Assembly (NCBI GenBank): GCA_002070475.1
Contig: MWDI01000034.1
Span: 1-64,000, forward strand
Direction: 5' to 3'
Length of the DNA stretch: 64,000 nt
From: Firmicutes bacterium ADurb.Bin146
GTDB lineage: Bacteria; Bacillota; Clostridia; DUPQ01
This document shows positions 1 to 64,000 of this stretch, piece by piece. A model generated the notes under the pieces. That model made no database searches. It was not told the origin of the DNA and saw only the letters and a list, made by a program, of their open reading frames with translations. How positions within the stretch are numbered: position 1 is the stretch's first letter; every line of letters begins with the position of its first letter. Made by a program: the position numbers and the translations under genes.

Positions 1-1
1 G

Positions 2-403
2 ATTTTTATTTATGTTTTTTATATGCTTTGCTTATTTCTTTGTTTTAAGAAGCTGCCTGTTGCTGGTTTGGTTATAGGTATAATGGCAGGTTATTATGAA
101 GGTAGAAAACTATTTCATTACAAAGCGAATTCTTTCGAATCAAGTTACAGGATTGAAAGGACAGCCCAATTAACCTCTACAGGAATAGCGGTATACTGTA
201 TGGGGAGTACCTTTATCATATTCTCTCAATATGATGATACTTTAACTGCTCTTAAACAGATATTTAATATTAGTTCGTTAAATATCAAAGTATGGATGGT
301 GCTTGCTTCAATTATACTTTTTAGTATAATCCTTATATTTTTACAGTTTTGGCTTACAAAAAAAACTGCTATATATGCAATAAGAAAGGAATCTAAAAAA
401 TGA
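2..403 (+). CDS. Membrane protein of unknown function, 5'-truncated by the window edge
   Basis: The frame is open from the first bases of the window to the TGA at 401-403, so the true start is probably upstream; the first ATG inside is at 23. The visible 134 or so residues hold about three hydrophobic stretches: a glycine-rich one near the start (LVIGIMAGYY), one near GIAVYCMGSTFIIF, and a long one near the C-terminus (VLASIILFSIILIFLQ), followed by a basic tail ending in KESKK. This fits an integral membrane protein with its C-terminus in the cytoplasm. I do not recognise a family. Its stop overlaps the ATG of the next gene (ATGA at 400-403), so the two are probably translated together. Confidence 0.6.
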   Translation: MFIYVFYMLCLFLCFKKLPVAGLVIGIMAGYYEGRKLFHYKANSFESSYRIERTAQLTSTGIAVYCMGSTFIIFSQYDDTLTALKQIFNISSLNIKVWMVLASIILFSIILIFLQFWLTKKTAIYAIRKESKK

Positions 404-1308
404 GGAAAATTGATATCCACGTTCACAGTAGGATATACTTAACAAAAGAAGAGGAGAAATCTGTCTTATACAGGCCAGGGACAGAGAAACTTACTTATGC
501 GACACCTGAGCAAATTCTAGAATTTTATAAAGAATTAGGTGTTGAAAAAGGCGTGCTTCTGCTTAGTGAGGCTCCTGAAGGAATGCATTATACTTCAACA
601 AATCAAGAAGCAATGAGGATAGTTAGGAAGTACCCAGGACTTTTTTATTGGTTTTGCAGTATAGATCCAAGATGTGAAACCAATAGAGAGGACACTGACC
701 TTTCATATTATATAAATCACTTTAAGAAGTATGGTGCAAAAGGAATAGGAGAAGTAACTGTAAAACTTCCATTTCTTGATGATAGAATGCAGAATCTATT
801 TAGGCATGCAGAACTCTGTGAAATGCCTTTACTTTTTCATGTAGGAACTGATTATAGTTCATATGGAATATATGATGTGTTGGGACTAAAACAATTAGAA
901 GAAACCCTTATAAGATTTCCTAAGCTTATTTTTATAGGACATTCACAGCCTTTCTGGGCTGAAATAGGTGCAGGTATAGAAGAAAAAGACAGAGACGGAT
1001 ATCCCTCAGGACCAGTAAAGAAAACTGGCAGAGTAGTTGAATTAATGAGAAAATATAATAATTTGCATGCAGATTTATCAGCAAATAGCGGTTATAACGC
1101 TGTAACAAGGGATCCTGATTTCGGATATGCTTTTTTAGAAGAATTCAAAGACAGGATATATTACGGAACTGATATATGTTCATCAAGAAAAGAAAAGTCT
1201 TTTCAATTATCAGACTTTCTTTATCAAGGATTAGAACAGAATAAATTAAGTGAATCAGCATATAATAAAATATGCAGAGAAAATGCTTTAAGGATATTGG
1301 AAAGATGA
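400..1308 (+). CDS. Amidohydrolase (COG2159-like TIM-barrel metal hydrolase), first tandem copy
   Basis: 302 residues. The N-terminus carries the HxH metal motif of the amidohydrolase superfamily (IDIHVHS, His7 and His9). Further family landmarks are a mid-protein LLFHVGTD, a FIGHS segment and YGTDICS near the C-terminus, which would give the two metal or catalytic histidines and the final aspartate. Known members of this COG include amidohydrolases and decarboxylases of small carboxylic or aromatic substrates; the substrate here cannot be told. The start at 400 overlaps the upstream stop and the gene is followed directly by a close paralogue, so the pair probably forms one transcript and perhaps a heteromer. 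Confidence 0.8.
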   Translation: MRKIDIHVHSRIYLTKEEEKSVLYRPGTEKLTYATPEQILEFYKELGVEKGVLLLSEAPEGMHYTSTNQEAMRIVRKYPGLFYWFCSIDPRCETNREDTDLSYYINHFKKYGAKGIGEVTVKLPFLDDRMQNLFRHAELCEMPLLFHVGTDYSSYGIYDVLGLKQLEETLIRFPKLIFIGHSQPFWAEIGAGIEEKDRDGYPSGPVKKTGRVVELMRKYNNLHADLSANSGYNAVTRDPDFGYAFLEEFKDRIYYGTDICSSRKEKSFQLSDFLYQGLEQNKLSESAYNKICRENALRILER

Positions 1309-1316
1309 GGCTAGCT

Positions 1317-2222
1317 ATGAAAAGAATTGATATGCATATACATTCAATCATGCATTATGATGAGTATGAAAAAGAAAGTGATATATTAAGACCATATCCG
1401 AATACAGGCACATTTGCAACTCCTGAGGAGCTAAAACCTGTTTATGCAAGATTAGGTATTGAAAAGGGAGTTCTTCTGCCGATAGTATCGATGGAAGGTC
1501 AGCACAGGATGATGAGTAATGAAGAGATATACAGGATAGTATGCGCATACCCAGATATGTTCTATTGGTATTGTAATGTGGATCCTAGATGCCACACCAA
1601 TAGTAATGATACGGATCTTGGATATTTTATAGAGCATTACAAAAAATTAGGGGCAAAGGGCATCGGTGAAGTTACGAGCAAACTAGCATTTGACGATCCT
1701 AAAATGAGGAATTTGTTTTATCATGCTCAAAAATTAGATATGCCTTTACTTTTCCATATCGGAGCAGATAAAGAACCATATGGTATTTTTGATGAACTAG
1801 GTCTTCCATTACTTGAACGAACTCTTAATGATTACCCTGATCTTAAATTTATAGGTCATTCAGCTTCATTCTGGTCTCATATAAGCAAGGATGTAAAAGA
1901 AGAGACACGTTCATCGTACAACAAAGGTCCTGTTGTTGAAGGTGGAAGGATACCTGAGCTTATGAAAAAATACCCTAATCTTTATGCTGACATTTCAGCA
2001 AATAGCGGTTATTATGCTATAACAAGAGATCCTGATTTCGGATATGCCTTCTTAGAGAAATTTCAGGACAGGCTTTTCTATGGTACTGATATCTGTGCCC
2101 CTAGGGAATATGTTTTTTTCAACATGGTTAATTTTTTGGATGACGGGTATAGAGAAAACCGTTTAAGCAAGGCTGCATATGAAAAAATAAATAGATTTAA
2201 TGCTGAAAATATACTAAAATGA
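1317..2222 (+). CDS. Amidohydrolase (COG2159-like), second tandem copy
   Basis: About 302 residues, roughly half identical by eye to the preceding protein along its whole length, including HxH (IDMHIHS), LLFHIGAD, FIGHS, a shared SANSGY segment, RDPDFGYAFLE and YGTDIC. The start at 1317 aligns with the paralogue and has GATGAGG about 6 bases upstream; an ATG at 1305, overlapping the previous stop as ATGA, is also possible, and a longer reading from 1272 would lie inside the previous gene. The conserved metal ligands suggest both copies are active hydrolases. Likely co-transcribed with the first copy. The substrate is unknown. Confidence 0.8.
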   Translation: MKRIDMHIHSIMHYDEYEKESDILRPYPNTGTFATPEELKPVYARLGIEKGVLLPIVSMEGQHRMMSNEEIYRIVCAYPDMFYWYCNVDPRCHTNSNDTDLGYFIEHYKKLGAKGIGEVTSKLAFDDPKMRNLFYHAQKLDMPLLFHIGADKEPYGIFDELGLPLLERTLNDYPDLKFIGHSASFWSHISKDVKEETRSSYNKGPVVEGGRIPELMKKYPNLYADISANSGYYAITRDPDFGYAFLEKFQDRLFYGTDICAPREYVFFNMVNFLDDGYRENRLSKAAYEKINRFNAENILK

Positions 2223-2261
2223 CAGTATTTTGTTAGTAAATTTGAAATATTGCTATTAATT

Positions 2262-2277
2262 TTGATTATTTTATCAA
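2262..2277. promoter_or_regulatory. Short inverted repeat upstream of the perR-like gene, possible operator
   Basis: The sequence TTGAT-(6)-ATCAA forms a perfect 5+5 inverted repeat 60 bases before the regulator gene. Fur-family proteins bind AT-rich palindromes and often regulate themselves, so this is a candidate autoregulatory box, but it does not match the 7-1-7 PerR consensus well. Confidence 0.25.
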
Positions 2278-2337
2278 TAGGTATTGCTAAAATTGAAATA
2301 ATGTGTATAATCTTATTGAGATTGGATATTGGTAACT

Positions 2338-2721
2338 ATGATTATTACAAGAAATACTGTGCAAAGGGAAATTATTTTACAAACTGTTATGAATATGGAT
2401 AGTCATCCATCTGCTGATGAAGTATATGAAAAATTAAAATACGAGAATCCTTCAATAAGCAGAGCTACAGTTTATAGGAATTTAGAATTATTAGCAAAGC
2501 GGGGCAAGATACTTCATATTGAAATACCTAAAGGAGCGGATTGCTTTGATTTCAACACTATTGAACATCATCATATGCGTTGTGACATTTGCAGAAAGGT
2601 ATATGACATAAATATTTTAAAAATACCCAAAATCAAGTATGACAAAATTGATTCAAGCGGGTGTATAATCAACGAATATACTATATCATTTAAAGGCATA
2701 TGTCCGAATTGTCAAAAATAA
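2338..2721 (+). CDS. perR: Fur-family peroxide-type repressor (PerR-like)
   Basis: About 127 residues from the ATG at 2338; a TTG at 2329 would add three residues. The N-terminal half is a winged helix with the family motif SRATVYRNLELL. The C-terminal half has the metal site FDF...EHHHMRCDIC...VYDI, with Asp rather than Glu after the first CxxC as in PerR, and a second CxxC at the end (CPNC) for structural zinc. PerR proteins sense peroxide by iron-catalysed histidine oxidation and repress oxidative-stress genes. The rubrerythrin gene follows after 17 bases with its own strong ribosome site, which supports a peroxide rather than iron-uptake role. Confidence 0.8.
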   Translation: MIITRNTVQREIILQTVMNMDSHPSADEVYEKLKYENPSISRATVYRNLELLAKRGKILHIEIPKGADCFDFNTIEHHHMRCDICRKVYDINILKIPKIKYDKIDSSGCIINEYTISFKGICPNCQK

Positions 2722-2738
2722 TAAAAAAGGAGAAATAA

Positions 2739-3275
2739 ATGAAAAATTTAAAAGGTACAAAAACAGAAGCAAACCTAAAAGAAGCTTTTGCTGGAGAATC
2801 AATGGCTAGGAACAAATACACTTATTTTGCTTCAAAAGCAAAAAAAGATGGATATGTACAAATAGCTAATATTTTTGAAGAAACTGCGAATAATGAAAAA
2901 GAACATGCGAAAATTTGGTTCAAGTTACTTAACGGAATAGGCGAAACTACAGATAATCTTTTGCACGCAGCTGAAGGCGAGAATTATGAATGGACAGACA
3001 TGTATGATAGATTTGCAAAAGATGCAAAAGCAGAAGGTTTCAGTGAAATCGCAATGCTTTTTGAACAAGTTGCTAATATAGAGAAGGAGCACGAGGAAAG
3101 ATACAAAAAACTTCTTGCTAATATAAATGATGGTTTGGTATTCTCAAGAGATAGTGAAATGATATGGCAATGCAGTAACTGCGGACATATCGTTATCGGT
3201 AAAAAAGCCCCGCAACTATGTCCTGTATGCTCACATCCAAAAGATTACTTTGAAATAAGAGCAAACAATTATTAA
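2739..3275 (+). CDS. rbr: Rubrerythrin
   Basis: 178 residues, normal length. The N-terminal four-helix ferritin-like domain carries the diiron ligands: Glu20 in FAGES, EKEH near 53-56 and a second IEKEH in the following helix pair. The C-terminal rubredoxin domain has the paired CSNCG and CPVC motifs that bind one iron. Rubrerythrin reduces hydrogen peroxide in anaerobes using electrons from rubredoxin or NAD(P)H-dependent partners, in the cytoplasm. It has an AAAAAGGAGAAATAA ribosome site, lies directly after the PerR-like gene and is followed by a strong terminator, so it closes a two-gene operon. Confidence 0.93.
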
Positions 3276-3297
3276 TCTATGATAAATAAGCTTTACC

Positions 3298-3327
3298 ATA
3301 AAAGACGGATTACACCGTCTTTTATTT
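3298..3327 (+). terminator. Rho-independent terminator after rubrerythrin
   Basis: An 11-base-pair stem (ATAAAAGACGG / CCGTCTTTTAT) with a six-base loop, 23 bases after the rbr stop and ending in a T-rich stretch. Confidence 0.85.
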
Positions 3328-3385
3328 CTATAATTTCTTAATTTTAAATTGCTTACATTGAGGTAATAATTTTAACAAGTTAAAA

Positions 3386-4456
3386 TCAATACTTTCCAGC
3401 CTTTTTTACTGTTTCAACGATAATTTTGAAATTTTCAAGACTAACGCTATTTGGTATTGAATGATCTGAAGAGAAAATATAACCACCATTTTCCTTTAAT
3501 ATAGGGACATTTTGGTTTATAGCTTGTGTAACTTCATCCACTTTATCCCAAAGAACAGCATTTAATCCTCCATGTAGAACAAGCTTGTCTCCATATTTCT
3601 TTTTTAAGTAAATCGGATCCATTCCAGCTTTTATTTCTAGTGGATTTAAAGCATCAACTCCGATTTCTACTAAATCATTTACAAAACTCATAACATCACC
3701 GCAGGAATGCAGATGAGCATAAATGCCTTTATTGTGAGCCCAGTCAACTGCTTTTTTATGAAAAGGTTTTAAAATCTCCCTGTATGTTTCTATAGAGAAA
3801 AAAGTTGTATTTTTATAACCCATATCATCATACCAAAAAATGGAATCGAATCTGTAACCTTTGTCCCATAGAAGATCAAAATGCTTGATGCAGGAATTTA
3901 AATATGTGTCAAACATATCCATGACCCACTCTGGTTCTTCCAACATAGCTATCAGGATGGTTTCTGTTCCGCACATCCATGAATGAGTGACATCGAATCC
4001 AAACCAGAACCCTGCTTCTAACCAGTGTCCATTAGCAACCCATTCTGGATATACCCTCTCATAGCGTTCCCAATTTATTCTATCAGAACCTTCAAGCATT
4101 CTTTTCTTAGTTTCTTGAAACCAGATTTTAGATGTATTAACTTTATAATCAAGGAATTCCGGTGTGGAGTCTTCTTCCTTGAATTTTCTTAATGTAACTC
4201 CGTAACTTGTTGTATATATTTTCTGTTTATCATCTTCTTCAATAATTTTCACTTCATATTGGGGTGAAATATCCACATTAAATTTCGATACCTTATCTAC
4301 TTTGAAATAATCTCTCCAATCAGCATTTTCAGGCATTCCTTCTCTTTGCCATCTTTTGATTGTACCTTCCCAAGGGGCATCAATTATAGGTATCCTATCA
4401 GCTTCTTTATGTTGAAACATTCTTAGAAATCTTTCTTTAGAGGTCATTTCTTTCAT
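3386..4456 (-). CDS. URO-D family protein (MtaA/CmuA-like corrinoid methyltransferase type)
   Basis: 356 residues, complete, with an AAGGAG ribosome site upstream of the ATG. The fold-defining pieces of the uroporphyrinogen decarboxylase superfamily are present: SKERF near the start, the YDDMGY segment near 209-214 and the zinc motif HLHSCGD (His248, His250, Cys252). The HxHSCG arrangement is that of cobalamin-dependent methyltransferases such as MtaA rather than HemE. No haem genes are nearby, so a methyl-transfer or sugar-linked accessory role is more likely than decarboxylation. It is transcribed away from the SAM methyltransferase gene at 4516. This is one of three URO-D paralogues in the window. 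Confidence 0.8.
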   Translation of the reverse strand: MKEMTSKERFLRMFQHKEADRIPIIDAPWEGTIKRWQREGMPENADWRDYFKVDKVSKFNVDISPQYEVKIIEEDDKQKIYTTSYGVTLRKFKEEDSTPEFLDYKVNTSKIWFQETKKRMLEGSDRINWERYERVYPEWVANGHWLEAGFWFGFDVTHSWMCGTETILIAMLEEPEWVMDMFDTYLNSCIKHFDLLWDKGYRFDSIFWYDDMGYKNTTFFSIETYREILKPFHKKAVDWAHNKGIYAHLHSCGDVMSFVNDLVEIGVDALNPLEIKAGMDPIYLKKKYGDKLVLHGGLNAVLWDKVDEVTQAINQNVPILKENGGYIFSSDHSIPNSVSLENFKIIVETVKKAGKY

Positions 4457-4515
4457 ATTCTGGTCTCCTTGAATACTGTTTTATATTAGTATACTATACT
4501 ATATTAAAGATAGTG

Positions 4516-5289
4516 ATGTATAATTTTTATATGAACAAAGAATTATTATATGAACAATGGAAAAAAGAAGAGAAAACGCTTTTTACAGGATGGGACTTTT
4601 CCCATATATCTTCTGCATATGAGTGTTTTGACACTCCTTGGGATTATGAAAGTATTGTAAAAATATTTTTAAAAGAAGATATGATGCTTTTAGATATGGG
4701 AACAGCAGATGGAAAAGTATTGCTGAAATTCAATCATCCTTTTAATAAAACATGGGTCACAGAATGTTATCCGCTAAATGTGGAAATAGTAAAAACAAAA
4801 CTGATTCCTCTTGGAATACGTCTTTGTGAAGTTGATAATGATAACAATCTGTTACTGGATTCATGCTATTTTGATATTGTCATTAACAGGCATGAGTCAT
4901 ACAATCCCAATGAAGTTTTCAGAATCTTAAAAAATAATAGTATATTTATAACACAGCAGGTAGGAGGAGACAACAATATATCTTTATCTTCCAAGCTTAT
5001 AGAAGGATATAAACCAGCATATCCAGATCATACTCTTGATAATGAGAAAGATAAATTATTAGGAGCAGGATTTAAAATTATTTATAGCAGTGAAGTTGTA
5101 TTACCTTCTATTTTTTATAGTGTTAAAGCTATAATATATTATGCGAAAGCAGTAGAATGGGAGTTTCCGGGCTTCAGTGTAGACAAAAGTCTAGACAAAT
5201 TATTTATGCTACAGGAGGAAATTGAAGAACATGGATATGTATCAAGTAATGAGTCTAGGTTTATAATAGTAGCTATAAAAAGCGAGTGA
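4516..5289 (+). CDS. Class I SAM-dependent methyltransferase
   Basis: About 253-257 residues. The SAM-binding motif I is LLDMGTADGKVL in the first third, followed by an acidic strand and the INRHESYNPNEVFRIL segment typical of the Methyltransf_11 group, with ITQQVGG as post-motif strand. Starts at GTG 4513, ATG 4516 and ATG 4531 are all in frame. The last gives MNKELLYEQW and sits exactly 6 bases after a TATAAT, so the mRNA may be leaderless from 4531. The substrate is unknown. It is divergent from the URO-D gene and 34 bases before the YhcH-type gene. Confidence 0.75.
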   Translation: MYNFYMNKELLYEQWKKEEKTLFTGWDFSHISSAYECFDTPWDYESIVKIFLKEDMMLLDMGTADGKVLLKFNHPFNKTWVTECYPLNVEIVKTKLIPLGIRLCEVDNDNNLLLDSCYFDIVINRHESYNPNEVFRILKNNSIFITQQVGGDNNISLSSKLIEGYKPAYPDHTLDNEKDKLLGAGFKIIYSSEVVLPSIFYSVKAIIYYAKAVEWEFPGFSVDKSLDKLFMLQEEIEEHGYVSSNESRFIIVAIKSE

Positions 5290-5323
5290 CTGATTTTAAA
5301 GATAATTTTGAAAGGATTAAGAA

Positions 5324-5776
5324 ATGATTAATGGAAATTTAGATGGGACAGGGATACCATCCTGCTTGGATGATTATTTAAAAAGATCTATCGAGTTAAT
5401 GAAAAATTTGGATGTGAAAAGCCCAGTAGGCAGAGTAATGGTTGATGGCGATGATTTTTACTACACTGTTATGGAAGTAGAAGTAAATCCAATAAGTGAA
5501 ATCAAATTCGAAATGCATAAGAAGTATATAGATATACATTACCTTATTAAAGGTAGTGAGAACATAGGAATAGCAAATGGAAGAAAATTAGGGATTTTAG
5601 TTCCATATCTGGATGATAAAGATTGCTCTTTTTGCAAAGATGGAGATTCTATGAGTATTATTTCAATGGAAGAAAAGGATTTTTGTGTAATTTATCCCTA
5701 TGAGGCTCATAAACCAGGCGGAATGTCAAGAGAATTCGGTAAAATTAAGAAAGCAGTATTTAAAATAAAGATATAA
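5324..5776 (+). CDS. YhcH/YjgK/YiaL (DUF386) family protein
   Basis: 150 residues, the usual size. The family core is visible: EMHKKYIDIHYLIKG (residues 63-77) with Glu63, His65, Asp70 and His72, and a late FCVIYPYEAHKPG with a conserved histidine, together forming the metal or sugar-binding site of this cupin-like barrel. Members are linked to sialic acid, galactoside and other sugar-catabolic operons; YhcH itself has been proposed to act on sugar anomers or processing. Here it follows a methyltransferase gene and precedes the acyl-CoA ligase, so its local partner is unclear. The ribosome site is a modest GAAAGGATTAAG. Confidence 0.8.
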   Translation: MINGNLDGTGIPSCLDDYLKRSIELMKNLDVKSPVGRVMVDGDDFYYTVMEVEVNPISEIKFEMHKKYIDIHYLIKGSENIGIANGRKLGILVPYLDDKDCSFCKDGDSMSIISMEEKDFCVIYPYEAHKPGGMSREFGKIKKAVFKIKI

Positions 5777-5780
5777 GTTA

Positions 5781-5808
5781 TTGTTTATAAAACAAAAACT
5801 GGTATAAT
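5781..5808 (+). promoter_or_regulatory. Sigma-A-type promoter for the acyl-CoA ligase gene
   Basis: TTGTTT at 5781-5786, 16-base spacer, TATAAT at 5803-5808 preceded by TGG, an extended -10. A short imperfect hairpin (CTGTCT/AGGCAG, near 5822-5838) lies just after the expected start of the roughly 65-base leader. Confidence 0.65.
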
Positions 5809-5880
5809 AAAAAAGTTATAATCTGTCTAGATAGGCAGAATAAACAAATGTAGCAAGGTAGGAAGGTAGGAATAAAAGAT

Positions 5881-7515
5881 ATGCCGATTACGCAGATTCT
5901 TGAGAAGAATGCCAGGCTGTACGCCGATGATGTATGTTTAGTAGAGATAAGTCCTGAATTGCAAGAAAAACGTGAAGTGACATGGAAGGAATTCGAGCTT
6001 ATTGAAACAAATCCAAAAGAGCATTACCGTAAAGAAATAACATGGAAAGAATTTGATGATAAAGCCAACAGATTCGCAAATTATCTTATTCAAAATAATA
6101 TAAACAAAGGTAAAAAAGTAGCTATTCTGCTTATGAACTGTATTGAGTGGCTACCAATATACTTTGGAATACTTAAGACTGGAGCATTAGCTGTTCCATT
6201 GAATTACAGATACACTGCAGAGGAAATAAGATACTGTTTAAATTTATCAAATACTGACTGTCTGATATTTGGTAATGAATTTATTGGCAGAGTGGAAAGC
6301 ATAAAAGAAAAGATAAGTCACATAAAACCTCTAATTTACACAGGAGAAGACTGTCCAGATTTTGCTGTAAGCTATGAAGAATCTGTTAAAAATTTCTCAT
6401 CTGTTTCACCATCAGTAGAAATTTTTGATGAAGATGATGCTGCTTTATATTTTTCTTCAGGTACAACCGGATTTCCTAAAGCAATACTTCATTCACATTC
6501 CAGCCTTGTCTCATCCTGTATAACAGAAAATGCTCATCACAAGCAGACAAGACAGGATAATTTTTTATGCATACCACCTTTATACCACACTGGAGCGAAG
6601 ATGCACTGGTTCGGGAGTTTTTTAGTGGGAGGAAAGGCAGTTCTTTTAAGAGGAGTAAAACCTAAATGGATTCTTAAAGCAGTTTCTGAAGAAAATATAT
6701 CTATTGTGTGGCTTCTTGTACCATGGGCACAGGATATACTTGATTGTATAGAAAGAGGGGAAATCAACCTTGATGACTATAATCTTAAGCAATGGAGATT
6801 GATGCATATTGGTGCTCAACCTGTACCCCCAAGCCTTATCAGACGCTGGAAAACATATTTTCCAAATCATGATTATGATACTAATTATGGTCTTAGTGAA
6901 TCAATCGGTCCTGGCTGCGTACATCTTGGTATTGAAAACATCCATAAAGTAGGAGCTATAGGAGTTCCTGGATATGGTTGGATGACAAAAATAGTTGATG
7001 ATAAAGGTCAGGATGTGAAAGACGGAGAAGTAGGCGAGCTTGCTGTAAAAGGGCCTGGAGTAATGAGATGTTATTATAATGATAAGGCTGCAACAGATGC
7101 TGTATTGAAAGACGGATGGCTTTATACAGGTGATATGGCGAAAAAAGACAATGATGGATTTATATACCTTGTAGATAGAAAGAAAGACGTCATAATTACT
7201 GGAGGAGAGAATATATATCCTGTACAGATAGAAGATTTTTTAAGAAGCCACAAAGCAATTAAGGATGTCGCAGTTATAGGTTTGCCGGATAAGAGGGTCG
7301 GGGAGATTGCAGCAGCTATCATAGAGTTGAAAAAAGGTTATGAATGTACAAAAGAGGAGCTTGATGTTTTTTGTGAAGCTCTACCAAGGTATAAAAGACC
7401 TAGAGCGATAATTTTCGATAATGTTCCTAGAAACCCAACTGGTAAGATAGAAAAACCTAAGATAAGGGAAAAATACTGTAAGATTAGCGTTGTGGAATTA
7501 CAGATAACAACCTAA
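5881..7515 (+). CDS. Acyl-CoA synthetase / AMP-dependent acid-CoA ligase
   Basis: 544 residues, full length for the ANL superfamily. The phosphate loop is YFSSGTTGFPK near residue 195, the aromatic-Gly-E motif region is TNYGLSESIG, the hinge region is GWLYTGDM...VDRKKDVIITGGENIYP, and the C-terminal catalytic lysine lies in NPTGKIEKP. The protein activates a carboxylic acid as acyl-AMP and transfers it to CoA; the acid is not identifiable. Near the N-terminus a 20-residue unit is repeated imperfectly (REVTWKEFE at 31-39 and KEITWKEFD at 51-59). It has its own promoter and no close operon partner. A bile-acid or cinnamate ligase role cannot be told from sequence alone. Confidence 0.85.
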   Translation: MPITQILEKNARLYADDVCLVEISPELQEKREVTWKEFELIETNPKEHYRKEITWKEFDDKANRFANYLIQNNINKGKKVAILLMNCIEWLPIYFGILKTGALAVPLNYRYTAEEIRYCLNLSNTDCLIFGNEFIGRVESIKEKISHIKPLIYTGEDCPDFAVSYEESVKNFSSVSPSVEIFDEDDAALYFSSGTTGFPKAILHSHSSLVSSCITENAHHKQTRQDNFLCIPPLYHTGAKMHWFGSFLVGGKAVLLRGVKPKWILKAVSEENISIVWLLVPWAQDILDCIERGEINLDDYNLKQWRLMHIGAQPVPPSLIRRWKTYFPNHDYDTNYGLSESIGPGCVHLGIENIHKVGAIGVPGYGWMTKIVDDKGQDVKDGEVGELAVKGPGVMRCYYNDKAATDAVLKDGWLYTGDMAKKDNDGFIYLVDRKKDVIITGGENIYPVQIEDFLRSHKAIKDVAVIGLPDKRVGEIAAAIIELKKGYECTKEELDVFCEALPRYKRPRAIIFDNVPRNPTGKIEKPKIREKYCKISVVELQITT

Positions 7516-7627
7516 AGATCTTATTCATATTTGAAAAATCTAAAAAAACAGATTAATATATATACAGATTATTAAACGGTACTGTATAATTGATATATAA
7601 TGTAAAAGGCCGATATAGAGGAGAGCC

Positions 7628-8503
7628 ATGTTTAATCAGATAGATTGGTTAGAGCAAATAAAATATTTCAGTTTGGAATTGTCCAGTCCTCTTGCTGTAA
7701 TATCTGCAATTATAGATATAGCAATAGTCTCTTACCTTGTATATAAGCTGATGATTTTTGTAAAGGAAATAAGAGCATGGAGCCTTCTTAAAGGTGTTTT
7801 GGTAATTGTTCTAGTTGCTATAGTAAGCAGTCTTTTAGGCTTACAGATTATGACCTTCCTATTTAGCAATATTCTTACCTTTGCAGCTCTATCAATAGTT
7901 GTTTTATTCCAACCGGAAATAAGGAAGGTGCTTGAAAGACTTGGAACAAGCGAAATCACTCATTTCTTTTCAAATACAGGATCTGATGAGACTCTAAAGA
8001 CGACAGCAGTTGTTGAAGAGATTGTTAAAGCATGCAAGAATATGTCTGAACAATATATTGGTGCTCTTATAGTAATAGAGAAGTCAACCAAGATAGGTGA
8101 ATTCATAAATACAGGTGTACAAATGAATGCAGATGTGACAAGAGAGCTTTTAGAAAATATTTTTGTACCGAAAACACCTTTACATGATGGTGCTGTGATA
8201 ATTCGCAAGGACAAGATAGTTGCTGCTGCGTGCCTTCTTCCATTAACTGACAATCCTAATCTGAGCACTGAGCTTGGCATGAGGCACAGAGGCGGATTAG
8301 GCATTACAGAAGTATCTGACGGTATTGCAGTTATTGTCTCTGAAGAAAGCGGTAAAATATCCTATGCTTCAAATGGCGGTCTTGTAAGAAACCTGAATTC
8401 AGATTCCCTGCGTAAAGCGCTTCTTATGAATCTAGTAAAAGAAAAGAAAGAAAAAACCAAGATAAGTAAGATTATTGGAAAGGCTAGGAAAAATGTGGAG
8501 TAA
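7628..8503 (+). CDS. cdaA: Diadenylate cyclase CdaA
   Basis: 291 residues. Three N-terminal membrane helices (about residues 20-100) precede the DAC domain. The catalytic signatures are LHDGAVII (Asp187-Gly188-Ala189) and GMRHRGGLG (Arg219-His220-Arg221), where CdaA usually has GTRHRAALG. The enzyme condenses two ATP into c-di-AMP, which controls potassium and osmolyte transport and wall homeostasis in Bacillota. It heads the conserved cdaA-cdaR-glmM cluster; the next gene overlaps its 3' end by 11 bases. Several TATAAT-like boxes lie just upstream (7584-7601), so a promoter there is likely but not well resolved. Confidence 0.95.
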   Translation: MFNQIDWLEQIKYFSLELSSPLAVISAIIDIAIVSYLVYKLMIFVKEIRAWSLLKGVLVIVLVAIVSSLLGLQIMTFLFSNILTFAALSIVVLFQPEIRKVLERLGTSEITHFFSNTGSDETLKTTAVVEEIVKACKNMSEQYIGALIVIEKSTKIGEFINTGVQMNADVTRELLENIFVPKTPLHDGAVIIRKDKIVAAACLLPLTDNPNLSTELGMRHRGGLGITEVSDGIAVIVSEESGKISYASNGGLVRNLNSDSLRKALLMNLVKEKKEKTKISKIIGKARKNVE

Positions 8504-9998
8504 GCTAAAAAAGAATCTTTTCTTTAAGGTTTTAGCGGTAGTTATTGCCATAATTATATGGTTTATAGTCTCTGTTAATAACAATCCTGTAGAGGTAAAA
8601 ACTATTTCCATTCCGATTCAGATACAAAATGAAAGGAATCTTACATTAAGAAATCTTAAAATAGTAAACAGTTTTGATAACTTTATAGATATTCAGATAA
8701 AAGGCGCGGCTACTGAAGTGAGTAAGGTTGTTGCTTCGGATTTTTCTGCATATGTCGATTACACTGAGATAATAAATGAAAATGTTACAGAACTCACTGT
8801 GAAAGGAATTAATTACAACGGAAATGCGAAAATTACATTTTCCAATAAAGAAGAAGATGCAAAAAAAATAATAAAAGTAGAAAGAATTACATCTTCCGAG
8901 TTCCCAGTAACTGTAAAGTTTAACGGTGCTTTAATGGAAGGATATGAACTTGTAGCTTATTCGGTTACTCCTAATATACAGTCGATAAGCGATGTTACTT
9001 CTATGATAGTAGGTATAGGAAGCATACAGGTGGACATAGATCTTGATAATGCAACACAGTCTTTCACTTTGAGAAAAGCCTGCGTTGTTTATGATAAAAG
9101 CATGCGTATTATGAATGAATATACAAATACTATTACTGTTGATGTTAACGTTATCATAGGCAAGAAAGTCAACATATCAAGCAGATTATCAGGAACATCA
9201 GATCTTAATGAAAATTACATGTATATAAGCAATTCATTGGAATATAGTCAGGCAATTATTGTGGGTGACAATTCTGTAATAAAAGATATCAATACGATTT
9301 ATACAAAAACAGTGGATATTTCTGGAAAAACTGAGTCATTTGCATACGAAGCAGAACTTGATGTACCTTCAAACATCAGAGTATACACCATAAATAATGT
9401 TCTGAATGCAAACAACAAAGTACGTATGAATATTATTATCGAGCAATTAATAACAAAAAAATTTGAATTTGGTATAGAAGAATTAACTATCAGGAATAAG
9501 AATATCCTGCAAGAGTATACATTAAAAGAAGATATTTTCAGTCTGACATTAAAAGGACGCGCATTAACAATATCAACAATAACAAAAGAACAGATTACTC
9601 CATATATTGATGTTCTTAATTTAGATGACGGTGCTAAGAAGTTAAAAGTAAATATACTTTCTCTTGGCAGCAATATAACATTATCTGATTCTTCTGTACT
9701 TGAGGTATATATTGAAACAATTGCTACATATTCTATTGACAGCAGTAAGATTGTGCTGACAAATGTAGATAACAATCTTAGTTATTTTTTACAAGCTGAA
9801 ACCTTTAATATGAAGCTGGTCGGTCTTGGTAATGATATATCTAATACTGATATTTCAGAAATGAAATTCTATATAAACGTACAAGATCTTACCGAAGGCA
9901 TGCATATTGTAGATGTTATTGTAAGAGATAGTAATCTTCCACAAGGTGTAAGGCTTTATGAGGATATCCAGATTGCGGTCAATGTGACCAGACAGTAG
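8493..9998 (+). CDS. cdaR: YbbR-domain protein CdaR, regulator of CdaA
   Basis: About 501 residues from ATG 8493, preceded by a TAGGAAAA site; a TTG at 8475 would add six residues. One membrane anchor (about residues 12-30, VLAVVIAIIIWFIVSV) is followed by an extracytoplasmic tail made of four or five YbbR modules of about 80-100 residues, recognisable by recurring segments such as VEVKTISIPIQI, FPVTVKF and a late GMHIVDVIV. CdaR binds CdaA at the membrane and modulates c-di-AMP synthesis. The 11-base overlap with cdaA suggests translational coupling. Confidence 0.9.
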   Translation: MWSKLKKNLFFKVLAVVIAIIIWFIVSVNNNPVEVKTISIPIQIQNERNLTLRNLKIVNSFDNFIDIQIKGAATEVSKVVASDFSAYVDYTEIINENVTELTVKGINYNGNAKITFSNKEEDAKKIIKVERITSSEFPVTVKFNGALMEGYELVAYSVTPNIQSISDVTSMIVGIGSIQVDIDLDNATQSFTLRKACVVYDKSMRIMNEYTNTITVDVNVIIGKKVNISSRLSGTSDLNENYMYISNSLEYSQAIIVGDNSVIKDINTIYTKTVDISGKTESFAYEAELDVPSNIRVYTINNVLNANNKVRMNIIIEQLITKKFEFGIEELTIRNKNILQEYTLKEDIFSLTLKGRALTISTITKEQITPYIDVLNLDDGAKKLKVNILSLGSNITLSDSSVLEVYIETIATYSIDSSKIVLTNVDNNLSYFLQAETFNMKLVGLGNDISNTDISEMKFYINVQDLTEGMHIVDVIVRDSNLPQGVRLYEDIQIAVNVTRQ

Positions 9999-10005
9999 GG
10001 AGCGC

Positions 10006-11583
10006 ATGGGAAAATTTATACTAAATGAAATAAATGTTCCTGTAAAGGAAGCATATGGTGCTGATATAAAAAGTATCGTTCTGGAAAAGGCATACTCAAT
10101 AGTTAATGATAGAAACATACGATTTATTTCATTTGAAAAAAAATCTATTGATGCTCGACATCCAGGCAATATCTGTTATGTTATCAGTGCGGTATTTGAA
10201 GCAGAAGATGCTTTAATAACTAGAAAGAATCTTAAGGAATATAAATCTTTTGAATATGGCACACTTATCACTGGAAATATTAAGATAAAAAGTCCGGTTA
10301 TAATCGGAGCGGGACCAAGCGGATTATTTGCTGCATATCTTTTGTCTGAATATGGTTTTAAACCCATTATTATTGAGAGAGGAAAAGATATTGAAAGAAG
10401 ACATAATGATGTAATATCTTTTTTTAATAACGGTAATCTGAACACTGAATCAAATATTCAGTTTGGAGAAGGTGGTGCAGGAGCATATTCAGATGGCAAG
10501 CTTGTTACAAGGATAAACGACCCAAGATGCTCTTTTGTCCTAAATATACTGCATGAAATGGGAGCAGATGAATCCATCCTATATGATGCCAAGCCACATA
10601 TAGGCTCAGATATCTTAAAAACTGTTGTATCTTCAATAAGAAATAAAATTATAAAAAATGGTGGCACGTTCATGTTTGATACCAAAGCGACAGATATTTC
10701 TTTTGACATAAATAACAGAATCTGCGGTATTACGGTTAATTATGAAACATATATTGAATGTGATGTAGTTGTATTAGCGATTGGACATTCAGCACGTGAC
10801 ACATATGAGATGCTTTTTAAAAAAGGAATTAGCATGTCCTCAAAACCTTTTTCTGTCGGTTACCGAATTGAGCATCTTCAAGCTGATATAAATGAATGCA
10901 GATATAAGAAGCAAGCGAAATATATACCATATAATGCAGAGTATCAGCTTTTTGATAAAACAAGTGATAAGGGTGTTTATACATTCTGTATGTGTCCGGG
11001 AGGGTTTGTAATTAACGCTTCATCAGAAGAAGGCTGTCTTGCAACAAATGGTATGAGTTTTAAAGATAGATCAGGCATAAATGCAAATAGCGCATGGGTA
11101 GTATCTGTTGATAAATCTGATTATGGTTCAGACCACCCTCTAGCAGGTATAGAATTTCAAAGAATTATTGAAAAGAAAGCATTTGAAATAGGTAATGCGA
11201 ACTATGTTGCAGGAGTTCAGAGCTTAAAAGGGTTTATTGAAAAAAAAGTAAAGAGATCAAACAGTATTACTCCAACTATTAGACCTGGTTTTATATATGC
11301 GGACCTAAGCGGTATATACAGTGAAAAACTGTATTCATCATTGTGTTCGTCGATAACCTCATTTCAAAAGAAACTCAATTGTTTTGATAAGGGAGTGTTG
11401 ACTGCTTGTGAGACACGTACAAGTTCACCTGTAAATATTGAAAGGGAAGAAGATTTTTCAGCAAAAGGTTACACAAACCTTTTTCCATGCGGTGAAGGAT
11501 CAGGCAAAGCGGGGGGGATAATGTCTGCTGCAGTGGATGGTTTAAAAATTGCTGAATCGATAATAAAAAAGTTTATAATTTAG
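10006..11583 (+). CDS. FAD-dependent dehydrogenase (COG2509 type)
   Basis: 525 residues. The dinucleotide fold is marked by VIIGAGPSGLFAAYLL (GxGxxG at 101-106), followed by the family hallmarks GGAGAYSDGKL, a central GHSARDTYE and CxxxETRTSSPV, and a C-terminal PCGEGSGKAGGIMSAAVDG where FAD contacts are expected. The N-terminal 90 or so residues form the small domain typical of this COG. The substrate is not known. It lies 7 bases after cdaR and 18 bases before glmM, an arrangement that recurs in Clostridia, so it probably shares their transcript even though its function in wall synthesis is unproven. Confidence 0.8.
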   Translation: MGKFILNEINVPVKEAYGADIKSIVLEKAYSIVNDRNIRFISFEKKSIDARHPGNICYVISAVFEAEDALITRKNLKEYKSFEYGTLITGNIKIKSPVIIGAGPSGLFAAYLLSEYGFKPIIIERGKDIERRHNDVISFFNNGNLNTESNIQFGEGGAGAYSDGKLVTRINDPRCSFVLNILHEMGADESILYDAKPHIGSDILKTVVSSIRNKIIKNGGTFMFDTKATDISFDINNRICGITVNYETYIECDVVVLAIGHSARDTYEMLFKKGISMSSKPFSVGYRIEHLQADINECRYKKQAKYIPYNAEYQLFDKTSDKGVYTFCMCPGGFVINASSEEGCLATNGMSFKDRSGINANSAWVVSVDKSDYGSDHPLAGIEFQRIIEKKAFEIGNANYVAGVQSLKGFIEKKVKRSNSITPTIRPGFIYADLSGIYSEKLYSSLCSSITSFQKKLNCFDKGVLTACETRTSSPVNIEREEDFSAKGYTNLFPCGEGSGKAGGIMSAAVDGLKIAESIIKKFII

Positions 11584-11601
11584 GTTTGAAGGAGGTAGGG
11601 A

Positions 11602-12948
11602 ATGGGTAAAATTTTCGGTACAGATGGCGCGAGGGGTATAGCTAATAAGGAATTGACAGTTAGCCTTGCATTTAACTTGGGAAAAGCTGGAGCTTTTGTA
11701 TTGGCAGGAGAAAGCAATCATTTACCTAAGATACTTATCGGAGCTGATACTAGGATTTCATCTGATATGCTTATGTCAGCCACAGAAGCGGGATTATGCG
11801 CTATGGGTGCTAATGTGATAAGAGCAGGCGTAGTGACTACTCCTGCAGTCGCATATCTTACTAAACTATATTCTTGTGATGCAGGTATTGTAATATCCGC
11901 TTCACATAATTCATATGAGTATAACGGTATTAAGTTCTTTAACAGAGATGGATTCAAGCTTCCTGACGAGACAGAAGACCAGATAGAAAGGATAATTACT
12001 GGAGAAGGCGGAGGAAGCATTAAAACACATGATGCGATTGGCAGGATATATAAAGAGGTACAGTGCATCAAAGCATACTCTGATTTTCTGTTAGGACAAT
12101 GTAGTTCTAATATTTCTAAGCTAAAGGTGCTTCTTGATTGTGCTAACGGAGCAGCAAGCGAAATCGCACCTGATGTTTTTAAAAAAGCAGGATGCAATAT
12201 TTCACATATCTATTCGCAACCTAACGGATTGAATATTAATAAGGATTGCGGATCTACACATATCAGTAATTTAGCTAATGAAGTTGTAAAGGGTGGTTTT
12301 GATATAGGTTTCGCTTATGATGGCGATGCTGACAGGTTGCTTGCTGTATCAGAAAAAGGTGAAATTATAGATGGCGATGTGCTAATGTCTGCTTTGACGC
12401 TTTTTTTGAAAAATAAAGGATTACTATATAAAGATACTTTAGTGGTAACTGAAATGAGTAATATGGGTGTAGATGTATTTGGAAAAAAGAATTCTGTCAA
12501 GATAGTAAGAACAAAAGTTGGAGACAGGTATGTGGTAGAGGAAATGCAAAAAAGCGGTTATGCTATCGGCGGAGAACAGTCAGGACATATAATCCTGCTT
12601 CCATTCAGTACAACAGGTGATGGTATTCTTGCATCATTGAAAATTGCTCAAATACTTGCAGAAAATAAATTAAAAGCAAGCAACTTTTTTGAAATCATGA
12701 AACCTCTTCCACAGGTGTTAATTAATGTAAGAATTAACAATGAAATGAAAACCGAACTGAAAAATGATAATGAGATTCAAACATTATATAGAAAAGTTAC
12801 AGACGAGCTTGATGGGAATGGAAGAATAGTACTAAGGGTTTCAGGAACAGAACCCGTTATTAGGGTTATGATAGAAGGTGAGGATCTCGAACTCATCGAA
12901 AACAGGGCTAAGCTTATAGCTGATAAGATAAAACAAAAATTAAATTAA
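11602..12948 (+). CDS. glmM: Phosphoglucosamine mutase GlmM
   Basis: 448 residues, standard size. The N-terminus is the typical FGTDGARGIAN; the active-site serine is Ser101 in ISASHNSYEYNG; the magnesium loop is DGDADR (240-245); the sugar-binding loop is GGEQSGHI; and the C-terminal phosphate site is RVSGTEPVIRVM. It converts glucosamine-6-phosphate to glucosamine-1-phosphate for UDP-GlcNAc and peptidoglycan. Strong GAAGGAGGTAGGGA ribosome site. It is the last gene of the cda cluster; glmS, which often follows, is absent here. GlmM is known to bind and inhibit CdaA in several Bacillota. Confidence 0.95.
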   Translation: MGKIFGTDGARGIANKELTVSLAFNLGKAGAFVLAGESNHLPKILIGADTRISSDMLMSATEAGLCAMGANVIRAGVVTTPAVAYLTKLYSCDAGIVISASHNSYEYNGIKFFNRDGFKLPDETEDQIERIITGEGGGSIKTHDAIGRIYKEVQCIKAYSDFLLGQCSSNISKLKVLLDCANGAASEIAPDVFKKAGCNISHIYSQPNGLNINKDCGSTHISNLANEVVKGGFDIGFAYDGDADRLLAVSEKGEIIDGDVLMSALTLFLKNKGLLYKDTLVVTEMSNMGVDVFGKKNSVKIVRTKVGDRYVVEEMQKSGYAIGGEQSGHIILLPFSTTGDGILASLKIAQILAENKLKASNFFEIMKPLPQVLINVRINNEMKTELKNDNEIQTLYRKVTDELDGNGRIVLRVSGTEPVIRVMIEGEDLELIENRAKLIADKIKQKLN

Positions 12949-13092
12949 CAAAAATTGAATATTTTGCAATTGTGTTATTCATATTCTTCATAATGAATAC
13001 TCATGAACAAGTAAAAAGCAAGTATTAATAGGGTAAAAAGCCATATTTACATAAATTGTGTCTTAAATGTGAACTCAACATGAAAAAATGCG

Positions 13093-13121
13093 TTGACACT
13101 CTTTCATACGCGTGATATTAT
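13093..13121 (+). promoter_or_regulatory. Near-consensus sigma-A promoter of the opp operon
   Basis: TTGACA (13093-13098), exactly 17 bases, TATTAT (13116-13121). The transcript leader before the binding-protein gene would be about 42 bases. Confidence 0.8.
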
Positions 13122-13169
13122 GTTTAAAACTTTAGTTATAAAGATTTACTATTATGAGGAGGTAAAATT

Positions 13170-15605
13170 ATGAAGTTTAAAACAAAGAGTATACTTAGCA
13201 TCATGCTTGTAGTGATTCTTTGCATAGGTATGTTAGCAGGTTGTACGCCAAAAGCTAAAAAAGGCGAAGCTACCATACTGACTCCACTGGTTGTCGCATA
13301 CGATCCTTTCAGTGGCAAGTTCAGCCCATTCTTCGCAGACACAGCATATGATGTTGATGTTGCTGGGATGACACAAGTTGGACTTATGACAACAGATAGG
13401 GTAGGCGGTGTTATTTACAACGCAATAAAGGGAGAAACGGTTAACTATAATGGAACCGATTATCTCTATAAAGGCGTTTCTGATTTAAAAGTCACATATG
13501 ACGAGAAATCAGACACTACAGTTTATCGTGCGACTATCAGAAATGATGTTGCGTTTTCAGACGGACATATAATGGATATCGATGACGTTTTATTCACATA
13601 TTACGTTCTTTGCGATCCTTCATATACCGGATCAACAACGTTATCATCATACAATATACTTGGTTTACAGAACTATCAGACACAGACAACTGATGCAGTT
13701 TATGACAAGTATGTTGAAATAGTTGATGCAATCTACGCTGCAGGCGAAGACCATGAATGGTCAGCATCAGACACTTGGACAAAAGAACAGCAGGATGGAT
13801 TCTGGGCTATTCTTAATGATGAGTGGAAAAATGACGTCGGAGCAATAGTTAATTATGTTATTGCAAAGTACCTTGCATATGCAGACCAAGGATACTTCCC
13901 ATACTCAAGTGCTGAAATTTCAGCTTCTGAAGGCATGAAGATAGCATTTGCTATGAGAATGTGGGGATTTGCTTCACCGGAAGGAACTACTCTTAAAACA
14001 GCAGTTCTTGAAAAAACATTTGATATGGCTGCAGGGCAATTTCCGACATTGGACGATTTCTTCCTGGAAACAAAAGAAGCTTATGGCGGAAACCCGGAAG
14101 AATATTGGGATGTTGAAGCAGCTGATGATACTGATGTAGTTTCTCCAGCAAAGTCAAAATTCATATATGAATACGGCTCAAAAGACGAAGCTATGGGAAC
14201 TGAAGGAATCAAGAGCATTACCGGTATAAAGAGAGTTAATAACCGTACAGTTGAAGTTACTACTAAAGGATATGAAGCATCTGCTATCTACTCTATACTT
14301 GGTATATCAATATCTCCAATGCACTATTATGGAGATGAAAGCCTTTATGACTATAAGAATGGAAGTTATGGATTCCCATTCGGTGATCTTTCAATGATAC
14401 AGGCTAAAACTTCTAATCCAATGGGTGCAGGCGCATATAAGTTCGTTAAGTACGAGGATAAAGTTGTTTATTTCGAAGCTAACGAATATTACTACAAAGG
14501 ATGCCCGAAGGTTAAATACATTCAATTCAAAGAAGTCGGCGAATCTGACAAGATCAGTTCTCTCGCTTCCGGTGCAGTTGATGTTGCAAATCCAAGCGGC
14601 AGTAAAGTTAAATTTAACGAAATCCGTTCATATAACTCAAACGGACAGCTTGATGGAAATGTAATCACTACAAGTTCTGTTAACAATCTCGGATATGGAT
14701 ATATCGGATTAAATGCTGATACAGTTAGAGTAGGAACAGATTCCGCTTCTACAGAATCCAAGAATTTAAGAAAAGGAATTGCTACACTTCTTGCAGTTTA
14801 TCGTGATGTTGCTATCAACAGCTATTATGGTGATGCTGCAGCAGTTATCAACTATCCTATTTCTAATACTTCTTGGGCAGCTCCTCAGAAATCTGATGCT
14901 GACTACAAAGTAGCATTCTCAACAGACGTAGATGGAAATGCTATTTACACTGCGGAAATGGATGCGGAAGCAAAATATGCTGCAGCATTACAAGCAGCTA
15001 TTGGATACTTCAAGGCAGCTGGTTATACATGGAATGAATCTTCTAAGAAATTTACAGCAGCTCCTGCAGGTGCAAGCTTGACTTACGAAGCTTTAATACC
15101 TGGCGATGGCGCAGGAGATCATCCTAACTTCCAGGTTCTCACAAATACAGCTGAAGCTCTTAAGAAGATAGGCATTACGCTTGAAGTTAACGACTTAGCT
15201 GATTCATCTGTTCTTTGGGAAAGACTTGATGCAGGAACACAGGAATTGTGGACAGCTGCATGGGGTTCAACAATTGATCCTGATATGTATCAGGTATATC
15301 ATAGTTCAGGTATAGTAGGTAAAGGCGGATCAGATTCCAACCATTACCACATTGCTGATTCAGAACTTGATAACCTCATTGTCGAAGCTCGTAAGTCTGA
15401 CGACCAGACATACAGAAAATCAGTTTATAAAGCTTGCTTAGACCTGATTATTGACTGGGCAGTCGAAGTACCTTCATATCAAAGACAGAACATTATCGTG
15501 TTCAGCACCGAAAGAGTGAATATTGATACAGTTACACCTGATATCACTACATTCTGGGGTTGGATGAATGATATTGAACTTCTTGAAGTTTATGAAGCAA
15601 ATTAA
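13170..15605 (+). CDS. Oligopeptide-type ABC transporter substrate-binding lipoprotein (SBP_bac_5), oversized
   Basis: 811 residues, against about 520-600 for ordinary OppA/DppA. The signal peptide ends in the lipobox LAGC with Cys25 as lipid anchor, so the mature protein sits on the outer face of the membrane. Family landmarks are FSDGHIMDIDDVLFTYY near 130-145, a NPMGAGAYKFVKY segment around 415 and a late WGSTIDPD. The extra length lies between the first lobe and the NPMGAGAY segment (about residues 160-370, rich in Trp, Asp and Glu). It starts the operon with two permeases and two ATPases. Strong AGGAGG site. Peptides are the default ligand guess; oligosaccharides are possible. Confidence 0.9.
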   Translation: MKFKTKSILSIMLVVILCIGMLAGCTPKAKKGEATILTPLVVAYDPFSGKFSPFFADTAYDVDVAGMTQVGLMTTDRVGGVIYNAIKGETVNYNGTDYLYKGVSDLKVTYDEKSDTTVYRATIRNDVAFSDGHIMDIDDVLFTYYVLCDPSYTGSTTLSSYNILGLQNYQTQTTDAVYDKYVEIVDAIYAAGEDHEWSASDTWTKEQQDGFWAILNDEWKNDVGAIVNYVIAKYLAYADQGYFPYSSAEISASEGMKIAFAMRMWGFASPEGTTLKTAVLEKTFDMAAGQFPTLDDFFLETKEAYGGNPEEYWDVEAADDTDVVSPAKSKFIYEYGSKDEAMGTEGIKSITGIKRVNNRTVEVTTKGYEASAIYSILGISISPMHYYGDESLYDYKNGSYGFPFGDLSMIQAKTSNPMGAGAYKFVKYEDKVVYFEANEYYYKGCPKVKYIQFKEVGESDKISSLASGAVDVANPSGSKVKFNEIRSYNSNGQLDGNVITTSSVNNLGYGYIGLNADTVRVGTDSASTESKNLRKGIATLLAVYRDVAINSYYGDAAAVINYPISNTSWAAPQKSDADYKVAFSTDVDGNAIYTAEMDAEAKYAAALQAAIGYFKAAGYTWNESSKKFTAAPAGASLTYEALIPGDGAGDHPNFQVLTNTAEALKKIGITLEVNDLADSSVLWERLDAGTQELWTAAWGSTIDPDMYQVYHSSGIVGKGGSDSNHYHIADSELDNLIVEARKSDDQTYRKSVYKACLDLIIDWAVEVPSYQRQNIIVFSTERVNIDTVTPDITTFWGWMNDIELLEVYEAN

Positions 15606-15618
15606 TACAAAATCCTAA

Positions 15619-15656
15619 AAAAAAAGGAAAGCCCGCTGTTGACGGTGGGCTTTCCT
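15619..15656 (+). terminator. Hairpin between binding protein and permease genes, likely partial terminator
   Basis: GGAAAGCCC...GGGCTTTCC pairs perfectly (15626-15634 with 15647-15655) around a GC-containing 12-base loop, preceded by an A-run and followed by a short T-rich tail. Such hairpins after binding-protein genes usually reduce read-through into permeases and stabilise the upstream message. Confidence 0.7.
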
Positions 15657-15717
15657 TATGTATATAATAATAGATAAACTGCGCGGTAAAGCACAGTTTT
15701 AGTAAGGAGTAACATTA

Positions 15718-16707
15718 ATGTGGAAGTTTTTAGTTAGACGTATATTATTGAGTATAGTTATACTTTTTTTCGTTTCATTAATAGTATACTTGATAATGCG
15801 TGCTCTACCTACATCATATGTTGAAGGATTAGCAAGGGAACGTGCATCGCTCCCAGGCGGGAAAAGCTACACAGAGTGGCTTCAACAGCTCAATCAGGTC
15901 TACCATTTGGATGGTGGCATCATTGAAGGATTTTTTGGCTGGTTAAAGGATTCATTGCTCAAAGGTGAATTCGGTGATTCTTGGAAATACAATATTCCTG
16001 TTGTACAAAAGTTTAAAGAAGTAATATGGGATTCATTTACATTAGGCATTATTTCTTTGATTTTTGAATTGATAATAGCAATACCTTTAGGTATATTAGC
16101 AGCAAGAAAGCAATATAGCAGGACGGACTATGCAGTAAGTGTATTTGCTCTAATAGGTATTTCTTTACCTTCATTTTTCTTTGCAACCCTTTTGAAATTA
16201 GGATTTTCTTATAAATTAGGGTGGTTTGAACCAGTAGGAAAAGTAAGCAGGTTTTATGACCAGCTTACACCCATAGGACAGTTTTTCGATGTAGCATCAC
16301 ATTTTGTATTACCAGTAATGACTTTGACAATAGTAAGCATAGGCTTTTTAATGAGATATACAAGAACAAATATGTTGGAAGTTTTAAATTCTGATTACAT
16401 CAGGACTGCCAGAGCAAAAGGACTTCCTGAAAGCAAGGTAATTAACAAGCATGCTTTCAGAAATACCTTAATTCCAATAGTTACAATAGTAGGCGGAACT
16501 TTACCCGGACTGTTTGCAGGAGCAATGATCACAGAACAGCTCTTCTCCATACCCGGAATAGGTTTTACAGCATATCAGGCAATGATAATAGGAGATATAC
16601 CATTTTCCATGTTTTATTTGGTATTTTTAGCGACACTTACTCTTATAGGTACATTAATCTCCGACATATTATATGCTGTAGTTGACCCTAGAGTTAGGGT
16701 AAACTAG
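15718..16707 (+). CDS. Oligopeptide-type ABC transporter permease, OppB/DppB family
   Basis: 329 residues with about six membrane helices. The EAA loop that docks on the ATPases is SDYIRTARAKGLPESKV, followed by HAFRNTLIPIV; the ending LISDILYAVVDPRVR is typical of OppB/DppB. The periplasm-equivalent loop after helix 1 (about residues 35-100) is of normal size. Good AAGGAG site. It forms the heterodimeric channel with the following OppC-type protein. Confidence 0.92.
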   Translation: MWKFLVRRILLSIVILFFVSLIVYLIMRALPTSYVEGLARERASLPGGKSYTEWLQQLNQVYHLDGGIIEGFFGWLKDSLLKGEFGDSWKYNIPVVQKFKEVIWDSFTLGIISLIFELIIAIPLGILAARKQYSRTDYAVSVFALIGISLPSFFFATLLKLGFSYKLGWFEPVGKVSRFYDQLTPIGQFFDVASHFVLPVMTLTIVSIGFLMRYTRTNMLEVLNSDYIRTARAKGLPESKVINKHAFRNTLIPIVTIVGGTLPGLFAGAMITEQLFSIPGIGFTAYQAMIIGDIPFSMFYLVFLATLTLIGTLISDILYAVVDPRVRVN

Positions 16708-16720
16708 GAAGGAGGAGAAA

Positions 16721-18553
16721 ATGAGCGATAACAATTTACCTAACAGCGGAATACCAGAATACGAAGAACAGATAAGTTGCCAGGAAGAAGATATTTTTAC
16801 TGATAGTTGTTCAAACATTAATGAGCATATAAGCCATTCTGGAACCCTTGATGATGAGCAGAGAGTTAAAATGATTTCTCCTGCCATGCTTGTAGCAAAG
16901 AGGTTTGTCAGAAACAGGCTTGCAATAATTGGGCTTGTTATCATACTAGCGATGTTCATATTTTCATTTGTAGGAGGATGGTTGCATCCTTATCCTGAAA
17001 CAAAAATATTTTACAAAAAAGAAATAACATCTTCACAGTATGCATCAGCTACAATTAACCAGAACTGGTACGAAGAAATTAAAGAAGGTCATCAGTTTAC
17101 ATCTATTAATAAAGCGGCATTCGCTTTAGCATTAAAGGATGGAAAAACAGTGTTTACGACACCTGTTAATGGGGTTAATATATTATTTGCGATAAAAAAA
17201 GTATCCGATGATACACAGGTTCTTTACGGGACTGAAAGAATTGGAAAAATTGACATAGTTCTTGGTGATTATATTTTCAAGGAAGAGACAGATTTTGTTT
17301 TTTCTAATAATTTTAAAAATGCTGTAAAAAATGCAATTGATAATAAAATTAGCTTTATTGAAGCTGATGGTAAGGAATATTTTCTTGAACTATCAAGAAG
17401 AGAATGCATTATATATACAGGAGAAGCATATATTCTTTTAACTAAAAATATATACGATATGTATGAACAAGGCACAAAAGCTGATTTTAATTTCAAATAT
17501 GCTGCTGAAACTGCATTTAGCAATAATGACAATTCATTTACATTGAATCAGATAAATTATGAGATTGAATATCATGATGATATACGTACGATTTATGCAG
17601 TATCAGGATTAGAAAAGAAGCCATTTACAAATATAACAAAATTAATTATAACTCCAGCTTCAGCAGATATCTTTTTATCAATAGATTTCAAGAATGCTGT
17701 AGAAAATGCTATGTTTAATAATCTTGAATCATTTATGTATACAAATACAAATGGTGAAACTATTGAATATCTCATCGAGAGAAATGATATGGAATATGTA
17801 ATAAGGACAGATAAAATGACCGACCTTATAGACACCTATGCTTCACCTAGTGCTGAACATCTTTTGGGAACCGATGGTTCTGGTATGGATTTAATGGTAA
17901 GGCTCATGTATGGTGGCCGAGTATCGCTTACTATAGGTTTTGTGGTTGTTTTAATTGAAATGATAATAGGTATAATCATTGGTGGATTATCAGGATATTT
18001 CGGCGGATGGGTTGACACACTGCTTATGAGAGTTGTCGAAATTTTCAACTGCATACCTACAATGCCTATATATATTATATTAGGTGCAGCTCTTGATACT
18101 ATGAAACTTGATCCGAGTGTCCGAATTTATTTGCTGATGATTATACTTGGCATATTCGGATGGCCAGGTATAGCAAGAGTTGTAAGAGGACAAATATTAT
18201 CTTTAAGAGAACAGGAATTCATGGTGGCTAATGAAGCTACAGGATTATCTGTTTCAAGAAGAATTTTCAGGCATCTAGTACCAAATGTCATTCCACAGCT
18301 AATTGTTTATGCAACAATGAGTCTTGGTGGTATTATACTCACAGAAGCTACATTGAGTTTTTTGAATCTTGGAGTCAAATATCCATATGCATCTTGGGGT
18401 AATATAGTTAACTCAGTTAATGACAGCTATGTATTGCAGAATTACTGGTTTGTATGGATTCCAGCAGGAATGCTTATTCTGATTACTGTTCTTGGATTTA
18501 ATTTTGTAGGTGACGGGCTTAGGGATGCATTTGATCCTAAGATGAAAAGGTAG
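16721..18553 (+). CDS. Oligopeptide-type ABC transporter permease, OppC/DppC family, with ~285-residue extracytoplasmic insert
   Basis: 610 residues, about twice the usual OppC length. A 50-residue acidic N-terminal tail precedes helix 1 (about 66-86). The usual short loop is then expanded: residues about 92-375 are inserted before the conserved EHLLGTDGSGMDLMVRLMYGGR segment, and helices 2-6 follow normally with the EAA loop FMVANEATGLSVSRRIFRH near 500-518. The insert holds four weak repeats of about 40 residues spaced 60-65 apart (about 128-170, 195-233, 257-296, 320-363), each with a pattern of FxxAxxxA, a turn, an aromatic strand and a final xVIY-like strand. The insert should lie outside the membrane, near the binding protein. 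Confidence 0.9.
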   Translation: MSDNNLPNSGIPEYEEQISCQEEDIFTDSCSNINEHISHSGTLDDEQRVKMISPAMLVAKRFVRNRLAIIGLVIILAMFIFSFVGGWLHPYPETKIFYKKEITSSQYASATINQNWYEEIKEGHQFTSINKAAFALALKDGKTVFTTPVNGVNILFAIKKVSDDTQVLYGTERIGKIDIVLGDYIFKEETDFVFSNNFKNAVKNAIDNKISFIEADGKEYFLELSRRECIIYTGEAYILLTKNIYDMYEQGTKADFNFKYAAETAFSNNDNSFTLNQINYEIEYHDDIRTIYAVSGLEKKPFTNITKLIITPASADIFLSIDFKNAVENAMFNNLESFMYTNTNGETIEYLIERNDMEYVIRTDKMTDLIDTYASPSAEHLLGTDGSGMDLMVRLMYGGRVSLTIGFVVVLIEMIIGIIIGGLSGYFGGWVDTLLMRVVEIFNCIPTMPIYIILGAALDTMKLDPSVRIYLLMIILGIFGWPGIARVVRGQILSLREQEFMVANEATGLSVSRRIFRHLVPNVIPQLIVYATMSLGGIILTEATLSFLNLGVKYPYASWGNIVNSVNDSYVLQNYWFVWIPAGMLILITVLGFNFVGDGLRDAFDPKMKR

Positions 18554-18563
18554 GTGAATTAAA

Positions 18564-19727
18564 ATGAAACTTGGCAAAAATGAAAGCAAGAAGATAAAAA
18601 GCATTAACTACCTTTCAGCTAAAGAATCCAGAGCTATTTCAAAAAGAAACAGAAGGATTACTGATGAACTGGAAAAGAAAAAAAGTAGGAAGAATGTTCC
18701 TGTTGAAGAGTATACAACTACGATGAAAGATACTAGGAATGTGCTGGAGATAGATAACCTGCATACTTATTTCTTTACGGATCTTGGTACTGTAAAAGCT
18801 GTAGATGGTGCATCATTTAATGTGGAAAAAGGTAAAACTGTTGGTGTGGTAGGCGAATCAGGATGCGGTAAATCAGTTACCAGCTTATCGATAATGCAAC
18901 TTGTCCAACGTCCTCAAGGCCAGACTGTCAAGGGTGAAATGAGGTTTAACTACGGAGATGTCGCATACGATATCGCTAAAGCTCCTACAGAGTTTATGCA
19001 GAAGATACGTGGAAATATGATATCCATGATATTCCAGGAGCCAATGACAAGTTTGAATCCTGTATTCAGGATTGGAATGCAGGTCGATGAAGTAATTACT
19101 CTTCATAATCCTGAAATGACAAAAGAGGATATAAAAAAACGTACAATAGAGATGCTGGATCTTGTAGGTATAGCAAATCCACAAGGCGTTTACAAAATGT
19201 ATCCACATGAATTATCCGGCGGAATGAGACAAAGGGTAATGATAGCCATGGCTTTAGCATGTAATCCAAGCCTCATAATAGCAGATGAACCGACAACAGC
19301 TCTTGACGTTACTATACAAGCTCAGATACTGGATCTTCTTAGAACGTTGAAAGACAAGATTAACAGCAGCATAATGCTTATAACTCATGATTTGGGTGTT
19401 ATTGCTGAAATGGCTGATATGGTAGTAGTCATGTATGCGGGTAAGGTAGTGGAAAAAGGATCTGCTGACGATATTTTCAAAAATGCAAAACATCCATATA
19501 CAATAGGTTTAATGGAAAGCAAACCAGTAGTAAATAAAGATGTGGACAGACTTTACAGCATACCTGGAAAAGTACCAAATCCTATTAACATGCCAAATTA
19601 TTGTTACTTTAAAGATAGATGCGAAAAGTGTATAGAAGCATGTAATGGGGCGTATCCAAGAGAGATTAAACTTTCTGATACACATTATGTAAGCTGTTAT
19701 CTGTACAATGACGAGGAGGTAAAGTAA
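18564..19727 (+). CDS. Oligopeptide-type ABC transporter ATPase, OppD/DppD family
   Basis: 387 residues. Walker A is GESGCGKS, the signature is LSGGMRQRV, Walker B is [12 protein letters not shown], and the switch is ITHDLGV. The C-terminal oligopeptide/dipeptide extension has the cysteine cluster [14 protein letters not shown] that can bind an iron-sulfur centre in relatives. About 60 lysine-rich residues precede the usual start ([11 protein letters not shown]), longer than in typical OppD; an internal ATG at 18723 would give normal length but has no evident ribosome site. Same transcript as the permeases. Confidence 0.92.
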
Positions 19728-19728
19728 A

Positions 19729-20748
19729 ATGGCAAATAATTTATTAAAGGAAAATAAGTTTGAACCTTTAAAACCCGACAAAAAGTTCTTGCTCCAAGTC
19801 AATTCCTTAAGGACATATTATCCAATTAAGACAGGTGTATTTTCCAGGATTACAGGATATGTAAAAGCTGTTGATGGAGTATCATTTAACATTAAAAAAG
19901 GTCAGACTATGGGATTAGTTGGCGAATCCGGTTGCGGAAAGACCACAGTAGGACGTACCATATTAAGACTTACCCCTTATACAGACGGTGAAGTTTATTT
20001 TCAAGGCGAATCAATATTTGATAAAGACAAAAAAGAAATGATAAAAATGCGTCCAAAGATGCAGATAATATTTCAAGATCCATATTCAAGCTTGTCTCCA
20101 AGACTTCCTGTCGGCGAGATAATAGGTGAAGCTGTAAGAGAGCATAAGCTTGTTCCAGAAGAAAAATTCGATGACTATATAACATCAATAATGAATTCCT
20201 GCGGGCTTCAAGCTTATCATAAAGACAGATATCCTCATGAATTCTCAGGCGGGCAGAGACAGAGGATATGCATAGCTAGAGCTCTTGCTTTAAACCCCCA
20301 GTTTGTTGTATGTGATGAACCTGTTTCAGCTCTTGACGTTTCCATACAAGCACAGATTATTAATCTTTTAATGGATTTACAAGAAAAATATGGTCTGACA
20401 TATCTTTTTATCTCTCATGATTTATCTGTTGTAGAGCACATATCAGATACTATAGGCGTCATGTATCTAGGTTCATTAGTTGAGACGGGAAGTAAAAAAG
20501 ATATTTTCAAAGAACCTCTTCATCCTTATACTCAAGCACTTTTCAGTGCAATACCGATACCTGATCCAGATTACAAGATGAAAAGGATTATTCTGGAAGG
20601 AAGCATACCTTCTCCAGCTAATCCTCCTTCAGGATGCAAGTTCCATACAAGATGCAGGCACTGTTTTGACAGATGTAAAGTTGAAGACCCGAAACCAAAA
20701 GATATGGGTAACGAACATGTAGTGTGCTGTCATCTTTATGATAAGTAA
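19729..20748 (+). CDS. Oligopeptide-type ABC transporter ATPase, OppF/DppF family
   Basis: 339 residues. Walker A GESGCGKTTVGR, signature FSGGQRQRICIARAL, Walker B FVVCDEPVSALD and switch SHDLSVV are all intact; the C-terminal extension again carries cysteines (CKFHTRCRHCFDRC). It pairs with the OppD-type ATPase to energise the transporter. Strong GAGGAGGTAAAG site, 1 base after the previous stop. The OppF-specific early segment YYPIKTGVFSRITGYVKAVD is present. Confidence 0.93.
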   Translation: MANNLLKENKFEPLKPDKKFLLQVNSLRTYYPIKTGVFSRITGYVKAVDGVSFNIKKGQTMGLVGESGCGKTTVGRTILRLTPYTDGEVYFQGESIFDKDKKEMIKMRPKMQIIFQDPYSSLSPRLPVGEIIGEAVREHKLVPEEKFDDYITSIMNSCGLQAYHKDRYPHEFSGGQRQRICIARALALNPQFVVCDEPVSALDVSIQAQIINLLMDLQEKYGLTYLFISHDLSVVEHISDTIGVMYLGSLVETGSKKDIFKEPLHPYTQALFSAIPIPDPDYKMKRIILEGSIPSPANPPSGCKFHTRCRHCFDRCKVEDPKPKDMGNEHVVCCHLYDK

Positions 20749-20751
20749 AAA

Positions 20752-21003
20752 ATGTTTAAGAAAAGCAAGTATGACGACGATGATGGCAGGGTAATAGCCC
20801 CAATGAATGTTGAAGGGATGCCTTGGTATCTGAAGAATGTCAGACAAAAGAATGTAAATAACGAAAGAAGTCATCCTTTATCAACCAAGGAAACAATATC
20901 TGTAACTTTGTATGCTATTCTAGCCGGTATTACAGTTGCATTGATAATAGGCCTTTTTGGTTTTTTATTTATCTTATTCTGCATTCATGTATGGTTTAGG
21001 TGA
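20752..21003 (+). CDS. Small single-pass membrane protein of unknown function
   Basis: 83 residues, 3 bases after the oppF-type stop. A charged, hydrophilic N-terminal half (KKSKYDDDDG near the start) is followed by one long hydrophobic segment (about residues 53-82) at the very C-terminus, as in tail-anchored proteins. No family recognised. The tight spacing suggests it belongs to the opp transcript or couples to the next small gene. The ribosome site is weak. Confidence 0.6.
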   Translation: MFKKSKYDDDDGRVIAPMNVEGMPWYLKNVRQKNVNNERSHPLSTKETISVTLYAILAGITVALIIGLFGFLFILFCIHVWFR

Positions 21004-21007
21004 CAAT

Positions 21008-21481
21008 ATGAAATATGTGACTTGGATAGTTATAATATTGTTTTTAGCTTCTTTGGTATTCTTAGGATGCCTTATAGGTTCCAGAGTTGATTATTACCAA
21101 TACGAGAAGCATATTGTGTCATTTACCAGCAATGGCATCCAAAATGGCGCTACAGCGCGATATAACGGTATATGTGTACTTGTTAACAAAACGAATTTTG
21201 AAGTTATGTGTAATAAACTGTTTACAATTAATGAAAGAGAGAAAGTCAGAAGAATCCCTGTGTATTCTAATGATGAAGCTATTACTGTGAAAGTAGATGA
21301 TACGAACTATATAATTATAATACCGGTTCCAAACAGTAAAGCTGTATACATGGAGACCCATCTTGACGGTAAGAAAAGAAATTTCTATATATCTGACAAA
21401 TACAGGATATATGAAAGAGTAATTTCATATGTACAACCCGAAGGTTTTTACGGGCCTAATACATTAGTGGAAGAACCTTGA
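21008..21481 (+). CDS. Membrane-anchored protein of unknown function
   Basis: 158 residues from ATG 21008, 4 bases after the previous stop; longer readings from 20957 would overlap that gene. An N-terminal membrane helix (about residues 4-26, ending near FLGCLIGSR) precedes a beta-rich extracytoplasmic domain of about 130 residues with alternating hydrophobic strands (NYIIIIPVP, RNFYISDKYRIYER). The cysteine in VFLGC resembles a lipobox but the context is weak. Unknown family; possibly a partner of the preceding small membrane protein. Confidence 0.6.
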   Translation: MKYVTWIVIILFLASLVFLGCLIGSRVDYYQYEKHIVSFTSNGIQNGATARYNGICVLVNKTNFEVMCNKLFTINEREKVRRIPVYSNDEAITVKVDDTNYIIIIPVPNSKAVYMETHLDGKKRNFYISDKYRIYERVISYVQPEGFYGPNTLVEEP

Positions 21482-21512
21482 GTAACCTAATATAACTAAG
21501 AAGGTGTTGATA

Positions 21513-22133
21513 ATGGATATACTTATAATAGGCATAGCAGGAGGGACGGGGAGCGGAAAAACTACCCTCACTAGCAGACTAAAAGAAAAGTTCGGTAATG
21601 ATGTCAGTGTAATCAGTCATGATAATTATTACAGATCTCAGGATGATATTCCTTTCGAACAAAGAGTGAAAACAAATTATGATCATCCCGATTCATTTGA
21701 AACTGACCTTCTAATATCTCATCTTGAAAAGTTAAAGGAAGGATTCAGTATAGAATGCCCGGTATACTCATTTGCTGAACACACAAGGACAAAACAGACG
21801 CGCACTATAAAACCAACCAAAGTAATAATAGTTGAAGGCATACTTATTTTCCAGAATCCTGATTTGCTGAATATGATGAATATCAGGATATATGTAGACA
21901 CTGATCCGGATGTCAGGATATTAAGAAGAATATTAAGAGACGTAAAAGAAAGAGGCAGAAGCCTTGATTCTGTAGTTACACAGTATTTATCTACAGTAAA
22001 ACCTATGCATGAACAGTTTGTGGAACCTTCCAAAAGAAATGCTGATATAATTGTATTAGAAGGCGGGTATAATTTAGTAGCTCTTGATATGATTATACAA
22101 AGGATTCAAGGACATGTAGAAAGTAAGGAATAA
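21513..22133 (+). CDS. udk: Uridine kinase
   Basis: About 206 residues from ATG 21513, which has AAGAAGGTG upstream; a GTG at 21504 would add three residues. Walker A is GIAGGTGSGKTT; the substrate region has SHDNYYRSQDD and YDHPDSFE; the lid region carries RRILRDVKERGRS. It phosphorylates uridine and cytidine to UMP and CMP in pyrimidine salvage, in the cytoplasm. It lies 1 base before uxaC. Length and motifs are standard for bacterial Udk. Confidence 0.9.
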   Translation: MDILIIGIAGGTGSGKTTLTSRLKEKFGNDVSVISHDNYYRSQDDIPFEQRVKTNYDHPDSFETDLLISHLEKLKEGFSIECPVYSFAEHTRTKQTRTIKPTKVIIVEGILIFQNPDLLNMMNIRIYVDTDPDVRILRRILRDVKERGRSLDSVVTQYLSTVKPMHEQFVEPSKRNADIIVLEGGYNLVALDMIIQRIQGHVESKE

Positions 22134-22134
22134 T

Positions 22135-23496
22135 ATGAAGACAAAATATATTTATTCAAAAGCAGGACAGTTATTATATAATGAAATAGCAAAAAATCTG
22201 CCAATAGTTGATTATCATTGCCATTTAAACCCAAAAGAGATTTATGAGGACAAGCTGTTTGATAATATTGGCGTTATGTGGCTTGGAGCAGACCATTACA
22301 AATGGAGACTGATGAGAGCTTTCGGTATTGATGAAGAATATATAACAGGAAAAGCCGATTGGAAAGACAAATTCTTCTCATATTGCAGGACAATAGAGAA
22401 CTCTCCAGGCAATCCGCTTTTTCACTGGTCAGCAATGGAACTCAAAAATTATTTTGATACAGATATTACTATATCAGCTGATAATGCACAAACAATATGG
22501 GATAAAGCCAATCAAGTTATAAAGGAAAAGGAACTCAGCCCAAGAAAGCTAATAACCTCTTCGAATGTGATTTATATCGCCACAACAGATGATATAACAG
22601 ATGATTTGAAATACCATAAGCTTATTAAACAGGATAAATCATTCAAAACGCAGGTCGCACCTACATTCAGGACTGACAATGTGTTATTAATAACAAGGCC
22701 AGATTACCCATTGTATATAGACATGCTTAAAAAAGTATCTGGAACAGATATAACTGATATTAAATCCTTATGTATAGCTATCTCAAAAAGGATGGATTAT
22801 TTCATTGCAAATGGGTGCAGCCTTTCCGATGTGGGAATTCAATATACTGCGTCTCCTGATTTTGATTATGATACTGCCGATAAAACTTTCAAATTAGCTC
22901 TTTTGAACAAAAAGATTGAAAAAGACGATTATGAGAAGTTTCTTGGATACATGTTTATATATCTTTCCTCGGAGTATAAAAAAAGAGGGATAACCCAGCA
23001 GATTCATACAGGAGTTTATAGAAACACAAACTCAAGGCTTTTTGATACTGTCGGTCCGGATTGCGGCTGCGATATATCATCTAATCCATTGGATGGCATA
23101 GCTTTTTCAAAAATTCTTAACGAAATGGATAAACAGGACAAACTTGCAAAGACTATAGTGTATATTTTAAATCCTGCATCATACTATCAAGCCTTAACAG
23201 CATGTGGTTCATTCAGAGATGTAATATTTGGAGCTGCATGGTGGCATATGGATCATTATGAAGGAATAGTGGAAAATATTAAGAAAGTTGCTTCATTATC
23301 TTGTCTGGGGTCTAGTCTTGGAATGTTGACTGACAGTCGCAGTTTCCTGTCGTATGCCCGACATGATTACTATAGAAGGATTTTATGTTCTGTAGTAGGT
23401 TCCTGGACAGATTTTGGTGAGTACCCGATTGAATTGGCAAAAAAACTGATATATAATCTGTGTGTCGGAAATGCCATGGAAAGATTCGTGAAATAG
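22135..23496 (+). CDS. uxaC: Glucuronate/galacturonate isomerase
   Basis: 453 residues, close to the family's usual 460-470. The amidohydrolase-type metal motif is VDYHCHLNP (His28, His30); other UxaC landmarks are MWLGADHYKWRLMRAFGI, the central QIHTGVYRN and the late MLTDSRSFLSYARHDYYRR. It converts D-glucuronate to D-fructuronate or D-galacturonate to D-tagaturonate, the entry step of uronate use from pectin and related glycans. No uxaA/uxaB or kdg genes are in the window, so the rest of the pathway must be elsewhere. It is likely co-transcribed with udk. Confidence 0.92.
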   Translation: MKTKYIYSKAGQLLYNEIAKNLPIVDYHCHLNPKEIYEDKLFDNIGVMWLGADHYKWRLMRAFGIDEEYITGKADWKDKFFSYCRTIENSPGNPLFHWSAMELKNYFDTDITISADNAQTIWDKANQVIKEKELSPRKLITSSNVIYIATTDDITDDLKYHKLIKQDKSFKTQVAPTFRTDNVLLITRPDYPLYIDMLKKVSGTDITDIKSLCIAISKRMDYFIANGCSLSDVGIQYTASPDFDYDTADKTFKLALLNKKIEKDDYEKFLGYMFIYLSSEYKKRGITQQIHTGVYRNTNSRLFDTVGPDCGCDISSNPLDGIAFSKILNEMDKQDKLAKTIVYILNPASYYQALTACGSFRDVIFGAAWWHMDHYEGIVENIKKVASLSCLGSSLGMLTDSRSFLSYARHDYYRRILCSVVGSWTDFGEYPIELAKKLIYNLCVGNAMERFVK

Positions 23497-23526
23497 ATAT
23501 GAATCTGGCTTTCTAAGGAGGATTCA

Positions 23527-24246
23527 ATGAAGAACAGGATATGGATTTTAGTTATAGTTTTGCTTATTGTATCAATAGGAGCAGCAAGTGGTTTTTGTAT
23601 TGGAAGATCAATGAATAGGATTGCAGATAATTTAAATAAGCCTATAGAAGCACCTGATGTGGATAAAGGTACTTTCAGCATGTTTGCCAAGATGGGAATC
23701 AGTAATGACCAGCTAAGCGGTTATTCATCAGTTGAGGAAGCAATATTGAATATTGATAAACCAATTCGAGTAGAAAATGTAGGATTTACTTCGGAAGAAG
23801 TAACTGCGATGATGAATATTTCCAAAGAATATCTGCAATCGATGTACATAAACAGCATTGAATTTAACATGCAGCCTGATAATACTGTTCATTTCGATAT
23901 CTATATAGATGGTCAGGCTTTGAAGAATACCGCAAATCTGCCTGATGTTGCAGTATCAGTACTATCAAACACTAAGTTCACGCTATATATCTCTATTGAG
24001 GGTGTTTCACCTGACGGTAAGCTTATGTTGAAGATTAATGACATATATGTTAAGGATGTACATGTTATGAATTTCATAAACCTGTTCAATCTTGGCGGAG
24101 ATGTCAGATCATTTGTTTCGCAATATATCGGTCAAACTATAAGTCTTGAATTACCGATGTTGAAAGACTTGAAGTCCTTCACAATATCGGATGGATTAGC
24201 ATATATTGAGGGCACATTCACAAATATTGGTGCAACTGTTGACTGA
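23527..24246 (+). CDS. Exported or membrane-anchored protein of unknown function
   Basis: 239 residues. An N-terminal anchor or signal (about residues 4-25, ending with a GFCIGR segment) precedes a soluble domain of about 210 residues with alternating strands and several NFINLFNLGG and ISLELPML stretches, similar in style to YpmS/DUF2140-type cell-surface proteins, though I cannot assign it. Strong AAGGAGGATTCA site. Its 3' end overlaps the start region of mnmA, so translation of the two is probably coupled. Confidence 0.7.
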   Translation: MKNRIWILVIVLLIVSIGAASGFCIGRSMNRIADNLNKPIEAPDVDKGTFSMFAKMGISNDQLSGYSSVEEAILNIDKPIRVENVGFTSEEVTAMMNISKEYLQSMYINSIEFNMQPDNTVHFDIYIDGQALKNTANLPDVAVSVLSNTKFTLYISIEGVSPDGKLMLKINDIYVKDVHVMNFINLFNLGGDVRSFVSQYIGQTISLELPMLKDLKSFTISDGLAYIEGTFTNIGATVD

Positions 24247-25294
24247 TATTCATAAGAAATCTGTACTTATCGGCTTGTCAGGCGGTGTTGACAGCGCTGT
24301 AACTGCATATCTTCTGAAAACTGAAGGATATGATGTCCACGCAGTAACATATATCATGTCTGAAAACCATAAAGCGTCCGTTAAAGATGCTGCAGATATT
24401 GCATCTATGCTTAATATTCCTTTATATATTGAAGACAAACAGGAAGAGTTCAAAAATTCGATAGAAGCTTACTTCATTGACTCATATATTAAAGGAGATA
24501 CACCGAATCCATGTGTATTATGTAACAGCACCTTTAAATTCAAACACCTTATCGATAAGGCTGACAGTCTGGGTATCAGTTATGTCGCAACAGGCCATTA
24601 TGCGAATATTAAATTCGACGAACACTCAGGGTGTTTTTGTCTTTATAAATCAAAGAACGAAAGAAAAGACCAGTCATATTTCCTGTACAAGCTCAATCAG
24701 CAGCAGTTAAGCAGGATACTATTTCCGATAGCTGACATGAATAAGGAAGAGGTAAGAAAAATTGCTGATAAGATAGGTCTGCCGGTGAAGGACAAAAAGG
24801 AAAGCCAGGATATATGCTTTATTAAGGGAATGGATTATACCGATTTTATTAAAGAACATAAGAAGGGTATTTACAAGGAAAGCATATTCACAGATGAACA
24901 GGGTAATGTACTGGGCAAGGGAGAAAATCATATTCATTTTACTCCTGGCCAAAGAAGAGGATTAAATAAAGGCTTTAATAAAAGAATGTATGTTATAGGT
25001 AAAAATGCCGAAAAAAATGAGGTTGTTTTAGGTAATGAAGAGGATCTTTACTCTAAAGAGCTTATGATAAGTGATATTAATCTGATTTGTCGTAAAAACT
25101 TACCTGAACTGATGCATGTAATGGTAAAGATAAGGAATTCCATGCCTGCTGTAAGCGCTATGATTATTACTGTTGAAGATGGAATAAAGGTAATATTCGA
25201 TGAGCCTGTCAGAGCCGCAGTTAAGGGCCAGTCAGCAGTTTTTTACGAAAATGACAGAGTAGTTGGAGGAGGAATAATATATGACGGTTTATAA
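24239..25294 (+). CDS. mnmA: tRNA 2-thiouridylase MnmA
   Basis: About 351 residues. The PP-loop is GLSGGVDSAVTAYLL, right after the start; the catalytic cysteines are in NPCVLCNSTFK and SQDICFIKG; the tRNA-binding RKDQSYFLY and TPGQRRGL segments are present. It adds sulfur to U34 of Lys, Glu and Gln tRNAs. There is no ATG at the correct position; TTG 24239 fits the family N-terminus and has TGGTGC upstream, with GTG 24230 as an alternative. It overlaps the previous stop by 8 bases and the following cysK-type gene by 14 bases. Confidence 0.92.
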   Translation: MTDIHKKSVLIGLSGGVDSAVTAYLLKTEGYDVHAVTYIMSENHKASVKDAADIASMLNIPLYIEDKQEEFKNSIEAYFIDSYIKGDTPNPCVLCNSTFKFKHLIDKADSLGISYVATGHYANIKFDEHSGCFCLYKSKNERKDQSYFLYKLNQQQLSRILFPIADMNKEEVRKIADKIGLPVKDKKESQDICFIKGMDYTDFIKEHKKGIYKESIFTDEQGNVLGKGENHIHFTPGQRRGLNKGFNKRMYVIGKNAEKNEVVLGNEEDLYSKELMISDINLICRKNLPELMHVMVKIRNSMPAVSAMIITVEDGIKVIFDEPVRAAVKGQSAVFYENDRVVGGGIIYDGL

Positions 25295-26213
25295 AGGGAT
25301 ACTTGATGTTATAGGCAAGACACCATTAGTTGAGCTATGCGCTTTAAAGCAGAAATATTTGCTTATGGCGAATATATTTGCAAAAATAGAGAGTTTCAAT
25401 CCTGGCGGAAGCGTAAAGGACAGGACGGCATATTCGTTGATTATGGGACTCCAACAGGATGAAAGATACTTAAAAGCAGTCAAGAACAATGAAAAGATAA
25501 CAATTGTTGAAGCTACAAGCGGTAATACGGGTATAGCTCTAGCTATGATTTGCGCAAGATTAGGATACAGCCTTATTATCTGTATGCCTGCCAATGCAAG
25601 CAGGGAAAGAGTGTTGCTTCTTAAAGCATATGGAGCTGAAGTCATTCTTACAGATACAGCTCTTGGAATGAAAGGCGCAATAGACAAATCACTTGAATTT
25701 ACCGAAGCTTTTTCATTAAGCCAGTTTAAGAATCCATATAATCCTCTGATTCATGAGAAAATAACTGGAAAACAGATACTGGAGGATCTTGAAGGAAGAT
25801 TAGATATTTTTGTTGCAGGTGTAGGTACAGGTGGTACTATAACCGGATGTGCAAGATATTTCAAAGAACAAAATGCAGAAGTGCATATAGTTGCAGTAGA
25901 ACCATTTGAATCACAGGTTTTAAAAGGTAGTATACCAGGAAGACATGGAATATCCGGGATAGGAGCAGGATTCATTCCTGATGTGCTCGATATGAGCCTG
26001 ATAAATGAAATAATTCCTGTGAAAACTGAAGATGCATATATATGGACTAAGAATCTTGCCCGTGATGAAGGTATACTGTGCGGAGTCTCTTCAGGTGCTG
26101 CACTTGCCGGTGCAATTGAGATCGCAAAAAAGCATGAAAATAAAGGGAAGAACATTGCTGTTATTCTTCCCGATACTGGTGAGAGATATTTATCAACCCC
26201 TTTATTTGAATAA
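25281..26213 (+). CDS. cysK: Cysteine synthase (O-acetylserine sulfhydrylase family)
   Basis: 310 residues. The PLP lysine is Lys46 in PGGSVKDR; the substrate loop TSGNTG and the phosphate-binding GVGTGGTITG are intact, as is the late CGVSSGAALAG. It makes cysteine from O-acetylserine and sulfide in the cytoplasm; CysM- or cystathionine-synthase-like activity cannot be excluded. The ATG lies within the last codons of mnmA, an overlap that suggests coupled translation of a sulfur-supply gene with a tRNA-thiolation gene. It converges on the SGNH hydrolase gene with only 6 bases between. Confidence 0.92.
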   Translation: MTVYKGILDVIGKTPLVELCALKQKYLLMANIFAKIESFNPGGSVKDRTAYSLIMGLQQDERYLKAVKNNEKITIVEATSGNTGIALAMICARLGYSLIICMPANASRERVLLLKAYGAEVILTDTALGMKGAIDKSLEFTEAFSLSQFKNPYNPLIHEKITGKQILEDLEGRLDIFVAGVGTGGTITGCARYFKEQNAEVHIVAVEPFESQVLKGSIPGRHGISGIGAGFIPDVLDMSLINEIIPVKTEDAYIWTKNLARDEGILCGVSSGAALAGAIEIAKKHENKGKNIAVILPDTGERYLSTPLFE

Positions 26214-26219
26214 TACCTA

Positions 26220-26852
26220 TTATTTTTTAAGGGTGTTCAGTATTAATCTGGCTATTACATATTGTCCGAACATTGTAGGATGAATCTTATCTGACTTAAA
26301 GGTAAGCTGATCAAATGAATATTTTCTCATGAGCTTTTCGAATTCTTTTTGAAGATCAATAAAAATAACATCATATTCTTTCACAAGCTGTCTTAAAGCA
26401 TCTATATACTCGTTTGCTTGCGCTTTCATAGGTTTTGTCATATCCTCTTCAAGATAAAAGGGAGATAATATAATAATCTTTTTTGCAGTGTGTATTAAGC
26501 TTTCTATCATTAACCGCATATTCTTTATATAATCATCTTTTGATACTCTTTTTGAAGGGTCTGGACAGTCATAATGTCTCCAAACATCGTTTATACCTAT
26601 CAGTATTGTAAGTATGTCAGGGTTATTATCCAGAACATCTGCCTTCCATCTGTCTATAAGCATCTTGGAAGTATCACCTGAAATCCCTTTGTTTATAACC
26701 TCAATATTCATATCAGGATATTCCAGATACAGTTCAGATGCTACTAAATGCGGATATGAGTTACCTAAAAAAGCAGTATTTTCTTCTCTCCTGTTGCAAT
26801 CGGTTACTGAATCGCCGATCATGAGTATCTTTTGATTTTTTTCTAATAACAT
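26220..26852 (-). CDS. SGNH/GDSL-family hydrolase
   Basis: 210 residues. Block I is MIGDSVTD with nucleophile Ser15, the oxyanion glycine is in NKGISGD, block III is IGINDVW, and block V is DKIHPT with the catalytic Asp and His. This set is the lysophospholipase/acetyl-esterase-like GDSL_2 type, often acting on acetylated sugars. No signal peptide, so cytoplasmic. The ATG itself has no ribosome site; a 20-codon reading frame with a strong one (26905-26843) overlaps it, so translation may depend on reinitiation. A fragment of a similar gene lies at 28954-29058. Confidence 0.85.
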   Translation of the reverse strand: MLLEKNQKILMIGDSVTDCNRREENTAFLGNSYPHLVASELYLEYPDMNIEVINKGISGDTSKMLIDRWKADVLDNNPDILTILIGINDVWRHYDCPDPSKRVSKDDYIKNMRLMIESLIHTAKKIIILSPFYLEEDMTKPMKAQANEYIDALRQLVKEYDVIFIDLQKEFEKLMRKYSFDQLTFKSDKIHPTMFGQYVIARLILNTLKK

Positions 26853-26905
26853 AAATCATTTATATGACAGTGTCCAAGCAATGATAATGCCCAAGACAAA
26901 ATCAT
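26843..26905 (-). CDS. Short upstream reading frame (20 codons) overlapping the SGNH gene start
   Basis: An ATG 3 bases after GAGAGGAGATT, a very good ribosome site, opens a frame of 20 codons ending in TAG seven bases inside the SGNH gene, which is shifted by one base. The peptide would be mostly hydrophobic with two cysteines. The same ribosome site and ATG context recurs before the SGNH-like remnant near 29058, where the frame runs directly into the hydrolase N-terminus. It is either a leader peptide that couples translation or evidence of an old frameshift at the gene start. Confidence 0.4.
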   Translation of the reverse strand: MILSWALSLLGHCHINDLCY

Positions 26906-27037
26906 AATCTCCTCTCAAATATATTTAGTAAATTATATCACTATGTTGCTGTATTTAAAATATTGAGAAAAGACTGATTGAAAACAGTAACTGTTGCATC
27001 CAATTGAGAATCTGATTTTTCGTTAGATATGAAAAAG

Positions 27038-27064
27038 TTGACAAAAAAAAATATGTGTTATAAT
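27038..27064 (+). promoter_or_regulatory. Promoter of the lipoprotein locus
   Basis: TTGACA (27038-27043), 15 bases of mostly A, TATAAT (27059-27064). The spacing is short but both boxes match consensus. The transcript would start near 27071. Confidence 0.6.
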
Positions 27065-27070
27065 AAAAGT

Positions 27071-27257
27071 AATAAAGCGAGAAATCGATGTTTCTGCATT
27101 ATGAATGCAAGACGAAAAATAAGCAGTATGGACACAAATACACAGTTCTTAATTTAGATATGCTATGAATGATAAGGAATTACTCAGAAAAGTTCGAGAG
27201 AAAGGAGGATTCAATCACCTTAACCGATGATTGGATAAAACAAACAGTATGGAAAAA
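27071..27257 (+). other. Structured leader of the lipoprotein gene with orphan ribosome-binding site
   Basis: Two small perfect hairpins abut at the expected 5' end: AGAAA/TTTCT (27080-27095) and GCATT/AATGC (27096-27108). Further on, AAAGGAGG at 27201-27208 is a perfect ribosome site but has no ATG, GTG or TTG at useful distance; an ATC sits where the start would be expected. A 30-codon frame from ATG 27169 to TGA 27261 passes through this site and ends in ATGA over the lipoprotein ATG at 27258. I recognise no known riboswitch class. The rest of the 26906-27070 stretch holds the promoter and otherwise nothing I can name. Confidence 0.45.
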
Positions 27258-28952
27258 ATGAAAAAAACAGGTATAACCATAGCTATTTTAATAGTGATTG
27301 TTATAACAGCATTGTTGTCAGTGTCTTGTGACAGCTCAAAAAAACTGTTGGAGGGTTTTAATACAACGACATTTAACAGTGACATAGCTATAAGAAGAGT
27401 GGACGGTCAAGAACCGCTAAATATGCCATACAAATATGCTATGCTTATAATGACAGACAGATCGAGATTTGAAGACGAAATAGTCAGTCTTAATATTTCA
27501 TCCGTAAGATATACGATTGGTGATGCAGGCTTTAAGATGTCTAACTATGAAGGCGTCTTTGCTAATGCGGACAGTGAGGAAGTTAAGGGAGTTATTAATT
27601 CGTTAAAGTATTGTAAAGGTATAACTACGCTAAATGGTATAGTTGCAGATAAAGAAGATAGTAAGATCACATTATATGAAGGCTATACTGAGGATTTGCT
27701 TGAAGACTACCTTCAGAATTATGCTATTATTCCCTCTACCTTGAGTAAACATATTAAAGCCGGATTATCTGATGGTAAAAAGGTTATTTACATGCAAAAT
27801 TCCGAAACAAATACTTTTGATAACTTCAAGATAATAGGGGAATATACAACAGACAATGAATATGATGCTTTATACCTGTCCTTTGCGGCATTTAGCAGGG
27901 CAGCAGCAGGAGTAAATTTTGATGTATCAAATCATATTGACCGTATGGAGATTGATGTAGATGAAAATAAAGATCTTACCGATTTTGTATTTTATTTAAA
28001 TAGTATATTCGCTGACTATAATATGCTTTCACAATATACGAAGAGGATAAACAGGCTTAATGAAACCTATCCATATATGTTTATTAACACTGTGGGTTTA
28101 GAGCCGGTATATATTGAGGAAGACACAGACTTTAAAAAGAATGTTATAACCATTTCCAGGATAGACGGGAAAGAAAATTTGGAGATGTCGCATTTATATG
28201 GCGATGCATTCGTAAAAGATTACTTCGATTATGCTAAATTCATAACTGACATAGTTATAAGTACGGGTAGAAAAGGAGTAAATCCAGCTGATTACTCTTC
28301 GGGAACGAATTATCAGCCTTATGGTTTAAAGCTGATGACTTTAGGGAGGTCGCAAGACAACATTTGGATGGATTATCCGCTACCGCCTTATCATCAGGCT
28401 ATTACAAGTATTAGTGAAATAAAAAGTGATAAGAAGAACAGTGAGATATATTTTTACAGCAACTACACAAACAAAGATCTTGTTGTACAAAGGGAGGAAG
28501 ATTACGTAAGTCGTGCTACACAAAGAGGGGGCGCTATGGAGGGATATGCTATAGTGCCTGCACCAATGTTTGAAGCCGTTCGACATTATTTAACAACAGA
28601 CCAACAAGTTTTAGAGTTATATACAACAGATGAAAACAGCACTAACAGGTTATACGTTGCATTTACGGCAATAGGTTATTACGAGTTACCTGAGGATTCG
28701 ACTGATCAGTATGATGTAATATATATAACATATGTGGGTAATAATAGTAAGTATGAAAAAGAAGCCTATAAAAACGAATACATTGAGTCTATAACTATAG
28801 AGACAAGAAGCGATGCGGACATGGAATCTTTGACAAGATATTTAAGACAGTATTTTGCACCTTCAGATGTTGCGAGCCAATATGCAGGGTCTATAAATGA
28901 ATTAGGCTTAGAGTATGAGTACTGTTATACAATAAAGGAGAATGTTGATTAG
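27258..28952 (+). CDS. Lipoprotein of unknown function with internal duplication
   Basis: About 564 residues from ATG 27258, which gives the cleanest lipoprotein signal (MKKTG, hydrophobic core, lipobox SVSC with Cys24); ATG 27249 and TTG 27231 are in frame upstream. An in-frame TGA lies directly before the TTG. The mature part contains two related units of roughly 120 residues, one near the middle (IIPSTLSKHIKAGL ... EYDALYLSF ... SQYTKRINRLNETYPY) and one at the C-terminus (IVPAPMFEAVRHYL ... QYDVIYITYV ... SQYAGSINELGLEYEY). It would be anchored outside the membrane. No family recognised. Confidence 0.75.
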   Translation: MKKTGITIAILIVIVITALLSVSCDSSKKLLEGFNTTTFNSDIAIRRVDGQEPLNMPYKYAMLIMTDRSRFEDEIVSLNISSVRYTIGDAGFKMSNYEGVFANADSEEVKGVINSLKYCKGITTLNGIVADKEDSKITLYEGYTEDLLEDYLQNYAIIPSTLSKHIKAGLSDGKKVIYMQNSETNTFDNFKIIGEYTTDNEYDALYLSFAAFSRAAAGVNFDVSNHIDRMEIDVDENKDLTDFVFYLNSIFADYNMLSQYTKRINRLNETYPYMFINTVGLEPVYIEEDTDFKKNVITISRIDGKENLEMSHLYGDAFVKDYFDYAKFITDIVISTGRKGVNPADYSSGTNYQPYGLKLMTLGRSQDNIWMDYPLPPYHQAITSISEIKSDKKNSEIYFYSNYTNKDLVVQREEDYVSRATQRGGAMEGYAIVPAPMFEAVRHYLTTDQQVLELYTTDENSTNRLYVAFTAIGYYELPEDSTDQYDVIYITYVGNNSKYEKEAYKNEYIESITIETRSDADMESLTRYLRQYFAPSDVASQYAGSINELGLEYEYCYTIKENVD

Positions 28953-28953
28953 T

Positions 28954-29058
28954 TTAAAGATGCCACTTGCAGCATGTTGAATCACCAATCATATGTATTG
29001 TCTGATTTTTACTTAAAAGCATAAAACATTTATATGATTCCGCTGTTTGCAGAATCAT
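28954..29058 (-). pseudogene. Remnant of a second SGNH hydrolase gene (N-terminus only)
   Basis: On the minus strand a strong ribosome site (GGAAGGAGATT) and ATG 29058 open a 34-codon frame. Its second part reads MLLSKNQTIHMIGDST, matching the start of the intact hydrolase (MLLEKNQKILMIGDSV) in 12 of 16 positions up to the catalytic serine; it then diverges and stops at 28954, right beside the end of the lipoprotein gene. The upstream non-coding sequence also resembles that of the intact gene. This is best read as the leftover of a duplicated gene lost by deletion. Confidence 0.65.
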
Positions 29059-29169
29059 AATCTCCTTCCAAAATTATGAATTAATTATATAACTTACTAT
29101 TAAATGTGATATATGTATTTGATAACAATCACTAATGATGCTAAAATTAGAAAAAGAAGGAGATCTGCC

Positions 29170-31071
29170 ATGTATACAAAACAAAGCCGGATAAAAACGC
29201 TTTTTAATGCACCATTTGGAAAAGATGTAATGGAGTTACTGATGTACATGTCAGACAAGGATCCGATTTTGTTTAAAAATCCTATAGTCGGGAATATAAA
29301 ACTGGAAAAGCTTCCTTCTCTTACTAAAAATCTGATTACTGAGGATTTTTTAGACACTCTTATTGATATCCTTAACCGCGAACCTGAGTTGCTTGAATGT
29401 AAAGTCACTGAAGAAAACAAGCAATGGTGGAAAAGCGCAGTGTTTTATCAGATATATCCAAGATCATTTAAAGATTCGAATAATGACGGTATTGGCGATA
29501 TTAATGGGATAACATCAAAACTTGATTATCTTAAGGATATCGGTATTGATGCCGTCTGGTTATCTCCTATATATGATTCGCCTAATGACGATAACGGATA
29601 TGATATAAGGGATTATGAAAAAATTATGAAGGAATTCGGCAGCATGGATGATTTTGATATTATGTTGCAAGAAATCCATAAAAGAGATATGAAGCTTATC
29701 ATGGACCTTGTAATTAACCATACTTCAGATGAGCATTTCTGGTTTCAGGAAGCATTAAAAGGCAAGCAATCAAAATATCATGATTACTATATCTTTAAAG
29801 AAGGAAAAGATAACGGGCTTCCGAATAACTGGACTTCCGCATTTAAAGGACCTGCCTGGAATTATTACCCATATCTGAATGAATATGCTCTTCATGTCTT
29901 TTCAAAGAAACAGATGGATTTAAACTGGGAAAATGAGCATATGCGCAAAGACATCTACCAGATGATAAACAGATGGCTGGAAAAAGGAGTTGACGGATTC
30001 AGACTGGATGTAATTAATCTTATTTCTAAAACTCCAGGTCTTCCTGACGGTGTACAGTCACTATCCGGTCTTGTTGGCGCAGTCGGTTATGAGCATATGA
30101 TATACGGGCCTAAACTTCATGATTATCTGCGTGAAATGCGTAAGATGACCTTTGATAAGTATAACGCATTCACTGTGGGAGAAGGAGCGGGAATAGGACT
30201 GGAATCAGCAAAATACATAACATGCGAATCGAGGAAGGAACTTGACCAGATTTTCAACTTTGACCAGTTAAACAATCCAGGCAAAGGAAGATATGATTCA
30301 TATAAGTATGATCTTCGGAAGCTTAAACCGCTGCTGATTAAATGGCAGACTGAATTCAAGGATGGTTGCTGGCCGGCTCTTGTTTTTGAGAACCATGATA
30401 ATCCGAGATTCCTGTCTCGAATAACAAAAGACGAATCAATGAGGGATATCGTCTCAAAACTTGTTATCACACTCATGCTTACATTAAGAGGAACTCCATA
30501 TTTTTATCAGGGGCAGGAGATAGGCATGATAGATACCTCATTCAGGGATATATCGGATTTTAGGGATGTCGAAGCAATAAATATGTATAACATGTATTTA
30601 GACGAAGGTATGTCTGAACAGGACGCCATTAAGAAAATCGCTCCAGGAACAAGGGATCATGCCAGAATACCTATGCAATGGGAAGATACGGCTTATGGAG
30701 GATTTTCAAATTCGAAACCATGGATTAGCTGTTCAAACGATTACATGCGGTATAATGTAAAGAACCAGTCGATTAATCCTGAATCCATTCTGAATTATAT
30801 GAAGACGCTTATAGATATAAGGAAGAAGAATCAGACGCTTGTTTATGGGGATTTCGTTATTGCTTCTGATGATGCGGATATGTTCTGTTTTGAGCGCAGA
30901 AGCAAGGAAGCCGCTTTCTATATAGAAATAAATCTGATTGATTCCTGTAAAAAGAGAAGAATCGATATTAACAGAAAAAAATACACGAAATTACTTTCAA
31001 ATTACAAAGACAGTAATGAGTTATTAAGGCCTTACGAGGCAACAATATATATGATTGGAGATAAAAAATGA
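29170..31071 (+). CDS. GH13 alpha-glucosidase (oligo-1,6-glucosidase-like) with extra N-terminal segment
   Basis: 634 residues from ATG 29170, preceded by AGAAGGAGATCTGCC. About 85 residues of predicted helices precede the usual GH13 start (WWKSAVFYQIYPRSF). The four conserved regions are intact: DLVINHTS, GFRLDV with nucleophile Asp280, VGEGAG with acid/base Glu338, and FENHDNPR with Asp410. GDIRG-like GDINGITSKLDYL marks the oligo-1,6-glucosidase/sucrase-isomaltase subgroup. It would hydrolyse alpha-glucosides in the cytoplasm, since no signal peptide is present. The M3 peptidase start overlaps its stop (ATGA), so the two are one operon. Confidence 0.9.
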   Translation: MYTKQSRIKTLFNAPFGKDVMELLMYMSDKDPILFKNPIVGNIKLEKLPSLTKNLITEDFLDTLIDILNREPELLECKVTEENKQWWKSAVFYQIYPRSFKDSNNDGIGDINGITSKLDYLKDIGIDAVWLSPIYDSPNDDNGYDIRDYEKIMKEFGSMDDFDIMLQEIHKRDMKLIMDLVINHTSDEHFWFQEALKGKQSKYHDYYIFKEGKDNGLPNNWTSAFKGPAWNYYPYLNEYALHVFSKKQMDLNWENEHMRKDIYQMINRWLEKGVDGFRLDVINLISKTPGLPDGVQSLSGLVGAVGYEHMIYGPKLHDYLREMRKMTFDKYNAFTVGEGAGIGLESAKYITCESRKELDQIFNFDQLNNPGKGRYDSYKYDLRKLKPLLIKWQTEFKDGCWPALVFENHDNPRFLSRITKDESMRDIVSKLVITLMLTLRGTPYFYQGQEIGMIDTSFRDISDFRDVEAINMYNMYLDEGMSEQDAIKKIAPGTRDHARIPMQWEDTAYGGFSNSKPWISCSNDYMRYNVKNQSINPESILNYMKTLIDIRKKNQTLVYGDFVIASDDADMFCFERRSKEAAFYIEINLIDSCKKRRIDINRKKYTKLLSNYKDSNELLRPYEATIYMIGDKK

Positions 31072-32765
31072 AATTTTCTGAAATGCCATACAAACGCGTA
31101 ACCTATGAGGAAATAGAAATCAAAGCAAAAGAGCTATTGGATAAAATAAATAATGCAGCCGATGTAAAGCAGGCTCTTGATACATTTTATGAGTATAACA
31201 GATTTACTGATAAAATCAGTACTGCCATATCCTTGTCCTATATTAAATTCACCTTAAATACAGAAGATGAGTTTTTTGTATCAGAAAAAGAATATTATGA
31301 TGAAGTCATGCCCAAGATACAGGATGTTGACCTTCAGTTCAGACTTGCTTTGTATAATTCTAAATTTAAAGCGGAATTAAGAAAAGAGATAGGTGATCTG
31401 CTGTTTCTTAATATTGAAATTAATATGAAAGCTTTTGATCCTAAAATAATACCCGATATGCAGGAAGAGAATCGTCTTGTAAGCGATTATGATAAACTGC
31501 TTGCAAGCGCACAGATTGAATTTGACGGTAAAACTCTGAATTTGTCTCAATTGGGCAAATATAAACAGAATACTGACAGAGATGTAAGGAAAGCCGCATA
31601 TGAAGCTGAAGCAGGTTTTTACTTGAAGAACAGCGATAAGCTTGACAGTCTTTATGATGAGCTTGTAAAAATAAGGACTAAAATGGCAAGAGAATTGGGT
31701 TATGAAAACTTTGTGGAATTGGGATACTACCGTATGATGAGAAACAGTTATACCAAACAGGATGTCCAGAAATTCCGTGAATATGTAAAAAAGTACATAG
31801 TACCCATTGCAAGTGACTTGAAAAATGAGCAGAAGAGCAGGATTAATGTTGATAAGTTTATGCTTTACGATGATCCTTTGGAATTTATGTCAGGAAATGC
31901 TGTACCAAAGGGAGATCCTGAGCATATATTTGCCCAGGGTAAAAAAATGTATGCAGAGTTAAGTCCTCAAACAGAGGAATTCATGAACTTCATGCTTAAT
32001 AATGAGTTATTTGATGTCATCAGCCGGAAAGGCAAGGTAGTCGGAGGTTATTCAACTAGCTTACCGGAATTCAAAGCACCTTTCGTCTTTGCTAACTTTA
32101 ATGGAACATCAGGTGATATAGATGTGCTGACTCATGAAGCAGGCCATGCTTTTGCCTCCTATCTTGCGAAAGATTTTAAAATTGGGGATTACAGATCTCC
32201 AACTCTGGAATCATGCGAAATACATTCTATGTCTATGGAATTCTTCACATGGCCATGGATGCAGCTTTTTTTCGAGGAACAGTCTGATAAGTATAAATAT
32301 GCGCATCTAAGCGGTGCACTTACCTTCATACCATATGGGACAATTGTTGACTATTTCCAGCATATAATATATGAAAAACCAGATCTTACTCCTGATGAAA
32401 GAAAAGGGGTATGGAAGAAGCTGCAAGCCGAATATATGCCATATCTGAATACTGAAGGGATGCCTTTCTTTGAGGATGGAAGATATTGGCAGAGGCAGCA
32501 TCATATATATTCAAGTCCTTTTTACTATATTGATTACTGTCTTGCACAGACTGTCGCATTAGAGTATTGGGCAGAATCCCAGCAGGATTACAAAAAGGCT
32601 TGGAATAAATACATATCAATGACTTCAAGAGGAGGAAAGGATACTTTTAAGGGACTTGTCAGTTCTGCTGGATTGGAAAGCCCATTTGAAGAAGGCGCGC
32701 TTAAGAAAGTCGCTATGACAGCAAGAGAATGGCTTAAGTCATTTGATAAGGAAAAGCTTATTTAA
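31068..32765 (+). CDS. M3-family oligoendopeptidase (PepF-like)
   Basis: 565 residues. The zinc motif is LTHEAGHAF with His356, Glu357 and His360, and the third ligand region LESCEIHSMSMEF follows 25 residues later, as in M3B peptidases. A helical N-terminal half (EITDKISTAISLSYI-like segments) closes the channel over short peptides. It cleaves oligopeptides in the cytoplasm, which fits the peptide-type importer elsewhere in the window. The start overlaps the glucosidase stop by 4 bases. Confidence 0.9.
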   Translation: MKFSEMPYKRVTYEEIEIKAKELLDKINNAADVKQALDTFYEYNRFTDKISTAISLSYIKFTLNTEDEFFVSEKEYYDEVMPKIQDVDLQFRLALYNSKFKAELRKEIGDLLFLNIEINMKAFDPKIIPDMQEENRLVSDYDKLLASAQIEFDGKTLNLSQLGKYKQNTDRDVRKAAYEAEAGFYLKNSDKLDSLYDELVKIRTKMARELGYENFVELGYYRMMRNSYTKQDVQKFREYVKKYIVPIASDLKNEQKSRINVDKFMLYDDPLEFMSGNAVPKGDPEHIFAQGKKMYAELSPQTEEFMNFMLNNELFDVISRKGKVVGGYSTSLPEFKAPFVFANFNGTSGDIDVLTHEAGHAFASYLAKDFKIGDYRSPTLESCEIHSMSMEFFTWPWMQLFFEEQSDKYKYAHLSGALTFIPYGTIVDYFQHIIYEKPDLTPDERKGVWKKLQAEYMPYLNTEGMPFFEDGRYWQRQHHIYSSPFYYIDYCLAQTVALEYWAESQQDYKKAWNKYISMTSRGGKDTFKGLVSSAGLESPFEEGALKKVAMTAREWLKSFDKEKLI

Positions 32766-32838
32766 TGCAATTAGTAAAATATTGCAGATATTATTGTTCA
32801 TATTAAAATGTGAAGTTATAAGTGAAAATAAAAATAAC

Positions 32839-32867
32839 TTGCATATTATTTTTTTAAGTGGTAAAAT
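32839..32867 (+). promoter_or_regulatory. Promoter of the T-box-thrS transcript
   Basis: TTGCAT (32839-32844), 17-base spacer ending in TGG, TAAAAT (32862-32867). The same TTGCAT-17-TGnTAAAAT pattern occurs before ftsK and abrB. Confidence 0.7.
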
Positions 32868-32873
32868 TGTGAA

Positions 32874-33092
32874 AATAATAGATTGTGCTGTAATGACGGG
32901 ATAAAAAGTAAGTGAAGAATGCAGAGATAAAGGACGAGGCTGAAATCCTTTAAAAAAACACCGAAATACCGCTCCCTGAACAGAACCGTAAGATCACGAT
33001 AAGATCACTTGAGATGGCCATATGGCTAATCAGGGTGGAACCGCGGAAGAACATACTGCCCCTGAATGATATATTCAGGGCAGTTTTTTTTT
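32874..33092 (+). ncRNA. T-box leader riboswitch (threonyl-tRNA responsive)
   Basis: The conserved T-box core AGGGTGGAACCGCGG lies at 33032-33046, preceded by a long structured region whose base pairs near 32895 (ACGG) and 32985 (CCGT), as expected for Stem I. ACC and ACA triplets in the 3' side of Stem I (about 32959-32985) are candidate threonine specifiers. A terminator hairpin follows at 33055-33084. Uncharged tRNA-Thr binding at the core would block this terminator and allow thrS expression. Confidence 0.92.
33055..33092 (+). terminator. T-box regulated terminator
   Basis: ACTGCCCCTGAAT pairs with ATTCAGGGCAGT (one bulged C) around a five-base loop, followed by nine T residues. It is the attenuator of thrS. 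Confidence 0.93.
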
Positions 33093-33126
33093 AAAGATTC
33101 GCAAGGTATACAAGGAGGTAATTGGA

Positions 33127-35025
33127 ATGATAAAGATTAAACTGCCAGACGGATCAATTAAGGAATATGAAAAAGCTGTAACAGCTCTGGAAGTCGCTTC
33201 TGACATATCAAAAGGATTAGCGAAGTCAGTAGTTGCAGCAAAGATTGATGGAAATGTAAGAAGCCTGACTGATCCTATTAAACAGGATTCTGATCTGCTT
33301 TTATTAAAATTTGAGGATGAAGGAGCTGACCATGTGTATCGTCATACTTCAAGCCACATAATGGCCCATGCAGTTACTCAGCTGTTTCCAGGAACGAAGC
33401 TTGCTATAGGCCCTGCTATTAGTAATGGATTTTATTATGATTTTGATACAGATCACATATTTACAGATGAGGATTTTCCATTAATAGAGAAAAAAATGGA
33501 GGAGATAATTAAAGCTGATTATCCAATAGAAAGATTTACTCTGCCTAAAAATGAAGCTTTGGATTTTGTTAAGAACAATCCATACAAGTACGAACTTGTT
33601 ACTGATTTAGATGAAAATGAAGATATTTCCTTCTACAGGCAGAACGATTTTGTAGACCTTTGTGCCGGGCCTCATCTTCCATCAACAGGAAAAGTGAAGG
33701 TAGTAAAGATACTGTCTGTTGCAGGTGCATACTGGCGCGGAGATGAAAAAAACAAAATGCTTCAAAGGCTTTATGCGACATCGTTTCCTTCACAAACTTT
33801 ACTTGACGAGTATATTTATAAAATTGAAGAAGCTAAAAAGAGAGATCATAGGAAGCTTGGCAAGGAACTTGATTTATATGATATTTTTGATGAAGGCCCT
33901 GGTTTCCCTTTCTTCTTTCCTAAAGGAATGGAAATCAGAAATCAGCTTATAGATTACTGGAGAAAAGAACATAAAAGAGCTGGATATGGTGAAATCACGA
34001 CACCTATAATCCTTAATGAAGATTTATGGCACAGGTCAGGCCATTGGGATCATTACAAGAATAATATGTATTTTACAACAATAGATGAGGGTAATTATGC
34101 GATAAAACCGATGAACTGTCCTGGCGGCATGCTTGCTTTCAAACGTCGTATGTATTCATATAGAGATTTACCGCTAAGGATAGCAGAATTGGGTCTGGTA
34201 CATCGTCATGAGCTTTCAGGAGCATTACACGGCCTTATGAGGGTCAGATGTTTTACACAAGATGATGCGCATATATTTATGACAGAAGAACAGATGAAAC
34301 AGGAGATAGTAGGTGTTATCAATCTCATGAAAAAAATATATAGTCTGTTTAATTTTGAATATAAAGTAGAACTTTCAACAAAACCGGACAACTCGATGGG
34401 AACAAAGGAACAGTGGGATATTGCAGAAAAAGCATTACAAGACGCTTTGGATTCTTTAAACATGAAGTATGAATTAAATCCAGGAGACGGAGCGTTCTAC
34501 GGTCCGAAAATCGATTTCCATATCCAAGATTCAATAGGCCGCACATGGCAGTGTGGTACAATACAGTTGGACTTCCAAATGCCAGAGAGATTTGATTTGA
34601 CGTATATGGGAGCAGACGGCAACAAGCACAGGCCTGTAATGCTTCATAGAGCTTTATTCGGATCTATAGAAAGATTTATAGCAATCCTGACAGAGCATTA
34701 TGCAGGAGCATTCCCAGTATGGCTTTCACCAGTCCAGGTTAAAATTCTTCCTTTAACAGATAGACAGGCAGAATATGCAAAAAAGATAAAAGACATACTG
34801 GTATCACATGACATTAGAGTTGAATGTGATTTCCGGTCGGAAAAAATAGGGTATAAAATAAGAGAAGCACAGTTGGAAAAAATACCATATATGATTGTAG
34901 TCGGTGATAAAGAAATGGAAAACAATCAGGTATCAGTCAGAGTGAGGAAAATAGGAGATATAGGTACGATGTTTCTTGAAGAATTCCAAAACAGGGTAAT
35001 TAAAGAAATAAACAGTAAAGTGTAG
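33127..35025 (+). CDS. thrS: Threonyl-tRNA synthetase
   Basis: 632 residues, standard. Domains in order are TGS (1-60), the HxxxH editing/SAD domain (HTSSHIMAHA near 75-84), and the class II catalytic core with the zinc ligand region MNCPGGM and the motif 2 HRHELSGALHGLMRVR, then the C-terminal anticodon-binding domain (VQVKILPLTDRQ onward). It charges tRNA-Thr. Strong AAGGAGG site, and its expression is controlled by the T-box leader directly upstream. The SEC-C protein gene follows after 7 bases. Confidence 0.97.
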   Translation: MIKIKLPDGSIKEYEKAVTALEVASDISKGLAKSVVAAKIDGNVRSLTDPIKQDSDLLLLKFEDEGADHVYRHTSSHIMAHAVTQLFPGTKLAIGPAISNGFYYDFDTDHIFTDEDFPLIEKKMEEIIKADYPIERFTLPKNEALDFVKNNPYKYELVTDLDENEDISFYRQNDFVDLCAGPHLPSTGKVKVVKILSVAGAYWRGDEKNKMLQRLYATSFPSQTLLDEYIYKIEEAKKRDHRKLGKELDLYDIFDEGPGFPFFFPKGMEIRNQLIDYWRKEHKRAGYGEITTPIILNEDLWHRSGHWDHYKNNMYFTTIDEGNYAIKPMNCPGGMLAFKRRMYSYRDLPLRIAELGLVHRHELSGALHGLMRVRCFTQDDAHIFMTEEQMKQEIVGVINLMKKIYSLFNFEYKVELSTKPDNSMGTKEQWDIAEKALQDALDSLNMKYELNPGDGAFYGPKIDFHIQDSIGRTWQCGTIQLDFQMPERFDLTYMGADGNKHRPVMLHRALFGSIERFIAILTEHYAGAFPVWLSPVQVKILPLTDRQAEYAKKIKDILVSHDIRVECDFRSEKIGYKIREAQLEKIPYMIVVGDKEMENNQVSVRVRKIGDIGTMFLEEFQNRVIKEINSKV

Positions 35026-35032
35026 GTAGAAT

Positions 35033-35515
35033 ATGACTATAATCGATAAATGGAATGAAAAATTAGAATCAAAAGATGCTGCAGAATTTTACAATAAGTA
35101 TCTTGAAACAGAAACTACAGCTTATAAAATCATTCTTTCAGAAAAGAATCCATACCTTAAAGGAACAGTGAAGGAATTATCTGAAAGGTTTAGTATGGAA
35201 GACTGGGTATTTGCAGGATTCATGGATGGAATTAATACATCGTTAAAAGAAAAAACAGATATTGCTTCACTAAGTATCGATACTGAATTGGATTGTGAAG
35301 TTGATTTCAATAAGCTATATTACAACATGCTGAACGCAAAAGCACAGTGGCTTTATACTTTAGATGAATGGGATAACATATTGACAATGGAACAAAGGGC
35401 TGAGATTAAGAAGCAGTTTACTATAGATCATACTGCAGTACGTAATAAAGTGGGAAGGAATGACCCTTGTATATGCGGAAGTGGTAAGAAATACAAAAAA
35501 TGTTGCGGACAATAG
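35033..35515 (+). CDS. SEC-C motif protein
   Basis: 160 residues. The last 19 residues are a SEC-C zinc motif ([19 protein letters not shown]) as found at the end of SecA. The first 135 residues are helical and acidic without a recognised domain. SEC-C tails bind SecB or ribosomes in SecA; in small proteins their role is unsettled. It follows thrS by 7 bases and its end overlaps the next gene by 16 bases, so all three are probably one transcript under T-box control. Confidence 0.8.
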
Positions 35516-36795
35516 AAGATAAAAAGCAGAAATACTGGTTTAAGCTGGACAATGCAGCAAAGATATATCCTGCTGCTAACACGCGACGATGGTCAGGAAT
35601 GTTCAGATTAAGTGTAACCTTAAAGGAAAAAGTTGATTCATTTATCCTTCAGGAGGCTCTTGCAGTAACAATTAAAAGATTCCCAAGTTTTAACATTAGA
35701 ATGAGAAAGGGACTTTTTTGGTATTATTTTGAAACTAATGCAAAAAAAAGGCCTATTGTTAAACCTGATATAAACAACCCATGCGCTCCTATAAAATGGC
35801 AAGATAATAATGGTTTTCTGCTTAGAGTATTTTATTATGATAAAAGGATAGCGATAGACTATTTTCATTCACTGACTGACGGAACGGGTGCGATGGTATT
35901 TTTAAAAACATTGACTGCACAGTACTTGCATCTTAAAGGGTATGAAATACCTGCAAAAGATGGCGTTTTGGATGTTAATGAGCAACCAGATAGCGAGGAA
36001 ATAGAAGATTCCTTTGGAAGATATGCAAACTCAAAACAAAGAGGAAGGGCATCGGAACCTAAAGCATACCATATGAAAAGTACCAAACTTGATGATAAGG
36101 ATATATCCATTATCGCTGGTATAACTTCTCTTGATAAAATAAAACAGCTTGCGAAAAAAAATAATTCAACAATAACAGAATATTTAGCGGCTTTATTGTT
36201 GTATTCTTTTTATAAGCAAAAAGAAAAAGAAGGACTGTATGTCAAGCCTACCCGGATAGCGGTATCAATTCCCGTGAATTTAAGGAATTATTTTAAGAGT
36301 AATACAAAAAGGAATTTTTCCCTGTTTTTAAACCCAGGTATTGATACTATTCTTGGAGAATTCACATTTGAAGAAATATTAAAACAGATTCAGTATTTTA
36401 TGAAAGCAAATTTGAATCAGAAAACACTTAATGCAATGATGACACAGAATGTTATTACTGAAAGGAATATCCTTATCAGAATTGCTCCTTTATTTATAAA
36501 GAATTTCTTAATGTCGATTGCTCATTCTACTATAGGTTATAGACCTATTTCAACATTGCTTTCAAATGTCGGAAGCGTGACATTGCCATGTGAAATGCAG
36601 GAACATATAGATAGATTTGAATTTATATTAGGTGCAGCCAAAATACATACTCCTTATCTGGCTGTAGTAAGCTATAATGATACGCTTGTATTAAATTTTA
36701 CTAGCAAAATAAAGGAAACAGATATTGAAAGATATTTTTTTACATATTTGATAAAGAAGGGTATTCCCGTTAAAATAGAAAGTAATAGAGAGTAG
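35500..36795 (+). CDS. Condensation-domain / alcohol acetyltransferase-like acyltransferase
   Basis: 431 residues. The acyltransferase motif HxxxDG is visible as [10 protein letters not shown] (His123, Asp127, Gly128), and the second half has the DFNLR-like VNLRNYF and LSNVGSV segments of the CAT/condensation superfamily. Proteins of this kind in Clostridia are annotated as alcohol acetyltransferase or polyketide-associated PapA-like; the substrate is unknown. It starts inside the end of the SEC-C gene and is followed 8 bases later by a membrane protein that commonly accompanies it. Confidence 0.75.
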
Positions 36796-36803
36796 GTGAA
36801 ATT

Positions 36804-37496
36804 ATGCCATATTGCGTAAAATGTGGTGTTGAACTGGATAAAAGCGCAAAGAAGTGCGTACTGTGCAATACTGAAATAATGATTGAGCAACAGGAGGGAA
36901 TTCCTCCTTACCCAAAGGAAAAAGCAGAAGATACGCAGATGAATACAGCATATTTTGCTATACTACTGTCAATAATTTTAACAATACCTAATGTCGCTTG
37001 TCTTGTTATCAATCTCATATATTCACCTGGAATATATTGGATGTATTATGTTTTCGGTGGAAGCCTGGTTTTATGGATGATTTTCATATTCCCAATGACA
37101 ATGAAAAAGAAGAAACCTTTGCTTCATGTATTCTTAATATTTATATCTGCTACTCTTTATCTTTTACTTATCGCACTCGCATTATCAGGGATGCGATGGT
37201 TTCTGACTATTGCGTTACCATTATGCATAACGATTATGATGTTGTTATTTATTATTATTTTTATTGTTAACAAAAAAAAGCCTGGTAAACTAAAAACGAC
37301 ATCCATATCGTTAATAGGAGTTATTATATTATGTTTTGTTATTGAAGGTACTGTTGATTATTTTGTTAACTCTATAATTAGCCTTTCATGGTCATATATA
37401 GTTGCCGCCTCTATTGTACCTGTTATATTAGCCCTTATCTTGCTCTCTGGAAACAAGAAACTGCAAAATGAACTTATAAAGAAATTACATATTTAA
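36804..37496 (+). CDS. Zinc-ribbon multi-pass membrane protein (DUF6320-like)
   Basis: 230 residues. A zinc ribbon opens the protein (CVKCGVELDKSAKKCVLCN, two CxxC pairs) and is followed, after an acidic linker, by six hydrophobic segments from about residue 48 to 220. This layout matches the DUF6320 group that sits beside condensation-domain acyltransferases. It may form a membrane complex with the preceding enzyme; I infer this only from adjacency (8 bases). Strong but short ribosome site (AGTAGGTGAAATT). Confidence 0.7.
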   Translation: MPYCVKCGVELDKSAKKCVLCNTEIMIEQQEGIPPYPKEKAEDTQMNTAYFAILLSIILTIPNVACLVINLIYSPGIYWMYYVFGGSLVLWMIFIFPMTMKKKKPLLHVFLIFISATLYLLLIALALSGMRWFLTIALPLCITIMMLLFIIIFIVNKKKPGKLKTTSISLIGVIILCFVIEGTVDYFVNSIISLSWSYIVAASIVPVILALILLSGNKKLQNELIKKLHI

Positions 37497-37504
37497 TTTT
37501 AATG

Positions 37505-37576
37505 TTGATATATGTGATGTTAATTGATTATACTGATATAGGTATATCCAATTAACATTATTATGTTAGGATATAC
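37505..37576 (+). promoter_or_regulatory. Promoter with overlapping inverted repeats before the GH172 gene
   Basis: A promoter is visible as TTGATA (37505-37510), 18 bases, TATACT (37529-37534). A nested palindrome covers the -10 and start: ATGTTAATTG (37517-37526) pairs with CAATTAACAT (37549-37558), and inside it GATATA pairs with TATATC (37535-37548). A second palindrome overlaps it: GTATATCC (37542-37549) pairs with GGATATAC (37569-37576) and TAACAT with ATGTTA inside. The two cannot form together. This suggests a repressor operator plus a 5'-end hairpin on the message. Confidence 0.6.
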
Positions 37577-37602
37577 ATATCATATATTTAACGGAGGTTG
37601 CA

Positions 37603-38676
37603 ATGTATAACGGATTAGGAAGCGATTTGTCAAGCCTGACTAGACTGTCAGATGCAAAATCAAGGTCGATAAGCGCGGAAAATTTTAAAGGTGAAAAAGG
37701 TAAAGGCGGTATGGCTGTTGAAGGTACTGGTGCGAATGCCGCATCAGACTTAGGAGGTTTGACCTGGAAAGTATCGCCATCAATAGTATTACAGCCTGGT
37801 GACCTTTTTGAGATTGCAGATATTGAAGGACCAGGAGCTATAAAACATATTTGGATAACAAGCGGTGGTTCAGGACGTGACACGATTATCAGATTTTACT
37901 GGGACGGATGTGAAGATCCTTCTGTTGAGTGTCCGATCGGGGATTTTTTCGCTAACGCATACCTGCCAATGCACATACCTGTAAATTCACTTCCGATATG
38001 CAATAACAGCGTTAGAGGATTCAATTGTTATTGGGAAATGCCTTTTAGAAAACACTGCCGTATAACACTGGAAAACATAGGGCCGAAGAGAACATATCAT
38101 TATTATCAGATAGATTACGCTCTAACAAACATACCTGATGACTGTGCATATTTCTTTGCACAATTCAGAAGAGAAAATCCTTTGAAATACAAAAAAGATT
38201 ATACAATAATAGATAACATTAAAGGTAAAGGCCATTATGTTGGCACCTATATGGCATGGGGTGCAAATAATAACGGATGGTGGGGAGAAGGCGAAATTAA
38301 ATTTTTTATGGACAACGATGATAAATTCCCTACAATATGCGGTACTGGTACTGAAGACTATTTCTGCGGAGCATACTGTTTTATGGAGAACGACAAGTAT
38401 CAGGAATACTCCACTCCATATACCGGTTTCTATCCTGTGAGGTATGAAAAAGAAATACTTGGGCAACAGAGATTTTCTATGTATAGGTGGCATATTACCG
38501 ATCCTATAAGATTTGAAGAAGGTTTAAGGGTCACTATGCAGGCTCTTGGATGGAGAAGCAATGGCAAATATCTTGCTCTTCAAGATGATGTTTCCTCTGT
38601 AGCTTTCTGGTATCAGACCATGCCTTTCAATAAATTCCCGAAACTGCCAGATTATGAATTGTTAGAAATTATTTAA
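37603..38676 (+). CDS. DUF2961 / GH172 family glycoside hydrolase
   Basis: 357 residues, near the size of the catalytic barrel of the family. Characteristic segments are GPGAIKHIWIT, FYWDGCEDPSVECPIGDFF, an NCYWEMPF region, GTGTEDYFCGAYCF and the late RFSMYRWHITDPI. Characterised GH172 members act on difructose dianhydrides or alpha-D-arabinofuranosides as trimers or hexamers of double jelly-rolls. No signal peptide, so the substrate must be imported. Ribosome site ACGGAGGTTGCA. It has its own promoter with palindromes and is followed after 2 bases by ogt. Confidence 0.85.
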   Translation: MYNGLGSDLSSLTRLSDAKSRSISAENFKGEKGKGGMAVEGTGANAASDLGGLTWKVSPSIVLQPGDLFEIADIEGPGAIKHIWITSGGSGRDTIIRFYWDGCEDPSVECPIGDFFANAYLPMHIPVNSLPICNNSVRGFNCYWEMPFRKHCRITLENIGPKRTYHYYQIDYALTNIPDDCAYFFAQFRRENPLKYKKDYTIIDNIKGKGHYVGTYMAWGANNNGWWGEGEIKFFMDNDDKFPTICGTGTEDYFCGAYCFMENDKYQEYSTPYTGFYPVRYEKEILGQQRFSMYRWHITDPIRFEEGLRVTMQALGWRSNGKYLALQDDVSSVAFWYQTMPFNKFPKLPDYELLEII

Positions 38677-38678
38677 CT

Positions 38679-39134
38679 ATGGTAAGAAGCTGCTGTTATG
38701 ATACAAAAATAGGCCATATAATGATTACTGAAGATAATGAAGGCATATGCGATATTTCTTTATGCGACTGTAATGTCTGTGACCATTCATCAAATACAGT
38801 TTTTACAGATGAAGCATACAAACAATTGATTGAATATCTAGATGGTATACGCAAAACCTTTGATATTAAACTTTCACTCAAGGGTACGGAATTCCAAAAA
38901 GCAGTGTGGAACCAGTTATGTGATATCCCATATGGGGAAACCAGAAGTTATAGCGATATAGCAATTGCAATAGACAATCCAAAAGCAAGTCGTGCAGTAG
39001 GTATGGCATGTAACAAAAATCCTGTAATGATAGTAGTACCCTGTCACAGGGTAATAGGTAAAAACAAGTCACTGACCGGATATGCGCTGGGTATTGATAT
39101 TAAGAAGCAGCTTCTTGATTTGGAAAAAGAATAG
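38679..39134 (+). CDS. ogt: Methylated-DNA--protein-cysteine methyltransferase
   Basis: 151 residues. The acceptor cysteine is Cys122 in the signature VVPCHRVIG; the helix-turn-helix RAVGMA and the KGTEFQKAVWNQL opening of the DNA-binding domain are intact. It repairs O6-alkylguanine by irreversible transfer to itself. The N-terminal domain is short and cysteine-rich (CDISLCDCNVC), which is unusual. It lies 2 bases after the GH172 gene and before a bidirectional terminator. Confidence 0.9.
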   Translation: MVRSCCYDTKIGHIMITEDNEGICDISLCDCNVCDHSSNTVFTDEAYKQLIEYLDGIRKTFDIKLSLKGTEFQKAVWNQLCDIPYGETRSYSDIAIAIDNPKASRAVGMACNKNPVMIVVPCHRVIGKNKSLTGYALGIDIKKQLLDLEKE

Positions 39135-39156
39135 ATGTTTAACAATCCTGAAAATA

Positions 39157-39184
39157 AAAACGGAATCATTTGATTCCGTTTTTT
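39157..39184. terminator. Bidirectional terminator between ogt and tRNA-Leu
   Basis: AAAACGGAATCA and TGATTCCGTTTT form a perfect 12-base inverted repeat with A- and T-runs on both sides. It can end ogt transcription on the plus strand and tRNA-Leu transcription on the minus strand. Confidence 0.85.
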
Positions 39185-39266
39185 GGTGCGGTCATCGGGA
39201 CTTGAACCCGAATGGTCTCCCATGCGCCCCTCAAACGCACGCGTCTGCCAGTTTCGCCATGACCGC
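39184..39266 (-). tRNA. tRNA-Leu (GAG)
   Basis: 83 bases including an encoded CCA. The acceptor stem GCGGTCA/TGACCGC is perfect, the D-arm GGCGAAACTGGCAGAC and T-arm CGGGTTCAAGTCCCG are standard, and a variable arm (TGGGAGACCAT) marks a class II tRNA. The anticodon stem TGCGT/GCGCA encloses the loop TTGAGGG with anticodon GAG, reading CUC and CUU. Confidence 0.97.
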
Positions 39267-39277
39267 TCACTTAAAAA

Positions 39278-39306
39278 ATTATAACTATATACATATTGTT
39301 TGTCAA
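39278..39306 (-). promoter_or_regulatory. Consensus promoter of tRNA-Leu
   Basis: On the minus strand TTGACA (39306-39301), 17 bases, TATAAT (39283-39278): an exact sigma-A consensus, placed 11 bases before the mature tRNA 5' end. Confidence 0.9.
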
Positions 39307-39412
39307 CGGGAAAATGATTTTTTATATAAGGGCTGTTTAGCTACATTATATGCCATACTTGATTAATATGGTGAATATGTATAAAATATATCAATGCAAA
39401 AGGAGTCATCTG

Positions 39413-40258
39413 ATGAGTAGTAACAAAAAGATTAATTATGAAGAACAGAAACCAAAAGAGTCAAAATTTATGAAATTTATGGATATACTGAAAATTAGAT
39501 TTTGGAACATTGCAAAATATAATTTAATATGTGTCGGCATATACACGATTTTAATTGTATTCTATGCATTCTTTGTTTCTCAGATTTTTTTCCCGATCGA
39601 TGTGTCTGATTATCAGCAAGGATATTCCAATTTCGGTGAGCTTCTGGCTCTTCTAGTTTATAGGATACCATATACATTAATTTTCTTTACAGTACCGATA
39701 GCGGTTTTCGGACCAGCTGCTTCAGCTCTTGCAGTGGTTTTTAGGAGTTATGTCAGAAGAGATGACAGTTTTGCTTCGGATTTTACTGATGGTTTTAAGA
39801 AATTCTTTTGGAAATCACTTGCAGTTTCAACAATTTCTACTGTTATTACTATATGTCTAGGTATTGCATTCAGATTTTATCAACTAAATTTACAAGCAGG
39901 TTTCTGGAAGACGGCTCTGCTGCTTATTATAGCGGGATTTTCAGTGTTGTTTGTAATGATGCACATGTATATATATCAGATTCTAGTTGAGTATAATTTG
40001 TCCATCTGGAAGCTTTACAGGTATTCTTATGTGTTTGCTATATTAAGATTTTTTCCTAATTTATTAATTGTAACTGGAATCTTTGCGCTGACTATACTTC
40101 CATTCATGGTGCATATACTTTTTGGAGCAGCAGTATTAATTGCTGTGCTTTTCGGTTTGTCTTCATATATTATTAACTTTTTCACATGGCCGGCATTGGA
40201 AAAGCATTTAGACCCTATAATGAAGGAACAGAAAATAAATAAGGTTAAGTTGTACTAA
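39413..40258 (+). CDS. DUF624 (YesL-like) membrane protein
   Basis: 281 residues from ATG 39413, which has AAAAGGAGTCATCTG upstream; the longer frame from 39350 lacks a ribosome site. About six hydrophobic segments follow a 35-residue basic start. The pattern of an early RFWNIAKYNLI, a GPAASALAVVFRSYVRRDDS loop and a FWPxLEKH-like ending (FFTWPALEKHLDP) is that of DUF624/YesL proteins, often found beside sugar ABC transporters. It stands alone here, followed by a terminator. Function unknown. Confidence 0.75.
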   Translation: MSSNKKINYEEQKPKESKFMKFMDILKIRFWNIAKYNLICVGIYTILIVFYAFFVSQIFFPIDVSDYQQGYSNFGELLALLVYRIPYTLIFFTVPIAVFGPAASALAVVFRSYVRRDDSFASDFTDGFKKFFWKSLAVSTISTVITICLGIAFRFYQLNLQAGFWKTALLLIIAGFSVLFVMMHMYIYQILVEYNLSIWKLYRYSYVFAILRFFPNLLIVTGIFALTILPFMVHILFGAAVLIAVLFGLSSYIINFFTWPALEKHLDPIMKEQKINKVKLY

Positions 40259-40310
40259 TCAGAAATCATTTGTATTTAATTAATACAGTTGTTATAACAG
40301 AACATAAAAA

Positions 40311-40331
40311 AAGCAGGTTATTATCCTGCTT
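40311..40331. terminator. Bidirectional terminator between the DUF624 gene and dapB
   Basis: AAGCAGG and CCTGCTT pair around a seven-base loop. On the minus strand it is followed by seven T residues, making a strong end for asd-dapA-dapB; on the plus strand the tail is TATTTT. Confidence 0.85.
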
Positions 40332-40354
40332 ATTTTAAAGTAATAATAATAAAT

Positions 40355-41107
40355 TTATATCATATCATCCATGCTGTACATTCCAGCAGGCTTATCCTTT
40401 ATGAAGCTGGCTGCTCTTAATGCACCTTGTGCGAATACATCTTTTGAGAAAGCGCCATGGCTTATGGTAATAGTTTCATCAAGGCCAGCAAAAATTACGT
40501 CGTGCTGTCCGACAATATTGCCTCCTCTTATAGCATGGATTCCAATTTCGTTTTTATTTCTTTTTTCTCTTTTAGTGTGACGTTCATAAATGTACTCCAT
40601 TTGATTATGCAAACTTATATTTATTTCATCTGCAATTTTCAAAGCGGTTCCACTTGGAGCGTCAATTTTTTGGTTGTGGTGTTTTTCTATTATCTCAATA
40701 TCAAAATCATCTTTCAAAAAAATTGCTGCCTGTTTGCATAACTTTATTAAAAGATTCACTCCTAAACTCATATTTGCAGAACGAAAGACAGGTACATATT
40801 TTGCCAGTTCATCTAAAACTTCATTACCTTGCTTGTCAAGTCCTGTTGTGCAATATACTAAAGGCTTCAAGTTACTCTTGCAGTAGGATACAGTTTGAAT
40901 TACTCCGGAAGGATGTGAAAAATCAATCACTGCATCGACTTCCAAATTGGATGGGATATCTTCAGCTTTTGTATAAACAGGGAAGGGAAGCCCTTCTTTT
41001 TTTGATATGTCCAATCCGCATATTATTTTGACATCATCTTTTTCTGAACAAATCCTGTTTATAGTATTTCCCATCTTACCATTACAGCCTACAAGCAGTA
41101 TATTCAT
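40355..41107 (-). CDS. dapB: 4-hydroxy-tetrahydrodipicolinate reductase
   Basis: 250 residues. The NAD(P) site is LVGCNGKMGNTI at the N-terminus; the catalytic region is EKHHNQKIDAPSGTALKIAD (His-His-Lys with the PSGTA phosphate loop), and CTTGL marks the hinge. It reduces hydroxytetrahydrodipicolinate in the DAP/lysine pathway. Its ATG overlaps the dapA stop by 4 bases. It is the last gene of the operon behind the lysine riboswitch. Confidence 0.95.
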   Translation of the reverse strand: MNILLVGCNGKMGNTINRICSEKDDVKIICGLDISKKEGLPFPVYTKAEDIPSNLEVDAVIDFSHPSGVIQTVSYCKSNLKPLVYCTTGLDKQGNEVLDELAKYVPVFRSANMSLGVNLLIKLCKQAAIFLKDDFDIEIIEKHHNQKIDAPSGTALKIADEINISLHNQMEYIYERHTKREKRNKNEIGIHAIRGGNIVGQHDVIFAGLDETITISHGAFSKDVFAQGALRAASFIKDKPAGMYSMDDMI

Positions 41108-41976
41108 TTTATTACTCCTAAACTGACCATTTCGTCTTTTAGCATTCCAGCACTCTTTTCTTCCATCTCCACCAGTGGAAGCCTGAGCATACCTGAATCC
41201 ATATTCATAAGCTGCATAGCTTTTTTAACTGGTATCGGGCTGGTCTCAATAAACAGCAGTCTTGTCAGATTTTTAGTTTTGTAAAATAACTTACGACTTT
41301 CTTCAATCCTGTTTTCAAAAAATAACCTGTTCATTTTTACGACATGGGCTGGTACTACATTAGACAAGACTGATACAACACCCATAGCACCGAGTGAAAG
41401 CGCAGGAAGGTTTATGCTGTCATCTCCGCTGTATACGGTAAAACCTTCTGGAGCGGTATCGATAATATCTGCTATCTGATTCAAGTTACATTCCTTAACT
41501 CCGATAATATTACAGCATTTTGCAAGAGTGACCATTACATCAGGATCAATATTCATACCGACTCTTGATGGAACATTATACATTATTAAAGGAATGGGAA
41601 CACAAGAGGATATAGTCTTAAAATGTTCTATTAATCCTTTTTTTGATGTTTTGTTATAATAAGGCGCAGTAACTAATATCGCATCAGCTCCAGCCTTATA
41701 AGCATCTTTTGATAAATGCACACTATGCATAGTGTCATTACATCCTGTTCCAGCGATTAGTGGTACCTTTTTGTTTACTTTCTTTACAGCAAAAGAAATA
41801 GTGTCAAATCTTTCCTGTTCAGTCATTGTCGAAGCTTCACCAGTTGTACCGCATATAACTAAAGCTTCAATTCCTGAATTAAGCTGATAATCAAGTTGAA
41901 GGCTAAAATTATCAAAATCAATTCCTTCTTTGGTAAATGGTGTTATAACAGCTGTAGCAGCGCCTTTAAATAACAT
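41104..41976 (-). CDS. dapA: 4-hydroxy-tetrahydrodipicolinate synthase
   Basis: 290 residues. The pyruvate-binding GTTGEAST, catalytic Tyr133 in MYNVPSR and Schiff-base Lys161 in GVKECN are all present in a complete TIM barrel. It condenses pyruvate with aspartate semialdehyde, the first committed step to lysine and DAP. It lies 1 base after asd and overlaps dapB. No ribosome site is obvious beyond GGGAGAAATAAA at the asd end. Confidence 0.95.
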   Translation of the reverse strand: MLFKGAATAVITPFTKEGIDFDNFSLQLDYQLNSGIEALVICGTTGEASTMTEQERFDTISFAVKKVNKKVPLIAGTGCNDTMHSVHLSKDAYKAGADAILVTAPYYNKTSKKGLIEHFKTISSCVPIPLIMYNVPSRVGMNIDPDVMVTLAKCCNIIGVKECNLNQIADIIDTAPEGFTVYSGDDSINLPALSLGAMGVVSVLSNVVPAHVVKMNRLFFENRIEESRKLFYKTKNLTRLLFIETSPIPVKKAMQLMNMDSGMLRLPLVEMEEKSAGMLKDEMVSLGVIK

Positions 41977-41977
41977 T

Positions 41978-42976
41978 TTATTTCTCCCAAATCTTTATTA
42001 ATTCCTCGGCTATCTGTATAGCATTTGTTGCAGCTCCTTTTCTTACATTGTCAGCTACAACCCAAATATTCAAACCTGATTCCACTGACTCATCTCTTCT
42101 TATCCTGCCGACATAAGTAGAGTCTGTATCAGCAGCTTCAGCAGCAAGAGGATACTTTGCATTATTGACATCATCAATTACTTCAACTCCAGGGGAATTT
42201 TTCAATATAGTAAAAACATCAGTTAGATTAAATGGTTTCTCAAACTCTATATTAATTGCCTCACTATGGCTTTTCATGACAGGTACCCTGACGCATGTAG
42301 CAGTAATTTTTAGATCTGGTTCATGAAACATTTTCCTTGTCTCATTAACCATCTTCATTTCTTCTTTTGTATACCCATTATCTAAAAATACATCAATATG
42401 AGGTATGCAGTTATTTGCTATCTGGTGAGGAAATTTTTTCGCAGGAAGGCCTTTTAATGAATTCTCCAATTCATCACATCCGCTTTTTCCAGCTCCTGAT
42501 ACTGACTGAAAAGTGGTAAAAACAATTCTTTTTGCTTTATATGCATCATGCAGAGGTTTAATCGCAACAAGAGCTTGTATTGTAGAGCAGTTTGGATTTG
42601 CTATTATTCCCTGGTGATTCTTAATATCTTCTTTATTTACTTCAGGCACAATTAAAGGAACTGAAGGATCCATTCTCCATGCGTTACTGTTATCTATGAC
42701 AACAACCCCTTTTTGTTTAGCGATAGGAGCATATATCCTGCTTATATCACCGCCAGCCGAAAACAGCGCGATATCTATCTTCTTGTCAAATGACTGCTCA
42801 GTTAGCTCTTCGACTGGATATTCTTTACCTTTAAAAGTTATTGCGCTTCCAGCTGATCTTGCTGAAGCGAAGAAGTAGATATTGTTTAATGGAAGGTTTC
42901 TTTCTTCAAGAACCTTTATAAAGGTTCTTCCAACCATGCCTGTAGCACCTACTATTGCTAAGTCGTACTTTTTCAT
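41978..42976 (-). CDS. asd: Aspartate-semialdehyde dehydrogenase
   Basis: 332 residues from the ATG at 42976, which has GGTTGGTGAT upstream; a TTG at 42988 would add four residues. The NADP site is IVGATGMVGRTF, the active-site cysteine lies in NPNCSTIQ, and the later SVSGAGKSG and HSEAINIEF segments carry the substrate arginine and histidine regions of the Gram-positive type. It makes aspartate semialdehyde for lysine, threonine and methionine. First gene of the operon, directly after the lysine riboswitch. Confidence 0.95.
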   Translation of the reverse strand: MKKYDLAIVGATGMVGRTFIKVLEERNLPLNNIYFFASARSAGSAITFKGKEYPVEELTEQSFDKKIDIALFSAGGDISRIYAPIAKQKGVVVIDNSNAWRMDPSVPLIVPEVNKEDIKNHQGIIANPNCSTIQALVAIKPLHDAYKAKRIVFTTFQSVSGAGKSGCDELENSLKGLPAKKFPHQIANNCIPHIDVFLDNGYTKEEMKMVNETRKMFHEPDLKITATCVRVPVMKSHSEAINIEFEKPFNLTDVFTILKNSPGVEVIDDVNNAKYPLAAEAADTDSTYVGRIRRDESVESGLNIWVVADNVRKGAATNAIQIAEELIKIWEK

Positions 42977-43007
42977 TTTTATCACCAACCTATTGTAATA
43001 TTATATC

Positions 43008-43034
43008 AAAAAAAGGCTGCATGTGCGAGCCTTT
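43008..43034 (-). terminator. Lysine-riboswitch terminator
   Basis: AAAGGCT and AGCCTTT pair on the minus strand (with further pairing GCA/TGC inside), followed by seven T residues. Confidence 0.88.
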
Positions 43035-43228
43035 ACTTAGACCTTCTAAGTGACAGCTCTCCACCGTTTATTTTGCGGTGACAGTTAATCCGCTATTTGC
43101 AAATCAACCAGATAAATGCATAAAAGGCTGCATTTTCTTCGGCAGTAATCCCTTTCACCATTTCTCATCCTGCCTAATCAGTCAAAATGGATACTATTGA
43201 CTCCCGCGCCTCTATCAATATTATTGGA
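43008..43228 (-). ncRNA. Lysine riboswitch (L-box)
   Basis: Read on the minus strand, the conserved L-box pieces appear in order: GATAGAGGCGCG (from 43216), AGTA, GAAAGGG, TGCCGAAG, CTGG, ACTGTCACC and GGAGAGCTGTC (about 43051-43062). The aptamer spans about 43050-43216. A hairpin ACTTAG/CTAAGT (43034-43050) and then an intrinsic terminator follow before asd. Lysine binding should favour termination and switch off asd-dapA-dapB. Confidence 0.93.
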
Positions 43229-43257
43229 AGTATAACAAGCATCTTTAATAATGTAAA
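43229..43257 (-). promoter_or_regulatory. Promoter of the riboswitch-asd-dapA-dapB transcript
   Basis: On the minus strand TTTACA (43257-43252), 17 bases, TATACT (43234-43229), placed just before the riboswitch 5' end. Confidence 0.75.
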
Positions 43258-43348
43258 GTAAAATTTTATTTTTTAAGTAATAATTCCGATATTTCCGCAT
43301 TAATTCACAAATCTATATGATATAATCGTAAATATAGCGGAGGGCAAA

Positions 43349-44290
43349 ATGGGATTTGAAATTATCTTAGCAGTTGTAATAATTTTTATTATCATATTTT
43401 CTGTTTTATCTTACATAGCAGGCTTGTTTATGTTCAATGTAACTATGCTGCCAAAATCACCTAAGAATATTTTTCGGAAAAAGGATAAGGATATGACAGA
43501 ACAGATGAAAGCATTTCATGAATCCTCAAAAAAATGGGTTGATGAAAATACTGCATCCATATGGAGCCTTACTACATATGATAATCTACTTTTGAAAGCT
43601 AGATACATAAAAGGGGAGAATACTGATAAGTGGGTGATACTGGTTCATGGGTATACAGCTGTAGGATGGCATATGGCTGAGTTTGCGAAAGCATACAAAA
43701 AAATGGGGTACAACATACTTATACCTGACTTAAGAGGACATGGTGAAAGCCAAGGTTTGTATGTTACCATGGGCTATTATGACAGTGTTGATATAATTGA
43801 ATGGATTTATGAAATTATTAAAGATAATATTAAAGCAAAAATTGTTTTACATGGCATATCAATGGGAGCGGCAACAGTAATGCTTGTTACAGGCGAGGAC
43901 TTGACCGAACATGTAAAATGCGTTATTGAAGATTGCGGTTATACTTGCGTATGGGAAATTTTCCGTTACAACATGAGAAGAATGTTCAAGCTGCCAGCCT
44001 TTCCTATATTATATGCTGCAAATATCATATCCTCAGCAAAGATAAAGATGGATTTTAAAGAGGTAAGCCCAATTAAAGCAGTGAAAAAATCCAATACCCC
44101 GACCTTATTCATACACGGGGACGCTGACGAGCTTGTTCCATTCTATATGCTTGACAAACTTTATGAAAGTGCTGCCTGTGAGAAGGAAAAGCTTGTTACT
44201 AAGGGAGCAGCACATGGTGAGTCTTCCATGAAAGAACCGGACACTTATTATGAAAAAGTATCCGGGTTTATTGCAAAATATTTGAACTGA
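43349..44290 (+). CDS. Membrane-anchored alpha/beta hydrolase
   Basis: 313 residues. An N-terminal membrane helix (about 5-30) is followed by an alpha/beta hydrolase fold: the oxyanion region LVHGYTAVGW, nucleophile Ser171 in HGISMGAAT, Asp260 in HGDADELVP and His289 in AAHGESS. It resembles the COG1073 group (FrsA/YqkD-like esterases) often found near condensation-domain acyltransferases. Strong GCGGAGGGCAAA site. It converges on the isomerase-like gene with 19 bases between and no clear terminator. Confidence 0.85.
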   Translation: MGFEIILAVVIIFIIIFSVLSYIAGLFMFNVTMLPKSPKNIFRKKDKDMTEQMKAFHESSKKWVDENTASIWSLTTYDNLLLKARYIKGENTDKWVILVHGYTAVGWHMAEFAKAYKKMGYNILIPDLRGHGESQGLYVTMGYYDSVDIIEWIYEIIKDNIKAKIVLHGISMGAATVMLVTGEDLTEHVKCVIEDCGYTCVWEIFRYNMRRMFKLPAFPILYAANIISSAKIKMDFKEVSPIKAVKKSNTPTLFIHGDADELVPFYMLDKLYESAACEKEKLVTKGAAHGESSMKEPDTYYEKVSGFIAKYLN

Positions 44291-44309
44291 CAAGTTGTTT
44301 ATCTAATAG

Positions 44310-45803
44310 CTAGTCTCTAAATGGATTTTCTGTCGGATAAAGTATACCTGCAGGTCTGTTGTAACTTATATCTTCAATATTCAGCATATGCATTGCATCA
44401 AACAGTATAGAACTCACATCATCAAAGGATACTCCTGCATGGTGAGGGAATTGTTTTTCAATCAAAATATGACGATAGAAGCGAGCCATTTCGGGTATTG
44501 CGATTACTCCTATACTACCAAAAGAATTCGGATCTACATCCAATACCTCGCCTTTAGCTATATAGCTTCTTAATTTTGCGTCTGCTGTGGACTGCAACCT
44601 GAAAAGTGTAGCATTACCTGGTTTTAAAACTCCATCGAGAGTTCCTCTGCTTACATCAGGTTCTTTATCTGGTTCAATTAAACGCTTCATTATTTTCTGA
44701 TAATCTAAAGTTCCACATCCTGATTTCAAGTTACACATTGAAGTATTACCACAATGGAATCCCATGAAAATATCCTGATTAGTATAAGGATATCTGGATT
44801 TTACATGCTTTTCAAATATTGCTCTTGGCACTGTATTGTTTATATCCAGTAAAGTAGGTATGGACTCTGACGCAAGATAAAGGATATATTCAGATAAAGC
44901 ACCATATATATCCGTCTCACAAGCGACTGGATAACCCATAGCGGCCATTCTTGAGTTAACATAACAGGGTACGAATTTAAACATTGTCTGGAATGCAGGC
45001 CAGCATTTATCAGCAAAAGCAGCATACTTAGAGGCCTCCAGATTGTTATCTTTCCAGTCAAGTAATGTTAGTTCGAATTGTGCTAGTTTTTGCATAACTT
45101 CAGGATGATTATTACGTCCGCAAAGTTCATCATTCATGCTTTTTATTACTGAAGGTATACGTTTGTCATTTTCATGTTTTCTGTATGCTTCAAAAAGATC
45201 CAACTCAGAGTTTTCCTGAATTTCCACTCCAAGATCAAATAATGGCTTAATAGGCGCATTACATGCTAAAAAGTTGTATGGTCTTGGTCCGAAAGAGAAA
45301 ATTTTCAGATTTTTAATACCTATCATTATTCTAGCTATAATTTCAAAACGTGCAATCATCAAGGCTACTTCTTCGGGATAACCAACAGGATACTCAGGAA
45401 TGTATGATTTTACATTTCTTAATCCAAGATTATATGATGCATTCAGCATACCGCAAAAAGCATCACCTCTGTTGTCATTAAGTGCGTCAGTATCGTTTTC
45501 TTCTGCAGCAGCACAAAACATAGTCAGTTTTTTGAATTTTTGAGCCAGCATGGTTTCTGGTCCTTCAGGTCCAAAATTCCCTAAATACACAACCAAGGCA
45601 TCAACTCCGTTTTTTTGTATATCATCGAGAGCCTTGGATGCATCATTTTCGTTTTCCACTATGACAGGACATTCATATATATCCTTATTGAGTTTTTTAT
45701 ATTCTTCTACTACCTTTAGTCTTCTGCTTTTCGATAAAGGTGCAGGGAAGCAGTCACGGCTTACTGCTACTATACCTAGTTTTACATTCGGCGCGTTATT
45801 CAT
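44310..45803 (-). CDS. L-fucose/L-arabinose isomerase-like protein
   Basis: 497 residues from ATG 45803, whose ribosome site GGAGGTAATT would be coding if the ATG at 45815 were used. The N-terminal Rossmann-like domain begins VKLGIVAVSRDCFP; the middle holds CETDIYGALS, where isomerases have a metal-binding glutamate, GFHCGNTS follows, and the C-terminal domain has FPHHAGVSF. This is the COG2407 FucI/AraA-like group, of which many members are uncharacterised. It probably isomerises or binds a deoxy- or pentose sugar. It is divergent from a URO-D gene across 131 bases. Confidence 0.8.
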   Translation of the reverse strand: MNNAPNVKLGIVAVSRDCFPAPLSKSRRLKVVEEYKKLNKDIYECPVIVENENDASKALDDIQKNGVDALVVYLGNFGPEGPETMLAQKFKKLTMFCAAAEENDTDALNDNRGDAFCGMLNASYNLGLRNVKSYIPEYPVGYPEEVALMIARFEIIARIMIGIKNLKIFSFGPRPYNFLACNAPIKPLFDLGVEIQENSELDLFEAYRKHENDKRIPSVIKSMNDELCGRNNHPEVMQKLAQFELTLLDWKDNNLEASKYAAFADKCWPAFQTMFKFVPCYVNSRMAAMGYPVACETDIYGALSEYILYLASESIPTLLDINNTVPRAIFEKHVKSRYPYTNQDIFMGFHCGNTSMCNLKSGCGTLDYQKIMKRLIEPDKEPDVSRGTLDGVLKPGNATLFRLQSTADAKLRSYIAKGEVLDVDPNSFGSIGVIAIPEMARFYRHILIEKQFPHHAGVSFDDVSSILFDAMHMLNIEDISYNRPAGILYPTENPFRD

Positions 45804-45934
45804 AATTACCTCCATTTATTCTTATTATTAATTAATTCTATATAAAAAACTACTTCAACGCAATCATATTATGTTTGTATCTAATGATATGTGTTATAAT
45901 TTTTGCTATAACTGGTTTTATAATAGGAGGAAAT

Positions 45935-47038
45935 ATGGAACTTTCAGTTCAAAAAATGCATGACTTCTATAACTTAAAAAAAGATGCTCCGATTTATCAA
46001 AGAGAATTCGGCTGGTATGTTATGGATAAATGGAAAGCACAAGGATGGGTCAATGATAATACAGATCTTGATGAGTTATTTGGATTTGATAAAGCTGCTA
46101 AACACTATTTAGGGCAGTGCGGGTGGTGTGAAGCACCTTTACTTCCTCTTTTTGAAAAAAAAATACTTAAGGTTACTGATGAATATGAAATAGAGCAGGA
46201 TAATGCCGGAAGACAGGTTCTGTATTTTAAAGGTAAAAGAAATGGATTTATGCCTTCTTATTTAGATCATCCGGTGAAAGACATGAAAACACTAGAAGAG
46301 AATATATCATGGAGAATGGATCCGAATGATCCTAAAAGATTTGAGAATCTTGACTTAAGGATGAATAAGGCTATTGAATATGAAAACAGAAATTTTATAA
46401 TCTGTGCAAATATTGCGGGAGGATATATGTACCTCAGATCATTAATAGGGCCTGAGGATTTGCTTTACAAATTTTATGACGATCCAGAACTAGTACATAA
46501 ATGTATGGAAATATGGTTTTCAGTTATGGATAAGATGTGCGAGACACACCAAAAATACGTAACTTTCGATGAAGTCTGGTTTGGAGAAGATATATGCTAT
46601 AATCATGGTTCTTTGATATCTCCTGATATGATAAAAGAATTTCTTTTCCCGTATTATCAGCAGCTTTTTGCTAATATCAGAAAAAGACAGATAGATAAAA
46701 ACAGAAAACTTCATTTCCAGCTTGACACAGACGGATATTCAATATCAGTTATAGACTTATACAAATCCATAGGTATGGATTATATGTCTCCATTTGAGGT
46801 TGCATCTGGATGCGATGTCGTTGAAGTTAGAAAGAAATATCCTGACCTTTTAATTTCAGGGGGAATTGATAAAAGAATATTAGCATCAGGAAAGGATGCA
46901 ATAGATAAGGAAATTGACAGGATAATGCCCTTTATGAAAAGGCACGGAGGGTATCTGCCAACATGTGACCACGGAGTACCTGAAGAAGTAGAATTTGAAG
47001 ATTATCTGCATTATCGCAAAAGGATGCTGGAATACTAA
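45935..47038 (+). CDS. URO-D family protein lacking the canonical zinc motif
   Basis: 367 residues from ATG 45935 with AATAGGAGGAAAT upstream; the frame from 45875 lacks a ribosome site. The superfamily layout is clear (FDEVWFGEDICYNHGSLISP in the centre, and the late LISGGIDKRIL and PTCDHGVPEEVEFEDY). However, at the position of the HxHSCG motif of the other two paralogues it reads HFQLDTDG (260-267), with no cysteine. It may bind metal differently or have lost methyl-transfer chemistry. Its neighbour across a shared intergenic region is a fucose/arabinose-isomerase-like gene, which suggests a link to sugar metabolism. Confidence 0.75.
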   Translation: MELSVQKMHDFYNLKKDAPIYQREFGWYVMDKWKAQGWVNDNTDLDELFGFDKAAKHYLGQCGWCEAPLLPLFEKKILKVTDEYEIEQDNAGRQVLYFKGKRNGFMPSYLDHPVKDMKTLEENISWRMDPNDPKRFENLDLRMNKAIEYENRNFIICANIAGGYMYLRSLIGPEDLLYKFYDDPELVHKCMEIWFSVMDKMCETHQKYVTFDEVWFGEDICYNHGSLISPDMIKEFLFPYYQQLFANIRKRQIDKNRKLHFQLDTDGYSISVIDLYKSIGMDYMSPFEVASGCDVVEVRKKYPDLLISGGIDKRILASGKDAIDKEIDRIMPFMKRHGGYLPTCDHGVPEEVEFEDYLHYRKRMLEY

Positions 47039-47057
47039 TATTTAATATATAGAAATA

Positions 47058-47086
47058 TTGTAATAAACTGTTTTGTTTTATATAAT
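47058..47086 (+). promoter_or_regulatory. Promoter of the glutamine synthetase gene
   Basis: TTGTAA (47058-47063), 17 bases, TATAAT (47081-47086). The leader would be only about 20 bases. Confidence 0.65.
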
Positions 47087-47112
47087 GGGTAAAATTAATC
47101 GGAGGGAAATCA

Positions 47113-49170
47113 TTGGAAGGTATACTGGAAATATTTGCTAGCAATGTGTATAACGACAAAGTAATGAAAGACGAACTGCCTGCATATGTATATGAGTCTC
47201 TAAAAAAGACTATTGAGCAGGGAGGACCTCTTGAAGATGGTATAGCTGATATTGTAGCGGCAAGCATGAAAGATTGGGCAATAAAAAAAGGCGCAACACA
47301 TTATACACACTGGTTCCAGCCAATGACAGGTATGACAGCAGAAAAACATGATTCATTCCTTATGATACGTAATAACACTCCGGTGTTAGAGTTAAGAGGC
47401 AAGGAACTCATTAAAGGCGAACCAGATGCATCCAGTTTTCCTTCAGGAGGATTAAGGGCTACTTTTGAGGCAAGAGGATACACTACATGGGATGCGACTT
47501 CGTATGCTTTTATCAAGGACAAGACACTGTGCATACCTACAGCGTTTTGCTCATTCGGTGGAGAACCTCTTGATAATAAAACCCCTCTTTTACGGTCCAT
47601 GGATGCTCTTAACAGACAAGCTTTAAGAATAGTCAGATTATTTGGCAATAGAACAGCATCACGAGTCACGCCTGTCGCAGGTTGCGAACAGGAATACTTT
47701 TTAATTGATAAAAAGCAATATGACAGGAGAAAAGATCTAATTATATGCGGACGCACATTATTCGGAGCCAAATCACCAAAAGGTCAGGAATTGAATGACC
47801 ATTACTTCGGAAATATTCGCGAGAGAGTACAAAATTTTATGAGGGAGCTGGATGTAGAATTATGGAAACTTGGTATAACTGCTAAAACTGAACATAATGA
47901 AGCTGCTCCTGCACAACATGAAATTGCTCCAATTTATACAACTGTAAATATTGCAGCTGATCATAATCAGCTTATTATGGAAATGTTGAAAAAGGTTGCA
48001 GAACATCATGGACTTGCATGTCTTCTACATGAAAAACCATTCGAAAATATTAACGGATCTGGGAAACATAACAATTGGTCAATAGCTACAAATGAAGGCG
48101 ATATGTTATTAAAACCTGGAAAGAATCCCTCATCGAATAAAAGGTTCTTATTGATTTTAGCAGCTGTTTTACGAGCGGTCGATGAATATGCTGGACTGTT
48201 AAGACAGAGTATAGCTACAGCGGGAAATGATCATAGGCTAGGTTCTCATGAAGCGCCTCCAGGAATAATATCTGTTTATCTTGGGGCGGAACTTACAGAA
48301 ATACTTGAAGATATGGAAAATGGAAGAACTGCTCATGATAAAACTAGGGAAAAATTCCATATGAGCGAGACATTACCAGTTCTTTTCAAAGATACCTGTG
48401 ATAGAAACAGAACATCACCCTTCGCTTTTACAGGTAATAAATTTGAATTCCGTATGCCCGGTTCCTCATGTTCAGTATCTGATGCGAATACAGTAATTAA
48501 TACTATAGTAGCGGATTCCTTCAAGTATTTTGCTGATATACTTGAAAAAACTGATGATTTTGATAAAAAAGTAGATGAACTTATAAGAGATACGGTTGCT
48601 AAGCATAGAAGAATAATTTTCAACGGTAATAATTATTCAAATGAATGGGTAGAAGAAGCAAAAAGAAGAGGATTGCCTGTCCTCAGTTCAGCACCTGAAG
48701 CTGTTGACTGCCTTATAGAAGAAAAAAATATCAAATTATTTGAAAGATTTGGTATTTTCTCAAAAACAGATATTATTTCGAGGCATGAGATAAAACTCGA
48801 AAACTATTGCAAAATTATATCTATTGAATCAAAAACGATGATAGAGATTGCAAAAAGAGAAATCTTGCCTTCTTCAATGAATTACGCAAGTAATATATAC
48901 AGTTCAGTAGCAATAAAGAAAGAGATAGGATTGGATATATCATGTGAAATGAAACAAGCTTCATATATTTCTGATAATATAGCCAACTTATCTAAATGTA
49001 TTGCAAAACTTGAAGATTTAACAGAAAATGCAGAAAACGCATATGATTTCAAGGATAAAGTAGTTCCTGCGATGAAGGAACTAAGATTTTATGCAGATAC
49101 TTTGGAATGCATCGTATCAAAAAATTACTGGCCTATGCCTACTTATTCAGACATGCTGTACAGTGTATAG
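47113..49170 (+). CDS. glnN: Glutamine synthetase type III
   Basis: 685 residues, the size of GSIII (about 700) rather than GSI. Signatures are [60 protein letters not shown] and LGSHEAPP, covering glutamate, metal and ATP sites. The start is TTG 47113 with GGAGGGAAATCA upstream. It forms glutamine from glutamate, ammonia and ATP. It stands in its own transcript and converges on asnA, placing two ammonia-assimilating genes side by side. Confidence 0.95.
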
Positions 49171-49219
49171 CTGTGTTCTACATTGATTATTCTCAAAAAA
49201 AACGTAAAGACTTTCAAAA

Positions 49220-50227
49220 CTAAAGAAGCATTACTTTTGCTTTTTCACATGTCTCAATAGTGTCTTGATCCCAGATTGAAACCTGTACTTCACCTATATG
49301 TGCTTTCTTTAGTAATAGCATGCAAAGCCGTGACTGTCCAATACCTCCACCAATTGATAGGGGAAGTTTGTTATTTAGAAGCATTTTATGAAACATAAGT
49401 TTACTTCTGTCCTCACAGCCTGATAATTTCAGTTGTTTTGCGAGAGATTCACTATCTACTCTGATACCCATAGAGGAAATTTCTAGTGCTGAATCTAATA
49501 CTTCGTTGTACATTAGTATGTCACCATTTAAGTCCCAGTCATCATAATCAGGAGCTCTTCCGTCATGTTTTTGACCAGATTTTAATATTTTGCCTATTTG
49601 CATAATAAATGCAGTCTTGTGTTCTTTGACAAATACATCTTCTCTTTGTTTGGATGTCAGATCAGGATACATGTCCTCAAGCTCCTGTGATGTAATAAAA
49701 GCGACTTTACGGTTGATTTTTGCATCTAATGCTGGAAAAATATCCTGCATCATTTCATATGTATCACATATAGCACATACTATATCATTAACTATCTGTT
49801 TTAAAAAAGCCAGTGTCCTTTCATCTTTTGTGATAACTCTTTCCCAGTCCCATTGGTCGACATAAATCGAGTGTATATTATCCATATCCTCATCGCGTCT
49901 TATTGCATTCATATCAGTATATAGACCTTCTCCAGCAGGGAAATCATATTTATGTAATGCAAGTCTTTTCCACTTTGCTAATGAGTGCACTATTTCTGCT
50001 TCAATACATCCTTCTTTTGTCTCAAAATGCACAGGACGCTCTATACCATTAAGATTATCATTAAGACCGGATTCAGAATTTACAAACAATGGAGCAGATA
50101 CTCTTTTAAGATTTAGAGCTCTGCAGAGATTTTCTTCAAAAATTTTCTTTAATGTCCCGATTGCCATCTGAGTCTCGTATAGATTCAGTTTTGACTGGTA
50201 TCCTTTTGGTATATATGTAAAACTCAT
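49220..50227 (-). CDS. asnA: Aspartate--ammonia ligase (asparagine synthetase A)
   Basis: 335 residues, standard. The class II synthetase-like core shows FETKEGCIEAEIVHSLAKWKR, TDMNAIRRDED, DQWDWERV and a C-terminal GGGIGQSRLCMLLL motif 3. It makes asparagine from aspartate, ammonia and ATP. It faces glnN with 49 bases between the stops and is divergent from ftsK. Its ribosome site is a weak AAGGCGGTAAAAA before the ATG. Confidence 0.95.
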   Translation of the reverse strand: MSFTYIPKGYQSKLNLYETQMAIGTLKKIFEENLCRALNLKRVSAPLFVNSESGLNDNLNGIERPVHFETKEGCIEAEIVHSLAKWKRLALHKYDFPAGEGLYTDMNAIRRDEDMDNIHSIYVDQWDWERVITKDERTLAFLKQIVNDIVCAICDTYEMMQDIFPALDAKINRKVAFITSQELEDMYPDLTSKQREDVFVKEHKTAFIMQIGKILKSGQKHDGRAPDYDDWDLNGDILMYNEVLDSALEISSMGIRVDSESLAKQLKLSGCEDRSKLMFHKMLLNNKLPLSIGGGIGQSRLCMLLLKKAHIGEVQVSIWDQDTIETCEKAKVMLL

Positions 50228-50303
50228 TTTTTACCGCCTTGAAATTTTCTTACAAGTCTACCACACAGCTTAGTATGTGTCAATTCTGACATTTTTAACA
50301 TGT

Positions 50304-50332
50304 TTGCATAGCAATTTCTAATATGGTAAAAT
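50304..50332 (+). promoter_or_regulatory. Promoter of the ftsK/spoIIIE gene
   Basis: TTGCAT (50304-50309), 17 bases ending in TGG, TAAAAT (50327-50332). Confidence 0.7.
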
Positions 50333-50355
50333 AACGATGATATTCGGAGGATAAC

Positions 50356-52698
50356 ATGACACAAAAGAGGAAAACATCTGTTACTCGCAAACAAACAGAA
50401 AAAGATATAACCCATTCACAAAACAGTGTATTAGCAAAAGAAATACTAGGTATTGTAATAATCGCTTTAGGGCTTTTGGCTTTTGTCTGCGTATTCTTCA
50501 CTAGCAAGTCAGGAACATTTGGAAAACCTTTTAAGGAAATAACTGCAGGATTATTCGGGTGGACTCATTACCTTATACCATTAGCAATTCTTCTTTTCGG
50601 TTGTTATATTGCATTAGCCGGAAGAGTAAAGCAGCTAGGCAGAAAAACCATGTATCTAATTCTTCTAATTCTTCTGATACCTTGTTTCTTCCAAATTGCT
50701 TACTTATCAAAAAATATGTCACAGATATCTACAGGAATGAATGTATGGCAGTTTATTAGCCACATGTATTCAATCGGTATTTCGCAAATTTATAACGGGG
50801 GGGTATATGGAGGAATTGTTATTACTCCCTTTGTAATTTTCTTCGGTGTAACAGGCGCATATATAATTACGATTACAGCAACGGTTGTTTTAGTAATCTA
50901 TATTACGAATAAAAGTTTTCTGGATTTTCTAATAAAAATTAAAAATATAGTAATATCATTTATAAAATGGATGAAAGATGCTTTCAAACCTATCGAAGAT
51001 GAAGTTGAAGAAAAACCTGTTAAAGAATCTAGAGTTCAACCTTATATTCAACAAAAAATAGATGATGCCATCGGTGAGCCTGTTAAAATTAACAAGGAAC
51101 CGGCAAATATAATTATCAACAAACCAAGTCCTACTCAAGAAGAATCTAAAAGAACGGTATCAAAGTACACAGGACCCATAATTATCAAGAAAGAAGAACC
51201 ACAAAAAAACTCAATACCAGCAGTTGCAGATAAAACACAGGCAAAAGGTGAATATGTATTCCCTCCATTGTCACTTTTGGATTCATATGTCGATAGCGGT
51301 AATTCCGATAATTACGAACAGATTGCAAGAAAACTGGAAAATACATTATTAAGTTTCGGAGTTGAAGTATCTGTGACAAACATCATGTGCGGTCCAACTG
51401 TTACAAGATATGAGCTTCAACCTAAATCAGGTGTAAAAGTCAGCAGGATAGTGGCTTTAGCAGATGATATATCTTTAAATCTTGCTTCAAGGGATGTAAG
51501 AATAGAAGCTCCAGTTCCTGGTAAGTCTGTAGTCGGTATCGAAGTTCCGAATACAAAAAAGAGTGTAGTATCACTAAAGGAAGTAATTGCCTCGAAGGAA
51601 TTTCAGGGGTCAAAAAGTATACTTTCTATTGCAATTGGAAAAGACATTGCAGGTAATTGCACGATAGCAGATGTCAGGAGAATGCCTCATATGTTAATCG
51701 CTGGTGCAACAGGTTCAGGAAAAAGCGTATGCATTAACTGCATTATCACAAGTATCTTATATAAAGCTACTCCTGATGATGTTAGATTTATAATGATAGA
51801 CCCGAAAAAAGTCGAATTGATAAACTATAATGGGATACCTCATTTATTAATTCCAGTAATCACTAACCTTAAAAAAGCTGCTGGAGCATTAAATTGGGCT
51901 GTAGAAGAAATGACTAACAGATATGAAATGTTTAATAAGAGAAGTGTTCGAGATATAAATTCATATAATGATTCAATAAAAAATGACCCAGAAATTAAAA
52001 AAATGCCCAATATAGTAATTCTTATTGATGAGTTAGCTGATCTTATGATGACAAATCCTAGTGAGGTAGAAGAATCAATATGCAGACTAGCACAACTTGC
52101 TAGAGCTGCAGGAATACACTTGATTATAGCCACCCAACGCCCTTCAGTTAATGTTATAACAGGAGTAATTAAAGCAAATATTCCGTCTAGGCTTTCATTC
52201 GCTGTTGTCAGCCAAGTCGATTCAAGGACAATACTGGATATGGGAGGAGCAGAGAAACTATTAGGAAACGGAGATATGCTCTTTCACCCCATGGGATTAT
52301 CAAAACCTGTAAGAATGCAAGGTGCTTATATATCTGATTCAGAGATAAACAAAGTTGTTGATTTTATTAAGCAAAGATCAGCTTCTTCTTATGATGAGGA
52401 TGTTGTTGATAATATTGAGAAATCCGATAAAAAAGCAACAGACAATGATATTGAGAATGAAGTAGATGAACTGCTTCCAGCTGCGATTGATCTTGTAGTA
52501 GAGATTGGCCAAGCATCTGTATCATACTTACAAAGAAAATTGAAACTTGGATATGGTAGAGCTGCCAGAATAGTCGACCAGATGGAACTTAGAGGTATTG
52601 TGGGTCCTTTTGAGGGCTCGAAACCAAGAGCAGTCTTAATTTCCAGAGAAGAATGGGCTGAAATGCAGATGAATAATCCAGATCTTGATGTAAAATAA
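50356..52698 (+). CDS. FtsK/SpoIIIE-family DNA translocase
   Basis: 780 residues. Four membrane helices (about 28-190) are followed by a charged linker to about 310, then the RecA-like motor with Walker A GATGSGKSV (450-458), Walker B IVILIDELADLMM and the IATQRPS box. The C-terminal gamma winged helix (from DLVVEIGQASVSYLQRKL) recognises KOPS/SRS polarity signals. It pumps chromosomal DNA at division or into the forespore. SpoIIIE and FtsK/SftA cannot be separated by sequence alone. Ribosome site TTCGGAGGATAAC. The radical-SAM gene follows after a few bases. Confidence 0.93.
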   Translation: MTQKRKTSVTRKQTEKDITHSQNSVLAKEILGIVIIALGLLAFVCVFFTSKSGTFGKPFKEITAGLFGWTHYLIPLAILLFGCYIALAGRVKQLGRKTMYLILLILLIPCFFQIAYLSKNMSQISTGMNVWQFISHMYSIGISQIYNGGVYGGIVITPFVIFFGVTGAYIITITATVVLVIYITNKSFLDFLIKIKNIVISFIKWMKDAFKPIEDEVEEKPVKESRVQPYIQQKIDDAIGEPVKINKEPANIIINKPSPTQEESKRTVSKYTGPIIIKKEEPQKNSIPAVADKTQAKGEYVFPPLSLLDSYVDSGNSDNYEQIARKLENTLLSFGVEVSVTNIMCGPTVTRYELQPKSGVKVSRIVALADDISLNLASRDVRIEAPVPGKSVVGIEVPNTKKSVVSLKEVIASKEFQGSKSILSIAIGKDIAGNCTIADVRRMPHMLIAGATGSGKSVCINCIITSILYKATPDDVRFIMIDPKKVELINYNGIPHLLIPVITNLKKAAGALNWAVEEMTNRYEMFNKRSVRDINSYNDSIKNDPEIKKMPNIVILIDELADLMMTNPSEVEESICRLAQLARAAGIHLIIATQRPSVNVITGVIKANIPSRLSFAVVSQVDSRTILDMGGAEKLLGNGDMLFHPMGLSKPVRMQGAYISDSEINKVVDFIKQRSASSYDEDVVDNIEKSDKKATDNDIENEVDELLPAAIDLVVEIGQASVSYLQRKLKLGYGRAARIVDQMELRGIVGPFEGSKPRAVLISREEWAEMQMNNPDLDVK

Positions 52699-52703
52699 TA
52701 TTG

Positions 52704-54494
52704 ATGAATTTTTTACCTGTAAATAAAAAAGATATGGAGCTAAGAGGATGGGAGTATATAGATATACTCTTTATAACTGCTGAAGCATATGTTGATCACC
52801 CTTCATTCGGTCAAGCTATAATTACAAGATTGCTTGAAGACAAAGGATACAGAGTTGGAGTATTATCTGAACCTGATATCTCTTCATGCGAGGATTTTAA
52901 AAGATTTGGTGAACCTAGACTTGCCACACTAATCTCTGGTGGGGTAATTGACAGTATGGTAAACAACTATACTGCAAACAGAAATAAACGCAAGAAAGAC
53001 TGCTATGCCTCTTTTGGTAAAACAAGGCCTGATAGGGCTTTAATAGTATACAGCCAAAGAGCAAGAGAGGCTTATAAAGATGTCCCAATTATTATCGGTG
53101 GTACTGAAGCAACAATGAGAAGATTCGCACATTATGACTATTGGCAGGATATTGTAAGACGGTCAGTGATATTTGATGCTAAAGCTGACATTCTTGTTTA
53201 TGGAATGGGAGAAAATGCGATTATCGAAATTATTTCTCTACTTGAAAAAAATGTTCCATCCTCAAGTATCACGAATATAAAAGGTACAGCATACATTTCA
53301 AAAAGCCCTCCGAAGCCAAGCAAGAATTTTACAGATATTGAGATACCTTCCTTTGAGCAGGTATCACAAGATAAGAAGGAATATATTAAAGCTTTTAAAA
53401 TACAGTATGAGCAGCAGGATCCTGTTTGGGGAGCCAGAATCATACAAAAGCATAATGATAGATATCTAGTCAATAATCCTATGTCAGATCCGCTCTCAAC
53501 AGAAATGATGGATTATATTTACTCTTTGCCTTATGAAAGAACTTATCATCCGCAATATGAAAAAACCGGAGGTATAGATGCCATTAAGGAAGTAAAATTC
53601 TCTGTCACAAGCCATAGAGGATGTTTTGGTAATTGTTCTTTTTGCTCGATAGTATTAAGTCAGGGAAGAATTATACAAAAGAGAAGCCGAGAAAGCATAT
53701 TAAATGAAATAAGCCTGTTAACAGAAAAAAAGGATTTCTGCGGTTATATTCATGATTTATCAGGACCTACTGCTAACTTTGTTAATCCCTCATGCAAGAA
53801 ACAGCTAAAAAGCGGTATGTGTAAGGATAAGCAGTGCCTATTTCCAAAACCTTGTGAAAATTTAGATGTTAGTCACCAGGATTTATTAAAAACACTTGAG
53901 GAAGCTAGAAAGATACCAAAAGTTAAGAAAGTCTTTATTCGTTCTGGTTTACGGTATGATTATCTGATGCTTGATAAAGATAAATCAGTAATTGATAAGT
54001 TATGCAAGCACAATATCAGCGGACAGCTTAAAACAGCTCCTGAGCATGTATCAGAAATGGTTCTTAAGCATATGGGAAAGCCATCCTTCTCAGTATATTG
54101 TGATTTTAAGAAAAGGTTTGAAGAAGCCAATATAAAGGCAGGATTGAAACAATACATTTTACCATATTTCATTTCAGGGCATCCAGCATCTACAATTATA
54201 GAAACTATTAAACTTACCGAATATCTGATTGACTCTAAATTTGTGCCAGAGCAGGTACAGGATTTTTATCCTACTCCTGGCAGTATGTCTACATGCATGT
54301 ATTATACTGGCTATAATCCGATAACAATGGAAAAGGTGTACGTCCCTAATGCAAAAGACAGGAGAATCCAAAGAGCTTTGTTGCAATTTAATAATCCATT
54401 AAATAATAAGCTTGCACGTGAGACATTAATTAAATATGGGCGTAAGGATTTAGCTGATAAGATAATATTAAAAAAGAGGATAATAAAAAAATGA
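52704..54494 (+). CDS. YgiQ-family radical SAM protein
   Basis: 597 residues counted from TTG 52701; the ATG directly after, at 52704, is the likelier start. The N-terminal domain begins FLPVNKKDMELRGWEYIDI, typical of YgiQ. The radical-SAM cluster motif is RGCFGNCSFCSIVLSQGR, preceded by SVTSH. A C-terminal PNAKDRRIQRALLQF region closes the fold. The reaction of YgiQ is not established. It lies between ftsK and mtaB in one apparent operon, its end overlapping mtaB by 4 bases. Confidence 0.9.
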   Translation: MNFLPVNKKDMELRGWEYIDILFITAEAYVDHPSFGQAIITRLLEDKGYRVGVLSEPDISSCEDFKRFGEPRLATLISGGVIDSMVNNYTANRNKRKKDCYASFGKTRPDRALIVYSQRAREAYKDVPIIIGGTEATMRRFAHYDYWQDIVRRSVIFDAKADILVYGMGENAIIEIISLLEKNVPSSSITNIKGTAYISKSPPKPSKNFTDIEIPSFEQVSQDKKEYIKAFKIQYEQQDPVWGARIIQKHNDRYLVNNPMSDPLSTEMMDYIYSLPYERTYHPQYEKTGGIDAIKEVKFSVTSHRGCFGNCSFCSIVLSQGRIIQKRSRESILNEISLLTEKKDFCGYIHDLSGPTANFVNPSCKKQLKSGMCKDKQCLFPKPCENLDVSHQDLLKTLEEARKIPKVKKVFIRSGLRYDYLMLDKDKSVIDKLCKHNISGQLKTAPEHVSEMVLKHMGKPSFSVYCDFKKRFEEANIKAGLKQYILPYFISGHPASTIIETIKLTEYLIDSKFVPEQVQDFYPTPGSMSTCMYYTGYNPITMEKVYVPNAKDRRIQRALLQFNNPLNNKLARETLIKYGRKDLADKIILKKRIIKK

Positions 54495-55798
54495 AGACAT
54501 ATACAATCATTACTTTAGGATGTAAAGTGAATCAATATGAATCATCCGCTATTTCGACAAGTCTTGACGCGATGGGTTTAGAATATAAAAAATTTCCTGA
54601 TGTTTGTGATATATATGTTGTAAATACATGTTCGGTTACTAGCATGAGTGATAAAAAATCACGTCAGATGATACATAAAGCCAAGATGCTTAATCCTGAA
54701 TGCATTATCATTGCAACAGGATGTCTTGCACAGCAGGATCCGGATTCTATGGTTAAAAATGGAGCAGATATTGTACTTGGAAATATTGAGAAAAACTATA
54801 TTGAAAATATATTACCAGAAATTATTAATGAAAAAAGACCTAAATTAGTGAATGTATCAGATATATCAAAGAAAACAGAATATATAAATTGTCGTTTTCC
54901 AGATAAATGGGAAAGGACAAGAGGATATTTAAAGATACAGGACGGATGCGATAATTTTTGTAGTTATTGCATTATTCCTTATGTGAGGGGTCGTGTCAGA
55001 AGTAGAGATATTACTGACATTAAAAATGAAGCTTTGCATATGTCAGCTAAAGGAATTAAGGAGATTGTACTTACAGGTATTCATTTAGATTCATTCGGGA
55101 AGGATAAGCAAAATTTAAAGCTTATTGATGTCATAGCAGAATTGAATGAGTTAGAAAGTATTAAAAGAATAAGACTGGGTTCGTTGGAACCCAATATCAT
55201 TACTGATGACTTTATTAATGAGATAAAAAAATATTCAAAATTGTGCCCTCATTTCCATATGTCATTACAGTCTGGTTCAGATAAAGTGCTTGCTGATATG
55301 AATAGAAAATATGACTCATCTATGTTTCTTAATGCTGTAAACAAATTAAGAAATCAGATACCAAGTGTAGAGATTACAACGGATATAATTGTCGGCTATC
55401 CTACCGAAACTGATGAAGATTTCATGAAAAGCATGGACATGGTCAGAAGTGCAAGGTTTATAAAAACTCATGTCTTTAAATTTTCGAAAAGAAAAGGAAC
55501 AAAAGCTGAAAATTTAAAATCGCTTGATAGTAGTATTTTAACCGAAAGAAGTAATAAACTAATAGCATTTTCTTTAGAAATAGCCAAAGATAAGTTATCG
55601 GAATATATAAGTAAAAGCTTACAGATATTAGTGGAAGAGAAAAAAGGAAGTATTATTACAGGCCATACTACAAGTTTTATCAAGGTTGATGCAATAGTCG
55701 ACAATGAAGCAAATAAAAATGTAGAAGTTAATACTTTCTGTAATGTTTTTATAACAGGATTATCGAATGAAGGATTAAAGGGTAATATACTTTCATAA
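54491..55798 (+). CDS. mtaB: tRNA ct6A/t6A37 methylthiotransferase MtaB
   Basis: 435 residues. The N-terminal UPF0004 domain has the three auxiliary-cluster cysteines (TLGCKVNQYE, NTCSVTS, TGCLAQQ), then the radical-SAM motif CDNFCSYCIIPYVRGR, and a C-terminal TRAM domain from about 370 that binds tRNA. It adds a methylthio group to t6A at position 37 of tRNAs reading ANN codons. The GCKVNQYES start distinguishes MtaB from MiaB and RimO. It overlaps the YgiQ gene by 4 bases. Confidence 0.93.
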   Translation: MKTYTIITLGCKVNQYESSAISTSLDAMGLEYKKFPDVCDIYVVNTCSVTSMSDKKSRQMIHKAKMLNPECIIIATGCLAQQDPDSMVKNGADIVLGNIEKNYIENILPEIINEKRPKLVNVSDISKKTEYINCRFPDKWERTRGYLKIQDGCDNFCSYCIIPYVRGRVRSRDITDIKNEALHMSAKGIKEIVLTGIHLDSFGKDKQNLKLIDVIAELNELESIKRIRLGSLEPNIITDDFINEIKKYSKLCPHFHMSLQSGSDKVLADMNRKYDSSMFLNAVNKLRNQIPSVEITTDIIVGYPTETDEDFMKSMDMVRSARFIKTHVFKFSKRKGTKAENLKSLDSSILTERSNKLIAFSLEIAKDKLSEYISKSLQILVEEKKGSIITGHTTSFIKVDAIVDNEANKNVEVNTFCNVFITGLSNEGLKGNILS

Positions 55799-55869
55799 TT
55801 CTCTGTCCCATAAATTTACCTCCAAATTAACAAATACATGTATTTTTCAGAATATTCTTGAAATATATG

Positions 55870-55897
55870 TTGATTTGAAGTAAACTACTAGCATAAT
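55870..55897 (+). promoter_or_regulatory. Possible promoter of the ireB-ruvX cluster
   Basis: TTGATT (55870-55875), 16 bases, CATAAT (55892-55897); moderate match only. Confidence 0.4.
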
Positions 55898-55917
55898 TGA
55901 TAAAGGAGACATGCAAA

Positions 55918-56169
55918 GTGGATAAAGGATCAACAATAAATCTTGACTTTCTAAAGAGTCAGCAAAGCGAAACAAGAGATATCCTAACACTTGTTTTTAA
56001 TGCTATGACTGAAAAAGGGTATGATCCCGTAAATCAGCTGGTCGCATATCTTATGTCAGGGGACCCAACCTATATTACAAGTCATAATGGCGCTAGAAAT
56101 GCTATTAGAAAGTTGGAAAGGGATGAAATAATGACTGAGCTTATTCAGTACTATTTCACATCAAAATAA
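55918..56169 (+). CDS. ireB: IreB family regulatory phosphoprotein (UPF0297)
   Basis: 83 residues from GTG 55918, which has AAAGGAGACATGCAAA upstream; a TTG at 55897 would add seven. The core [32 protein letters not shown] and the [19 protein letters not shown] segment are nearly invariant in the family. IreB is a substrate of the PASTA kinase IreK in enterococci and affects envelope stress and antibiotic tolerance. It starts the classic ireB-ruvX-DUF1292 trio. Confidence 0.92.
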
Positions 56170-56173
56170 CTGA

Positions 56174-56593
56174 ATGGTAATTATTGCAATAGATTATGGT
56201 GAGAAAAGGATAGGGGTTGCTAAAAGCGACCCTTTAGGTTTATTAGCTTCTGGAATCACTACCATCGAATGGAATAAAGATATAAATAAACCTCTTGACA
56301 TTATTGAAGGAATAGTTAAAGATTACAAGGCGGAGCGGATTGTAGTAGGTCTACCTCTTAATATGGATGATACAGTAGGTGAAAAAGCAGAAAAGGCACT
56401 TAATTTTGCATCAATACTAGAAGATAGATGTAAATTGCCAGTAATGCTGTATGATGAGAGACTTTCAACTATAGAAGCGCATGATATAATACATATGCAA
56501 GGAAAGAAAACTGGAAAAGACAAAAGAAAAATTGATATGGTAGCTGCTTGCGTAATATTGCAATCATATCTGGATAATATGAAAAAAGAATAA
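56174..56593 (+). CDS. ruvX: Putative Holliday-junction resolvase RuvX (YqgF)
   Basis: 139 residues. The RNase-H-like fold carries the catalytic acidic residues in IAIDYGEKRIGVA, in VVGLPLNMD and in YDERLSTIEA, and the C-terminal KIDMVAACVILQSYL. Members resolve branched DNA or act in rRNA 5'-end maturation. It lies 4 bases after ireB and 14 before the DUF1292 gene. Confidence 0.92.
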   Translation: MVIIAIDYGEKRIGVAKSDPLGLLASGITTIEWNKDINKPLDIIEGIVKDYKAERIVVGLPLNMDDTVGEKAEKALNFASILEDRCKLPVMLYDERLSTIEAHDIIHMQGKKTGKDKRKIDMVAACVILQSYLDNMKKE

Positions 56594-56607
56594 AGGAGAA
56601 CACAGTA

Positions 56608-56883
56608 ATGGAAGAAGAAAGAGATGATATTATAGTAATGGAAGATGAACAGGGGAATCCTGTAGAAATGGTTGTTCTTGAAATGCTTGAGTATAAAGAA
56701 AAGACTTATGTTCTTATGCAGACAGTTGATGAATCAGATGAGGATTCATACATATTTGAATATGAAGAAGAGAATGATGAAGATGCCGTACTTACACCAG
56801 TTGAAGATGAGCAGCTTTTAGATGTTCTTTTTGATCTTTTTGTTAAAAAAATGGATTCAGAACTAGATGAGGAAGAGGAATAG
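56608..56883 (+). CDS. DUF1292 protein (YrzB-like)
   Basis: 91 residues, very acidic, with the family pattern DIIVMEDEQGNPVEMVVLEML, KTYVLMQ and a Glu/Asp-rich YEEENDEDAVLTPVEDEQLLDVLFDLF ending. It is a small cytoplasmic beta-strand protein of unknown function that accompanies ireB-ruvX in most Bacillota. Ribosome site AAAGGAGAACACA. Confidence 0.9.
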   Translation: MEEERDDIIVMEDEQGNPVEMVVLEMLEYKEKTYVLMQTVDESDEDSYIFEYEEENDEDAVLTPVEDEQLLDVLFDLFVKKMDSELDEEEE

Positions 56884-56889
56884 CAACAG

Positions 56890-58671
56890 ATGTTTGATCT
56901 GATAAATGTTGAAAAACCCGCTAGATATACAGGTGGGGAGTTTAACGAGATACTTAAAGACCATACTCAAATGCTATCAAGCTATGCCTTTTGTTTTCCT
57001 GATACTTATGAAATAGGAATGAGTCATCTAGGAATGCGTATACTGTATCACATTATTAATAATAGGGAACATACTGTATGTGAAAGAGTATTTGCTCCAT
57101 GGACTGATATGGAGCAGCTTATGCGTTTGAATAAGGTTCCGCTTTTTTCGCTAGAAACAAAAAAGCCTGTAAACGAATTTGATATTGTAGGCTTTACTCT
57201 GCAGTATGAGATGAGTTATACGAATATACTCAATATGCTTGATTTGTCTGGAATACCAATCAGACGTCAGATGAGAAATGAAAAAGACCCTATAGTTATG
57301 GCTGGAGGGCCTTGTGCAGTGAACCCTGCTCCTCTAGAAAATATAATAGATTTGTTTATTATAGGAGAAGCGGAAGAAGCAATTAATGAGGTACTAGATC
57401 TTTATGAAAAGATGAAAATAGAAAATTCATCAAAAGATGAGTTTTTAAATAAAGTTGTCGAAATTGAAGGAGTCTATGTACCTAAGTTTTACGATTTCAG
57501 CAAAAAAATTAAAAAAAGAATTATAAGGGATCTGGACAAGGTTCCTTATCCAACAGCCCCAATAGTGCCATATTTAAGTATTGTTCATGATAGAGCATCT
57601 GTTGAGCTCTTCAGAGGATGTATAAGAGGATGCAGATTCTGTCAAGCAGGTTTTATTTACAGGCCTGTTAGAGAGAAAAAAGCATCAACTCTAATTGATC
57701 AGACACAAAGAATATTATGCGAAACAGGTTATGATGAAATAGGTATGGTTTCCTTAAGTACCTCGGATTATTCAGATTTGCAAAATTTATGTGACGGTAT
57801 GCTTGAACAAACAGAAAAAAGAATGGTGAACATATCCGTTCCATCAATGAGGATAGATAATTTTTCTATGGATTTGATGAAAAGGATTCAAAAGGTAAGA
57901 AAATCTGGACTTACTTTTGCACCAGAAGCAGGAAGTCAGAGGTTAAGAGATGTAATTAACAAAAATATTACAGAGGAAGAAGTTTTGACCTCTGCAAAAA
58001 TTGCTAAAGAAGGCGGTTATGATAATATAAAATTGTATTTTATGCTGGGATTACCTACTGAAACAGATGATGATATTATAGCAATTTCTGACCTGACACA
58101 TAAAGTACTAGAAGTTTTTGGCCGTAAAAGCAGAATTAACATAACTGTATCTACTTCCTTTTTTATCCCAAAACCATTTACTCCTTTCCAGTGGTGCAGC
58201 CAGATTACAAAAGATGAAATGCTTAGAAGACAGAAGCTTCTTAAAAGTAATATTCAGAATAAAAAAATTAAATATAACTGGCATGAATTTGACATATCAA
58301 TTGTAGAATCAGCAATATCTAGAGGAGATAAATCTACATGTGAAGCGATTATTAAAGCATGGGAGAAAGGCAGTAAATTTGATTCATGGAATGAATATTT
58401 CGACATTACGAGGTGGGTTGAGGCTTTTAAAGAATGCGAATTGGATATTTATGAATACGCTTCAAGGAGTATTCCCATAAACCAGAAGCTTCCATGGGAT
58501 TTTATAGATATAGGAGTCACGAAAAGTTTTCTTAAGAAAGAATATCAAAAAGCATTCATTGAAAAAACAACGGATAACTGCAGGGAAAAGTGTAATGCTT
58601 GCGGAATCGCGAAATACAAATGCGGGGTATGTTTTGAAAACAATCAGATTCAAATTCAGAAAAACAGATAA
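56890..58671 (+). CDS. Radical SAM protein of the TIGR03960 family
   Basis: 593 residues. An N-terminal B12-binding-like domain (about 1-190) precedes the radical-SAM core with the cluster motif FRGCIRGCRFCQAGF near 235-250. The C-terminus has a cysteine-rich tail (CREKCNACGIAKYKCGVC) that may hold another cluster. It is always paired with the next protein, and the two are often fused or adjacent upstream of rng. The modified substrate is unknown. The next gene starts inside its 3' end (38-base overlap). Confidence 0.9.
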   Translation: MFDLINVEKPARYTGGEFNEILKDHTQMLSSYAFCFPDTYEIGMSHLGMRILYHIINNREHTVCERVFAPWTDMEQLMRLNKVPLFSLETKKPVNEFDIVGFTLQYEMSYTNILNMLDLSGIPIRRQMRNEKDPIVMAGGPCAVNPAPLENIIDLFIIGEAEEAINEVLDLYEKMKIENSSKDEFLNKVVEIEGVYVPKFYDFSKKIKKRIIRDLDKVPYPTAPIVPYLSIVHDRASVELFRGCIRGCRFCQAGFIYRPVREKKASTLIDQTQRILCETGYDEIGMVSLSTSDYSDLQNLCDGMLEQTEKRMVNISVPSMRIDNFSMDLMKRIQKVRKSGLTFAPEAGSQRLRDVINKNITEEEVLTSAKIAKEGGYDNIKLYFMLGLPTETDDDIIAISDLTHKVLEVFGRKSRINITVSTSFFIPKPFTPFQWCSQITKDEMLRRQKLLKSNIQNKKIKYNWHEFDISIVESAISRGDKSTCEAIIKAWEKGSKFDSWNEYFDITRWVEAFKECELDIYEYASRSIPINQKLPWDFIDIGVTKSFLKKEYQKAFIEKTTDNCREKCNACGIAKYKCGVCFENNQIQIQKNR

Positions 58672-59260
58672 AGTAAAATTTATTTCACACATCGAAATGA
58701 TGAATGCATTTACACGTTCTCTTCGAAGAGCGGAAATGGATGTAATATATACTCAAGGATTTAATCCAGGAATGAGACTTGTATTCGCACTGCCATTGCC
58801 AGTTGGAGTGTCCTCCGATAGCGAGTATGTTGATATATGGTTTAATAAAGAATATGACAGTCAGTTTGCTCTTGATAAGCTATCGAAATCTCTACCTGAC
58901 GGATTTGAGATGCTAGAAGCTTTTGAGGTGGAAAAATCTACTCTTATGGAAGATGTCGGATCAGCTATTTATGGATTTAAAGTAAATAGTACCTTAAATC
59001 TTAAGAGTTCACTGGATAAGCTCTTATCTTTGAATAAAATTGAAATGGAAAAGTCTAATAAGAAGGGAATTGTTGACATCTTACCATATATTTACAAGAT
59101 AGATTATCATGATGAACACAGCTTCTCTGTATTATGTAAAGCAGGCGCAAAAGGGAACCTTCATCCAAGGTTGCTGCTGAAAGCTTTAGAAAAATATACC
59201 AAAACACAAATAGAAGAGATATCCATTAATAGAAATAAATTATTTTTGAAAGTTCAATAG
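58634..59260 (+). CDS. TIGR03936 family protein (DUF2344), partner of the preceding radical SAM enzyme
   Basis: About 209 residues from TTG 58634, which has GGGG about 8 bases upstream; the family start is the KTIRFKFRKTDKVKFISH segment that follows directly. Landmarks are KVKFISHIEMMNAFTRSLRRA and YTQGFNPGMRLVFALPLPVG. It is the known partner or C-terminal domain of TIGR03960 radical-SAM proteins, with unknown function. It overlaps the upstream gene by 38 bases, so synthesis of the two is coupled. The ribonuclease G gene that usually follows is absent here. Confidence 0.88.
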   Translation: MKTIRFKFRKTDKVKFISHIEMMNAFTRSLRRAEMDVIYTQGFNPGMRLVFALPLPVGVSSDSEYVDIWFNKEYDSQFALDKLSKSLPDGFEMLEAFEVEKSTLMEDVGSAIYGFKVNSTLNLKSSLDKLLSLNKIEMEKSNKKGIVDILPYIYKIDYHDEHSFSVLCKAGAKGNLHPRLLLKALEKYTKTQIEEISINRNKLFLKVQ

Positions 59261-59300
59261 CAGTGTCTTTTCTCAAATATAACAAAATAAAACATTTCAT

Positions 59301-59330
59301 TTGTAAAATTTCCTTTTTAATATGTATAAT
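59301..59330 (+). promoter_or_regulatory. Promoter of trmN6-rsmI, predicted to give a leaderless message
   Basis: TTGTAA (59301-59306), 18 bases, TATAAT (59325-59330). Transcription would start at or next to ATG 59337, and no ribosome site is present. Confidence 0.5.
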
Positions 59331-60068
59331 ATTCATATGATACTTGAAGATGAAAGGCTGGATGATCTTCAGCTGGATGGTCTAAAACTTATACAGAATA
59401 AAAAACAGTTCTGTTTCGGAACTGATGCTGTTTTACTATCTTCCTTCGCTAATGTAAAAAATACATCAACAGTGATTGATCTTGGTACAGGTAATGGAAT
59501 TATCCCTTTGCTTTTATATGGGAAATTTAAACCCAAGTTTATAATGGGAATAGAGATACAAAAGGATATATATGAACTTGCGGTAAGAAATATTAAACTT
59601 AATAATCTTGAAGAAAATATTTCCATAATAAATGGCGATATAAGGAATATAAAAGAATATTTTCAAGCAGGAAGTTTTGATCATGTTGTAACGAATCCAC
59701 CTTATCTAAAAGCTGGTACAGGCATATTAAGCACTGCAGATACTATGGCATATGCCAGACATGAGATTCTATGTACATTAGAAGATATTTTGAAAGCTAC
59801 AAGATATCTGCTAAAATCAAAAGGAATATTTACAATGGTACATAGGCCATCAAGGCTTAACGAAATACTATCTTTAATGAAGAATTTTTCTATCGAACCT
59901 AAAACAATTAGATTTGTGCATGCAAACATTAATACGCCTGCTATATTAGTTTTAATACAGGGATTAAAGGATATGAACCCATCACTAACAGTAGAAAATC
60001 CTTTAATAATTCATAAAACAGATGGTACTTATACTGAAGAACTGAATATGCTTTACGGGAGGAATTAA
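59322..60068 (+). CDS. tRNA1(Val) adenine-37 N6-methyltransferase-like (YabB/TrmN6 family)
   Basis: 248 residues counted from ATG 59322; ATG 59337 (MILEDERLDDL) is the likelier start because the first ATG overlaps the -10 box. The N-terminal ERLDDLQLDGLKLIQ and FGTDAVLL are family marks, motif I is VIDLGTGNGIIPLLL, and the catalytic motif is NPPYLKAG. It methylates adenine in tRNA. The gene lies directly before rsmI, a usual order in Bacillota (yabB-yazA-rsmI), though the small yazA gene is missing here. Confidence 0.9.
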   Translation: MYNIHMILEDERLDDLQLDGLKLIQNKKQFCFGTDAVLLSSFANVKNTSTVIDLGTGNGIIPLLLYGKFKPKFIMGIEIQKDIYELAVRNIKLNNLEENISIINGDIRNIKEYFQAGSFDHVVTNPPYLKAGTGILSTADTMAYARHEILCTLEDILKATRYLLKSKGIFTMVHRPSRLNEILSLMKNFSIEPKTIRFVHANINTPAILVLIQGLKDMNPSLTVENPLIIHKTDGTYTEELNMLYGRN

Positions 60069-60070
60069 CG

Positions 60071-60919
60071 GTGCTTTACCTAGTTGCCACACCTATTGGT
60101 AACCTTTCTGATATATCAAAAAGAGCAATAGAAACTTTAACAAACTGCGATTATATTGCATCAGAAGATACAAGACATACCCTTCGCTTACTTAATGCGT
60201 TAGACATAAAGAAAAAGCTAGTAAGTTATCATCAGCATAATATGGAATCAAGCGGACTTAGTATACTGAATGATGTAATTGCAGGAATGAATGTCTGTCT
60301 AGTTACAGATGCTGGATGCCCAGCAATATCTGATCCAGGAAATGAACTTGTCAAGCTAATGTATCAGTATAATCAGAAGGTTACAGTTATACCTGGTGCA
60401 AATGCTGCAATCAGTGCTCTGATGATATCACCATTTGATACATCCTCTTTTTGTTTTGAAGGATTTCCTCCAGTAAAATCATCATTAAAGAAAGAATTTT
60501 TTGAAAAAATACGAGATGAATCACGTACTTGTATAATATATGAAGCTCCCCATAAGCTTGTTAAAACTATTAATTTAGCAAAACAGATAGTAGGAGGAGA
60601 AAGAAGAATATCTTTAGTAAAAGAAATTACAAAGATATATGAAACAGTAGTTGTAGACAGTTTAGATGGGATATCTAAATATCTTGAGCAAAATGAACCA
60701 AAAGGCGAATACGTTATTATTTTCGAGGGAAGTTCAAAAACTGTGCAAGAACACGAAAATATTGAACCTGATAATCGGGAACAGGATATATTGTCATTAT
60801 ATGAAGAGCTAATAAAAAACGGCTTCCCTCGTAAAGATGCTATGAGGAAAATTGCCGTAAAATATAATATATCGCGAAATGAGGTCTATTCAGTATTATT
60901 TGGAAGAAGCAGAGGATAA
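60071..60919 (+). CDS. rsmI: 16S rRNA C1402 ribose 2'-O-methyltransferase RsmI
   Basis: 282 residues from GTG 60071 with GGGAGGAATTAAC upstream. The tetrapyrrole-methylase fold shows VATPIGNLSDIS, ASEDTRHTLRLL, VTDAGCPAISDPG and VIPGANAAISAL, all matching RsmI. The C-terminal RsmI HTH-like tail (LIKNGFPRKDAMRKIAVKYNISRNEVY) is present. It methylates the ribose of C1402 in 16S rRNA. Its last 24 bases overlap the end of the convergent abrB-type gene. Confidence 0.95.
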   Translation: MLYLVATPIGNLSDISKRAIETLTNCDYIASEDTRHTLRLLNALDIKKKLVSYHQHNMESSGLSILNDVIAGMNVCLVTDAGCPAISDPGNELVKLMYQYNQKVTVIPGANAAISALMISPFDTSSFCFEGFPPVKSSLKKEFFEKIRDESRTCIIYEAPHKLVKTINLAKQIVGGERRISLVKEITKIYETVVVDSLDGISKYLEQNEPKGEYVIIFEGSSKTVQEHENIEPDNREQDILSLYEELIKNGFPRKDAMRKIAVKYNISRNEVYSVLFGRSRG

Positions 60920-61147
60920 CTCCTCGACGCATTCGCTACATACTTTATTTCCATTAAAATTCTGAATATCTTCCGTAGATCCGCAGAAACAACATCCTGG
61001 TTCAAATTTCTTAATCATTATACAATCATTATCCAAAGATATTTCAACAGCTTCTCTCTTTCCTATATTAAGGGATTTTCGTAATTCTATTGGAACTACG
61101 ATTCTTCCTAATTCATCAATTTTTCTTACTACTCCAGCTGATTTCAT
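60896..61147 (-). CDS. abrB: AbrB/SpoVT-type transition-state regulator with zinc-ribbon tail
   Basis: 83 residues. The N-terminal swapped-hairpin DNA-binding domain is the classic GVVRKIDELGRIVVPIELRK. The C-terminal half has two CxxC pairs (CCFCG, VCSEC) that should bind zinc, replacing the usual AbrB dimerisation tail. Many clostridial AbrB-like proteins have this form. It likely controls stationary-phase or sporulation genes. Strong TTGGAGGAATTAAA site and own promoter. Its 3' end overlaps rsmI by 24 bases tail to tail. Confidence 0.9.
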   Translation of the reverse strand: MKSAGVVRKIDELGRIVVPIELRKSLNIGKREAVEISLDNDCIMIKKFEPGCCFCGSTEDIQNFNGNKVCSECVEELSSASSK

Positions 61148-61179
61148 TTTAATTCCTCCAACTTAATTTGTTATTGTTC

Positions 61180-61208
61180 ATTTTATCAATTTAATAATCA
61201 TAATGCAA
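61180..61208 (-). promoter_or_regulatory. Promoter of the abrB-type gene
   Basis: On the minus strand TTGCAT (61208-61203), 17 bases ending in TGA, TAAAAT (61185-61180), giving an extended -10. Confidence 0.7.
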
Positions 61209-61245
61209 TAATAACTTAATGTTACGATAAAAGATTAGTTTTTAA

Positions 61246-62241
61246 CTAGACTCCATAATGTCTTAACACATCTATAAGAGCAGTAATATTCTCATAGGGA
61301 ACATCATCTTGTATTTCCTGAGCAGGAGCGGCAATATATCCTCCTTTACTGCTCATTCTAGTAATTACTTTTTCAGCTTCAGCTCTTACCTGGGTAACTG
61401 TTCCATATGGAAGGGTACGCTGTGTAGAAATTCCACCCCAAAAAGCTAATTTATCTCCAAATGATTCTTTTATCTCATATATATCCATGCATTCAGGTTG
61501 TATTGGATTCAACACATCAACACCCATATCACATAAATCTGGTAAGATCTGCCGTACATTACCACAGGAATGTACCCATACGTCTTTTTTATATGTATGT
61601 ATAAGATCATATTCTTTTTTTTCGCCTGGTTTTATCATTTCCCTCCATAATACTGGGGACATTAATAAAGATTTTTGAGAACCCCAATCACTACCAAGAA
61701 GCACGCCGTCAATATATTCATTTGTTATCAGGTTCTCCAACATAACCATATTTTTTCGGATTATTGTGTTAAGAAGGTTCATTGAAAATTCTTTTTCACA
61801 TGCCATATCAGCAAGAAAATTTTCTATACCTCTAGCAAAATATGCTTTTTCAAAATGGCTGCCCCATATAAAAACTGTAATATAACACCCAAAGTTCTCT
61901 TTTAAAAATTTAGTATATTGCTCATAATCTGAATAACTCCCTGTACCTTTTGTTTTAGGCATATATGGAGGAGGATCTGATGAAAGATAAAATTCCTGAC
62001 TGTCGTACCATGACCACCATGGCGCGCTTACTCCTAATGCATGGTTTCCTATTGATAAGTATATCGCATCACATCTGGATATCATATTTTTCTTATATAC
62101 TTGCATTACTTCTTTAGTGCAGTAATCATCTAAAAGCTTTTCGCCATACTTTTCATTAGCTTTTCTGGTAATCTGAAGCAGAAAAGGGATTTTCTTAGTT
62201 TCCTTATGAGCAATTGCATCTTTTATATAATTTATATCCAT
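61246..62241 (-). CDS. URO-D family protein (MtaA/CmuA-like), third paralogue
   Basis: 331 residues. The zinc motif is WVHSCGNVRQIL (His224, Cys226), the substrate region YLSIGNHALG and the late GGISTQRTLPYG complete the barrel. It is more distant from the other two paralogues and lacks the FWYDD-type central segment, having LLGSDWGSQ instead. As for the first paralogue, a methyl-transfer role is more likely than haem synthesis. Strong AGGAGG site 5 bases before the ATG. No partner genes are adjacent; abrB and rny flank it. Confidence 0.75.
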   Translation of the reverse strand: MDINYIKDAIAHKETKKIPFLLQITRKANEKYGEKLLDDYCTKEVMQVYKKNMISRCDAIYLSIGNHALGVSAPWWSWYDSQEFYLSSDPPPYMPKTKGTGSYSDYEQYTKFLKENFGCYITVFIWGSHFEKAYFARGIENFLADMACEKEFSMNLLNTIIRKNMVMLENLITNEYIDGVLLGSDWGSQKSLLMSPVLWREMIKPGEKKEYDLIHTYKKDVWVHSCGNVRQILPDLCDMGVDVLNPIQPECMDIYEIKESFGDKLAFWGGISTQRTLPYGTVTQVRAEAEKVITRMSSKGGYIAAPAQEIQDDVPYENITALIDVLRHYGV

Positions 62242-62260
62242 ACATGCCTCCTAAACTATA

Positions 62261-62289
62261 ATTATACCATCCAATCATGGTGTATGACA
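62261..62289 (-). promoter_or_regulatory. Probable promoter of the third URO-D gene
   Basis: On the minus strand an extended -10 TGGTATAAT (TATAAT at 62266-62261) with a weak TGTCAT about 17 bases upstream. A 5+5 inverted repeat (ACCAT/ATGGT, about 62265-62280) overlaps it and could be an operator. Confidence 0.45.
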
Positions 62290-62363
62290 CTAAAAAAGCT
62301 CAAACTTTAATGAATAAAAACATTTAGATAATAAAGTGTGTTTTGCAGAGACTATAATTTTTA

Positions 62364-62392
62364 TTGACATACAAGCAAAAAAATAATAAAAT
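62364..62392 (+). promoter_or_regulatory. Promoter of rny
   Basis: TTGACA (62364-62369), 17 bases, TAAAAT (62387-62392), leaving a leader of about 70 bases. Confidence 0.75.
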
Positions 62393-62467
62393 TACAAATT
62401 GTATGGATAATTTATTTTAATTTTACATATGCACTTTGAAAACCGAATAAGGAGGTAATAAAAGGGA

Positions 62468-64000
62468 ATGACTCTCAGAGAAATAATAGGGCTAGTCATT
62501 ATCGTTGTTCTTATAATATTTTCAATAGTAATGTATTTTTTAGGGATTCGTCACAGAAAGATAGTTGCTGAAAAGGAAATAGGTAGTGCGGAATCTGAAG
62601 CAAAAAAACTCATTCTTGAAGGTGAGAAAAAAGCAGAAGAACGCAAAAGAGAGATACTGATTGAAGCCAAAGAAGAAATCCATAAAAGTAGAGTTGAAAT
62701 GGAAAGGGATCTTAAAGAAAGACGAAAGGAAATCCAGAGAATGGAAAGCCGAGTAATCCAAAAAGAAGAAACCCTAGACAAGAAGCTTACTTCTATGGAA
62801 AACAAAGAAGAAGTCTTAAATAATAAATTGTCGGATATCGAAACCAAGCAAAAAGAAATAGATCAGATACATCAGGATAAACTTTCTGAACTTGAAAGAA
62901 TATCTGCACTAACAGTTGAAGAAGCAAAAACTTATCTGCTCAAATCGCTTGAAGATGATATTAAACATGAGAAAGTCCTTCTGCTGAAGGAATATGAAGC
63001 AAAGACGAAGGAAGATTCCGAAAATCTTGCTAAAAATATTATTTCTACAGCAATCCAAAGGTGTGCTACCGATTATGTCGCTGAAAATACAGTATCAGTT
63101 GTAGCATTACCAAATGATGAAATGAAGGGAAGAATCATTGGACGAGAAGGCAGGAATATCAGAGCTTTGGAAACTCTTACAGGAATAGACCTTATAATTG
63201 ATGATACTCCAGAGGCTGTAGTCCTCTCAGGATTTGATCCGATTAGAAGGGAAATCGCAAGAATCTCTTTGGAAAAACTCATTGTTGATGGAAGAATTCA
63301 TCCAGCAAGAATAGAAGAAACAGTCAATAAAGCCAAGAAGGAAGTAGAGAATACCATTAAAATTGAAGGTGATAAAGTTGCTTTTGAAGCTGGTGTACAT
63401 AATTTACATCCTGAAATAATAAGACTGTTAGGCAGGATGAAATACAGAACCAGTTATGGTCAGAACGTTCTAAAGCATTCACTTGAAGTGGCTATGCTCT
63501 CAGGCATAATGGCAGGAGAACTTGGTTTGGATGTGACTTTAGCGAAAAGAGCAGGTCTTCTGCATGATATAGGCAAATCTATTGACTTTGAAACTGAAGG
63601 TTCTCACATTGATGTTGGAGCAGATATCGTAAGGAAGTATAACGAACATCCTGTGGTATTAGATGCTATCATGTCACATCACGGAGATAAAGAGCCTGAA
63701 AGTGCAATTGCTGTGTTAGTACAAGCAGCTGATGGCATTTCAGCAGCAAGACCAGGAGCAAGAAGAGAAACCTTAGAAGCTTATGTAAAGAGGATAGAAA
63801 AGCTTGAGGAAATTGCAAATTCATTTGAAGGTGTAGAAAAATCCTATGCAGTTCAAGCTGGTAGAGAAATCAGGATTATGGTAAAACCCGAAAAGATGAA
63901 TGATGATGATATCGTGCTTACATGCAGGGATATCGTAAAGAGAATTGAAAATGAAATGGAATATCCCGGACAGATAAAAGTAAATGTCATTAGGGAAGTA
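62468..64000 (+). CDS. rny: Ribonuclease Y, 3' end beyond the window
   Basis: 511 codons are visible and the frame is open at the window end; the family has about 520, so only a few residues are missing. One N-terminal membrane helix (about 6-26) is followed by a long charged coiled coil (about 30-190), a KH domain ([15 protein letters not shown]) and an HD domain ([26 protein letters not shown]). RNase Y initiates mRNA decay at the membrane. AAGGAGGTAATAAAAGGGA precedes the ATG, a slightly long spacing. Confidence 0.95.

Follow-up and report, generated by a model that had tools for sequence, protein, structure and literature searches.

The window, that is the whole stretch of 64,000 nucleotides analysed here, belongs to the genome of Firmicutes bacterium ADurb.Bin146 and encodes on its plus strand, at 45935..47038, a 367-aa protein of the URO-D fold that starts with ATG and has its stop at 47038. 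The list of open reading frames places the start at a TTG (45875) and so gives a longer product; the alignment of relatives begins at the ATG at 45935. Divergent from this gene, on the minus strand at 44310..45815, lies a fucose-isomerase-like gene (Fucose_iso_C, 72.7 bits) whose product has no PDB sequence match at E <= 0.001. Two URO-D paralogues are encoded on the minus strand of the window at 3386..4456 (L012) and 61246..62241 (L008), and alignment bears out the motifs that a preliminary description of this DNA had read in them, HSCGD in the first and HSCGN in the second, whose sole PDB sequence match at E <= 0.1 is MtaA 4ay7. A promoter scan found 12 candidates, not clearly above shuffled sequences (mean 7.3, sd 3.1), and tblastn against plasmids returned three distant records, two of them without annotation.

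The 367-aa protein passes the gathering cut-off of the Pfam URO-D family (PF01208; 41.4 bits for a cut-off of 23.9). The cut-offs of the MtaA/CmuA-type NCBIfam models are not reached (17.6 vs 235.4 bits for TIGR01463, 13.6 vs 400 for NF040654 and 21 vs 244 for NF004889), the hemE equivalog model TIGR01464 has no match to it at E <= 0.1 and PDB sequence searches gave weak matches only. The genome, of 2.5 Mb, contains 32 URO-D hits at E <= 0.001, 31 of which lie above the cut-off. A census by eye of the 30 hits that were aligned counted 16 HxCG, one FVCG, 11 xxDG and two other motifs; judging by this alignment, cysteine loss is common among the URO-D paralogues of this genome. In a tree of 51 rows (7 of the 24 close members entered it, among them the protein also listed as L018, and a row shorter than 250 aa was removed), a clade with support 100/97 unites the window protein with its relatives and with four paralogues. 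These paralogues carry ATDG (L018), DSDG (L023 and L029) and DTDG (L024), and together with the window protein they bring the clade, hereafter the DTDG clade, to five members in this genome.

Conserved residues at the place of the thiolate zinc site

The preliminary description had reported, inside 46700-46740, a reading frame with HFQLDTDG where its paralogues have the zinc motif. The frame and the motif are there, at 46712..46735 on the plus strand, and residues 260-267 take in strand 5 of the barrel (260-264) and enter the following loop. When 30 of the genome's 32 URO-D hits were aligned, and then when 15 further proteins were included, D264-T265-D266-G267 stood in register with H-S-C-G; according to these alignments, the zinc histidine is replaced by Asp264 and the zinc cysteine by Asp266. 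The lack of the HSCG motif is thereby upheld, with TDG and DHG in register in 34/34 members, and what needs correction is the register, the part that falls under HSCG being DTDG and not HFQL. H260 of HFQ, four residues upstream of D264, was considered as the former zinc histidine and rejected, this position being H in just 12/34 aligned members.

Conservation was counted over 34 aligned members, namely those of 30 loci (the window included) and four sister or paralogue copies. T265, D266, G267, E288, D345 and H346 are invariant, residue 264 is D in 28 members and A in 6, and six basic residues, R93, R102, R127, R135, R168 and K313, are each found in 34/34. The earlier statement that the protein has no cysteine holds locally but not for the protein as a whole, which keeps C221 in 34/34 and C344 in 32/34 members. 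Of three pairs of sister species, two give a dN/dS ratio of about 0.035 and 0.07, and in the third the silent sites are saturated. The DTDG protein is under purifying selection, and sequencing error or gene decay is ruled out by this low ratio together with the 34/34 conservation.

The AlphaFold2 model, built with 17 sequences (pLDDT 90.2, pTM 0.88), matches TIM barrels of the URO-D type, in agreement with the earlier view that the barrel is intact. Uroporphyrinogen decarboxylases are its closest solved folds (Z 19.4-21.2, 292-316 residues aligned, rmsd 4.0-4.8), MtaA 4ay7 gives Z 17.6 and MetE Z about 10-12, and CdmB has no entry among the matches listed. In the model, D264 ends strand 5, D266 follows it, E288 (46796..46798, plus strand) lies three residues past strand 6 (283-285) and H346 is found in the last loop, before the final helix, within C344-D345-H346-G347-V348-P349 (46964..46981, plus strand). 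Counted back from the conserved xxEN/ED that follows, H346 would occupy the place of the last Cys of MtaA. According to excerpts of PMC539065, the zinc of MetE is held by a His ending strand 5, a Cys in the next loop, a Glu ending strand 6 and a Cys after strand 8, and E288 stands in the region of this Glu, the fourth ligand. The protein is thus comparable to MetE in its barrel and in ligand places after strands 5, 6 and 8, but by alignment has D(A)/D/E/H for the His/Cys/Glu/Cys of MetE. It likewise shares with the MtaA-type zinc methyltransferases (methylcobalamin:coenzyme M methyltransferase; Mlps) the URO-D fold and the putative strand positions of the ligands, while their HxCG and last Cys correspond to DTDG and DHG here. 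Alignment and model together suggest that the thiolate zinc site was rebuilt with the hard ligands D264 (or A), D266, E288 and H346, or else that the site is metal-free. The paralogue at 3386..4456, which has E at the place of residue 288 and DH at those of residues 345-346, looks in the alignment like a possible intermediate with the ligand set H/C/E/H.

A methyltransferase that retains zinc through other residues, E218/D219 or C344, and keeps the classical thiol or corrinoid chemistry appears very improbable. C344 is indeed close to H346, two residues away, and E218-D219 (46586..46591, plus strand), directly after strand 213-217, is invariant (34/34). Yet C344 is missing in L023, L024 and L029, members of the wider clade, which rules it out as a clade-wide substitute ligand, and the place of D219 is also D in many HSCG members and therefore does not represent a replacement. 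The preliminary description had named another residue pair holding zinc, with methyltransferase activity retained, as the finding that would contradict it; alignment does provide an alternative residue set, in an enzyme that may still be a methyltransferase.

The same description had concluded that the chemistry probably changed. This is supported by inference, since throughout the clade other conserved residues occupy the places of the His and of both thiolates of the MtaA/MetE-type site, but it is not proven by the loss of HSCG. Zinc-free methyltransferases of the URO-D fold are already known, so loss of HSCG alone does not mean that methyl transfer was lost. Excerpts of PMC13222342 report that zinc is absent from the structure of CdmB, whose activity was left unchanged by EDTA or zinc, that zinc was not observed in a Moorella O-demethylase, and that both are substrate-side methyltransferases (MT I) of the UroD superfamily.

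The likeness to uroporphyrinogen decarboxylases also brings to mind an acid-base enzyme working without cofactor on the URO-D plan, for instance a sugar-acid decarboxylase in which D266 or D219 would be the general acid and arginines would hold carboxylates. We consider this unlikely. The decarboxylases, the closest solved folds (Z 19-21), are not metalloenzymes in the excerpts of PMC539065, and the six invariant basic residues would suit such a function; but identity to them in the structure matches is 7-16% over about 300 residues, the hemE model is unmatched, and the places after strands 5, 6 and 8 are conserved as a set that a cofactor-free enzyme need not keep.

Gene neighbourhoods of the DTDG clade

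The fucose-isomerase-like gene had been taken as a hint of a sugar-related role. It and the URO-D gene diverge in the window and at the locus of the 90%-identical sister (L061), and absence of the isomerase gene from the same locus of an 81%-identical relative (L062) rules out a conserved gene pair. The hint itself fared better than the neighbour on which it was founded, with the reservation of an incomplete control: by-eye reading found a carbohydrate enzyme, a sugar transporter part or a related domain within about four open reading frames of the DTDG gene at 14/30 loci. These are the window (isomerase), L063 (GH2, GH38), L065 (ABC permease, GH43), L070 and L071 (xylose-isomerase-like barrel), L073 (solute-binding protein, PL22), L075 (solute-binding protein, CBM), L103 (GH4), L104 (GH3), L109 (GH38, GH4), L110 and L111 (GH29), and L116 and L117 (ThuA, Gfo/Idh/MocA), with L111 and L117 assigned from family member counts and from a resemblance to L110 and L116. 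Four further loci have an AraC regulator alone near the gene (L066, L067 by homology, L068 and L072). AraC regulators adjoin the gene in five loci, and one homologous group of them does so in L066, L067, L072 and L104. Nothing sugar-related was seen among the scanned genes of the other twelve loci (L062, L064, L069, L074, L076, L106, L107, L108, L112, L113, L114 and L115), L113 having permease homologues 4-5 kb away. The scan lists the 25 most frequent of 125 families, and 108/110 neighbour proteins entered it, two near-duplicates of window genes being left out.

The control consisted of 76 proteins from 17 places picked arbitrarily in carrier genomes (3/20 regions, all <3 kb, were dropped as having too few open reading frames), and the 25 most frequent of its 118 families also include glycosidases (GH95, GH2) and two AraC regulators. 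The carrier genomes are rich in glycosidase-type genes generally. Within the window genome, the clade paralogue L018 has genes for an arabinofuranosidase and a mannitol dehydrogenase at most 7 kb away, and L024 has those for a PfkB kinase and a xylose-isomerase-like barrel at most 4 kb away. A sugar role is the one we favour for the DTDG clade. A literature search, with most subscription journals outside its scope, brought up nothing published on this clade or on a part played by URO-D proteins in sugar metabolism, and neither uroporphyrinogen nor HemE nor COG0407 is mentioned in the 'Sugar Lego' paper.

Neither a corrinoid protein nor RACo was detected in the 30 loci by phmmer with the two proteins of the window genome as queries, several of these loci being short contigs. 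Such surroundings would fit a metal-dependent sugar enzyme devoid of methyl transfer, be it a lyase, an epimerase/isomerase or an aldolase acting on an anionic sugar intermediate, in which D264/D266, E288 and H346 would coordinate a hard divalent metal (Mg, Mn, Fe or Zn) by which a carbonyl or hydroxyl of the sugar is polarised. The invariance of D266, E288 and H346 and of the six basic residues, the carbohydrate genes and the adjoining AraC regulators all speak for this proposal. It nevertheless appears somewhat unlikely: the functions named for the URO-D superfamily in excerpts of PMC10418091 and PMC13222342 are decarboxylation or methyl/alkyl transfer, residue 264 is Ala in 6/34 members, and the bound metal is itself an inference.

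Other families were encountered close to the DTDG gene. A divergent URO-D-like family lies within 3 kb of it in four genomes (L103:4740-5807, L104:3760-4818, L113:9229-10314 and L069:8407-9783); 'IYHLDG' or 'IYHMDG' was read in the L103, L104 and L113 proteins, which lack a Pfam match at E <= 0.001. A family of about 410 aa is found at L103:5928-7163 and L109:3108-4325, its 412-aa protein having a weak URO-D match, and a 546-aa family (L034, L114 and L115) has no or a sub-threshold Pfam match.

Possible corrinoid partners and possible chemistry of the clade

The window genome encodes one PF02607 corrinoid protein (C22:151072-151659, in a 211-aa frame, with a neighbour that by eye looks like a tyrosyl-tRNA synthetase) and one RACo (C57:108242-108919), and no URO-D gene was found in the 12-15 kb around either of them (loci L123 and L124). 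Either one corrinoid protein serves many methyltransferases, or the chemistry of most of the URO-D paralogues is a different one. Of 27 distinct carrier genomes, 24 have RACo and 25 encode a PF02607 protein no longer than 291 aa, the exceptions being G257 (lacking both), G009 and G012 (lacking RACo) and G006 (lacking PF02607); G044/G255 and G092/G253, with hits at the same places, were counted once each and the genome of L068 was left out. In a class sample of 118 genomes, RACo occurs in 43/48 URO-D-positive vs 9/70 URO-D-negative genomes (Fisher p = 1.3e-17, kinship ignored), URO-D having been scored on at most 16 candidates per genome and used for presence only. Carriers outside the family of the window genome have RACo in 18/20 cases vs 41/106 for non-carriers (Fisher p = 3.5e-5, kinship ignored and some carriers coming from outside the sample). 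Within the URO-D-positive genomes of the sample, carriers (11/12) and non-carriers (32/36) are equal in this respect (p = 1), and the link with RACo and the corrinoid protein is therefore a property of the entire URO-D set and not of the DTDG clade.

The reverse approach, from RACo to its neighbours, found 15 URO-D proteins in 20 RACo regions: nine HxCG, one FVCG, one HICP, two FLEG and two HHSD/HHND. The last two (L154:3621-4736 and L159:9720-10697) have Asp at the Cys place, at loci that hold a corrinoid protein and RACo, and are candidate MT I enzymes. They fall elsewhere in the tree and do not have the E288 and DH features.

On this evidence we lean, tentatively, towards the DTDG protein being an MT I enzyme that, with a corrinoid protein as partner, removes the O-methyl group of an acidic sugar or of a compound derived from one. 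Hard ligands (D264 or A, D266, E288 and H346) would have replaced the thiolate zinc site of the MtaA/MetE kind, the invariant arginines in the barrel would bind the anionic substrate, and D266/H346 would make the ether oxygen a better leaving group, whether or not a hard metal is bound there. The methyl group would pass to Co(I) of a corrinoid protein encoded elsewhere in the genome, shared among enzymes and kept reduced by RACo. This reading draws on the likeness to the URO-D, MtaA and MetE folds, the ligand places, the RACo and corrinoid protein of the carriers, the zinc-free precedents CdmB and the Moorella O-demethylase, the sugar context and the HHSD/HHND loci, and we give it cautious preference over the three alternatives discussed above. 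Against it stand the loci, where neither corrinoid protein nor RACo was detected, the RACo association that is not specific to the clade, the four carrier genomes lacking RACo, PF02607 or both, the glycosidases of the control, the position of the HHSD/HHND proteins elsewhere in the tree, the nine HxCG among the 15 URO-D proteins of RACo regions, and the CdhC/AcsB family, which had no match in the five genomes tested.

An O-demethylase would depart in several ways from the systems already described. The known MT I enzymes of corrinoid O-demethylases (OdmB, VdmB, MtvB and CdmB) are comparable through the corrinoid protein and RACo of the window genome, a feature that is not clade-specific, and differ by their cluster of corrinoid protein and activator, which was not detected in the 30 loci. 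The zinc-free UroD-superfamily enzymes CdmB and MtvB, compared here by description only, share with the DTDG protein the URO-D fold and a barrel devoid of a thiolate zinc site, and most carriers have the corrinoid protein and RACo; unlike them, the DTDG gene stands apart from corrinoid genes and its product has a conserved polar D/E/H set. CdmB, encoded in a cdmBCA cluster, acts on haloalkanes and MtvB on methoxylated aromatics, according to excerpts of PMC13222342. The MtaA-type enzymes differ further by their NCBIfam models (13.6-21 bits here vs cut-offs of 235-400) and by the absence of a detected corrinoid gene in the DTDG loci. HemE remains the closest solved fold, at 7-16% identity and with its model unmatched.

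It is a serious possibility, if short of probable, that the clade as a whole passed from a thiolate site to a hard-ligand D(A)/D/E/H site and was recruited to sugar catabolism, either as sugar-ether O-demethylases or as a sugar enzyme that does not transfer methyl groups. The former would act on methyl ethers that are not aromatic, and many of these enzymes would deliver the methyl group to a single common corrinoid protein. The literature search found neither a URO-D-fold sugar-ether O-demethylase nor a non-methyl-transferring URO-D-fold sugar enzyme described, and PMC8630106 contains none of the words zinc, UroD and motif. Demethylation of sugar ethers would add to the routes by which digesters and guts dispose of the methoxyl groups that plant polysaccharides carry; if the protein is not a demethylase, a barrel of zinc and corrinoid chemistry would be seen turned to another chemistry. 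Whichever reading holds, naming members of the DTDG clade 'uroporphyrinogen decarboxylase' or 'methyltransferase' is unsafe. The clade, with its putatively rebuilt site and its sugar neighbours, offers a testable entry to the function of the many URO-D paralogues of this genome.

B12-binding domains (PF02310) have four matches in all in the window genome. One belongs to a 229-aa protein without PF02607 (C36:17947-18273; L122:7909-8583), encoded about 2 kb from the GSDG-type URO-D gene L026 (L122:4870-6024), with two ABC-transporter-like open reading frames between them.
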